Below are positions 1 to 37,760 of a stretch of DNA of 37,760 bases, piece after piece (the first letter of the stretch is position 1; each line of letters opens with the position of its first letter). The notes below the pieces were generated by a model that did no database searches, was not told where the DNA came from, and worked only from the letters and a program-made list of their open reading frames with translations. The DNA is from Actinomycetota bacterium (GTDB taxonomy: Bacteria > Actinomycetota > Actinomycetes > Streptosporangiales > Streptosporangiaceae), in the NCBI GenBank assembly GCA_021324595.1, contig JAJPIV010000002.1, forward strand, positions 1 to 37,760. Direction: 5' to 3'. A program made the position numbers and the translations under genes.

Positions 1-518
1 ACGTCGTAGTCGGCCGCCTGGATGAGCTTGAGCAGGATGTTCTCGACGTCCTCGCCGACGTAGCCCGCCTCGGTGAGCGCGGTGGCGTCGGCGATCGCGA
101 ACGGCACGTTCAGGAGGCGGGCGAGGGTCTGCGCGAGCAGGGTCTTGCCCGAGCCGGTCGGCCCGAGCAGCAGGATGTTCGACTTGGCGAGCTCGACCCC
201 GTCCTCGCCGGTGCGCTCGCCGCCCGACTGGATCCGCTTGTAGTGGTTGTAGACCGCGACGGACAGCGCCTTCTTGGCCTTCTCCTGCCCGATCACGTAG
301 GAGTCGAGGAACTCGTAGATCTCGCGCGGCTTGGGCAGGCTGTCCCACTTGACGTCGGAGGGCTCGGCCAGCTCCTCCTCGATGATCTCGTTGCACAGGT
401 CGATGCACTCGTCGCAGATGTACACGCCTGGGCCGGCGATCAGCTTCTTGACCTGCTTCTGGCTCTTGCCGCAGAAGGAGCACTTGAGAAGGTCAGCGCC
501 GTCGCCGATGCGTGCCAC
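1..518 (-). CDS. clpX: ClpX, ATP-dependent Clp protease ATP-binding subunit (5' part only)
   Basis: ClpX is the AAA+ unfoldase that feeds tagged substrates into the ClpP chamber in the cytoplasm. The GTG start is at 516-518 and the first 172 residues are visible; the rest lies beyond the left edge. The N-terminal zinc-binding domain has Cys13, Cys16, Cys35 and Cys38, followed by the linker and the AAA+ domain with Walker A GPTGSGKT encoded near 140-165. The stretch [13 protein letters not shown] after it is typical of ClpX. It lies downstream of clpP1-clpP2 on the same strand, with a 168-nt gap that contains a hairpin, so it may be transcribed partly from its own promoter. The identity is very secure; only the truncation by the window limits the call. 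Confidence 0.97.
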
Positions 519-583
519 CGCACTACTCCCTTTCCCTCCACCGCCCGGACGAGGAGCCGGGCCGTCGCCGGACCCGGTGCCGC

Positions 584-607
584 GCCCGGCCGCCGCTGCG
601 GCCGGGC
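584..607 (-). terminator. Hairpin between clpP2 and clpX
   Basis: A perfect 10-bp inverted repeat (584-593 and 598-607) with a 4-nt loop lies 80 nt after the clpP2 stop and 66 nt before the clpX start. There is no T-tract, as is usual for actinobacterial terminators. It may end part of the clpP1P2 transcript or attenuate read-through into clpX. The region is very GC-rich, so a chance stem is possible. Confidence 0.4.
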
Positions 608-686
608 CTCGACCCTACCGCGTCCGGGGCCCGCCCAGCAGCCTCCGGGCCGTCGCCACGCGCGGCGCGCCGACCGCGACGCGCGC

Positions 687-1313
687 TTAGGACGACACTA
701 CAACGGGCTGCCGCTTCACCATGGTGAGTACGTCATCGACCAGCCCGTACTCCTTGGCTTCCGCCGCGCTGAGGAACTTGTCCCGCTCGATGTCGCGGCG
801 AACCTGCTCCTCGGACCTGCCCGTGTGCTTGGCCAGGACCCGCTCCATCGCCTCGCGCATCCGCTGGATCTCCCTCGCCTGGATCTCCAGGTCAGTGGAC
901 TGGCCGTAGCCGCTCTCCATGGCCGGCTGGTGGATCAGCATCCGCGAGTTGGGCAGCGCCATCCGCTTGCCCTTGGTGCCGGCCGCCAGCAGCACCGCCG
1001 CCGCGGAGGCGGCCTGGCCCAGGCAGAACGTCTGGATGTCGGGCTTGACGTACTGCATCGTGTCGTAGATCGCCATCATCGAGGTGATCGAGCCGCCCGG
1101 GGAGTTGATGTACATGAGGATGTCCCGGTCCGGGTCCATCGACTCCAGCGTGATGAGCTGAGCCATGACGTCGTTGGCCGAGGCGTCGTCGATCTGCACG
1201 CCCAGGAAGATGATCCGCTCCTCGAACAGCTTGTTGTACGGGTTCATCTCCTTGATCCCGTACGGCGTCCGCTCGATGAACGACGGCAGCACGTACCGTG
1301 CCTGGAATGTCAT
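687..1313 (-). CDS. clpP2: ClpP2, ATP-dependent Clp protease proteolytic subunit
   Basis: This is a 208-residue serine peptidase of family S14, one of the two subunits of the actinobacterial ClpP1P2 tetradecamer. The catalytic triad is complete: Ser103 in GQAASAAA, His128 in MLIHQP and Asp178 in IERDKF, with the spacing found in E. coli ClpP. The start overlaps the clpP1 stop as ATGA, so the two are translationally coupled and should be made in equal amounts. The N-terminus begins close to the mature end, with a short propeptide at most. In Streptomyces and mycobacteria the paired subunits work with ClpX or ClpC1; clpX follows here. Confidence 0.97.
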
Positions 1314-1954
1314 GAGACCGCACCCTCCGTGGGGACATCCTCGGCGTGGCGCACGACGTGGTCCACGAATCCGTACTCCCTCGCCTGCTCGGCGGTGAAC
1401 CAGCGGTCCCGGTCGGAGTCCCGCTCGATCTGCTCGACTGGCTGGCCGGTGTGCATCGCCGTGCGCTCGGCCAGGACGCGCTTGAGATACAGGATCTGCT
1501 CCGCCTGGATCCGGATGTCCGACGCGGTGCCGCCGATCCCCCCATGCGGCTGGTGCAGCATGATCTGCGCGTGCGGCATCGCGTACCGCTTGCCCTTGGT
1601 GCCCGCGCAGAGCAGGAACTGCCCCATGGATGCCGCCAGCCCCATCGCGTACGTGGCGACGTCGTTCGGCACGTACTGCATCACGTCGTAGATCGCCAGG
1701 CCGGCGCTCACCGAGCCGCCCGGGGAGTTGATGTAGATGCTGATGTCGCGCCTGGGATCCTCGGCGGCGAGCAGCACCAGCTCCGCGCAGATCCGGTTCG
1801 CGGTCTCGTCATCGATCTGCGAGCCGAGGAAGACGATGCGGTGCCGGAGCAGGCGCTGGAAGAGCTGGTCGCTCATCGGCAGCAGCGGCGGCGGCCCCTC
1901 CGCCGCGCTCGCGATCAGCCGCGCGGGCAGGCCCTCATCCTCCCACCTGGTCAC
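1310..1954 (-). CDS. clpP1: ClpP1, ATP-dependent Clp protease proteolytic subunit
   Basis: This 214-residue family S14 peptidase is the partner of ClpP2. Triad residues are Ser109 (GLAASMGQ), His134 (IMLHQP) and Asp183 (DSDRDRW). The open frame runs about 130 codons further upstream, but that part is low-complexity and Arg/Pro-rich. I chose the GTG at 1952-1954 because a GAGGAGG ribosome-binding site lies 9 nt before it and the protein then has the normal family length. Its upstream region contains a ClgR-type operator and a weak promoter, consistent with the ClgR-activated clpP1P2 operons described in Streptomyces and Corynebacterium. Confidence 0.96.
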
Positions 1955-2379
1955 GCTGCCATGCCTCCTCACGTGGTCCGTCCGGTGCCGTCCGCTCGCC
2001 GGCGCCCGGCCCGCTCGCGGCCTGCCGGCCGGGCGCGGGCGAGGCGGTGACGGCTCGGTGTTTCTATGCTGCGACCCTAACCCGTCGGCGGAACTGCCAG
2101 GCCCGCCGCGGCGCCGTGTTCGCTCACGGCGCAGGGTCGCGAGGCGGCGGCACTGGACCGCCGTGTGTTCCGGCATCCTGCCGTGCTGTGGCACCTGGCT
2201 GCCCGGTGGCGCCACGTGCGCGGCCCGCCGTGGCCGGCCGCACCGCGCCGCCCAGGCCGGCGGTCCGCCGCCGCCCGGCGCGCCAGGCCGCGGTCCTCGA
2301 GCGCGGCGGCCCCGGATGGCAACCGGAGCTGCCGGACCCGGGATCACGGCACGCCGTGGCGGTGCCTCTGAAGAGTGCC
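1955..2379 (-). promoter_or_regulatory. clpP1P2 upstream region
   Basis: This 425-nt gap between the tig stop and the clpP1 start has no convincing gene. Read on the minus strand, it holds a ClgR-like operator at 2117-2134 and a TAGGGT hexamer (TANNNT-type -10) at 2074-2079. No good -35 lies 17-18 nt upstream of that hexamer, which fits activator dependence. The remainder (2140-2379) is extremely GC-rich, and I see no tig terminator that stands out. Short frames here lack family resemblance. Confidence 0.45.
2117..2134 (-). promoter_or_regulatory. Candidate ClgR operator
   Basis: TGTTCGCTCACGGCGCAG matches 17 of 18 positions of the Corynebacterium ClgR consensus WNNWCGCYNANRGCGWWS as I recall it, and also the Streptomyces-type GTTCGC-N5-GCG. 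It lies about 58 nt upstream of the start point implied by the -10 hexamer at 2074-2079, a normal activator position. The motif match is seen; binding is inferred. Confidence 0.6.
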
Positions 2380-3837
2380 CTAGGACCGCTTGGCGCCGCG
2401 CCGGCCTGAGCGGCCCCGGGTGGCCGGCTCAGGCTCCGGCGGCGAGCCGCTGGCCGCGCCGGGCTCACCCGCCTCGGCGCGTTCACCTTCCCGCTCTTCG
2501 CCCTCCGGTTCCCCGCCCTCCGGCTCGTCGCCGGAGCCGATGGTCACCCTCCTGCCCGACTGGTCGGTGACGGACGCCCGCCGGGCGACCAGGTCGGCGG
2601 CCTTCGAGCGCAGCACGTCGGCCACGACCGCGCCGATCTGCCCGGAATCGGTGATCTGGCGGGCGAACTGCTCGGGCGAGACGCCGTTGCTGAGCGCCAG
2701 CTGGGTCACGTACCTGCCCAGTTCCTCCTGGTCGGCCCGGAGGCCCTCCTGCTCGGCGATCTTGTCGAGGATGAACCGGGCCTTGATCGTGCGCCGGACC
2801 TCGTCGGCGATCTCCTTCTCCAGTTCCGCCTCGCCGATGCCGCGGCCCTGCAGGTACGCCTCCCTGGTCAGGCCGGCCCGCTGCAGGTCCTCCTCCAGCG
2901 ACTCGCGGCGGTGGGTGATCTCGTGCTCCACGAGCGCCTCCGGCAGGGGCATGTCGACCCGCTCGAGCAGCGCCTCGACCACCCGGTCCCGCGCCTGCCC
3001 GGCCTGGGCCGCCCGCCGCATCGCCTCAAGCTGGCGGCGGGTGCTCGCGCGCAGCTCGCCGACCGTGTTGAACTCGCTGGCCGACTGGGCGAACTCGTCG
3101 TCGAGCTCGGGCAGCTCCTTGACCTTGACGCTGCGGACCGTCACGGTCACGTCCGCCTGGCTGCCCGCGTGCTCTCCGCCGGCCAGCTCGGACCGGAACG
3201 TCCTGCTCTCCTGGGGCGCCATCCCGATCAGGGTGTCGTCCAGCCCGTCGAGGATCGCGCCGCTGCCCACCTCGTAGGAGATGCCGGTCGCCTGCGCGTC
3301 CGCGACCGGCGTGCCGTCCACCTCGGCGGACAGGTCGATCGACACGTAGTCTCCCGCCTCGGCGGGCCGCTCCACCGGGCGCAGCGTCGCGAATCGCTCG
3401 CGGAGCGAGCGCAGGTACTCCTCGACCTCGTCCGGGCTGACGTCGGCGTCATCGACCACGACCTGGAGCCCGGCGGCATCGGGAACCTCGAAGCTCGGCC
3501 GCACATCGACCTCGGCGGTGAACTCGATCTCCGTTCCGTCGTCCAGCCTGGTGATCTCCACGTCCGGCTGGCCGAGCACGGCCACGTGCGCCTCCTGGAC
3601 CGCCTTGGCGTACAGCCCCGGCACCGCGTCCTGGATGGCGTGCTCGAGCATCGTGTCCCTGCCGACCCGCTGGTCGAGGATCTGCCGGGGGACGTGGCCC
3701 GGCCGGAAGCCCGGAATCCGCACCTGCCGCGCGATCTGCCGGTAGGCCTGGTCCAGGCTGGGCTTGAGCTCATCGAACGGAACGCCGACCGTCAGTCGCA
3801 CACGGGTCGGGCTCAGTTCCTCGACGTCGGTCTTCAC
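2380..3837 (-). CDS. tig: Trigger factor (ribosome-associated chaperone)
   Basis: Trigger factor binds nascent chains at the ribosome exit tunnel and has a peptidyl-prolyl isomerase domain. The 485-residue product has the ribosome-binding signature [12 protein letters not shown] at about residues 43-54. The FKBP-like domain ([14 protein letters not shown] and onward) begins near 160, followed by the helical C-terminal arms. I chose GTG at 3835-3837, which has a GAGGAG site 10 nt upstream and yields the family start [17 protein letters not shown]. An ATG eight codons earlier is possible but would include the ribosome-binding site in the coding region. The last 50 residues form an acidic and then Arg-rich tail common in actinobacterial homologues. 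It precedes clpP1P2-clpX, the conserved actinobacterial order. Confidence 0.96.
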
Positions 3838-4208
3838 GACGTGGTCACTCCTCGGCTTCATCCGCGCCGGATCGGGGCGTCCCGCGGGTCGCGCGCGGCG
3901 ATGGGGCGGTGCTCGCGGCTACGGCGGCCAAGTCTATGGCCTTCGCGCCGGGCGCGGCGGCAGGCGGGCGGTGCGCGGCGCGGGACCTCCGGGGACGCCC
4001 CGGCCCCGCCGGCCGGCGTCAACGTGGCGCGCGGCCGGGCGGCGCGGTGGCCGGCGCCAGGTTCACCCGCGCCGGGTGGTGAGGGCGGTCGTGACTGCGG
4101 CCGATGATGGCGGGAACGGCACCGCGAACGGGGCTGCCGGCGAGGGGGCCGCCGGCGAGCGGCCGGAACGGGCGGCCCGGACAGCCAACCAGATCGGCGG
4201 GAGGGAAC
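3838..4208. promoter_or_regulatory. Divergent promoter region between tig and the DUF308 gene
   Basis: This 371-nt intergenic region separates two divergent genes. On the minus strand TAGACT (3931-3936) is a TANNNT-type -10 candidate for tig, and it lies in a small palindrome, GGCCA-N6-TGGCC. I see no convincing -35 and no gene. The remainder is low-complexity GC-rich DNA. Confidence 0.3.
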
Positions 4209-4904
4209 ATGACCTCATCGCACGCGGCACGGCAGCGGGAACCCGGCGCAGGCGCCGCCGGGTACGGCCCGGACGGCGGCCAACCCGGCGGGCCGGGCCG
4301 AATGCCCGGCGCGGACCTGGCGGCCGCCGCCTGGCCCGCGCTGCTGGCCGGCGCACTCGGCTGCGTGGTCGTCGGGATCCTGCTGCTGGCCTGGCCGAAG
4401 GCGACGCTGGCGATCGTCGCCGTGCTGATCGGCATCGCGCTGATCGTGGCCGGCCTGCAGCGGCTCATCCACGGGTTCGCCGACGCCGAGGCCGGGGGTG
4501 GCCGGCGGGTGGCGAGCGTGGTGATCGGACTGATCGCGATCCTGGTCGGGCTGTACGCGATCCGCCACTACCATCTCACGCTCACGGCCCTGGCGATCGT
4601 GATCGGCCTGTTCTGGGTGCTCAACGGGGTCTCCGACATCGCCGTCGGCCTGGCCGGCCCGGCGCCGGCCGGCCGCGGCCTCACCACGCTGGCTGGGGCG
4701 CTCAGCCTGGCCGCTGGGCTGATCGTGCTGTTCTGGCCGACCATCTCGCTGACGGTGCTCGTCGTCGTGATCGGGATCTGGCTGCTCATCGATGGCCTGA
4801 TCCTCGGGGCCATGGCCTTCGCCCTGCGCCGGGCGGGCCGCGGCCCCCGGGTCCTGTCCGGTCCGGGCGCCGCGGCCCCGGCCGGAGGCCGGGCCGGGGC
4901 GTGA
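4209..4904 (+). CDS. HdeD/DUF308 family membrane protein
   Basis: This is a 231-residue integral membrane protein. After a 35-residue Gly/Pro-rich cytoplasmic lead there are six hydrophobic segments at about 41-62, 65-84, 100-118, 123-148, 158-178 and 180-205. They form three repeated two-helix units, each with a WP or similar turn, as in the HdeD/DUF308 family. HdeD in enterobacteria is linked to acid resistance; the actinobacterial members have no proven role. The ATG at 4209 has GGGAGG 5-6 nt upstream; an ATG 35 codons earlier lacks a site. It is followed by another small membrane protein with a stress-type promoter, so an envelope-stress role is plausible but inferred. Confidence 0.85.
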   Translation: MTSSHAARQREPGAGAAGYGPDGGQPGGPGRMPGADLAAAAWPALLAGALGCVVVGILLLAWPKATLAIVAVLIGIALIVAGLQRLIHGFADAEAGGGRRVASVVIGLIAILVGLYAIRHYHLTLTALAIVIGLFWVLNGVSDIAVGLAGPAPAGRGLTTLAGALSLAAGLIVLFWPTISLTVLVVVIGIWLLIDGLILGAMAFALRRAGRGPRVLSGPGAAAPAGGRAGA

Positions 4905-4911
4905 AGATTTT

Positions 4912-4937
4912 GCGTTCCGTTGGCCGGGACAGGGTAT
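4912..4937 (+). promoter_or_regulatory. Sigma-B-like promoter upstream of the DUF7144 gene
   Basis: GCGT at 4912-4915 and GGGTAT at 4932-4937 are separated by 16 nt, matching the Streptomyces SigB/SigH-type consensus GNNT-N14-16-GGGTAY. It lies just after the DUF308 stop and would give a leader of about 100 nt before the ATG at 5044. The motif is seen; recognition by a stress sigma factor is inferred. Confidence 0.5.
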
Positions 4938-5043
4938 GAGGGGGGAGAGAACTCGCTGGCCGCCAGGGGGAAGCGCACAGGGCGCCTGCGGGCCAGGTCC
5001 GCGAACGCAAGGCTCACGGCAGCGAGAGAAGGGGGCGCTTGAC

Positions 5044-5553
5044 ATGAGCAATCCACAGGAGCGTCAGCCCGGTACGTCAGGGCCCACGATGGGGTACGAC
5101 CCCGGGCGCGCGCCCGAGCGCGAGTACCCGCAGCCGACCGCACGGTACGAGGGGGCTCACGAGCACCGGGCCGCGGTGGTGGGCCTCACCGCCCTGGCCG
5201 GAACGCTCATGCTCCTCGTCGGGCTGTGGAACATCGCGATCGGGATCGTGGCGCTCTCCAGGAGCCACATCTACGTGACCGCGCCCGTGGCGGGCTACAC
5301 GTTCCGGTGGAACCTGACCGGCTGGGGCTGGGCCGACATCGGCTTCGGCATCCTGGTCTTCGCCACCGGGCTGTCCGTGTTCCTCGGCATGGCCTGGGCT
5401 CGGTACCTGGGCGCGGTGCTCGCGGTGATCGGGGCGGTGGGGCACTTCCTGCTGCTGCCGTTCACCCCGATCTGGTCGATCCTCGTGATCGCCCTCTACG
5501 CCCTCGTGATCTGGGCGCTGCTCTACCCGCGGCAGGAGGCCAGGCAGTTCTAG
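5044..5553 (+). CDS. DUF7144 family membrane protein
   Basis: This is a 169-residue membrane protein. A hydrophilic 43-residue N-terminus rich in Pro, Gly and charged residues precedes four hydrophobic helices at about 44-71, 95-116, 118-137 and 142-162. The pattern GLWNIAIGIVAL, then GWGWADIGFGILVFATG, then a closing WALLYPR, is that of DUF7144 proteins common in actinomycetes. No biochemical function is known. The ATG at 5044 follows an AGAAGGGGG purine stretch; an in-frame upstream start is less likely because it would overlap the promoter. The gene ends 48 nt before a strong hairpin terminator, so it is probably monocistronic and stress-induced. Confidence 0.8.
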   Translation: MSNPQERQPGTSGPTMGYDPGRAPEREYPQPTARYEGAHEHRAAVVGLTALAGTLMLLVGLWNIAIGIVALSRSHIYVTAPVAGYTFRWNLTGWGWADIGFGILVFATGLSVFLGMAWARYLGAVLAVIGAVGHFLLLPFTPIWSILVIALYALVIWALLYPRQEARQF

Positions 5554-5601
5554 CGCGCGCCGGTCCCGGGGCATGCCACGCCCCCGGCCGGCGGCTCTCG
5601 G

Positions 5602-5638
5602 GCAAGCCCCGCCGCGGTGGCCCCGCGGCGGGGCTTGC
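5602..5638 (+). terminator. Strong hairpin terminator
   Basis: A perfect 16-bp inverted repeat (5602-5617 and 5623-5638) with a 5-nt loop lies 48 nt after the DUF7144 stop. It has no T-tract. Arms of this length and perfection are well above background even in GC-rich DNA. Confidence 0.8.
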
Positions 5639-5662
5639 GGCACGTCCTGCCGGCCCTGGGAG

Positions 5663-6472
5663 GTGGCAGCGCTGACCAGCCAGCAGCCAGCCGGACGGGG
5701 CCGAGGTCGCGGCGCCGGGCCGGGCTCGGGCGCCGGGCCGGGCTCGGGCGCCGGGCCGGGCTCGGGCGCCGGGCCGGCGCGCCGGGATCGGCGGGAGCCC
5801 GGCCAGCGCCGCAGGTACGGGCTGCTCCTGGCCGTCCTGATCGCCTCGTACCTGATCTCGGCGCTGGTCGGCGGGCGGGCCTCCCCGCTCACCGAGGTGA
5901 TCGGCGACACGCAGCTGGCGCTGTTCGCCGTGGCGGGACTGCTCGCGCTGCGCGTCTCCCCGCCGCGACGGCGCCCGGTGCGCACCGTCGCGGCAGCCAT
6001 TCTCGTCGCCTCGGCGATCGGGACCGTGATCGGCGTGCACCTGGGCGGCGACGCCGGGCGGGGTGCCGCCTCCGTGTGGACGGCCGCGCTGCTGCTGGTG
6101 ACCGTGACGCTCCTGGTGCGGCAGATCCTGTCGCATCCCAGCGTGACCGTGCAGAGCATCTACGGCGCGATCAGCGCGTACCTGCTCATCGGGCTCATGT
6201 TCGCCGCGTGCTACTCGGCCATGTACTTCCTGCACGGCCGGAGCTTCTTCTCCGGCGGCCAGCGGGGCACGGCGTCCGCCTTCCAGTACTTCAGCTTCAC
6301 CACGCTGACCACCCTGGGCTACGGCGACTTCACCGCGGCGACCAGCCTCGGGCGGGCAGTGGCGATGCTTGAGGCGATGACCGGCCAGATCTTCCTGGCC
6401 ACGCTCGTCGCGAAGCTGGTCGCCTCGTTCCGCCCGAGGCCGCGCGGTGACGGCGCCTCCCGCGACGGCTGA
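5663..6472 (+). CDS. Six-helix potassium channel family protein
   Basis: This is a putative K+-selective channel of about 266-269 residues. The selectivity-filter stretch is FTTLTTLGYGDF, coded around 6297-6330, between two final helices. Four further hydrophobic segments precede them, giving a six-helix layout without an Arg-rich voltage sensor. The N-terminus is low-complexity and carries four GAGPGS-type repeats. The start is uncertain: GTG at 5663 is the nearest standard codon, but the GGGAGG site at 5658-5663 is better placed for CTG at 5672. An ATG at 5573 would run through the terminator hairpin and is unlikely. No cytoplasmic RCK domain follows. Confidence 0.85.
   Translation: MAALTSQQPAGRGRGRGAGPGSGAGPGSGAGPGSGAGPARRDRREPGQRRRYGLLLAVLIASYLISALVGGRASPLTEVIGDTQLALFAVAGLLALRVSPPRRRPVRTVAAAILVASAIGTVIGVHLGGDAGRGAASVWTAALLLVTVTLLVRQILSHPSVTVQSIYGAISAYLLIGLMFAACYSAMYFLHGRSFFSGGQRGTASAFQYFSFTTLTTLGYGDFTAATSLGRAVAMLEAMTGQIFLATLVAKLVASFRPRPRGDGASRDG
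5711..5780 (+). repeat. 18-bp tandem repeat inside the channel gene
   Basis: Three identical 18-bp units (5711-5728, 5729-5746, 5747-5764) and a fourth partial unit encode GAGPGS repeats in the N-terminal cytoplasmic lead. The unit is GGCGCCGGGCCGGGCTCG. Such arrays change copy number by slippage without breaking the frame. Confidence 0.9.
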
Positions 6473-6482
6473 GAGCCGCGGC

Positions 6483-6506
6483 GCCGCCGGCCGGCCCACC
6501 GGCGGC
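6483..6506 (+). terminator. Hairpin terminator after the channel gene
   Basis: An 8-bp perfect inverted repeat (GCCGCCGG at 6483-6490, CCGGCGGC at 6499-6506) with an 8-nt loop lies 10 nt after the channel stop. Position and symmetry suggest a terminator without a T-tract. Confidence 0.5.
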
Positions 6507-6528
6507 CAAGGCGGCCTTGTGACCTGCT

Positions 6529-7443
6529 GTGAACGCCGCGATGATGCTGATATCGGCGAGCTCAGGATGGCTGATGGGCGGCATCCTCCGGATCGTGGCC
6601 AGCCTGACGGCGGGCAGGCCGCCGGGCTGCCTCGCCGCGGCGGGAGGGCTGGCCGGGATCACCGCTGGCCCGGGGACTGGCGCTGCCTCCGGCCCGCCCG
6701 GCGCCCACGGCCTGGCGCTGGCGGCGCTGGCGAGCTGGCTCATCACCGAAGGCCTCGGCGCCTACATGCTGGCGACCTGGATCGCCAGCGGCGGCCCGGG
6801 CAGGCACCGCGCCCGCCACCCCGGAGAGGTTCCGACTCCGGTGATCATCGGTCACGCCGGGCTCGCGTTCACCGGATTCGGCGTGTGGCTGGGCTTCGCC
6901 GCGACCGGCGCGAGGCCACTGCCCTGGCTGGCGCTCGCCTTCCTCACCCCCGCGATCGGGCTCGGGATCTCCACCGTGACCGTCTGGACGCCCTACCCGG
7001 CGCGCCGTGGCATCCGCGGCGCGCCTGCGGGCGGAACCGCGTCGCCGCGGACCCGGCCCCGGCCGGCGGGGCCGGCGGGCACGGCGCCGGCCGACCGCGC
7101 CTCCGGCCAACCGCTTCCGGGGCCGGCCGGCCGCCCCGCCGCGGACCCGCCCTCCGGGCACGGGCGGGACGGCGAGGTCAACGTGCCCGCGGAGCGGGAC
7201 GGGCTGGCACCCGGCGACTGGCCGTCGGGCATGATGACCTACGAGATGCTCACCCGGGCGCTTGCCGACCAGGAACTCACCGGCAGGCTGGTCGACGACC
7301 TGCTCGCCCGGATGCTCGCCGAGCCCGAGCCGCCGCCCCGCCAGCGGGCCTGGAACATCGCCCCGCTCGTGGCCGCCGGGCACGGGCTCAGCGCGTTCAT
7401 CACGTTCCTGCTCGCGCTGCTGGCGGCGATCGCCGCGTCCTGA
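6529..7443 (+). CDS. Uncharacterised multi-pass membrane protein
   Basis: I do not recognise this 304-residue product. The GTG start at 6529 is supported by continuous coding character, although no strong ribosome-binding site is seen. Hydrophobic segments lie near residues 5-25, 58-82, 105-122, 128-150 and 282-303. Between residues 155 and 215 is a Pro/Ala/Gly-rich linker. It is followed by a soluble segment (SGMMTYEMLTRALADQELTGRLVDDLLARML) and a final membrane anchor. The helices before the linker are short and Gly-rich. Neighbours are other small envelope proteins, each with its own terminator, so no operon partner informs the function. Confidence 0.7.
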   Translation: MNAAMMLISASSGWLMGGILRIVASLTAGRPPGCLAAAGGLAGITAGPGTGAASGPPGAHGLALAALASWLITEGLGAYMLATWIASGGPGRHRARHPGEVPTPVIIGHAGLAFTGFGVWLGFAATGARPLPWLALAFLTPAIGLGISTVTVWTPYPARRGIRGAPAGGTASPRTRPRPAGPAGTAPADRASGQPLPGPAGRPAADPPSGHGRDGEVNVPAERDGLAPGDWPSGMMTYEMLTRALADQELTGRLVDDLLARMLAEPEPPPRQRAWNIAPLVAAGHGLSAFITFLLALLAAIAAS

Positions 7444-7448
7444 CCGCG

Positions 7449-7471
7449 CCGGGCCGCGGGCGTGCGGCCGG
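7449..7471 (+). terminator. Hairpin after the unknown membrane protein
   Basis: CCGGGCCGC (7449-7457) pairs with GCGGCCGG (7464-7471) with one bulged base and a 6-nt loop, starting 5 nt after the stop. It is a plausible terminator and also separates this gene from the Crp-controlled promoter downstream. Confidence 0.45.
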
Positions 7472-7521
7472 TCGAAACGGACTCCGGACCCCGCCCCGGG
7501 CGGGACAGGCGGGACGCCAGT

Positions 7522-7537
7522 TGTGATTCGAGTCACA
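7522..7537 (+). promoter_or_regulatory. Perfect Crp-type operator
   Basis: TGTGA-TTCGAG-TCACA is an exact match to the palindromic Crp consensus TGTGA-N6-TCACA used by actinobacterial Crp as well as E. coli CRP. A possible -10 hexamer, CATGAT (7555-7560), would put the operator centre about 38 nt upstream of the start point, close to a class II activating position. It serves the secreted-protein gene starting at 7747. Confidence 0.7.
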
Positions 7538-7596
7538 GAATCGGATATCTCGGGCATGATCGCGCCGCGGCGTGCGTTCACGATGAGTAACCGATA

Positions 7597-7716
7597 GCAC
7601 CCAGGCGTGTGATGGTTGCCCCCCGCAACGCGGCGCCCTGACCCGCGTCACATCCGCGCATCACTGCCGCCCCGGTGCAGCTGGTCGGCCGGCAGTGTCC
7701 TGGGTCCCGCCGAGCG
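7597..7716 (+). ncRNA. Candidate structured 5' leader
   Basis: The leader between the Crp site and the TTG start contains nested complementary segments. ACCCAGG (7599-7605) pairs with CCTGGGT (7699-7705), and CACTGCCG (7662-7669) pairs with CGGCAGTG (7690-7697), one base inside the first. GTTGC/GCAAC form a hairpin at 7615-7629. GTGATG (7609-7614) can pair with CATCAC (7659-7664), which shares CAC with the 8-bp stem, so those two are mutually exclusive. ACGCGG (7628-7633) with CCGCGT (7643-7648) is a further option. This could be a riboswitch or structured leader. It could also be GC-rich coincidence, since an 8-bp match is expected fairly often in such DNA. Confidence 0.35.
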
Positions 7717-7746
7717 CTCCCACGCGCCCGACCCCGAGGTTCGATC

Positions 7747-8727
7747 TTGCCCCCCCGAATCCCTGATGCAGCACGATCCGTCCTTACCAATTTCAACCGA
7801 TTCATCCGTACCCGCCCTTCCCGGCTCACGCTGGGAGTGGCCGCCGCGACGATCCTGACCGGAGCGACCGTGGCGACCGGGATGGCGGCCACAGGTCACA
7901 CCGCCACGGCGGCGGCCCTCGGCCCGGCCGCCCGGGTGGCGGCTGCCAGCCACGGCCGCGGCGCGGGCCGGGTGCCCGCCGCAGGCTCGGCGGGCCGGCC
8001 GCCCGCGCGGCGCGGCCGGGGGCACCAGCCCCAGCCGGTGAACGCGCCGTCGCACGGCCCGGACCATGGCTCACGGCCCGGCCCGGCTGGGGCTGCCGGC
8101 CGCGCGCCGCAGCGCGGCCAGGCTCCGCGGCCCGCCGGCGCAGGCTCACGGAGCGCCGGGCACCCGGGCCGGCCGGGCGCGGCGCTTCCGGCCCTGGCCT
8201 CAGGTCATCGCGCCGGGCCGGGACGGGTGGCGCCGGCCGGCCGGCCGGGTGCCATCCGCCGCCACCCGGCGGCCCGGCCCCGGCGGCCGTACCTGATCTA
8301 CGACTCCGTGACGCCGGGGGCGATCCCCGGCCACCACGTGATCGCCACCTACGCGACCGGAGGCTACGCGGTCTCGCCCTCGCAGGTCGCCGGCCGGAAC
8401 GTGCTGTGGATCGACACCACCGGCACCGACTACCACGCGTCGATCCTGGATGTCGAGCCCGGTGATGCCACGCCGGCCCAGGCGGCCGTCTGGGCGAGGC
8501 AGCGGTTGTCCGCCTACCCGCACGCGCTGGCCCGCATCTACACGATGCTCTCGCAGTGGCCTGCGGTGAAGGCGTCGATCGCCACCCTCCCGGCGTGGAT
8601 GCGCGCCCGCGTCCGCTACTGGATCGCCGACCCGACCGGCGTTCCGCACGTCGTGCCGGGGTCCGCTGCCACCCAGTGGTACTGGGGCTCGAACTATGAC
8701 ATCTCGACCGCGACCCCGCGGTTCTGA
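7747..8727 (+). CDS. Secreted protein with a conserved C-terminal domain of unknown function
   Basis: The product is about 326 residues with a signal-peptide-like N-terminus (RSRLTLGVAAATILTGATVATG region). A Pro/Arg/Gly-rich linker of roughly 120 residues follows. The C-terminal domain of about 145 residues runs from PYLIYDSVTPGAIPGHHVIATYATG to the end, with DVEPGDATPAQA, WIADPTGVPHVVPGS and ATQWYWG. The DVEPGD and ATQWYW elements recall glycoside-hydrolase-like TIM barrels of the DUF1906 or GH25 sort, but I do not claim an activity. I chose TTG at 7747 (GAGG 8 nt upstream) because no ATG or GTG lies near the signal peptide; GTG at 7675 would sit inside the leader. A perfect Crp site lies upstream. 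Confidence 0.75.
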   Translation: MPPRIPDAARSVLTNFNRFIRTRPSRLTLGVAAATILTGATVATGMAATGHTATAAALGPAARVAAASHGRGAGRVPAAGSAGRPPARRGRGHQPQPVNAPSHGPDHGSRPGPAGAAGRAPQRGQAPRPAGAGSRSAGHPGRPGAALPALASGHRAGPGRVAPAGRPGAIRRHPAARPRRPYLIYDSVTPGAIPGHHVIATYATGGYAVSPSQVAGRNVLWIDTTGTDYHASILDVEPGDATPAQAAVWARQRLSAYPHALARIYTMLSQWPAVKASIATLPAWMRARVRYWIADPTGVPHVVPGSAATQWYWGSNYDISTATPRF

Positions 8728-8751
8728 ACGGCGCGCAGCCCGCCCGCTCCT

Positions 8752-8768
8752 CCCCGCCTTCGGCGGGG
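8752..8768 (+). terminator. Hairpin after the secreted-protein gene
   Basis: CCCCGCC-TTC-GGCGGGG forms a 7-bp stem with a 3-nt loop, extendable by flanking CTC/GAG pairs with a bulge, 24 nt after the stop codon. The compact UUC loop and the position suggest a terminator. Confidence 0.6.
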
Positions 8769-8789
8769 GAGCGCTCAGCCGGGACCGCC

Positions 8790-8995
8790 CCCGCAGGCGG
8801 TGCCTGGCCGGCGCGGCGGCCGCCCGGCTGTGCAGTCTGCGGATGCGCTCATGGCGAGGCCGGGTAGCGGTCTGGGCGGCGGCGGCGATGCTGGCCGCGG
8901 TGGTCGGCATCTCGCGCATATACCTGGGCGTGCACTGGGCCAGCGACGTCATCGGCGGCTGGGTCTACCGGGCCTGGTACTTGCGGGCCTGGTAG
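8790..8995 (+). pseudogene. PAP2-family phosphatase, C-terminal remnant
   Basis: Only the last helix and the third signature of a PAP2 (phosphatidic acid phosphatase type 2) protein remain. GISRIYLGVHWASDVIGGW contains the motif SRxxxGxHxxxD with its Arg, His and Asp. The upstream motifs KxxxxxxRP and PSGH are absent, replaced by the terminator of the preceding gene and unrelated sequence. The frame stops right after the motif at the junction with the transposase remnant. The fragment cannot be active. The insertion or a later deletion probably removed about three quarters of the gene. Confidence 0.75.
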
Positions 8996-10022
8996 TGGTC
9001 CAGCCCGGTCTGGTTCTTGGCCCCGGCGGGGCAGTCCCCGGCCGCCCAGCGGGCCCCGGCGGCGGCGGCGAGCTCGGCCAGGGTGGTCCCGGGCGGGGCG
9101 AAGCAGCGGGAGAACGCCAGCTCAAGGCCGCCCTTCTCGCCCGGCGCCAGGGACCGGCGGATCAGCAGCTGATGGCCGGGGGCGGCGGTGCCGGCCAGCG
9201 CCCAGTCATGCAGCCGCGGCCCCTTCGAGCCGTCGGCGCAGGACAGCCGCTGCCAGCGCGGGCCGGCACGAGCGCGGCGAGCGCGTCCGCGCGGAACGGC
9301 CCCGCCGGGACGCCGGCCGGCTCGCCGCACGCGACGGCCATCACGGAGCAGATGCCTTCTTCCTCCAGCCAGGACCGCGGGCCCGGGTTGCCGCCGTACA
9401 CCTCGTCGCCCGCGACCCAGCCGGACGGCACGCCCGCCGCCACGGCCCGGGCGATCATCTTCCGCGCCAGCTCCGGCTTGGCCGCGAACCCCACGTCACC
9501 GCCGGTCCCCGCCGCCCGGCACCGGCCCCGGCCGCCGGCCCGCTTGTCCGGCAGGTACAGCTCCCGGCCGGTCAGCGCCCGGCTCCCGGCCGGCGCGGCG
9601 CACGACAGGAACACCCCCACCTGGCAGTTCTCCACCCGGCCCGCCGTGCCCGTGCACATCCGGGCCACGCCGGCCGGCATCTCCCCCTCCTTCACGAACC
9701 CCGCCTCGCCGGCCGCCAGCACCGCGCCCGGATCCCCCAGGTGCCGGGCCACGTAACGCGACAGGGCGTCCCGGCAGGCATCCTCGCCCCACGGCGAGAA
9801 GCTCAGCAGCCGCTGCGGCCCGTCCGGCGAGGCGCCCCCGGCCAGCTCCGCCAGCATCCACCCGTTCCTCCGCTCAGACCGCGACAGCAGCCCCAGCAGG
9901 AACGCCCGCCCGCGCCACCGCACCACCACGCTCCCGAACCCGCCCGCGACCCGCGCGAACAGCTCATCAAAAGACTCCGGCCACGCGGCATGCGCCTCAG
10001 CACCCCCGCACCCGCGCCTCAC
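8965..10022 (-). pseudogene. IS701-family transposase, frameshifted and truncated
   Basis: The product aligns with DDE transposases of the IS701 group: GRAFLLGLLSRSERRNGW, then LARKMIARAVAAGVPSGWVAGDEVYGG, then AAGARWAAGDCPAGAKNQTGLDHYQ. Three lesions are visible. The first catalytic Asp (usual VDETGF) is replaced, the sequence reading AGEAGF. A frameshift near 9260-9275 splits the reading frame, the first part being at 9162-10022 and the second at 8965-9330. The C-terminal 70-80 residues after GLDHYQ are missing, replaced by the PAP2 fragment. I found no terminal inverted repeats. It is a dead insertion sequence. Confidence 0.85.
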
Positions 10023-10358
10023 CCGCGACAGGCAGCAAGCACCGATCCCGGCCGGCCAGGACGATCAGATCACGCAGCCACGCCCACCAATATCACGGCA
10101 CGCTGCTGTAGTAATAGACCTGTGAGCCAGGAACGGTGGCCGTCCCGGAATCCGCGCCAGGCGCGAACATATCGGCAGGCACAAAAGTCATTAGCGGCGC
10201 GATGGGGGGTGGAGAAGTACACCAAGGAGCAAGCCGCCCAGCCAGCCCACCTGCCCGCTGGCCCACCGCCACGCCCACGGATCTGCGTACCTAGCGGTTA
10301 CGGGCCAGGGACGAGCCTGACCGTAGCCACGCGCTGGTGGCCCGTTACGATCGAAAGC
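10023..10358. other. Gene-free stretch upstream of the DUF5661 gene
   Basis: This 336-nt region between the divergent transposase remnant and the DUF5661 gene holds no gene I can support. It is less GC-rich than its surroundings (for example around 10090-10200), which fits inserted DNA. A short minus-strand frame (10093-10278) resembles nothing I recognise. I could not find an IS end or target duplication here. Confidence 0.4.
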
Positions 10359-10643
10359 ATGACTCCCCGTTCACGTTTCACCCTGGACGAGGCCCGCGCT
10401 GCCGGCCAGCGGATCGGTGTGGACTGGGACTCCGCGCCGTATGACCTGGAGCAGTTCCGGATGGGGATGGACGTCGAACTCGAGCATGGCACGCGCGACC
10501 CGCAGACCAACGTCACCGACGATGACGTGATCATGACGGCCAAGATCGCGCGAGCCCACCTCAATGAGTTTCCCGACTACTACACCCGCCTTGCCAAGAT
10601 GGAGGCCGAGGCCGAGGCGGGCGGTGCCGGCCAGGACGGGTAA
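10359..10643 (+). CDS. DUF5661 family protein
   Basis: This is a 94-residue soluble protein with the family pattern FTLDEARAAGQRIGVDW, then DLEQFRMGMDVELEHG, DPQTNVTDDDV and AHLNEFPDYYTRLAKMEAEA. It matches the small DUF5661 proteins found in actinomycetes and other bacteria, length included. The acidic and His residues (ELEHG, NEFPDYY) are conserved, but no activity is known. The ATG at 10359 is the natural start, although no strong ribosome-binding site is visible. It sits alone between mobile-element debris and an ABC transporter, so it may be cargo. Confidence 0.8.
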   Translation: MTPRSRFTLDEARAAGQRIGVDWDSAPYDLEQFRMGMDVELEHGTRDPQTNVTDDDVIMTAKIARAHLNEFPDYYTRLAKMEAEAEAGGAGQDG

Positions 10644-10775
10644 GCCTCGCGTCGCGGCCCGCGACCCGCGAGGACCCTTCCCGTGGCCAGCGCATTCCAG
10701 CGTCACCCCCGGGATGAGCGCTGTTCAGTGGCCTTAGTCGTGGGCAATCATGACGAACGGCCCCGCTCTCGCGCT

Positions 10776-11015
10776 GTGCAAGGTGATCACCGTGAAGGCG
10801 TGCATTCTGGCGCTGGGATCTACTGCCTCGTGGTCGGGATGCTCATCGCTGCGGGGATGGCCGGCCTGGCGCTAGCGGGGCTGGGCATGCTGCTCTACAC
10901 GGTGATCGCCAGCCCCGGGTACTTCATCGCCCGCCACCAGCGGGCCCCGGCCGTCATGTTTGCCGTCCTGGCTGTCCTCACGGCCGCGGCGACGGTGGGT
11001 CTTCTGGCGACGTGA
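10776..11015 (+). CDS. Small two-helix membrane protein (uncertain)
   Basis: This open frame encodes about 79 residues with two hydrophobic segments, GIYCLVVGMLIAAGMAGLAL and, after a short loop (SPGYFIARHQ), APAVMFAVLAVLTAAATVG. I do not recognise a family. Several in-frame GTG codons (10683, 10776, 10800) could start it and none has a clear ribosome-binding site. It lies between DUF5661 and the ABC transporter in the accessory region. It might be a short membrane protein or a remnant. The flanking 10644-10775 and 11016-11132 hold nothing else I can call. Confidence 0.35.
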   Translation: MQGDHREGVHSGAGIYCLVVGMLIAAGMAGLALAGLGMLLYTVIASPGYFIARHQRAPAVMFAVLAVLTAAATVGLLAT

Positions 11016-11132
11016 CACCACCAGCTGGGACGGGCCGTCCGGTCCGGCGAACGGGGACGTATGCACCTATCCCGGCGGCCGGGCTCCGCCGATCCTGACT
11101 GCAGGGTGCTCGGCGGCGGAGGCGGTGGAGCC

Positions 11133-12038
11133 GTGACTGACGCGGCGGTGGTGGCCAGTGCCGAGGCGCTGACCAAGCGGTATGGACGGGTGCTGGCGCT
11201 GGACCGGCTGACGCTGGAGATGCGGGCCGGTGAAGTGCTGGGCTTCCTGGGCCCGAACGGGGCGGGCAAGACGACAACGCTACGGCTGCTGATGGGATAC
11301 CTGCGGCCAACGGCCGGCTCCGCGCGGGTGCTGGGCCTGGATGCCTGGACGGACCGGGTGGCGGTGCATGCCCGGACCGGGTATCTGCCAGGTGATGTCC
11401 GGCTGTGGCCACGGCTGACGGCGCGGGAGGCGGTGGGGCACGTAGCACGGTTGCGCGGGCTTGACCATGACCGCGGTGTCCCCGACCTGGCCAAGCGGCT
11501 TGATGTTGAGCTGGACCGGCCGTTCCGCGAGCTGTCAAAGGGGAACCGGCAGAAGGCCGGGCTGCTGCTCGCCTTGCTCGGCGACCCGAGACTGCTGCTG
11601 CTGGATGAGCCCACCAGCGGGCTGGACCCGCTGGTCCAGCAGGAGTTCCATCACATTCTGCGGGAACGGGCGGAAGCGGGGACGGCGGTGATGCTGTCCT
11701 CCCATGTGCTGTCGGAGGTCGAGCACGTCGCCGACCGGGTGGCGATCATCCGTTCCGGGCGGCTGCTGATGACCGAGAGCCTGGCCAGCCTGCGCGAGAA
11801 CGCCCGGCACACGGTCGAGGTCCGGTTCGCCTCCCCGCCGCCACCGGGAACGTTCGCCAGTATCCCGGGCATCACCGACGTGCGCCTGGACGGGCCAGTA
11901 CTGCGGTGCACCATGCAGGGAGTCGTGGATCCGCTGGTCAAAGCCCTCGCCCGCTATCGGGTGCTGGACCTCAACTCCCATGAGGCGGACCTGGAGGAAA
12001 CCTTCCTGGCCCTGTACGGACAGGAGGACCGGCGATGA
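11133..12038 (+). CDS. ABC transporter ATP-binding protein
   Basis: This is a 301-residue ATPase of an exporter of the ABC-2 (drug/antibiotic) type. Walker A GPNGAGKTT is at about residues 40-48. The signature reads LSKGN in place of LSGGQ, typical of CcmA/NatA-like exporters. Walker B LLLLDEP is followed by TSGLDP and the switch His in SSHVLSEVEHVADR. A 75-residue C-terminal regulatory region follows. GTG at 11133 is preceded by GGAG and gives the family length; the frame is open further upstream. It overlaps the permease start by 4 nt (ATGA), so the pair is translationally coupled. Substrate unknown; it stands intact between broken genes. Confidence 0.93.
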   Translation: MTDAAVVASAEALTKRYGRVLALDRLTLEMRAGEVLGFLGPNGAGKTTTLRLLMGYLRPTAGSARVLGLDAWTDRVAVHARTGYLPGDVRLWPRLTAREAVGHVARLRGLDHDRGVPDLAKRLDVELDRPFRELSKGNRQKAGLLLALLGDPRLLLLDEPTSGLDPLVQQEFHHILRERAEAGTAVMLSSHVLSEVEHVADRVAIIRSGRLLMTESLASLRENARHTVEVRFASPPPPGTFASIPGITDVRLDGPVLRCTMQGVVDPLVKALARYRVLDLNSHEADLEETFLALYGQEDRR

Positions 12039-12853
12039 GCACGGCGATCGCCAGCCGCGGCGAGATTACGCGGCAGATGCTGCGCGGGGGACGGCGCGCC
12101 CTGGCGGCATGGGCGAGCGCGTTCGCGGCGCTGATCGCGCTGTACGCGGTGATCTGGCCGTCGATCCGCGGCAACGCCCGCTGGCAGGAACTGTTCAGCA
12201 CCCTGCCGCAGACCTACCGGGCGATCTTCACCGCCAGCGGCCAGCTTGACCTGGGCACCCCGGCCGGCTACCTGGGGATCGAGCTGATGGGCTTCCTCGG
12301 CCCTGCCCTGATCGCGGCCTACGCGATCAGCACCGGTGCGGCGGCGATCGCCGGCGAGGAGGGCCAGGGCGGCCTGGAGGTCACCTTGTCGGCGCCGGTG
12401 GCCCGCGGCCAGGTGCTCGCCGAACGCACTGCCGCCCTGGTGATCGACCTGGCGGTGGTGGCAATCACCGCCGGGCTCGCGCTGTGGGTGTTCTCCCTCG
12501 CCTTCGGCATGCACCTGGGTGTGGCCGCGATCGCAGCCGCAGCGGCCGCGCTGGGCATCTTCGGTTTCTTCACCGGCGCGGTCGCCATCGCCGTGGGCGC
12601 CGCGACCGGCAGCACGGCCCTGGCCCGCGGCCTGGCCGCACTGGTGGCCGTCGCCAGCTACCTGATCAACGCACTGGCCCAGGTCACTACCACGGTCAAG
12701 CCCACGCGGCCCCTCTCCCCCTTCTACCTGCTGTTCGGCAACGAGCCGCTCCAGCACGGTCTGCGCAGCGCCGGCGCTCTCGGCGTGCTGGCGGTCAGCC
12801 TCGCCCTGGTGGCCGCCGGGGGCGTCGTGTTCGCGCGTCGCGACCTTGCCTGA
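12035..12853 (+). CDS. ABC-2 type transporter permease
   Basis: This 272-residue membrane subunit partners the ATPase before it. Six hydrophobic segments are visible, including ALAAWASAFAALIALYAVIW near the N-terminus, LMGFLGPALIAAYAISTG, a long pair around residues 135-195, and GALGVLAVSLALVAAGGVVF at the end. The cytoplasmic element GEEGQGGLEVTLSAPVARGQVLAER is the typical ABC-2 coupling region after helix 2 (usual GEREHGTLELLLSTPVSR). The 4-nt overlap with the ATPase gives one operon. The remaining DNA after the stop shows no terminator and soon enters gene debris. An antibiotic or lipid efflux function is the usual guess and is not proven by the sequence. Confidence 0.9.
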   Translation: MSTAIASRGEITRQMLRGGRRALAAWASAFAALIALYAVIWPSIRGNARWQELFSTLPQTYRAIFTASGQLDLGTPAGYLGIELMGFLGPALIAAYAISTGAAAIAGEEGQGGLEVTLSAPVARGQVLAERTAALVIDLAVVAITAGLALWVFSLAFGMHLGVAAIAAAAAALGIFGFFTGAVAIAVGAATGSTALARGLAALVAVASYLINALAQVTTTVKPTRPLSPFYLLFGNEPLQHGLRSAGALGVLAVSLALVAAGGVVFARRDLA

Positions 12854-12954
12854 CACGGGCGGTATGTGGGCCGCGCGAGGGTCCTGGAGCGGCACGACGG
12901 CTGGGTACTCCGGCTGGTGCTGGTGTTCACTGGCCACGGAAGGATGGAGAGTTC

Positions 12955-13186
12955 GTGTCGGCCAACAGCGGCGACGCCGCGGCACGTGGCGAGACGACGT
13001 TTCCGCTGCCACGCCTGACGCTCGCGTGTGAGCTGAATCCGGGCCGGCTCGCGGAACTGTTCGCTGACCCGCGCGTCATCGATGACCTGCTGGCGCTGGG
13101 TGCGCGGGTGGCGCTGATGTGCTCGGATTTGAGCGATGAGCGCGCGGGCGTGGTGAGGCGGCTGAACGAGGCTGGTGTCGCGGTGG
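12955..13186 (+). pseudogene. N-terminal fragment of an uncharacterised enzyme-like protein
   Basis: A GTG start at 12955 with GGAGAG upstream opens about 77 codons that look like a real N-terminus (FPLPRLTLACELNPGRLAELF, then LLALGARVALMCSDLSDERAGVVRRLNEAGVAV). Similar openings occur in actinobacterial proteins of unknown function that continue with a barrel-like domain. After GVAVAG the similarity stops abruptly and a different gene fragment begins in another frame. It is therefore a truncated gene. Whether the short peptide is still made is unknown. Confidence 0.5.
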
Positions 13187-13459
13187 CGGGGCCTGATCGG
13201 CCGGTCGCTGGAGGAAGTGTTCGACTTCGTCGCCGACTCGCGCAACGAGCCGACTTTCAACCCGGCGATGGCTGGCATGGAACTGCTCACCCCGCTGCCT
13301 ATCGGGCTCGGGACCCGGTTCCGTGCACGCATGGGCAGGGCGGGCACGCTGATGCTGGTGGAGCTGACCGAGTTCGACCGGCCGCACCGGCTCGGCTCGC
13401 ACAGCGGGCCAAGCACCGCATCCAGCCCCTCGGGCGCACCTGCCAGTCCCAGCCCATGA
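13187..13459 (+). pseudogene. SRPBCC/polyketide-cyclase-like fragment
   Basis: About 70 residues of an SRPBCC-superfamily (START/Bet v1-like) protein are recognisable: EEVFDFVADSRNEPTFNPAM, then GLGTRFRARMGRAGTLMLVELTEFDRPHRLGS. The first strand and the C-terminal half of the usual 140-150 residues are missing. The frame is entered directly from the preceding fragment without a start codon of its own. After about 13400 the sequence is unrelated and Ser/Pro-rich. This is a broken gene fused end-on to another broken gene. Confidence 0.6.
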
Positions 13460-13484
13460 CCGTGATGGCCGTCGGCGGCAAAGG

Positions 13485-13878
13485 TCAGCGCCCCGGAGGT
13501 TTGCGCAGCGGCTTGTGTCCAACTACCGCCAGTATCGGCTTGAGGGCATCGGTCGCATCGCGGACCGCCTTGGCCGACCTGCCATCGAGCCCATCGCGCA
13601 GCCAGTCGTCGCAGGCGTGTTGCACGGTGTAGAGAGCGGACGGCCTGACTCCCTCGTTGAGTTCCCCATGCACCTGCCTGAGCCTTTCCTTGACCTCAGT
13701 CTTGGTGCGTCCTTAGACCTTCTTCCGGATCCGCTTGCCCTCCGGGTCGAAGCCCAGCGAGACCACGCCAAGCCATCGGCCAGGACAGTGCCGGTGCTTC
13801 AGGGTGTCCCGGCACGAGCCCCTGTGGTCGAAGTAGATCGAATCCTCGCCCAGAGCCCGCCCGCTTGGTCTCCGTCAT
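13485..13878 (-). pseudogene. Tyrosine-recombinase integrase, N-terminal remnant
   Basis: On the minus strand, an ATG at 13876-13878 opens the N-terminus of an actinobacterial phage/AICE-type integrase. Visible are MTETKRAGSG, then (after a +1 shift near 13852) EDSIYFDHRGSC, HCPGRWLGVVSLGFDPEGKR and RIRKKV, then a UAA stop. GRTKTEVKERLRQVHGELNEG and the core-binding domain SALYTVQHACDDWLRDGLDG follow in the same frame as RIRKKV. It ends within the core-binding domain; no catalytic domain remains. The lesions are a frameshift, a nonsense codon and 3' loss. It starts 90 nt from the 3' end of tRNA-Pro, the usual place for such an integrase. Confidence 0.75.
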
Positions 13879-13895
13879 GTCCCGGAAGCGTGACA

Positions 13896-13919
13896 GGTGG
13901 CTCCCCTGGTGGCTCCCCT
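13896..13919. repeat. Tandem 12-bp repeats near the integrase remnant
   Basis: GGTGGCTCCCCT occurs twice in direct tandem at 13896-13907 and 13908-13919, between the integrase remnant and the tRNA-Pro 3' end. Short direct repeats at this place are typical arm-type binding sites of tyrosine integrases. The repeat is seen; the role is inferred. Confidence 0.6.
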
Positions 13920-13967
13920 GTTCAAAGTTGCGAAGCAACTCAATTTCTATGAGCTGGACTTTCTTGG

Positions 13968-14042
13968 TCGGGATGGCGGGATTCGAACCCGCGGCCTCCT
14001 GCTCCCAAAGCAGGCGCGCTCACCAAGCTGCGCCACATCCCG
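13968..14042 (-). tRNA. tRNA-Pro(TGG)
   Basis: A complete cloverleaf can be folded on the minus strand: acceptor stem CGGGATG/CATCCCG, D arm GCGC/GCGC, anticodon stem CCTGC/GCAGG with loop TTTGGGA (anticodon TGG), T arm GCGGG-TTCGAAT-CCCGC and discriminator A. CCA is not encoded. An integrase remnant lies just beyond its 3' end, so the gene served as an integration target. Confidence 0.95.
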
Positions 14043-14152
14043 TGGGCACGGCAAGCTTACCCCGCCGGGGCGGCGGGTCCCGGCGCACCGGCGGGCGGAC
14101 GGTCGCGGGCCGCCACGCCGGCCGGTACGCTACGGCAAGGCGGCGTCGCCGC

Positions 14153-14223
14153 GCGGGCGTAGCTCAATGGCAGAGCTCCAGCCTTCCAAGCTGGTGGTGC
14201 GGGTTCGATTCCCGTCGCCCGCT
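14153..14223 (+). tRNA. tRNA-Gly(TCC)
   Basis: A complete 71-nt cloverleaf: acceptor GCGGGCG/CGCCCGC, D arm GCTC/GAGC, anticodon stem CCAGC/GCTGG with loop CTTCCAA (anticodon TCC), T arm GCGGG-TTCGATT-CCCGT and discriminator T. CCA is not encoded. The 3' part, from the anticodon arm on, is duplicated at 15056-15100 as the far end of an integrated element. Confidence 0.96.
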
Positions 14224-14230
14224 CCGAGGG
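14186..14230 (+). repeat. Attachment-site direct repeat, tRNA copy
   Basis: This 45-bp segment covers the anticodon arm to just past the tRNA-Gly 3' end and is identical to 15056-15100. It is the att half that restores the tRNA gene after integration. Confidence 0.9.
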
Positions 14231-14242
14231 TGAAGGCCCAGG

Positions 14243-15028
14243 TCAGGACGTGTGCCCCGAGCCTGGGCCTTCGTGGCCTCGCGGTTGTTCGGGCCGTCGT
14301 GCCATTGGCGTGCCACTAGCTGGCCGCGCCATCAGGTCACGCAGCCCGGCACCGCTGTTCGCGGCAAACTGGTTGCCGGTGTGGCGAAGGTCGTGGAAGT
14401 GCAGTCCCGGCATGCCGATCGCCTCGACCGCGTGCGGCCACCCGGCCAGCTTGCGGAAGTTGCCGCGCCTGATCGGCCCGCCCATGACGCCGGGGAACAC
14501 CAGCGCGCCCGGGTCGTCCTGGACGTACGCCGCCAGGTGGCGTCGCAGGTCCGGGATGATCGCGGCCGGGATGCCGACGATGCGCCGCCCCGCCTTCGAC
14601 TTCGGCGGGCCGAGCACCAGTGGCCCAGTAGAGCGCTCCACGTACACGGCCCGGATACGCACGGTGCGCGCTTGCAGGTCGACGTCCGCCCGGCGCAGCG
14701 CGGTGACTTCGCCCCAGGGCAGGCTGGCGAAGGTGGCGAGCAGCACCAGCGCGCGGAACCGCTGGTCTCGCGTGTTGTCGGCGCGGCCGGCGCCGGCCAT
14801 CTTCCACAGTGCTTGCTCTGCCTCCGCCCGGGTGGGGTAGCGCTCCGGTGAGGTCCGCATGCCGCCGTCCCGGCCGAACCCGAGCCGGTACCCGTCCGGC
14901 GTCTTGCGGATGTTCCCGACCGGCCGCATGCCGACCCGGTCGGCCAGGTCGAAGACCTGGCGGACGGTCAGGACAGGCCGCTCTGCGGCGCGCTCGTCAC
15001 CGGCGCCCTGGGCAACACTGCTGGCCAC
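14243..15028 (-). pseudogene. Tyrosine-recombinase integrase, inactivated
   Basis: The 261-residue frame has the catalytic-domain landmarks of actinobacterial AICE/phage integrases: FASLPWGEVTALRRADVD, GPPKSKAGRRIVGIP, GALVFPG, GPIRRGNFRKLAGWPHAV and LHFHDLRHTGNQFAANSGAG. It is dead by two criteria. The box I Arg (usual SLRWGE) is Pro (SLPWGE), and after LRDLMAR the box with the second catalytic His/Lys region and the nucleophilic Tyr (usual MGHDSxRAALIYQH) is replaced by unrelated residues. The N-terminal DNA-binding part is also missing, since full-length relatives have about 400 residues. The HxxR motif is intact. Its 3' end lies 20 bp from tRNA-Gly. Confidence 0.85.
14299..14318. repeat. 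Arm-type repeats beside the tRNA-Gly att site
   Basis: GTGCCATTG (14299-14307) and GTGCCACTA (14310-14318) form an imperfect direct repeat with an 11-bp period, within the integrase 3' end and about 70 bp from the att core. Such GTGCCA repeats are typical arm-type sites next to attP in this integrase class. Role inferred. Confidence 0.5.
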
Positions 15029-15055
15029 ATAGGTGAGCGACAGGGGGTCGGCTTC

Positions 15056-15100
15056 CCAAGCTGGTGGTGCGGGTTCGATTCCCGTCGCCCGCTCCGAGGG
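15056..15100 (+). repeat. Attachment-site direct repeat, displaced tRNA-Gly 3' half
   Basis: Identical to 14186-14230 over 45 bp. Just upstream, the anticodon region differs by one inserted C (CTTCCCAAG against CTTCCAAG). It cannot form a tRNA because the 5' half is absent. Confidence 0.9.
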
Positions 15101-15141
15101 CCGGGCCGGCGCCGCCCGGGCCTGCCGCCGGGGGCCGGCGG

Positions 15142-15594
15142 TCAGCCCGCGTACTTCGCGACCAGGTCACCGACGCGCGGGAGGGCGGCCTCGATGTGGT
15201 GCGCCGCGTTGCCGCGGACGGCGCGGTATGCCTTGACGATCACCGGCCGCCCCGACTTCTCGGCCTCGGCGTCGGTGACCGCGAGCATCGCCTGGGCCAC
15301 CTCGTCGCCGCGCTTGACGAGGTACTCGCCGAAACCCGGTCCGCCGCTGGCGCCGAAGTCCTGCCAGAACGGCTCGAGCGCGGCCACGAACTGGGGAAGC
15401 AGGTCCGCCACCCGGCCGCGGTAGTAGCCGGGGGCGAAGCTGGTCACCGTCTTGAAGGCGACCTTGATCGCGGCGCCGGACGCGCCGCTCTTGTCCCCGA
15501 CCTCCTGCTCGATCAGCGCGCAGCAGTCGGCGATGACGCTGGGCGTGACCTCCGGCGCGAGCAGGATCTCCCCGAGGGTGGCGGAAACGGGCAT
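15142..15594 (-). CDS. DUF6918 family protein
   Basis: This 150-residue soluble protein has the family pattern: SATLGEILLAPEVTPSVIADC, ALIEQEVGDKSGASGAAIK, FKTVTSFAPGYYRGRVADLLP, FGEYLVKRGDEVAQAMLAVTD and RPVIVKAYRAVRGNAAHHIEAALPRVGDLV. The ATG at 15592-15594 has AAGGAG six nt upstream; the frame is open for another 70 codons but without coding character. The fold looks all-helical. No function is known for DUF6918 proteins, which are frequent in actinomycetes. It lies just outside the tRNA-Gly att repeat, so it is probably part of the ancestral chromosome. The next upstream gene on this strand is a broken isochorismatase. Confidence 0.8.
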   Translation of the reverse strand: MPVSATLGEILLAPEVTPSVIADCCALIEQEVGDKSGASGAAIKVAFKTVTSFAPGYYRGRVADLLPQFVAALEPFWQDFGASGGPGFGEYLVKRGDEVAQAMLAVTDAEAEKSGRPVIVKAYRAVRGNAAHHIEAALPRVGDLVAKYAG

Positions 15595-15689
15595 GCTGCA
15601 CTCCTTGAACGGCAAAAGGGCTTCCCCGCGACCGCGAGAGCGGGGCTGCGCCGAATCCTGGCGCATCGGGCGCCGCAGCGCAACACGGG

Positions 15690-15992
15690 CAGCGCGGGTG
15701 GCGGAGCCCCCCAGGGCGTCTGATCCTCCGTCGTGTGGGCGTCGCTGACCAGCGTCGCGTCCTAGCCGCGGGCCAGGGCGCCGTGCAGCGCCGAGCGGAT
15801 GCACGCATCGGTCTGCGCCCCGACGACGACGAGCTGGCCGGCGCGCAGGCCGGCCAGCACCGCCTCGAGGCGCTCGTGCGCCCCGGCGCCCACGCCGTTC
15901 TGGACGTCCACGACCAGCAGCGCGGTGTTCGGCCTGCCTACGCGTGTGGTCGCTGGCTCACCTGCCCGCGTCCGGGACCGTTCCCCCGCCAT
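15690..15992 (-). pseudogene. Isochorismatase-family hydrolase remnant
   Basis: The N-terminal catalytic strand PNTALLVVDVQNGVGAGAHER (with its Asp) joins directly to EAVLAGLRAGQLVVVGAQT and DACIRSALHGALARG, which carries the nucleophilic Cys. The roughly 50 residues that normally lie between, including the catalytic Lys, have been deleted. After ALARG a TAG at about 15762 replaces what should be Tyr (family reading GYDATLVSDAHTTEDQ). The rest, DATLVSDAHTTEDQTPWGAP, is still legible in the same frame. One internal deletion and one nonsense codon make it a pseudogene. The 5' end overlaps the acetyltransferase 3' end. Confidence 0.75.
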
Positions 15993-16584
15993 GCGCCGGC
16001 CGCCCGGCGGCGCCCGCCGCGGGCATTCCAGCGACCGCCGGCCGGGCCAGGCGGCAGGCCACGTGCGGCCGGAGCGGATGGCCCTCGGGGATCCGCGGAT
16101 GGGCGAACCGGGCCGCCTCGGCCATGCCGAGCCGCCGCATGACGGCCCGGGACGGCTCGTTGAGCATCGCGGTCATCGACCAGACCTCGGCGAGGCCGGC
16201 GCCGCCGAAGGCGACGGAGAGCGCGGCGCGCGCCGCCTCGGTGGCGTACCCGCGGTGCCAGGCGTGCCTGGCCAGCCGCCAGGCGATCTCGACGCCACCC
16301 GCCCCGGGGACTCCGGCCGGCATCGGGTTCAGCCCGGTGAAGCCGATGAACCGGCCGTCCGCGCGGACCTCGAGCGCCCACAGCCCGTATCCCTGCTCTT
16401 CGAAGAGCGCCTCGATCCGGTCGGCCAGCGCGTCGCTCTCCGCCCGGCTGAGCGCCGCCGGGAAGTACCGCATGGTCTCCCGGTCGCCGTTCAGCGCCGC
16501 GAACGGCCCCCGGTCCGATTCCCGCCAGCGCCGCAGGATCAGCCGCTGCGTCGTGATCTCGTCGAACCGCTGTCCCCGGGCCAT
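15958..16584 (-). CDS. GNAT-family N-acetyltransferase (RimJ/RimL type)
   Basis: The product of about 208 residues resembles Acetyltransf_3/RimJ-like enzymes, which transfer acetyl from acetyl-CoA to an amino group. Landmarks are TQRLILRRWRESD near residues 12-24, GYGLWALEVRADGRFIGFTGL, the acetyl-CoA loop AWHRGYATEAARA (about 108-120) and MLNEPSRAVMRRLGM (about 140-154). I chose ATG at 16582-16584, which has GGGGGAG 5 nt upstream, over an earlier start. The last 25 residues are Pro/Ala-rich and unlike the family, running into the isochorismatase remnant. The C-terminus may therefore be altered by the same rearrangement. The substrate cannot be read from the sequence. Confidence 0.88.
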   Translation of the reverse strand: MARGQRFDEITTQRLILRRWRESDRGPFAALNGDRETMRYFPAALSRAESDALADRIEALFEEQGYGLWALEVRADGRFIGFTGLNPMPAGVPGAGGVEIAWRLARHAWHRGYATEAARAALSVAFGGAGLAEVWSMTAMLNEPSRAVMRRLGMAEAARFAHPRIPEGHPLRPHVACRLARPAVAGMPAAGAAGRPAHGGGTVPDAGR

Positions 16585-16758
16585 CGCCACTCCCCCGCCT
16601 GGTGGCTGCACGCCACCGGGCCAGCATCGAAGGCCGGCCGCGTTCTGTCAACCGGGCCGCCTGCCCATGGCCGCGCCGCCGTGGCGGACCGGCCTGCGTG
16701 ACTCCCGCGCTGCTGCCCGCTGCTTCCGGCGGCGCCGCGCGGCGTCCCCGGCCGGCGC

Positions 16759-16764
16759 TAGAGT
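16759..16764 (+). promoter_or_regulatory. Leaderless-type -10 hexamer of the YbaK gene
   Basis: TAGAGT (TANNNT) ends 7 nt before the GTG start at 16772, placing the transcription start at or next to the start codon. No ribosome-binding site is present, consistent with a leaderless mRNA, common in actinobacteria. Confidence 0.55.
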
Positions 16765-16771
16765 CGTGCGC

Positions 16772-17245
16772 GTGAGCATCGGCAAGCGCGCGCAGCAGGT
16801 CCAGGATGTGCTCCGGGCACGCGGCCTGGACCTCACGGTCATCGAGCTTCCCGCCTCGACCCGCACCGCGGCGGAGGCCGCGGCGGCGCTCGGCTGCGAC
16901 CAGGCGCAGATCGTCAAGTCGCTGGTCTTCCGCAACGCCGAGACCGGCGATCCCGTGATCGTGCTGGCCAGCGGGGCCAACCGGGTCGACGAGCGGGTGC
17001 TCGCGCGGCTGGTCGGGGCGCAGGTCGCCAAGGCCGACGCGGACTACGTCAAGCGGGTCACCGGCTACGCGATCGGCGGCGTGCCGCCGGTCGGCCACCG
17101 GGACGGCACGGCGCTGATCGTTGACGAGGACCTGCTGAAGTACGACCGGACCTGGGCCGCGGCGGGCACGCCGCACGCCGTGTTCGAGATTCCCGGCCCG
17201 ATCACCGGCATCCTTCCCGAGCACACGGTCGCCGCGATCTCCTGA
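16772..17245 (+). CDS. YbaK/EbsC-type aminoacyl-tRNA deacylase
   Basis: This 157-residue protein belongs to the YbaK/ProX editing family, which hydrolyses mischarged aminoacyl-tRNA such as Cys-tRNA-Pro. The conserved Lys is at residue 49 in QIVKSLVF, and the substrate loop GYAIGGVPPVGH is at about 98-109. The length matches stand-alone deacylases. GTG at 16772 is chosen from the -10 spacing; a GTG two codons earlier is possible. No ribosome-binding site is seen. It is convergent with the GH12 gene (51 nt between stops). Exact tRNA specificity is not evident. Confidence 0.9.
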   Translation: MSIGKRAQQVQDVLRARGLDLTVIELPASTRTAAEAAAALGCDQAQIVKSLVFRNAETGDPVIVLASGANRVDERVLARLVGAQVAKADADYVKRVTGYAIGGVPPVGHRDGTALIVDEDLLKYDRTWAAAGTPHAVFEIPGPITGILPEHTVAAIS

Positions 17246-17296
17246 CGCGGCGGCGCGCCAGGGGGCGCGACCTCGCGGCGCGGCACGCGGGCTTTC

Positions 17297-18076
17297 CTAC
17301 AGGCGCACCGTGAACCACCTGGTGGCCAGCCCGACCCCGCCGCGCCAGATCTCGAAGCCCGCCTCGACGCTCACCATCCACCAGCTCCGCCTGACCAGCC
17401 CGGCGCGCTCCGCGGCCTTGATGAACGGCAGCACGTCGAGGTTCCTCACGCGCTTCGCCGAGCGGACCATGCGGAACTGGATGTAGTTCCACCGCTTGCC
17501 GTGCCTGGCGGCCACCCAGTGGGCCAGGTGGTAGCGGCGGCCGCCGACCGTGACCACGGGCCAGGCGTTCGGCGGGAATCCGCGCGAGTTGAGCCAGATC
17601 ATCAGCTCCGCGCCGCCGCTCTGCCCGGAGGTGCTGCGCCTCCTGTCGAGCCAGATGTCGTACCCGGCGCTCCAGTGGCCGGAGGCGGACTGGACGGTGG
17701 ACCACGAGGTCACCAGCGTCCTGATCCGGTCCACCCGCCTCGGCAGGCCGCTGCGCGGCGAGCAGACTCCCCAGCTGCACCCGAGGAAGATGTTCGGATA
17801 GGCGACCGGCTCGGCCGGGTTCCCGTGGGCGCCGGACTTCGAGATCCTGAAGTCCGGCAGGTCATCCACGTTCACGAGGCACTCGCTGCGGTGGCCGAAC
17901 GTGTCGTTCCTGACCACGTACCGCGGCCCGCGCCCCGCCGCCGTCGTCAGGTGCTGGAACGGCCTGCACAGCACGCGCTCGTGCGACGACGGCGGCCTCG
18001 CCTGCGCCGAGGCGACCGCGGCCACCGTGGCTCCCAGAGCCGCCGCCGACACCACCTTGAGCAGCCCCCCGGCCAT
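17297..18076 (-). CDS. Secreted glycoside hydrolase family 12 (endo-beta-glucanase-like)
   Basis: This 259-residue secreted enzyme has a signal peptide (GLLKVVSAAALGATVAAVASAQA). GH12 enzymes cut beta-1,4-glucan or xyloglucan. Landmarks are NIFLGCSWGVCS (95-106), SASGHWSAGYDIWLD (130-144), the nucleophile Glu157 in ELMIWLN, and the acid/base Glu242 in EAGFEIWRGG. The length is that of a single catalytic domain with no binding module. ATG at 18074 has GGAGGGGAGGGAC just before it. It lies 93 nt downstream of a secreted paralogue on the same strand and may be co-transcribed with it. Action on plant or algal cell-wall glucans is inferred from the family. Confidence 0.88.
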   Translation of the reverse strand: MAGGLLKVVSAAALGATVAAVASAQARPPSSHERVLCRPFQHLTTAAGRGPRYVVRNDTFGHRSECLVNVDDLPDFRISKSGAHGNPAEPVAYPNIFLGCSWGVCSPRSGLPRRVDRIRTLVTSWSTVQSASGHWSAGYDIWLDRRRSTSGQSGGAELMIWLNSRGFPPNAWPVVTVGGRRYHLAHWVAARHGKRWNYIQFRMVRSAKRVRNLDVLPFIKAAERAGLVRRSWWMVSVEAGFEIWRGGVGLATRWFTVRL

Positions 18077-18169
18077 GTCCCTCCCCTCCTGCGCCGGCCA
18101 CCATCTTCGCCAAGATGACTGCGGGCCCGCGCGCCGACACGCTCCGGGCGCGCGCATCCCCCCGGGGTT

Positions 18170-19012
18170 TCACGAGCCGGGCAGCCCGCGGACGAATGCG
18201 AACAGCTGGCCGGGCACCGCCGTCCGGCCGGCCAGATTCAGCCTGGCCAGCCGCAGCTGATCCGCGGGAGCGTGGCTGAGAGCGTCGACGGCCAGCACGA
18301 ACGGGCTGCGGAAGTTGCTGTCCGCGGCGCTGATCCACGGGCACCAGGAGCCGGCCGCGCGGCACGGTCCCGTCCCGCTGGCCCGGTCCGCGATCCAGAG
18401 CGTGCGGGCGTCCTGGCCGCAGGGCCGCAGGGTGACGTTCTCGCCGTCCTGACCGCGCACCGCCACGCCGACGCACAGGTCGGTCTGGTTGCCGAACGGG
18501 GTCCAGGCCAGCTCGAAGACCCAGTCGTCCCACTCGCGCCGGCACAGGTAGGAGGCGGGCGGGAACATGTCATGGCTGTCCGTGCCGCAGAACTGCCAGA
18601 CCCGCGCCGTCAGCGAGACCGAGAACTCACCGCTCGGGTGCGTGATGCCCTTGAACAGCATGTCGATCTTCCGTCCCACCCGGCCGCTGGCCATCGACTG
18701 GACGGGCAGGTCGGCGTTCATCGTCATCCGGTCGCCGAGCGCGAGGCTGGCCAGGGTCAGGCAGTCCGGGCCGCAGGACGCCACGCTCCGTGACCAGGCC
18801 GGGCCGGCCACGGCCGCCCGGCCCGCCGCCGCGTGCCCCTCCTGATGCCGGGCGGCCCACGGCGGGTCCGCGTGCGCGCGCCCGGCCGCGTGAACCGCGG
18901 CGGCCAGCCCGCGCGGGCCTGCGAGCAGCACGGCGCCGAGCGCGGCCACCGTCAGGGCGGCGCCCGCCAGGGCGGCCGCCCGCCGGACCGGTCGCGATGA
19001 TCCTGCGCGCAT
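18170..19012 (-). CDS. Secreted Cys-rich protein of unknown function (paralogue B)
   Basis: This is a 280-residue exported protein. ATG at 19010-19012 has AAGGAG 6 nt upstream; a signal-anchor-like segment (AAALAGAALTVAALGAVLLAG) follows a short basic start. The mature part aligns throughout with the neighbouring gene at 19239-20036: GRVGRKIDM, ARVWQFCG, ASYLCRR, GENVTLRPCG, LWIADR, WCPWI, then DQLRLARLNL. Six Cys occupy the same positions (QFCG, YLCR, LCVG, RPCG, PCRA, WCPW), suggesting three disulfides. An extra SCGPDC pair lies near the start of the domain. No enzyme motif is recognised. It precedes the GH12 gene by 93 nt. Confidence 0.8.
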   Translation of the reverse strand: MRAGSSRPVRRAAALAGAALTVAALGAVLLAGPRGLAAAVHAAGRAHADPPWAARHQEGHAAAGRAAVAGPAWSRSVASCGPDCLTLASLALGDRMTMNADLPVQSMASGRVGRKIDMLFKGITHPSGEFSVSLTARVWQFCGTDSHDMFPPASYLCRREWDDWVFELAWTPFGNQTDLCVGVAVRGQDGENVTLRPCGQDARTLWIADRASGTGPCRAAGSWCPWISAADSNFRSPFVLAVDALSHAPADQLRLARLNLAGRTAVPGQLFAFVRGLPGS

Positions 19013-19173
19013 CCTCAGCTCCTTCAGCCCGCGGCGAGCGCCGCGATCCGCACGTCTGATCACACGATGTTAGCCATTGATATCTGTACGTAGTCGCAGC
19101 TCCGCCAAATCGGCTTGCGAAAGGCCGCGTGACGGCGCCGGCCGGGCGCGGCGCGAGGGGCCGCGAGACGGGA

Positions 19174-19207
19174 ACGGCCCCTCCCCGGCGCGCCGGGGAG
19201 GGGCCGT
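19174..19207 (-). terminator. 17-bp palindromic terminator
   Basis: A perfect palindrome with 17-nt arms (19174-19190 and 19191-19207) starts 32 nt after the stop of the gene at 19239. Because there is no spacer, the innermost bases form the loop. It likely ends that transcript, separating the two paralogues into different units. Confidence 0.75.
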
Positions 19208-19238
19208 CGCCGCGGGCCGGCGGGCCCAGCGGCTTAGG

Positions 19239-20036
19239 TCACGGCGTGGCGCCGAGGTAGAACGCGAACTGCTGGTCGTTCCGGGCGACGCCGCCCACCA
19301 GGTTCACGTTCTCGATCCTCAGCTGGTTGACCGGGCGCTGGGTGCCCGCGTCGAGGGTGAGCACGAGCGGGTGGCTGAACTTGGTGTCGCCGCCGTTGAT
19401 CCACGGGCAGAAGTTGGCCGGGCCCCCGGGAGCCACCGGGATCGTGCTCGGCGTCCGGCAGTCACCGCCGTAGCCGAGCACGCGGTCGGCGATCCAGACC
19501 GTGTTGGCGCTGACCCCGCAGGGCTGGAGCGTGACGTTCTCGCCGTCGTACGGCGCCATCGTCGTGTCCACGCCGGCGCACAGGCCCGACTCGTTCCCGT
19601 ACGGCGACCAGTCGGCCTCGATCACCCAGAACCCCGGGTAGTGGAGGCAGACGTAGGAGGTCGGCGAGAAGAAGTCGTTCGCGGACCCGCCGCACAGCTG
19701 ATACACCCGGGCGACGATGTCGGTCATGAAGTCGCCGTTCGGGCGGGTGTTCGAGGCGAAGTGCATGTTGACCTTCTGGCCGACCCTGCCGTCGGCGATG
19801 CTGCCGGTGTCGCCGGGCACGTAGGCGTTCGCGGTCGTCCCTGAGCCGAGCACGTCGCTGAACAGGTTGAAGCAGAAGAGCAGCAGGCTCGGATCCTGGC
19901 TCGCCGCGCACTGCGGCGTGCCCGCCCTCGCCTGGGTGGACGCGCTCGCCGTGCCCGCGCCGGCCACGCCCAGGCCGATCGCGAGCGTGGCCGCCGCCGT
20001 AGCCGCGTAGAACGCCCGCGTGAAGCGCTTGCGCAT
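19239..20036 (-). CDS. Secreted Cys-rich protein of unknown function (paralogue A)
   Basis: This 265-residue exported protein has a clear signal peptide (MRKRFTRAFYAATAAATLAIG followed by VAGAGTASA). ATG at 20034-20036 is preceded by AAGGAA with 6-nt spacing. The domain contains GRVGQKVNMHF, ARVYQLCGG, TSYVCLHYPGFWVIEADW, GENVTLQPCG, NTVWIADR, FCPWING and NQLRIENVNLVGG. Six Cys are shared with its neighbour at 18170. The strand-rich pattern with NVTLQPCG and VWIADR looks like a beta-sandwich or lectin-like protein, but I recognise no named family. It has its own leader and terminator. The adjacency to GH12 hints at an extracellular polysaccharide context. Confidence 0.82.
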   Translation of the reverse strand: MRKRFTRAFYAATAAATLAIGLGVAGAGTASASTQARAGTPQCAASQDPSLLLFCFNLFSDVLGSGTTANAYVPGDTGSIADGRVGQKVNMHFASNTRPNGDFMTDIVARVYQLCGGSANDFFSPTSYVCLHYPGFWVIEADWSPYGNESGLCAGVDTTMAPYDGENVTLQPCGVSANTVWIADRVLGYGGDCRTPSTIPVAPGGPANFCPWINGGDTKFSHPLVLTLDAGTQRPVNQLRIENVNLVGGVARNDQQFAFYLGATP

Positions 20037-20440
20037 AACGTGTTCCTTCCTGTCGATGCCGCCGCTGCGATCCGGTGGCTTGGGCGGTCAAGCCACCCGG
20101 ACTGCGGCTCAAGAACCATGGCTGGCACAGGTAGCGCTCGGTGATCCCGCCCTGCCAGTTCACTACGCGACGTTACCACGAAGCTGCGCAGCGTAATCAG
20201 AATCCAGGCGCGATTCCCCCGCTGATCTTCGGCATCAACAAACCGCCTCGTTCCGTTCCTGGTCATTCATCCCGCCGCAGTCACGGCGACCCGGCGCAGC
20301 CGGCGCGCCCGCCGGGCCGCCGGGCGCCGGCGGGCACGCACGCCCGGGGCCGCTGCCGTACCGTGGATGCCTGCCGTGCCGTGCCCGGGCGGGTGAGGTC
20401 TGCCGCCGCCGGGGGCAGCGCCAGGAGAGGAACCGCGACA
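20037..20440. promoter_or_regulatory. Divergent intergenic region with a leader hairpin
   Basis: These 404 nt separate paralogue A (minus) and the siderophore-interacting gene (plus). GGTGGCTTG (20074-20082) and CAAGCCACC (20089-20097) form a perfect 9-bp hairpin with a 6-nt loop in the minus-strand leader, 38 nt before the ATG. The middle (about 20150-20270) is less GC-rich and should hold both promoters, but I cannot assign hexamers safely. No iron-box-like palindrome is evident in front of the plus gene. Confidence 0.4.
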
Positions 20441-21235
20441 GTGACCGACGCAGTGCCCCCCGAGATCCGCAGCCGGCTGGACGACCCGTTCCGCGAACTG
20501 GCCGGCCCGCTCGCGGGGGCGCGCAGGCTGAGCTTCACCGTGGCCGCCTCGGAGCGGATCTCCCCGGCGGTCCACGAGGTGATGCTCACCGCGCCCGAGC
20601 TCGACGGCTTCGGCTACCAGCCGGGCCAGGACGTGATGCTGCTCGTGGCGGCCGAGGGCGCCCGGCCGGTCCGGCGCCGCTACACGATCCGATCGCTGGA
20701 CCGCGGCGCGCCCGCCCTCAGGCTGCACATCGTCCGGCACGCCGGCGGCCCCGGCGAGCGCTGGGTGAGATCGGCGCGGCCCGGCGACCGGATCGAGGGC
20801 ATCGGCCCGCGCGGGAAGATCACGATCTCGCCCGGAGCCGACTGGCACCTGTTCCTGGGCGATGAGTCCGCGATGCCGGCGATCTTCGCGATGACCGAGG
20901 CACTCCCCGGGGACGCGGACGCCACCCTGGTGATCGAGGTGCCCGGCCCGGCAGACGAGCAGGAGCTGCTGGCGCCGGCCCGCACCAGGGTGAGCTGGCT
21001 GCACCGGCTCGGCCGCCCGGCCGGGGACCGCGCCCTGCTGACCGCCGAAGCCGCCGAGGTCGAGCTGCCACCCGGAGCCGGGCACGCCTACGTGCTCGGC
21101 GAGGCGCGCGTGGTCCTCGCCGTGCGGGAGGTCCTGGCCGCGCGCGGCCTGCCGCCGGGCCAGATCTCGGCGAAGGCGTACTGGGGCCGCGGCAGGGCCA
21201 ACGCCGGTCACGGCGAGCCACCGCGGGATGCCTGA
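20441..21235 (+). CDS. Siderophore-interacting protein (FAD-dependent ferric-siderophore reductase type)
   Basis: The 264-residue protein belongs to the SIP/ViuB flavoprotein family, which reduces ferric siderophores in the cytoplasm to release iron. The FAD-binding barrel has YQPGQDVMLLV followed by RRRYTIRSLD (the RxYT motif). The second domain has the family motif GDESAMPAIFAM and ends with ISAKAYWGRGRANAGHGE, the usual C-terminal YWRxGRxN region. GTG at 20441 is preceded by AGGAGAGG at 10 nt. The upstream open frame is non-coding in character. No siderophore genes or transporter are nearby and no IdeR/DmdR-type site was found, so the siderophore partner is unknown. A hairpin follows. Confidence 0.92.
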   Translation: MTDAVPPEIRSRLDDPFRELAGPLAGARRLSFTVAASERISPAVHEVMLTAPELDGFGYQPGQDVMLLVAAEGARPVRRRYTIRSLDRGAPALRLHIVRHAGGPGERWVRSARPGDRIEGIGPRGKITISPGADWHLFLGDESAMPAIFAMTEALPGDADATLVIEVPGPADEQELLAPARTRVSWLHRLGRPAGDRALLTAEAAEVELPPGAGHAYVLGEARVVLAVREVLAARGLPPGQISAKAYWGRGRANAGHGEPPRDA

Positions 21236-21250
21236 CCCTTGCCGGGACCT

Positions 21251-21281
21251 GGTGCCGCCCGGGCGCCGGCCCGGTGGCACC
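21251..21281 (+). terminator. Hairpin after the siderophore-interacting gene
   Basis: GGTGCC (21251-21256) pairs with GGCACC (21276-21281), enclosing CCGGGC/GCCCGG with a small internal mismatch, 15 nt after the stop. It is a likely terminator. Confidence 0.55.
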
Positions 21282-21369
21282 AAGGAAGTCCATTCCCTCC
21301 CGCCGGGAGAGCGAATGTTTCATACTGATCGGGACGGTTCAGGGGCAATGCTGGAGGGGAGTCCCCCAC

Positions 21370-23445
21370 GTGGTGTCGGCAGCGGCGGCCGAGATGTCGG
21401 CCGTCCTCTCCAGCGCCTCGGCGCAGACGCTGACACTGGGGATCGACCGGGGCGGCCGGGTCGTTCAGCATGACCGCAGCGCCGCGGACGTCCTCGCCGC
21501 GGGCGGCGACGGGCTGCTCGGCGCCGGCCTGGGCGCTCTGATCGCCGGGCCCGGCGACCCGGACGAGCTGGTCCGGGGCATCATCGACGCCGCGAGCGCG
21601 GACCGGGACAGCACCTCCGTGCTGACCATCCGCACCACCAGCCGGGCCACCGTCGACGCCGTGGCGACGATCGTGCCGGTCCGCTCGCTCGGCACCGGGC
21701 TGCTCGCGCAGGTGACGCTCCGCGTCCCCGCTCCCGCCGCCGAGCGCTTCATCGACCCGGCCCTGATGCGCCACGCCCTGCTCGACGGCGCGGTGCGGCG
21801 GATCGGAGGCGCGCTCGACATCGAGCAGATGGCCCCCGAGCTGGTCAACATCCTCGTCCCGCACTTCTGCAACTCGGCGGGCCTGCTCATGCTGGAGAGC
21901 ATCGTGGCCGACGCCGAGCAGCCCCAGTCGCCTCCCAGCGGCCTGCACCTGGTCCGCCGCCTGGCGGTCGCCCACGACGACGCCGACCCGGGCTGGGACG
22001 CCGCGTTCCCCGTGGGAGAGATCCTGCGCTACCCGCCGGGCACCCCTTACACGCGGTGCCTGGACGGCGCGAAGCCGGTGAGCGAGGTGCTGGACGACGC
22101 CGCGGCAGCCGGCCTGGCGGCGGCGTGGTCGCGCGCGCCGGTGGCCCGGCTGCTCGCCGGGGCGTCGCTGCTGCTGCTGCCCATGATCGCCGGCGAGACG
22201 CTGCTCGGCTTCTTCGCCTGCGCCCGCCGGCTCGGCTTCCACCGCTTCGACGCCTACGACGTCGAGATCGGCATGGAGTTCGCCCGCCGCGCCGCGCTGT
22301 TCGTCGACAGCGCGCGCCGGTACAGCAGGGAGCGGGCCACGGCGCTGACCCTCCAGCGCAGCATGCTGCCGACCGGCCTGTCCACGCCGGCCTCCGTCGA
22401 GGTCCGCCACCGGTACCTGCCGGGCAGCAAGCTGATCGAGGTCGGCGGTGACTGGTACGAGTCGATCGCGCTGCCGGGCGGCCGGGTCGCGCTGGTCGTG
22501 GGCGACGTGGCGGGCCACGGCGTGCGCGCGGCCGTGACGATGGGCCGGCTCCGCACCGCGATCAAGACGCTGACCATGCTCGAGCTGCCCGCGGCGGAGA
22601 CCCTGCAGCGCCTCGACGACCTCATGCACGAGCTCGGCGAGGTCGAGCCGCACTTCGCGACCTGCGTGTTCGCGATCTACGACACCGTGGACGGCACGTG
22701 CGAGGTCGCCTGCGCCGGCCACCTGCCGCCGCTGCTCGTCGCGCCCGGCAAGGCCGGGGAGTTCCTCGACGTCTCGCCGGCCCCGCCGCTCGGGATCGGG
22801 GCGAGCCCGATCCGCAGCCGCACGCTCACGGTCGAAGATGGCAGCCTGCTGGTGATGTACACCGACGGGCTCGTGGAACGGCGGACCGAGGACATCGACA
22901 CCGGCCTGCGGGGCCTGCGCGAGATGTTCACGCCCGGAGCGTCCGAGCGCCCGCTGGATGACCTGTGCCGCGACGCCCTGGCCAGGGCCGGCGTCTACGA
23001 CGACCACCAGCGGGACGACATCGCGCTGCTGATCGCCCGGCTGAGCAGGATCGACCAGGAGCGGCAGGTCGCGTGGAACCTCGCCGCCAAGCTCACCGCC
23101 GCCAGGCGGGCGCGGTCGCTGATCCGCCGCCCGCTGCGCAGGTGGGGGCTGGCGGACGTCATTCCCACCGCGGAGCTGGCGGTCTCCGAGCTGGTAACCA
23201 ACGCGGTCAGGTACGCGCAGGGCAGGATCGGGCTGCGCCTGGTGCTGGAGGGCGGGCTGTTCTGCGAGGTGCTCGACGACTCCGCCGCGCTGCCGAGGCT
23301 GCGCCACGCCGGCGAGGATGACGAGCGCGGCAGGGGCCTTCAGGTGGTGAGCCAGATCGCTCAGCGCTGGGGGACCCGCCGCACCGCCACCGGCAAGGTG
23401 GTGTGGTGCGAGCTGGCCGTGCCCGGCGCGCCCGGCTGCGGCTGA
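21370..23445 (+). CDS. SpoIIE-type PP2C phosphatase with GAF-like and HATPase domains
   Basis: This 691-residue soluble regulator combines a phosphatase and an anti-sigma-like kinase module. Residues 1-130 form a PAS-like region. About 140-320 is GAF-like. The PP2C/SpoIIE domain (about 330-560) has VGGDWYES (358-365) and GDVAGHGVRAA (378-388) with the metal-binding Asp residues, and MYTDGLVERR and DDIALLIAR further on. The C-terminal ATPase domain (about 565-691) has ELVTNAVRYA (from 607) and GRGLQVVSQIA, like RsbW/SpoIIAB. Such proteins control partner switching between anti-sigma factors and antagonists. GTG at 21370 is 8 nt after GGAGGGGAG. No cognate anti-sigma antagonist lies next to it, but bldC follows. 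Confidence 0.92.
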   Translation: MVSAAAAEMSAVLSSASAQTLTLGIDRGGRVVQHDRSAADVLAAGGDGLLGAGLGALIAGPGDPDELVRGIIDAASADRDSTSVLTIRTTSRATVDAVATIVPVRSLGTGLLAQVTLRVPAPAAERFIDPALMRHALLDGAVRRIGGALDIEQMAPELVNILVPHFCNSAGLLMLESIVADAEQPQSPPSGLHLVRRLAVAHDDADPGWDAAFPVGEILRYPPGTPYTRCLDGAKPVSEVLDDAAAAGLAAAWSRAPVARLLAGASLLLLPMIAGETLLGFFACARRLGFHRFDAYDVEIGMEFARRAALFVDSARRYSRERATALTLQRSMLPTGLSTPASVEVRHRYLPGSKLIEVGGDWYESIALPGGRVALVVGDVAGHGVRAAVTMGRLRTAIKTLTMLELPAAETLQRLDDLMHELGEVEPHFATCVFAIYDTVDGTCEVACAGHLPPLLVAPGKAGEFLDVSPAPPLGIGASPIRSRTLTVEDGSLLVMYTDGLVERRTEDIDTGLRGLREMFTPGASERPLDDLCRDALARAGVYDDHQRDDIALLIARLSRIDQERQVAWNLAAKLTAARRARSLIRRPLRRWGLADVIPTAELAVSELVTNAVRYAQGRIGLRLVLEGGLFCEVLDDSAALPRLRHAGEDDERGRGLQVVSQIAQRWGTRRTATGKVVWCELAVPGAPGCG

Positions 23446-23450
23446 GCCCC

Positions 23451-23483
23451 CCGCGGGCGCGCCTCGGCAGCCCCGCGCCGCGG
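23451..23483 (+). terminator. Hairpin after the SpoIIE-type gene
   Basis: CCGCGGGCGCG (23451-23461) pairs with CGCGCCGCGG (23474-23483) with one bulge, just after the stop codon. No T-tract. GC-rich context lowers confidence. Confidence 0.4.
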
Positions 23484-23564
23484 CGGCCAGCCGCTCGCGG
23501 CTTCCGGGCATCCCCTCTGACCTGGGCCTGGCCGCGCCAGGTCACGCAGCGCGCGGACAGCCAA

Positions 23565-23683
23565 ACAACAAGTAGCCGTAATGTCTTCCTAAGCTTGACG
23601 GGTTTATGCTTCAATAGTCGCGATTATGATCGTTCGTGGATCTTGCCTGGTCCGTGGACGATCGTGGGGAGGAATCGGTCGAT
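23565..23683 (+). promoter_or_regulatory. bldC promoter and leader region
   Basis: This is one of the lowest-GC stretches of the window. It contains TTGACG at 23595-23600, TATGCT, and TATGAT near 23623-23628; no pair has the ideal 17-nt spacing. GATCGT and ACGATC flank a possible leader stem. The region ends with GGGGAGGAA before the ATG at 23684. The promoter is inferred from composition and partial motifs. Confidence 0.35.
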
Positions 23684-23893
23684 ATGAGCACCAGCCGGCA
23701 GGCACCAGAGTTCACCAGGCTCCTCACCCCGGCCGAGGTCGCCGCGATGTTCCGCGTGGATCCCAAGACCGTCACCAGGTGGGCCAAGGACGGCAAGCTC
23801 ACGTCCGTCCGCACGCTGGGGGGCCACCGCCGGTACCCGGAGGCCGAGGTCCGGGCGCTGCTCGACCAGATCAGCAACTCATCCCGCCCGTAG
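23684..23893 (+). CDS. bldC: BldC-type MerR-like DNA-binding regulator
   Basis: This 69-residue protein is almost entirely a MerR-like winged helix: LLTPAEVAAMFRVDPKTVTRWAKDGKLTSVRTLGGHRRYPEAEVRALL. It closely matches BldC of Streptomyces, a small DNA-binding protein that binds direct repeats cooperatively and controls the timing of development. TVTRWAKDGKL is the recognition helix and GGHRRY the wing. ATG at 23684 is preceded by GGGGAGGAA at 6-7 nt. An in-frame upstream start would add a non-conserved lead. It is monocistronic. The preceding SpoIIE-type gene may act in the same developmental programme, which is an inference from proximity only. Confidence 0.93.
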   Translation: MSTSRQAPEFTRLLTPAEVAAMFRVDPKTVTRWAKDGKLTSVRTLGGHRRYPEAEVRALLDQISNSSRP

Positions 23894-24096
23894 CCGGATC
23901 CGGCGGCCGGCGTGGCGCCCCGGCCCGGCCCGGAACGCCACGGCGCCCGCGTCCCCGCCGCGCCGCGGGCGCAAATCGCACCGCAGGCCGGCTCGCGCGG
24001 GATGCCGCGATCTGGCGCAGCCGGGCCACTGGCGCGCCTGCCACACGCGCCCTGATCGCCTGATCACTGACCTGCCCGCGCTTGCCGGTCGGCGCT

Positions 24097-25767
24097 CTAG
24101 TGGCGCGGGCAGGTGAAGTACTGCGAGCCGGTCCCGTGGCTGTACAGCACCAGGTAATCCCCGCTGAAGGGCACGTGCCAGAGCCCGCTGAACTGCAGCG
24201 GCAGGCCGGAGATGGCCGGCCCGAGCGGCAGGCCGTTGAGGCCCAGCAGCTGCGGGTCGGTGACGCACTGGTTGATCTCCACCACCCACACCCGGCTGGC
24301 CTGCCGCAGCCTGGCCCTGATCTGGGACAGCGACGCCGAGGTTCCCCACAGCGTCCCCGACGGGATCGCGGCCCGCCTCATGGCGACGTTCGGCAGGGTG
24401 CCCAGCCCATACGGGTAGGCGGCGCCGAAGCTGCCCGCGTTGGGGTTCGTGTAGAGCACCACGTCACCCGGGCGCGCCTGGGCCGCCACGACCTGGTCCA
24501 GGTACCGGATGTCGTCGTAGTGCCCGTAGGAGGTGCGGTAGGCCAGCTGGGCGGGCAGCCCGGCGACCGCGATCACGGCGAGCGCGACCGGCCCGGCGAC
24601 CCGGCCGAGCGATGTCACAGCGGCTCCCGCGAGCAGGGCGAGGGCCGGCACGCACATGAGGATGTACCGCGAGGTGTAGACCGGCATGACGACCGAGGCG
24701 GCGAGCAGCGCGACCGGCGGCACCACGAGCCACGGCACGCCGAGCTCGATGACCTGCCTGGGCCAGCTGGCCCGGCGCCGCTGCCTGCTCGACTCGGCGC
24801 TGACCACGATCGCCACCCCGATCGCCAGGCCGATGGCGGCGGTCACCTCGATCGAGCCGGGCAGCAGGAGCACGGTGTCGCCGCTGCTCGTCGCGTGGTT
24901 CACCGCCAGCCAGGCGATCTGCCCCCGCTGCAGCCAGCCGAAGGCCAGCAGCGGGCTCGCCACGGCGACGGCCGCCGCCGCGGCGCACAGCCAGCTGACC
25001 ACGGTCCGCCGCGCCTCCGGCTCGCCCGCGTGGTGGCGGTAATGGAGCGCGACGGTGATCGCGTGGCCGCCGATCAGCAGCAGGCCGAAGATGTTGACGA
25101 TGCCGAGGAAGGCGAGGCTGATCCCGTATCCGAACATCCAGCGGCGCCGGCGCGCTGGTGACGCGCCGAGCACGCGGGTCAGCAGGTAGCTCGTGATCGT
25201 GGCCATCGCCACGACGAACGCGTAGGGCCGCGCCTCCTGGCCGTACCTGCTGGCCACCGGCAGGAGCGCGAAGACGAGGCCCGCCGCCAGCCCGGCCCGG
25301 GGGGAGATCAGGCGGCGGCCGATGGCGGCGACTGCCGCCGCCGTGACCGCGGTGATCAGAGCGGACGGGAACCGGAGGACGAACTCCCCGGCCCCGAACA
25401 GGCGGGCGAGCGGCCACATCGTGATGTAGTAGATGCTGTGCACCGCGTCGACGTTGCCGAGCATCCGGATCAGGTCGCCGAACGGGCGGCTGATCGCGGC
25501 GACCGTCGCCGCCTCGTCGCGCCAGAACGACGGGACCGTGATGTTCCACAGCGACAACGCGAGCGCCACCGCCGGCGGCAGGTACCTGGCCCAGCGCGGT
25601 CCCGGGTCGTAGGGCCGGGCCGCCGCCGGCTCGCCCGGCTCGGCGCGGACGGCGCCCGGCTCGGCGCCGAGCACGCGCCTGAGCCGCCCCGATGTCGCCC
25701 CGGCCAGCCCGGATCCGTTGGCCTCGGCGGCCCGGCCCACCCGCACGGGGCCGCTGGGTGATGTCAT
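24097..25767 (-). CDS. Membrane glycosyltransferase of the GT39/PMT-like superfamily
   Basis: This is a 556-residue polytopic protein with about ten hydrophobic segments. After a 60-residue disordered N-terminus the first helix (YLPPAVALALSLWNITV) is followed by SFWRDEAATVAAISR. The Asp84-Glu85 in this first extracytoplasmic loop is the signature of GT-C enzymes (ArnT/PMT group), which use polyprenyl-phosphate sugars. HSIYYITMWPLARLFG and RFPSALITAV follow as in that family. The C-terminal 150 residues are a soluble outer domain (GDVVLYTNPNAGSFG and onward). ATG at 25765 has GGAGG upstream. The acceptor, lipid or protein, is unknown. It lies next to a broken hopene cyclase on the same strand. 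Confidence 0.85.
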   Translation of the reverse strand: MTSPSGPVRVGRAAEANGSGLAGATSGRLRRVLGAEPGAVRAEPGEPAAARPYDPGPRWARYLPPAVALALSLWNITVPSFWRDEAATVAAISRPFGDLIRMLGNVDAVHSIYYITMWPLARLFGAGEFVLRFPSALITAVTAAAVAAIGRRLISPRAGLAAGLVFALLPVASRYGQEARPYAFVVAMATITSYLLTRVLGASPARRRRWMFGYGISLAFLGIVNIFGLLLIGGHAITVALHYRHHAGEPEARRTVVSWLCAAAAAVAVASPLLAFGWLQRGQIAWLAVNHATSSGDTVLLLPGSIEVTAAIGLAIGVAIVVSAESSRQRRRASWPRQVIELGVPWLVVPPVALLAASVVMPVYTSRYILMCVPALALLAGAAVTSLGRVAGPVALAVIAVAGLPAQLAYRTSYGHYDDIRYLDQVVAAQARPGDVVLYTNPNAGSFGAAYPYGLGTLPNVAMRRAAIPSGTLWGTSASLSQIRARLRQASRVWVVEINQCVTDPQLLGLNGLPLGPAISGLPLQFSGLWHVPFSGDYLVLYSHGTGSQYFTCPRH

Positions 25768-25923
25768 CTGAACCTAATCCTCCGGAAGGCGGAAGCCAGG
25801 CAACGCGGGAACGGGACAGCGCCGGATCGGGCGGCCCTGGAACGCGGCGTGCTAGCACGACCATCGTAGCTACCGACCATACCTGCACACCCTGACCGTG
25901 CCCGAGTTCCCGCGCCGCGCGGG

Positions 25924-26486
25924 TCATGTCGCGCCCCGCAGGTACCTGCCGAGCGCGGATCGGGCGCCGGCCGCGGGGGACAGCCGCCACCGGTCCCCGT
26001 CCCCGGGCGGGCCAGGCCCGGCAGGTAGATCACCTCGGGCGGGATGAGCGGCAGGCCGTCCCAGGGAAACGCTCCGGCCAGCGTCAGCCAGATCCTGGTC
26101 AGCGGATCCGCCTGGAACAGCCCTCCGGCCTGCCTGATCCAGCCTGCCGCCAAAGCCATGTGGCACGCCTCGGGCGGATCTCCGGCGAGCCGCAGCACGA
26201 GATAGGCGAGAACGGTGACCGCCAGGTCGCCGCCCCAGCTTCCGTCCGGCCGCTGTTCTCGCCTGATCAGCGCCGCCGCGACCGCGCGCTGGCCGGCGTC
26301 CGCGACGCCGAGGATCTCGCGCAGCACCAGGTACCGCACCGCGACCGGCACGCCGATCGGAGGGTCCTCCTGCCAGGAGCCGTCCGCGCGCTGCATGCCC
26401 AGCAGGTCGCGGACCGCCCGCCGCCACGCCAGGCGCGCATGTCCGGCACGGGCACCGGGGGCACTGCCGCTGTCGATCACCCTCAT
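25924..26486 (-). pseudogene. Squalene-hopene cyclase gene with internal deletion
   Basis: The 5' part encodes about 150 residues typical of the start of squalene-hopene cyclases: AWRRAVRDLLGMQRADGSW, then VRYLVLREILGV, REQRPDGSWGG (a QW-type repeat), VLAYLVLRLAGDPPEACHMALAAGWIRQAGG and LTRIWLTLAGAFPWDGLPLIPPEVIYLP. The next residues should be PWFPLN; instead the frame breaks. About 80 bp further on, in another frame, the DNA encodes RSALGRYLRGAT and a stop, matching the usual cyclase C-terminus (FPTLALGRY). Over 400 central residues with the DXDD catalytic motif are missing. ATG at 26484 opens it. Hopanoid synthesis from this copy is impossible. Confidence 0.75.
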
Positions 26487-26691
26487 GGCCGGTCCATTAT
26501 GCCACTTGATTACGGTAGGCATTTGATAGGCAGCTCTATGTAATTGCCATGCCGCGGCGCCGCCGCAACACGCGCGATCTGCGGCGATACCCGTGTAATG
26601 CGGCCAATGGCCGAGTAGGCTCACATATCCCTAGCCAGGTCATGAGCAGACAGCGGCACCTGCGCTGCCCGGATCATCGAGGGTCTACGTC

Positions 26692-29316
26692 ATGCTGCGT
26701 CGCCGGTCGATCCGCCTGCGGATCCTCATGCTCGTGCTCATCCCCGTGGTCGCGCTGGCGGGGCTGTACGGAGTCGTCCTCGACCTGACCGCCGGGCACC
26801 TGATCACGCTCGTGCGGGCCGCGAGACTGCAGCAGGCGCTCGGCAACCCGACCTCGGCGGTGCAGGACGCCCTCGCCGCCGAGCTCGCGACCGCGCTCGA
26901 GTACCTGGACAGCCCCGGGCGCCCCGGCGCGCGGGCGGCGCTGGTCGCGCAGGAGCACCGGACCGACGCCGCCATCGCTGCCTACGGCCGGGCGGCCTCG
27001 GCCGCCGCGCAGAGCGCGAGCCCGGGTGAACGGAGCGCGCTCAGCGTCTTCGGCGCCGACCTGGCCCATCTGGGCGCGCTGCGCTCATCCGTCCTCGGGC
27101 TGCGGGCGGACACCACGGGGACCGCGGGCGCCTACGCCAATGCCATCTCCGACGGCAACAACGTGCTCATCCAGGCGATCCTCCCGCTGGTCACCGACAC
27201 CTCCTCGGGCATCGAGGCGGTCAACCTGGTCACCCTCAACGCCTCGCTGCAGACGATGGAGGAGGAGTACGCCCTGGTCAGGGCCGATCTCATGGCGCAT
27301 TCGATCAGCACTGCCGACCAGCAGCTGGTCGCCGAGCTGTCAGTGCAGCGCCAGGAGCTGTGGGACCAGGCGTTCCCCGGGCTGGACCCGCGGTACCAGG
27401 CGCTGCTGCGGGCGGCGGCGCCGAAGCGGGCGCTGGCGACGATCGACACCATGGAGGCCCGCGTGATGTCGAGCCTCCCCAGCGATCACCGCATCCCGGT
27501 GCGCTCCTGGGACTCGACCGTCACCGCCTACATCGGCGGCATCCGGGGCGCGCTGCGGCGGGTCGGGGCCGGCCTGGAGGCCGCCGACCGCGCCCAGGCT
27601 CAGGCGTACCTTCTCCGGCTGATCCTCACCGGCGCCATCGGCCTGGCCGCGATCCTGCTCGCGGTCGGCATCGCCGCGCTGGTCGCCCGCAGGCTGCTGC
27701 GCCAGCTCGACGACCTGCGGGCCTCGGCGCTCGACCTGGCGAGCAAGGGGCTGCCCGAGGCGATCGAGAACCTGCGGCTCAGCGAGAACCTGCGGGCCGA
27801 CGCCGAGCTGCCGCTGCTGCGGACCGGCTCGGACGAGTTCGGCGAGGTCAAGGACGCCTTCAACGCGGTCGCCCGGACCGCCCTGTCCGCCGCCGTGGAC
27901 GAGATCGCCATCCGCCGGGGCGTCAACGACGTCTTCCGCAACCTGGCCAGGCGGAACCAGTCGCTGCTGACCCGCCAGCTGGAGCTGCTCGACGCGATGG
28001 AGCGCCGGATACACGACCCGGAGGAACTCGCCGACCTGTTCCGCGTCGACCACCTGACCACGCGCATGCGCCGCCACGCCGAGGGCCTGCTGATCGTCGC
28101 GGGCAGCTCCTCCGGCCGCACCTGGCGCGAGCCGGTGCCCGTCGTGGACGTGATGCGGGCCGCGATCGCCGAGGTGGAGAGCTACACGAGGATCAGGGTC
28201 ACCTCGCGGACCCGCGCCGCGATCGCCGGCCACGCCGTGGCGGACATCATCCACCTGCTCGCCGAGCTGGTGGAGAACGCGACCATGTTCTCCCCCGCCA
28301 ACACGCCGGTGCGGATCGACGGCGACCGGGTGGCGCGCGGCCTGGCGCTGGAGATCGAGGACCGCGGGCTCGGCATCGGGGAGGCGAAGCTCGCCGAGAT
28401 CAACCACATGCTCGCCGACCCGCCGATGTTCGACCTGTCCGGCAGCGACCAGCTCGGCCTGTTCATCGCCGGCCAGCTCGCGAAGCGCCATGACATCAAG
28501 GTCACGCTGCGCACCTCGGCCTATGGCGGCATCACCGCGGTCGTGCTGATCCCGAGCTCGCTGGTGGTCGACATCCAGCCCGACGAGGAGGAGGCCGTCG
28601 TCGTGAGCATCCGCGAGCTGGGCGGCAGGCCGGTCCCGCAGCTCGTGGGCGCGCCCACCGCAGCCGACACGGCCGGGCCCGCGGCCGGCTCCGGGGACAG
28701 CGGCGACCCGGTGAGCAGCGGCCATCCGGCAGCCGCTTCCGGCACCGGCGCGACAGGCGGCCCGGCGCCGGCCGGCGGCGCTGGCTCGCCGGCCGCCACG
28801 CTGGGCTGGCCGGCCGCCACGCTCGGCTGGCCGGCCGCCGACCCGGACCAGCCCGCCGCGCAGCCGCCGGCCGGCGCGACGGGGACGGCGGCCCCGGCCC
28901 GGCACGGGACCGGAGCCGGCACCGCCGGGCACGGGCCGGCGGCGCCCGGCGGCGACCCGGCGGGCGGCGATGAGCTGCCGGTCCGGGTCCGGCAGGCGAA
29001 CCTGGCACCTCAGCTCCGGGATCGCCCGCCTCCGGTGACCGGCCTTGGCGGCCTGGCCCCGGCCGGCGCCGGGACCAGTCGCAGCGCTCCCGCGGCCGAC
29101 GACTCTCCCGAGGCCGCCAGGCGCACCATGTCGGCATGGCAGAGCGGGTGGCAGCGAGGCCGCCTGGCATCCGAGGCCGTGCCCGATGAGTTCCCGACCA
29201 GCCCGGACCTGCCGCGCGGCCATGGCGAGCCCCGTTCCGATTCGCCCCGCGACGGCGCCGCGCCGGAGGCCGGGGCCTCCGGCGCGCGGACGGGGCCGGA
29301 GGCAGCGCAGCCGTGA
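26692..29316 (+). CDS. cvnA: Conservon sensor histidine kinase (CvnA-type) with NIT-like sensor domain
   Basis: This 874-residue membrane sensor heads a conservon. Helix 1 is at about 9-30 (ILMLVLIPVVALAGLYGVVL). The extracytoplasmic helical sensor (about 40-305) resembles the NIT domain; helix 2 is at about 310-335 and a HAMP-like segment runs to 390. The phospho-acceptor candidate is His454 in FRVDHLTTRMRRHAEG. The ATPase domain has LLAELVENATMFSP (about 522-535) and EDRGLGIGEAKL. From about 640 the tail is Pro/Ala/Gly-rich with LGWPAAT repeats. In conservons CvnA works with CvnB-D as a membrane complex rather than with a classic response regulator. GAGGG lies 9 nt before ATG 26692. Confidence 0.93.
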   Translation: MLRRRSIRLRILMLVLIPVVALAGLYGVVLDLTAGHLITLVRAARLQQALGNPTSAVQDALAAELATALEYLDSPGRPGARAALVAQEHRTDAAIAAYGRAASAAAQSASPGERSALSVFGADLAHLGALRSSVLGLRADTTGTAGAYANAISDGNNVLIQAILPLVTDTSSGIEAVNLVTLNASLQTMEEEYALVRADLMAHSISTADQQLVAELSVQRQELWDQAFPGLDPRYQALLRAAAPKRALATIDTMEARVMSSLPSDHRIPVRSWDSTVTAYIGGIRGALRRVGAGLEAADRAQAQAYLLRLILTGAIGLAAILLAVGIAALVARRLLRQLDDLRASALDLASKGLPEAIENLRLSENLRADAELPLLRTGSDEFGEVKDAFNAVARTALSAAVDEIAIRRGVNDVFRNLARRNQSLLTRQLELLDAMERRIHDPEELADLFRVDHLTTRMRRHAEGLLIVAGSSSGRTWREPVPVVDVMRAAIAEVESYTRIRVTSRTRAAIAGHAVADIIHLLAELVENATMFSPANTPVRIDGDRVARGLALEIEDRGLGIGEAKLAEINHMLADPPMFDLSGSDQLGLFIAGQLAKRHDIKVTLRTSAYGGITAVVLIPSSLVVDIQPDEEEAVVVSIRELGGRPVPQLVGAPTAADTAGPAAGSGDSGDPVSSGHPAAASGTGATGGPAPAGGAGSPAATLGWPAATLGWPAADPDQPAAQPPAGATGTAAPARHGTGAGTAGHGPAAPGGDPAGGDELPVRVRQANLAPQLRDRPPPVTGLGGLAPAGAGTSRSAPAADDSPEAARRTMSAWQSGWQRGRLASEAVPDEFPTSPDLPRGHGEPRSDSPRDGAAPEAGASGARTGPEAAQP

Positions 29317-29350
29317 TCCCAGCGGCACCAATCGCGGCAGGAGGACGCGC

Positions 29351-29755
29351 ATGAACCAGGGCGGCGGCCTGGACTGGCTGCTCGATGATCTCGTCAGCCG
29401 GGTGGCCCAGATCGACAAGGCGGTGATCCTGTCCAGGGACGGCCTGGCCATCGCGGCCTCGCAGGGCCTGTCCCGGGAGGGAGCCGAGTACCTGGCCGCG
29501 GTCGCGGCTGGCTTCCAGAGCCTGGCCAGAGGGTTCGGGCAGCACCTGAACTGCGGCGACCCCCGTCAGACGATCGTGGAGCTCGAGTCGGCCTTCCTGT
29601 TCGTCACCTCCGCGGGCGAGGGCAGCTGCCTCGCGGTTCTGGCCAGCGTCGGCGCCGACGCCGGGCTGATCGCCTACGAGATGGCGGTCCTGGTCAGGCG
29701 CGTCGGCCAGCATCTCGGCGTCCGGCCTCGTCCCACCGCCCAGGCAAGCACATAG
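29351..29755 (+). CDS. cvnB: Conservon roadblock/LC7 protein (CvnB)
   Basis: The 134-residue protein is a Roadblock/LC7-type GTPase-activating or scaffold subunit of the conservon. It shows LDWLLDDLVSRVAQIDKAVILSRDGLAIAAS at the start and GAEYLAAVAAGFQSLARG, then TIVELESAFLFVTSAGEGSCLAVL, then GLIAYEMAVLVRRVGQHL. ATG at 29351 has GGAGG 7 nt upstream. It lies 34 nt after cvnA and 15 nt before cvnC, so the four genes form one operon. In MglB and related systems this fold acts on a small GTPase; the partner here should be the CvnD protein. Confidence 0.94.
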   Translation: MNQGGGLDWLLDDLVSRVAQIDKAVILSRDGLAIAASQGLSREGAEYLAAVAAGFQSLARGFGQHLNCGDPRQTIVELESAFLFVTSAGEGSCLAVLASVGADAGLIAYEMAVLVRRVGQHLGVRPRPTAQAST

Positions 29756-29770
29756 GCGACGTGACCGGCC

Positions 29771-30142
29771 GTGAACGCCAGGAGATCCGGCAGGCAGGTG
29801 CCGGAATCGGGTCCCGTGGTCAGGCCCTACGCCCTGATCGCCGGGCGGACCCGGCCGAGCGGCCAGGCGATCGACCTGATCGCGTCGGTCTGCGCGGTGC
29901 GCGGCGCGTCCGCCCCGGACTTCGACTGCGAACCTGAGCACCTGCGCCTGCTGCGGATGTGCCGCGTCCCGGCGTCGGTCGCGGACCTGGCGGCGGGCCT
30001 GGACCTGCCGCTCGGCGTGGTCCGCGTCCTCATCGCCGACCTGCGCGACCACGGCCTGGTCACGGTAACCGGGCCGGCCACGGCGGGGCTCAGCGACGGG
30101 CGCATCCTGAAGGAGGTGGCCGATGCCCTACGCAGACTCTGA
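29771..30142 (+). CDS. cvnC: Conservon DUF742 protein (CvnC)
   Basis: This 123-residue DUF742 protein has the family features: VVRPYALIAGRTRP near the start, then FDCEPEHLRLLRMCRVPASVADLAAGLDLPLGVVRVLIADLRDHGLV, a winged-helix-like segment, and ILKEVADALRRL at the end. The GTG at 29771 begins right after cvnB; its 3' end overlaps cvnD by 20 nt. In conservons DUF742 is thought to link the sensor to the GTPase; its biochemical role is not settled. No deviation from family length is seen. Confidence 0.93.
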   Translation: MNARRSGRQVPESGPVVRPYALIAGRTRPSGQAIDLIASVCAVRGASAPDFDCEPEHLRLLRMCRVPASVADLAAGLDLPLGVVRVLIADLRDHGLVTVTGPATAGLSDGRILKEVADALRRL

Positions 30143-30743
30143 CCCGGCCGCGGCGTTGGCCGCCACCTCGGCGGCCCCTTTCGCCATCAAGATACTGATC
30201 GCGGGGGGCTTCGGCGTGGGGAAGACCACGCTGGTCGGCTCGGTCAGCGAGGTACGGCCGCTGCGCACCGAGGAGGACCTGAGCGAGCCCGGCTCGGGCG
30301 TCGATGCCCTGGATGGCGTCGAGCGCAAGACCACGACCACGGTCGCGATGGACTTCGGCAGGATCACCATCAACGACGACCTCGTCGTCTACCTGTTCGG
30401 AACGCCGGGCCAGAAGCGGTTCTGGTTCATGTGGGACGAGCTCGCCTACGGGGCCCTCGGCGCGGTGGTGATGGCCGACACCCGGCGGCTTGCCGACTGC
30501 TTCCCGTCCATCGACTACTTCGAGCGCGCCGGGATGCCGTTCGTGGTCGCGGTGAACTGCTTCGACGACGCTCGCCGCTACCCCCTGCCGACCATGCGCG
30601 CGGCGCTGAACCTGACCGACGACATCCCCCTGCTGCTGTGCGACGCGCGGCAGCGCTCGTCCAGCCGCGACGTGCTGGTCGCCCTCGTCGAGCACGCCCT
30701 GGCCCGCCTGAGCGCCGGCCAGCAGGTCACGCCCGCCAGATGA
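30123..30743 (+). CDS. cvnD: Conservon GTP-binding protein (CvnD)
   Basis: The 206-residue small G protein completes the conservon. The P-loop GGFGVGKTT is at residues 28-36, a switch-like KTTTTVAMDFGRI is at 69-81, and GTPGQKRFWFMWDEL is at 93-107 (G3, with Gln in the place of Ras Gln61). NCFD at 145-148 stands in for NKxD. It belongs to the CvnD/MglA-like GTPases and presumably cycles under control of CvnA-CvnB. ATG at 30123 lies inside cvnC (GAAGGAGG directly upstream), giving 20-nt overlap and coupled translation. Its stop codon overlaps the 3' end of the convergent phosphatase gene by 17 nt. Confidence 0.95.
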   Translation: MPYADSDPAAALAATSAAPFAIKILIAGGFGVGKTTLVGSVSEVRPLRTEEDLSEPGSGVDALDGVERKTTTTVAMDFGRITINDDLVVYLFGTPGQKRFWFMWDELAYGALGAVVMADTRRLADCFPSIDYFERAGMPFVVAVNCFDDARRYPLPTMRAALNLTDDIPLLLCDARQRSSSRDVLVALVEHALARLSAGQQVTPAR

Positions 30744-31833
30744 GCACCAGCGCGCAGTCATCGACCGGGCCGTCCCCGGCGCTGAGCGCGCGGACCAAGC
30801 TCTCCGCCCCGCCCGGGAACCCCGCCGCCACCAGCCGGTCGGCCTCGCCGAGCAGCCGGTCTATCCCGAGGTCGATGTCCCGGCCGGGAATCTCGACCAG
30901 CCCGTCGGTGTAGAGCATGATGGCATCGCCCGTGCGCAGCGTGCCGCTCTCCGCCTGCTGGCGCAGGTCGGGGACGACGCCGAGCACGATGCCGCGGGCC
31001 TGGGTCAGCCGCCACACGCCCTTGGCGCTCTCGAACTGGGCCGCCGGCGGGTGGCCGGCCGAGGAGACCACGTAGCTGCCGGTGCCGAGGTCGAGCACCA
31101 GGTGCACGGCGGTGACGAACCCCTCCGCAGGCTCGGTGCGCCGCAGGTAGGAGTTGCAGGCCGGCAGGAACCGGTCGGCGGGCAGCGAGCCGAGCAGGCC
31201 GCCGAACGCGCCGGACAGCAGCAGCGCCCTGGTGCCGGCGTCGATGCCCTTGCCGGAGACGTCAACGACGGCAACCTCCAGCCTGGTGCCATCGCAGAAC
31301 GAGACGATGAAGTCACCGCCGAACATCGCGCCCCCCGCTGGGCGCAGCACCCACTCGGCCGCCCATCCCTCGGGCAGCGGGGGCAGTGAGCTGCGCGACC
31401 GGATCCGGTCGCGCAGCTCGATCAGCATCTGGTCACCGCGCAGCCCCTGCAGCCCCAGCTTGGCCCGCGTCCGCGCGAGCACGTCGGCGAAGGCCGCGAT
31501 GATCACGATCGTGGCGACGATCCCGAAGCCGGTCCGCTGGCCCGCCTCCGCGACGTCGTAGGCGAGCATCACGGCGACGACCAGGAAGAGGATGCGCAGC
31601 GCCCGCGGCCACAGCAGCAGGCCGCCCGCCAGGATCGGCAGGATCATCAGGCCGGGCGAGAACCACGTGGCGGACACCCGCACGGCGGCGATGCCAATCC
31701 CCGCAACGGCGACCGCCAGCACGAGCGCGAGCCTGCGATTCCGCGTGATGAACTGCCGCCTCAGCCGGGTGCGAATGGACAGCCACGCGGAACGCGCCGC
31801 ATGCCGGCGGCGGCGCGGGGAACCGGACATCAT
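30727..31833 (-). CDS. Membrane SpoIIE-type PP2C protein phosphatase
   Basis: This 368-residue protein has a basic N-terminus, four hydrophobic segments (about 34-51, 58-75, 79-96 and 103-120), a short coiled linker and a PP2C/SpoIIE domain. Key residues are GGAMFGGDF (167-175), VVDVSGKGIDAG (189-200), SSAGHPP, MLYTDGLVE and a final DDCALVLIW. It should dephosphorylate a Ser/Thr-phosphorylated partner such as an anti-anti-sigma factor. Start is ATG at 31831 or the next ATG; no strong ribosome-binding site is seen. It converges on the conservon with a 17-nt 3' overlap, so each transcript could carry antisense to the other. No cognate anti-sigma gene is adjacent. Confidence 0.9.
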   Translation of the reverse strand: MMSGSPRRRRHAARSAWLSIRTRLRRQFITRNRRLALVLAVAVAGIGIAAVRVSATWFSPGLMILPILAGGLLLWPRALRILFLVVAVMLAYDVAEAGQRTGFGIVATIVIIAAFADVLARTRAKLGLQGLRGDQMLIELRDRIRSRSSLPPLPEGWAAEWVLRPAGGAMFGGDFIVSFCDGTRLEVAVVDVSGKGIDAGTRALLLSGAFGGLLGSLPADRFLPACNSYLRRTEPAEGFVTAVHLVLDLGTGSYVVSSAGHPPAAQFESAKGVWRLTQARGIVLGVVPDLRQQAESGTLRTGDAIMLYTDGLVEIPGRDIDLGIDRLLGEADRLVAAGFPGGAESLVRALSAGDGPVDDCALVLIWRA

Positions 31834-32066
31834 GATGGCGAAACTGTACCGGGGGCCGCTGGAAAACCGCTCGCGCCACCCTGGCCGGGCCGGATACGAA
31901 GCCGGCCGAGCTCCAGGGCCTGGCCCGCCGCCTTACCAGCCAGTATCGGCGTTGTTCCCTGGACAGGCTGCATTTCGTGATAGAACGCTCTCGTTGCGTG
32001 ATCAGCGTGCCCAGGCCGCGCCGTCGCTGACGCGGGCCGCGAGAAGCAAGCAAAGGAGAGAGCCTG

Positions 32067-32648
32067 GTGCGGCAGATCCGGACGCTGTCCTTCCTCCCGG
32101 GTAGCGCGTCGCCGGGCGCGGCGAGGCGCTTCCACGGCGTCATCAGGCTGGTCATGGCGGCCGGCTCGGTCGCGGTGGTGTTCTGCCTCGTCCTGGCCCT
32201 CGTCGCGCTGGTGGCATCGCTCGACAGCGGGCCCCGGCTGGCCGGCGTGGCATCGACCAGGACCCTGTCGACCGCGACCGCCCCGGCGCGCGAGCCCGCG
32301 GCCGGGCGCACGGGGCCCGGCTCCTCCCGGCCAGGCGGCGGCCATCGCGCGCCCGGCAGCCGGGTGATCGCGCGCTACCACGGCGCAGGGCCGGCGACCA
32401 TGGGCCCGTTCCGGGTCACGCGGCCCGGCACCTTCGGGGTCGCGTGGAGCTACGCCTGCCGGGGCAGGCGGCCCGGGAACTTCTCGGTCGGGGAGACCGG
32501 CGGCGGCCCGGACGGCGCGCTCGACGTCAGCGTCTCCGGCCCCGGTGGCCATGGCATCTCCTGGGTGCCGCGGGATCCGGGCCTGCACGCGCTGGTCGTG
32601 GTCTCGGACTGCCGGTGGACGATCCGGGTGGTCCTGCCCCGCCGGTGA
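32067..32648 (+). CDS. Membrane-anchored or secreted protein of unknown function
   Basis: I do not recognise a family for this 193-residue product. GTG at 32067 has AAAGGAG 11 nt upstream. One hydrophobic anchor (LVMAAGSVAVVFCLVLALVALVAS, about 28-52) follows a basic N-terminus, and a Pro/Gly/Arg-rich spacer runs to about residue 95. The outer domain of roughly 95 residues has strands such as GPFRVTRPGTFGVAWSYACRG, NFSVGETGGG, GISWVPRDPGLHALVVVSDCRW and TIRVVLP. Two Cys may form a disulfide. This layout resembles small beta-sandwich lipoprotein-like proteins. It ends 4 nt before the convergent DsbA-like gene. Confidence 0.7.
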   Translation: MRQIRTLSFLPGSASPGAARRFHGVIRLVMAAGSVAVVFCLVLALVALVASLDSGPRLAGVASTRTLSTATAPAREPAAGRTGPGSSRPGGGHRAPGSRVIARYHGAGPATMGPFRVTRPGTFGVAWSYACRGRRPGNFSVGETGGGPDGALDVSVSGPGGHGISWVPRDPGLHALVVVSDCRWTIRVVLPRR

Positions 32649-32652
32649 CCGC

Positions 32653-33273
32653 TCAGTCGAAGATCGGATCCCGGTACCGGCTGCGCTTGAGCTCGAAGAA
32701 ACCGTCCGTTGCCATCACCAGCCGCACGCCGTCCCAGAGCCTGCCCGCCGCCTCGCCGCGCGGGACGGGGGAGACCACCGGGCCGAAGATCGACGCGCCG
32801 TCTACCGAGATGATCGGGGTGCCGACGTCGTAGCCGACCCGCTCGATTCCCTCCTTGTGCGAGGCGCGCAGCGCGTCGTCGTACTCCTGCGACTCCATCG
32901 CCTCCGCCAGGTCCGCGGGCAGGCCCGCCCCGGCGAGCGCGGCCTCGATCGTGACCCGGTCCCGCTCCGCCTTCTCATGGTGGAAGCGGGTGCCGATCGC
33001 CGTGTACAGGGGCCCGAGCACCTGCGGCCCGAACCGCTGCTCGGCCGCGACGCAGACCCGCACCGGGCCCCAGGCCCGGGCCATGGCCTGCCGGTACCCC
33101 TCCGGCAGGTCCTCCTTGCCCTCGTTGAGCACGGCCAGGCTCATCACGTGCCAGCGCGTGGTCACCGGGCGGACCTTCTCCACCTCGGTCATCCAGCGAG
33201 AGGTGATCCACGCCCACGGGCACAGCGGGTCGAACCAGAAGTCGACCTGCGTGGTGGCCTGCTCCGTCATCAT
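32653..33273 (-). CDS. DsbA-family mycothiol-dependent reductase-like protein (Rv2466c-type)
   Basis: This 206-residue thioredoxin-fold protein closely resembles Mycobacterium Rv2466c, a mycothiol-dependent reductase that also activates nitro-compounds. Matching stretches are FWFDPLCPWAWITSRWM, VMSLAVLNEGKEDLPEGYR, MARAWGPVRVCVAAEQRFG, SHKEGIERVGYDVGTPII and a final FELKRSRYRDPIFD. The catalytic Cys18 is present but the motif is CPWA, not CPWC, so a monothiol mechanism is expected. ATG at 33271 has GGAGA 3-7 nt upstream; the next codon is also ATG. It is divergent from pepN, with which it is often neighbour in actinobacteria. Confidence 0.92.
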   Translation of the reverse strand: MMTEQATTQVDFWFDPLCPWAWITSRWMTEVEKVRPVTTRWHVMSLAVLNEGKEDLPEGYRQAMARAWGPVRVCVAAEQRFGPQVLGPLYTAIGTRFHHEKAERDRVTIEAALAGAGLPADLAEAMESQEYDDALRASHKEGIERVGYDVGTPIISVDGASIFGPVVSPVPRGEAAGRLWDGVRLVMATDGFFELKRSRYRDPIFD

Positions 33274-33438
33274 CTGTCTCCTTCTGCCCTCACGGCCGGC
33301 CCCGCCGGGCCGGGCGCCCGGCGCGTCCCGGAAGCAGTCAACCGGCCCGAACCCCGTGGCATTCCGGGCGCGGCGCATGACATCATGCCTGGGTTCGGCG
33401 GGAGGCGAATCGACGCCGCGACGAAGGGGCGAACGACC

Positions 33439-35973
33439 ATGGCGAACAACCTGACCAGGGACGAGGCCGCGCAGCGCGCCCGGCTGATCCGCGCCGAGTC
33501 CTACCAGGTGGAGCTGGACCTGACTGGTGACGAGGCCACGTTCGGCTCGGTGACCACGGTCCGCTTCTCCTGCGCCAGCCCGGGCGAGGGCTCGTTCATC
33601 GACCTGACCGCCCCGGAGGTCACGGAGGTCATCCTGAACGGCCGGCCGCTCCCGCCCGGCCTGTTCGACGGGGACCGGATCGCGCTGCCGGAGCTGGCGG
33701 CGTCGAACGAGCTGACCGTGCGCGCCCGGTGCGCGTACTCGCGCAGCGGGGAGGGGCTGCACCGGTTCACCGACCCGGCGGACAAGCAGGTGTACCTGTA
33801 CTCGGACCTGGAGACATTCGACGCGCACCGGATCTACGCCTGCTTCGACCAGCCCGACATCAAGTCCCGCTTCGAGTTCACCGTGACCTGCCCGGACACC
33901 TGGCAGGTGATCTCCAACACCGCGCCCGACCGCCCCGGCGAGCCCGCCGGGCCGGGGGCGCGCCGCTGGCACTTCCCGCCCACCCCGCCGCTGAGCACCT
34001 ACATCACCGCGGTCGCCGCCGGCCCCTACCACGAGGTCCGCGCCGAGCACGACGGGATCCCGCTGGGGATCTTCTGCCGCCAGTCGCTCGCCCGCCACCT
34101 CGACCCGGACGAGATCTTCGAGGTCACCCGGGCGGGCTTCGACTACTTCCACGCGGCATTCGGGGTGCGCTACCCGTTCGGCAAGTACGACCAGCTGTTC
34201 GTTCCGGAATTCAAGGCCGGGGCGATGGAGAACGCGGGCGCGGTCACGTTCCTTGAGGACTACATCTTCCGCTCCAGGGTCACCGATTCCCGGCGGGAGG
34301 CCCGCGCCGAGACGATCCTGCACGAGATGGCGCACATGTGGTTCGGCAACCTGGTCACCATGCGCTGGTGGGACGACCTGTGGCTGAACGAGTCGTTCGC
34401 CACCTGGGCGGGCACGGTCGCCCAGGCGGAGGCGACCCGCTGGACGAACGCCTGGACCACGTTCAGCCAGGCATGGAAGGCGTGGGCGTACCGGCAGGAC
34501 CAGCTCCCCACCACGCACCCGATCGCCGCCGACATCACCGACATCGCGGCGGTCGAGGTGAACTTCGACGGGATCACCTACGCCAAGGGCGCCGCCGTCC
34601 TCAAGCAGCTGGTCGCCTATGTCGGGCGGGAGAACTTCCTCACCGGCCTGCGCGCCTACTTCGCCGCGCACGCCTGGGGGAACGCCTCGCTGGCCGACCT
34701 GCTCGACGCGCTGGAGCGGGCCTCCGGCCGGCAGCTAGCGCCGTGGTCGAAGGCCTGGCTGGAGACCGCAGGGGTGAACACGCTCCGCCCGCGGTTCGAG
34801 ACCGGCGCGGACGGCTCGTTCACCTCCTTCTCCGTCGTGCAGGAGGCACCCGCCGAGCACCCGGTGCTGCGGCCGCACCGGATCGCGATCGGCCTGTACG
34901 ACCGGGGCGAAGCGGGCCTGGTGCGGCGCCGCCGGGTCGAGAAGGACGTGGCCGGGGAGCGGACCGAGGTGCCCGAGCTGGCCGGCGAGCCGCGGCCGGA
35001 CCTGGTCCTGGTCAACGACGACGACCTGACCTTCGCCAAGATCCGGCTGGACGAGCGGTCGCTGCGGACGCTGATCTCCTCGATCGGGGAGTTCGCCGAC
35101 CCGCTGCCGGCGGCGCTGTGCCTGGCAGCCGCCTGGGACATGTGCCGGGACGCGGAGCTGCCCGCCCGCGACTACGTGGAGCTGGTGCTCTCCGCCGCCC
35201 CTTCGGTCACCGACGTCTCGGTCCTGCAGACCGTGCTGCGCCAGGCCGCAGCCGCGGTGCGGCGGTTCGCCGACCCGTCGTGGCGCCCGGCGGGCCTGGC
35301 CCGGCTGGCGGGCGCGCTGCGCGAGCTCCTCCTGGCGGCCGAGCCCGGCTCGGACTTCCAGCTCGCCTACGCGCAGGCGTTCGCCGGCGTGGCGACCTCG
35401 GCCGCCGACCTCGGGATGCTCTCCGGGCTGCTCGATGGCTCGGTCGTGATCGACGGCCTCGCGGTCGACACCGAGCTGCGCTGGCAGCTCCTGTTCCGCC
35501 TGGTCAGCCGGGGCATGGCGGGGCAGGGCGCGATCGACGCCGAGCTCGACCGGGACCGCACGGACGCCGGCGAGCGCCACGCGCTGGCCTGCGCCGCCGC
35601 GATCCCCGACCCGGCGGCGAAGGAGGCGGCATGGAGCCGGATCGTCTCCGGCGAGCTGCCGAGCGCCTCGTTCCGCGCCGCGCTGGGCGGATTCGCCGCG
35701 CCGGACCAGGACGAGCTGCTCGCCCCGTACCTGCCGCGGTTCTTCGACGAGGTCGGGCGGATCTGGCGGGAATGGGGCATGGACATGGCGCAGTACTTCG
35801 CCGAGAACGCCTACCCGTCGACCGTGGTCACGCGGGAGGCGCTCGACGCCGCCGCCGGGTACCTGCGGCGGGCCGACCCGCCCGCGCCGCTGCGCCGCCT
35901 GCTGGCCGAGGGGCGTGACGACGTGGCCCGCGCGCTGCGCTGCCGGGAGCGGGACGCCGCGGCGGCGGCCTGA
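33439..35973 (+). CDS. pepN: Aminopeptidase N (M1 family)
   Basis: This 844-residue zinc metallopeptidase removes N-terminal residues from peptides in the cytoplasm. The exopeptidase motif GAMEN is at 261-265 and the zinc site HEMAH at 295-299, with Glu318 (NESFA) completing the HExxH-18-E pattern. The N-terminal saddle domain and the C-terminal helical domain (ending AYPSTVVTREALDAAAGYL and onward) are both complete, and the length matches Streptomyces PepN. ATG at 33439 is selected; the frame stays open far upstream only by high GC. No strong ribosome-binding site is visible (GGGGCG). It stops 16 nt before the convergent malQ stop. Confidence 0.96.
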   Translation: MANNLTRDEAAQRARLIRAESYQVELDLTGDEATFGSVTTVRFSCASPGEGSFIDLTAPEVTEVILNGRPLPPGLFDGDRIALPELAASNELTVRARCAYSRSGEGLHRFTDPADKQVYLYSDLETFDAHRIYACFDQPDIKSRFEFTVTCPDTWQVISNTAPDRPGEPAGPGARRWHFPPTPPLSTYITAVAAGPYHEVRAEHDGIPLGIFCRQSLARHLDPDEIFEVTRAGFDYFHAAFGVRYPFGKYDQLFVPEFKAGAMENAGAVTFLEDYIFRSRVTDSRREARAETILHEMAHMWFGNLVTMRWWDDLWLNESFATWAGTVAQAEATRWTNAWTTFSQAWKAWAYRQDQLPTTHPIAADITDIAAVEVNFDGITYAKGAAVLKQLVAYVGRENFLTGLRAYFAAHAWGNASLADLLDALERASGRQLAPWSKAWLETAGVNTLRPRFETGADGSFTSFSVVQEAPAEHPVLRPHRIAIGLYDRGEAGLVRRRRVEKDVAGERTEVPELAGEPRPDLVLVNDDDLTFAKIRLDERSLRTLISSIGEFADPLPAALCLAAAWDMCRDAELPARDYVELVLSAAPSVTDVSVLQTVLRQAAAAVRRFADPSWRPAGLARLAGALRELLLAAEPGSDFQLAYAQAFAGVATSAADLGMLSGLLDGSVVIDGLAVDTELRWQLLFRLVSRGMAGQGAIDAELDRDRTDAGERHALACAAAIPDPAAKEAAWSRIVSGELPSASFRAALGGFAAPDQDELLAPYLPRFFDEVGRIWREWGMDMAQYFAENAYPSTVVTREALDAAAGYLRRADPPAPLRRLLAEGRDDVARALRCRERDAAAAA

Positions 35974-35989
35974 CGCCCCGCCGCGCCGC

Positions 35990-37760
35990 TCATCCGGACA
36001 CGGCCCGGGCGAGCGACCGGAGCAGCCCGACGCGGGGAAGGTCCTCGACGAGCACGGCATCGCCGCGCGCGTCGCACAGCGGCACCCGCCAGTTGGGGTA
36101 CCCGGACGAGGTGCCGGGGATGTTCTGGGCGCGGCGCTCACCCACCGCGTCGGCGAGCGAGACCCCGAGCAGCAGCGCGGGGGTGCGGGCCAGGAAGCGG
36201 TACATGGCGACGGTGAACTCCCCCGGCCCGGCCTCGCCGCCCGGCGGGAGCAGCCCGCGCTCCGCCAGGGCGCGCCGCCAGGCGGCCAGCGCCCGCCCTG
36301 CGGCGCGCCGCTCCGCCTCCGGGTCGGTGAGCAGCCCGAGCCGCTCCCGCACCGCGACCTGCTCGCCGGAGACGAACGCGGCGACCGGCGGCACGTCGTG
36401 CGTGCCGACCGTGGCCAGGCACAGCCGCCGCCAGCGCTCCGGGCGCCGCGGCCGGCCGCCGCGCTCGGTGGCGAACCAGGCCATCTCGGTGCCGAGCACC
36501 CCCCGGCCCGCGAGGTAGCGGCGGAACCACGGCTCCGCAGTGCCGAGGTCCTCCCCGATCGCGACCGCGCCGGCCTCGGCGGCCGCGCCGGTGAGCACGG
36601 CGGTCATCGCGCGGTGGTCGTAGCGGACGTAGGCTCCCTCGGCCGGCGGCAGGCCGTCGGGGATCCACCACAGCCGCATCAGGCCGAGCACGTGGTCGGC
36701 GCGGACCCCGCCGACGTGCCGGAACGCGGCCCGGAGCATGCCGGCCAGCGGCCGGTACCCGGCGGCGGCGAGCAGCCCAGGATGCCAGGGCGGCTGGGAC
36801 CAGTCCTGCCCGCGCTGGTTGAACCCGTCGGGCGGGGCGCCGACGCTCATCCCGGGGACCAGCAGGCCCTGCCAGGCCCAGGCGTCCGCCCCGCCGGGGT
36901 GCGCGCCCACCGCCAGGTCACCGATCACGCCGATCGCCATCCCCGCAGCGCGCGCGGCCGCCTGCGCGGCGGCGAGCTGGGAGTCCGCGAGCCACTGCGC
37001 CCAGGCGTGGAACTCCGCCCTCGCGGCGAGCGGGCCCGCGGCGACCTCGGCCGCCCCGGCGCGCGGGTCACGCAGGCGGGCGGTCCAGGCGCGCCAGTCG
37101 GGGCCGTGGCGCTCGGCGAGCGCGCACCAGGCCGCCCAGGCCGCGAGGTCCTCGCCCTGCCGGGAGGTGAACGAGCGGTACTGCGACTCCCGTTCCCCGC
37201 TCCTGGGCACGCGGTGGACGAGCTCGAGGGCGCGCCGCTTGGCGGCCCAGACCCGGTCGCGGTCGATCAGCGCGCCGCTGCCGCTGGCGGCGCGCAGCGG
37301 CGCGGCCAGATCCTCGATCTGGCCGCGATCCTCCGCCGGCAGCCGCCGGTACTCCGGGATGTCCTCGATGCGGATGTAGAGCGGGCTGATATAGCGCCTG
37401 GTCATCGGCAGGTAGGGCGAGTCGCCGACCGGCGGGGCGGGCGCGGCGGCGTGCAGCGGGTTGACCTGGATGAAGCCGGCGCCCAGCTCGCGGGCCGACC
37501 ACGCGGCCAGCTCCGCCAGGTCGCGCAGGTCCCCGTGGCCCCAGGAGCGGCGCGAGCGGACCGAGTAGAGCTGTACGGTCAGGCCCCACGCGCGGCGTTC
37601 CGGCGGGGCGAGGGGCGGGGCCTGCGGGGCCGCCGCCCGGCCCGGGCCCGCACGCCGGGATCCCGGCACGGCGGGCGGGCCGGCGGCCCCGGGCGGGCCG
37701 GCGGCCTCCAGCGCCTGGACGACCGCGGCCAGCGACCGCTGGCCGACCCGCACCGGGCGG
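35990..37760 (-). CDS. malQ: 4-alpha-glucanotransferase (5' end beyond the window)
   Basis: MalQ transfers alpha-1,4-glucan chains in glycogen and maltodextrin metabolism. About 590 residues are visible. GH77 landmarks are GLTVQLYSVRSRRSWGHGD, INPLHA-like VNPLHAAAP, DSPYLPMTRRYISPLYI, the nucleophile Asp in GGVRADHVLGLMRLWW, the acid/base Glu in AIGEDLGT and the third Asp in GTHDVPPVAAF. The end NIPGTSSGYPNWRVPL is the typical C-terminus. Actinobacterial MalQ has about 700-730 residues, with an extra N-terminal region. The visible frame continues to the window edge, so a GTG at 37751-37753 is probably internal and the true start lies outside. Confidence 0.94.
   Translation of the reverse strand, partial: RPVRVGQRSLAAVVQALEAAGPPGAAGPPAVPGSRRAGPGRAAAPQAPPLAPPERRAWGLTVQLYSVRSRRSWGHGDLRDLAELAAWSARELGAGFIQVNPLHAAAPAPPVGDSPYLPMTRRYISPLYIRIEDIPEYRRLPAEDRGQIEDLAAPLRAASGSGALIDRDRVWAAKRRALELVHRVPRSGERESQYRSFTSRQGEDLAAWAAWCALAERHGPDWRAWTARLRDPRAGAAEVAAGPLAARAEFHAWAQWLADSQLAAAQAAARAAGMAIGVIGDLAVGAHPGGADAWAWQGLLVPGMSVGAPPDGFNQRGQDWSQPPWHPGLLAAAGYRPLAGMLRAAFRHVGGVRADHVLGLMRLWWIPDGLPPAEGAYVRYDHRAMTAVLTGAAAEAGAVAIGEDLGTAEPWFRRYLAGRGVLGTEMAWFATERGGRPRRPERWRRLCLATVGTHDVPPVAAFVSGEQVAVRERLGLLTDPEAERRAAGRALAAWRRALAERGLLPPGGEAGPGEFTVAMYRFLARTPALLLGVSLADAVGERRAQNIPGTSSGYPNWRVPLCDARGDAVLVEDLPRVGLLRSLARAVSG

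What the first reader, a model, noticed from the sequence alone, without database searches (positions are those of the whole stretch)
17297..20036. Tandem secreted Cys-rich paralogues beside a GH12 glucanase
Seen: two exported proteins of 280 and 265 residues align over their whole mature length with six Cys in matching positions. They precede a secreted GH12 enzyme on the same strand. One pair (B and GH12) is close enough to be co-transcribed; the other has its own 17-bp palindromic terminator. Neither matches a family I know. Inference: they could bind or modify polysaccharide together with the glucanase, or be extracellular structural proteins. This is the best candidate for an undescribed functional set in the window.
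Basis: partly seen in the sequence, partly recalled or inferred. Interest (0 to 1): 0.6.

Follow-up and report, generated by a model that had tools for sequence, protein, structure and literature searches.

The report
Paired secreted trefoil-like proteins beside glucanase
Two neighbouring secreted bacterial proteins, next to a cellulose-type sugar-cutting enzyme, belong to an unnamed family that looks like a far-diverged relative of plant lectins without the lectins' usual sugar pocket; whether they help the enzyme is unproven.

Summary
A (265 aa) and B (280 aa) are real, export-type paralogues (43% identity over 208 aa) with eight matching cysteines, not six, followed by a genuine GH12 with both catalytic glutamates. 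A-B-GH12 is conserved at one site in three genus members, each with a long hairpin between A and B. In a fourth member the GH12 stands at that site without A or B. In the other 21 of 24 family loci examined no GH12 was found in the stretch fetched (many short contigs). No library searched names the family. Profile searches point to one fold only, the ricin-B/CBM13 beta-trefoil, through repeats 1 and 2; repeat 3 is weak. In repeat 2 the classical sugar-site Asp and aromatic are absent from 29 of 29 members, but ordinary ricin-B domains of the same genus have largely lost them too. My reading: non-enzymatic secreted binding proteins on a divergent trefoil scaffold. Fold about 0.8, glycan or surface binding about 0.5, working partnership with GH12 about 0.2. 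Structure prediction failed, so the fold rests on sequence profiles. A modestly interesting unnamed family in a genus-level neighbourhood.

The parts
19239..20036 (-). Gene A: export-type 265-aa member of the unnamed trefoil-like family; eight cysteines (43, 55, 115, 130, 153, 173, 193, 210)
   Evidence: ORF and translation; paralogy with B; cysteine columns
18170..19012 (-). Gene B: export-type 280-aa paralogue of A; eight matching cysteines
17297..18076 (-). GH12 enzyme, 259 aa, export-type, only one Pfam domain; glutamates of the two catalytic motifs at residues 157 and 242
   Evidence: Pfam PF01670 1.1e-15; PDB cellulases/endoglucanases E down to 2.9e-39; motifs
19174..19207 (-). 17-bp perfect palindrome between A and B, likely 3' end hairpin of A
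   Evidence: hairpins of different sequence lie in the same gap in G002 and G003
18077..18169 (-). 93-bp B-GH12 gap without notable structure; co-transcription plausible here
   Evidence: fold z = 0.84; gap size
20438..21235 (+). Siderophore-interacting FAD-binding protein gene (start placed by likeness to relatives), divergent neighbour that anchors the site
   Evidence: Pfam SIP 2.3e-31; same neighbour in G001, G002 and G003
21274..23445 (+). SpoIIE-type phosphatase with ATPase domain, second anchor of the site
   Evidence: Pfam SpoIIE 4.9e-50; same neighbour in G001, G002 and G003

Best explanation
A and B are secreted, disulfide-held, single-domain proteins on a diverged ricin-B/CBM13-type beta-trefoil scaffold, and act by binding rather than catalysis. 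The most likely target is an extracellular glycan or the cell surface. Binding would use a family-specific surface, for example around the conserved SN..P..DF and E....P.G stretches, since the usual pocket residues of repeat 2 are absent. In this genus an A/B tandem sits between a siderophore-interacting protein gene and an export-type GH12 that has no binding module of its own. In the window B and GH12 may share a transcript, while A is set apart by its own hairpin and so can be made in a different amount. Shown: paralogy, export-type N-termini, conserved order in three genomes, hairpin in the A-B gap of all three, profile similarity to ricin-B repeats 1 and 2, absence of the repeat-2 sugar-site residues. 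Inferred: the fold, binding, termination and co-transcription, any help given to GH12.
For: Family profile against the PDB: the five matches with E up to 10 are all lectin or B chains of the ricin-B type (type from recall), best 0.0029. Pfam at E up to 1: 6 of 29 members hit Ricin_B_lectin, best 1.8e-5. hhalign against 19 Ricin_B domains from relatives: E 1.6e-4, 0 of 100 column shuffles as good. Repeat 1 alone E 0.0035, 0 of 100; repeat 2 alone E 2.4e-5, 0 of 100. One member carries the domain ahead of He_PIG and IPT/TIG domains. A-B-GH12 in G000, G002 and G003. A-B gap hairpins in these: z -3.8, -6.1, -4.6.
Against: A and B themselves give no Pfam hit at E up to 10. Of 10 members scanned at E up to 10, four touched Ricin_B_lectin: one at 1.8e-5, the others at 0.076, 0.16 and 0.28; all below the cut-off. 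hhalign's own probabilities are modest: 51% whole, 76% repeat 2, 9% repeat 1. Repeat 3 matches only at its Q.F motif (1 of 100 shuffles as good), and the repeats barely match each other. The AlphaFold model from six sequences failed, pLDDT 34. The repeat-2 Asp-equivalent is G, S or A in 29 of 29 and the aromatic-equivalent is never aromatic, which argues against classical lectin activity. G003 has a hairpin right after B (z -3.7, 0 of 200). G001 keeps the GH12 without A and B.
Confidence: 0.5

Rival explanations
1. A and B are trans-acting binding partners of the GH12 (detached carbohydrate-binding modules): they hold the substrate or the cell and raise GH12 activity on insoluble polysaccharide.
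For: The GH12 shows only one Pfam domain; order and strand conserved in three genomes; no notable structure in the B-GH12 gap of the window or G002; remote CBM13-type similarity.
Against: GH12 without A and B at the same site in G001; 21 of 24 family loci without GH12 in the stretch fetched; co-occurrence not significant; hairpin after B in G003; repeat-2 sugar-site residues absent.
Confidence: 0.2
2. A and B are extracellular structural or spore/cell-surface proteins; the GH12 neighbour is incidental.
For: Tandem paralogues at other sites in other genera; eight matching cysteines in A and B; fusion to Ig-like domains in one relative; neighbouring SpoIIE-type phosphatase.
Against: No second membrane-like stretch in A or B; no direct evidence for a surface location.
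Confidence: 0.2
3. The similarity to ricin-B is local convergence around a disulfide-linked strand pair, and the family has another all-beta fold.
For: The strongest match covers one repeat; the aromatic positions taken as repeat marks (F103, W181, F257) lie 76-78 residues apart, while ricin-B repeats are about 50 (passage of PMC11212257); model failed.
Against: Repeat 1 alone also aligns to a ricin repeat, 0 of 100 shuffles as good; no other fold appears in the PDB list.
Confidence: 0.2

Closest known systems
Ricin-type beta-trefoil lectin domain (Pfam PF00652) / CBM13
   Same: Profile similarity over repeats 1 and 2; Cys-Cys pair, V.L..C and .W pattern in repeat 2; export-type proteins
   Different: Below Pfam cut-off; repeats carry DF, T.W and Q.F instead of three Q.W; family-wide Cys pair only in repeat 2; Asp and aromatic of the repeat-2 sugar site absent; roughly 220 mature residues against about 130 (PMC11212257 table); stand-alone
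Glycoside hydrolase family 12 (PF01670; solved relatives 3wx5, 2bw8, 1h0b, 1nlr)
   Same: The third gene: above cut-off, both glutamate motifs, export-type
   Different: An ordinary member with one Pfam domain; substrate not predictable from these data
Third paralogue C in the same genome (G000:C3, L003/L054)
   Same: 46% identity to A; one clade with copies in G002, G003 and G004 (95/97) that lie near the same reductase-like gene (by eye)
   Different: Not beside a GH12; lacks the two extra cysteines of A and B

Membership tests
GH12 (PF01670) | Score above the curated cut-off | tested here: met
   58.7 bits against a cut-off of 27
GH12 (PF01670) | Nucleophile and acid/base glutamates | tested here: met
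   GAELMIW Glu157 and AGFEI Glu242; both motifs in 8 of 8 GH12 sequences compared; the roles of the two motifs are recalled
Ricin_B_lectin (PF00652) | Score above the curated cut-off | tested here: not met
   A and B: no hit at E up to 10; best relative 25.4 bits against 29
Ricin_B_lectin (PF00652) | Three repeats, each with a QxW motif and two cysteines (as described in passages of PMC11212257) | tested here: not met
   Repeat 1 D/E-F or D-W, repeat 2 mostly T.W, repeat 3 Q/E.[FW]; family-wide within-repeat Cys pair only in repeat 2
Ricin_B_lectin (PF00652) | Profile likeness to the repeat unit | tested here: met
   Repeats 1 and 2 better than 100 of 100 column shuffles, repeat 3 better than 99 but only over 10 columns; hhalign probability of the whole 51%
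Ricin_B_lectin (PF00652) | Beta-trefoil fold | tested here: inconclusive
   AlphaFold model pLDDT 34; no fold search run on it
CBM13 | Sugar-site Asp and aromatic (recalled) | tested here: not met
   Repeat 2: Asp-equivalent G 25, S 3, A 1; aromatic-equivalent Q 17, R 5, E 4, V 2, G 1 of 29. But 8 of 8 ordinary ricin-B domains from the own genus also keep at most one C.D motif, against three or more in 10 of 11 from other genera
CBM13 | Module joined to a CAZyme | tested here: not met
   A and B are single ORFs without any Pfam domain
CBM13 | Reversible carbohydrate binding | not testable with these tools
   needs purified protein

The most novel reading that the evidence does not exclude
A and B are founding examples of an undescribed actinobacterial trefoil family that binds polysaccharide through a new site and, in this genus, serve as detached, separately dosed binding modules for a GH12 without a module of its own, with A made in a different amount through the recurring A-B hairpin.
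Probability: 0.12. Interest if true: 0.5.

Novelty: new variant of a known kind. Interest (0 to 1): 0.3.

Why it matters
An export-type family that matched nothing above cut-off in Pfam, NCBIfam or PHROGs, found mainly in genomes of one actinobacterial family, is tied here to a known binding scaffold whose standard sugar-site residues are missing. If it binds glycans through a new site, it would be a new kind of carbohydrate-binding protein. The G001 genome, with the GH12 but neither A nor B at the same site, offers a natural comparison.

Tried and rejected
Structure: AlphaFold with six sequences gave pLDDT 34, so no fold search was run and the second job was not used.

Rejected: chance pairing of A and B; LPXTG pilin (NCBIfam E 0.036 over residues 3-42 only, far below its cut-off); a phage family (no PHROG match in 29 members; no phage record with one family member as query; no viral contig relative); obligate partnership with GH12.

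Not settled: whether G001 lost A and B or never had them. GH12 and the siderophore-interacting protein put G001 as close to the window as the others or closer (62% and 76%), but SpoIIE puts it furthest (69-71% against 74-75% among the other three). In one search the G002 SpoIIE was read in a wrong frame; one search repeats it in the right one.

Absence outside the GTDB family is not established. The phylum sample found only the own genome among 396, but it scored few candidates per genome, and a Streptomyces plasmid holds a relative. The sample of 101 genomes around G061 was empty and held no positive control.

Rows dropped: alignment A5 uses 29 of the 33 family rows. Left out were L044 (about 100 residues inserted), the two frame-split pieces of L049, and the 94-residue fragment in L051. 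The ricin set is 19 of the 31 loci, chosen for completeness.

Names given by eye, without a search: S9 peptidase, methyltransferase, reductase, Nudix, PHP, MarC, BldC-like.

Full report
The window is one whole contig (C100) of a 4.09 Mb actinobacterial genome of 168 contigs. Three minus-strand genes were checked. A (19239-20036) and B (18170-19012) encode 265 and 280 residues, and the third (17297-18076) encodes 259. All three have a ribosome-binding stretch (by eye) and a hydrophobic N-terminal segment.

A and B are paralogues: 43% identity over 208 residues, E 6e-56. Eight cysteines match: A 43, 55, 115, 130, 153, 173, 193, 210; B 80, 84, 142, 157, 180, 198, 217, 224. Only four positions run through the family: 43 and 55 in 28 of 29 members, 153 and 173 in 29 of 29. 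Positions 193 and 210 are Cys in 6 and 7 members. A third copy, C, lies on contig C3 of the same genome at 46% identity to A. Copies of C in G002, G003 and G004 form one clade with it and lie near the same reductase-like gene (by eye).

The third gene is a plain GH12: Pfam 1.1e-15, above cut-off, solved cellulases/endoglucanases down to E 2.9e-39, and both glutamate motifs in 8 of 8 GH12 sequences compared.

Site conservation. In G002 and G003 the same order stands beside the same siderophore-interacting protein and SpoIIE-type phosphatase genes. In G001 those two genes and the GH12 (62% identical to that of the window) are present, but A and B are not: 221 bp separate the matching stretches in G001 against 2467 bp in the window, and no family member was found in G001 (81% complete). 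In G004 (77% complete) the siderophore-interacting protein's orthologue was not found. Whether G001 lost A and B or never had them is open: GH12 and SIP place G001 close to the window, SpoIIE places it furthest. Assembly error cannot be excluded.

Hairpin. Between A and B the window has a 17-bp perfect palindrome; its stretch folds with z -3.8, 1 of 200 shuffles as good. G003 and G002 have long hairpins of unrelated sequence in the same gap, z -4.6 and -6.1, 0 of 200 each. The B-GH12 gap shows nothing notable in the window (z 0.84) or G002 (z 1.52). In G003 the two pieces of that gap give z -1.65 and -0.55, but a shorter 10-bp hairpin directly after B stands out when folded alone (z -3.7, 0 of 200). 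Co-transcription of B and GH12 is thus plausible in two genomes and doubtful in the third. There is no T-run and the consensus scan found no terminator, so termination is inferred.

Spread. Counting the own genome, the family was found in 11 of 100 relatives, 15 of 297 genomes of the same GTDB family, and only the own genome of 396 in the phylum sample (few candidates scored per genome). Of 24 loci examined, 7 hold two or three copies in tandem and 3 have a GH12 (maps); several contigs are short. A Streptomyces plasmid holds a relative (45% to a non-genus member) with no GH12 seen within about 8 kb on either side (genes judged by eye). GH12 occurs in 26 of the 100 relatives. Within the family part of that sample, 7 of 11 genomes with the trefoil-like family have GH12 against 17 of 50 without it, p = 0.09; leaving out the genus, 4 of 7 against 16 of 49, p = 0.23. 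In a tree of 29 members B is one clade (98/91), A plus B one clade (99/97) and C one clade (95/97); G002's A is placed unsurely. The B clade suggests that the tandem is older than the split of G000, G002 and G003.

Identity. No Pfam, NCBIfam or PHROG family covers A or B above a cut-off. A profile of 29 members against all PDB sequences returns five matches with E up to 10, all lectin or B chains of ricin type (type from recall): 0.0029, 0.0093, 0.016, 0.018 and 0.9. At E up to 1, six of 29 members touch Pfam Ricin_B_lectin, best 1.8e-5 but below its cut-off; of ten members listed singly, the others that hit had E 0.076, 0.16 and 0.28. Against 19 ricin-B domains taken from relatives, hhalign gives E 1.6e-4, score 31.3, probability 51%, with a best of 15.7 in 100 column shuffles and 15.1 for the reversed profile. 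Cut into pieces, repeat 1 alone scores E 0.0035 (probability 9%) and repeat 2 alone 2.4e-5 (76%), 0 of 100 shuffles each; repeat 3 reaches only its Q.F motif (1 of 100). Repeats compared with each other match poorly: 1-2 E 0.0086 (1 of 100 shuffles as good), 1-3 15 of 100, 2-3 85 of 100. I take a diverged beta-trefoil as likely, about 0.8.

Sugar site. In repeat 2 the Asp of the CLDV motif is G, S or A in 29 of 29 members and the aromatic before the second Cys is never aromatic. That these residues bind sugar in ricin is recalled knowledge. This loss is not peculiar to the family: among the 19 ordinary ricin-B domains, 10 of 11 from other genera keep three or more C.D motifs, but 8 of 8 from the own genus keep at most one, and 6 of 8 have no aromatic two places before a Cys. 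What sets A and B apart from those is the further loss of Q.W and the wider spacing. Passages of PMC11212257 read through the find function describe the domain as three repeats of about 50 residues with QxW and two cysteines each; A and B do not meet that. Near-invariant D102, E140, P145 and invariant G147 mark where a different site might lie; that is conjecture.

Function. Export-type N-termini, cysteine pairs, trefoil similarity and one relative fused to He_PIG and IPT/TIG domains point to a binding role. Partnership with GH12 is possible but rests on one genus and is weakened by G001 and by the hairpin after B in G003. Paper searches (listings and starts of abstracts only, apart from the passages named above) on GH12, ricin-type or beta-trefoil terms and actinobacteria listed no paper whose title or abstract start describes this family; they do not prove there is none.

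Noticed in passing
window 14246-15028 (-), tRNA-Gly 14153-14225 (+), tRNA-Pro 13965-14042 (-): Phage-integrase-family gene (Pfam 2.8e-6) beside two tRNA genes: a possible integration site with remnants.
   Followed up: partly
window 9168-10064 (-): Transposase-like DDE_5 protein (1.2e-25).
   Followed up: no
window 7642-8721 (+): Secreted-looking 360-residue frame without any Pfam match at E up to 0.001.
   Followed up: no
L087 2796-4061 (+): Family domain fused to He_PIG and IPT/TIG domains in another genus.
   Followed up: partly
L044 8253-9449 (-): Family member with an insertion of about 100 residues between repeats 2 and 3.
   Followed up: no
L084, L047, L048, L050, L051: In other genera the family sits by Nudix-, PHP- and MarC-like genes (named by eye), a second recurrent setting.
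   Followed up: no
L094, L095, L102, L104, L112, L113, L114, L122: Ordinary ricin-B lectin domains of this genus keep Q.W motifs but have mostly lost the C.D and aromatic sugar-site residues, unlike those of other genera.
   Followed up: partly
window 23651-23887 (+): Small MerR/HTH_17 regulator, BldC-like by eye, downstream of the SpoIIE-type phosphatase.
   Followed up: no
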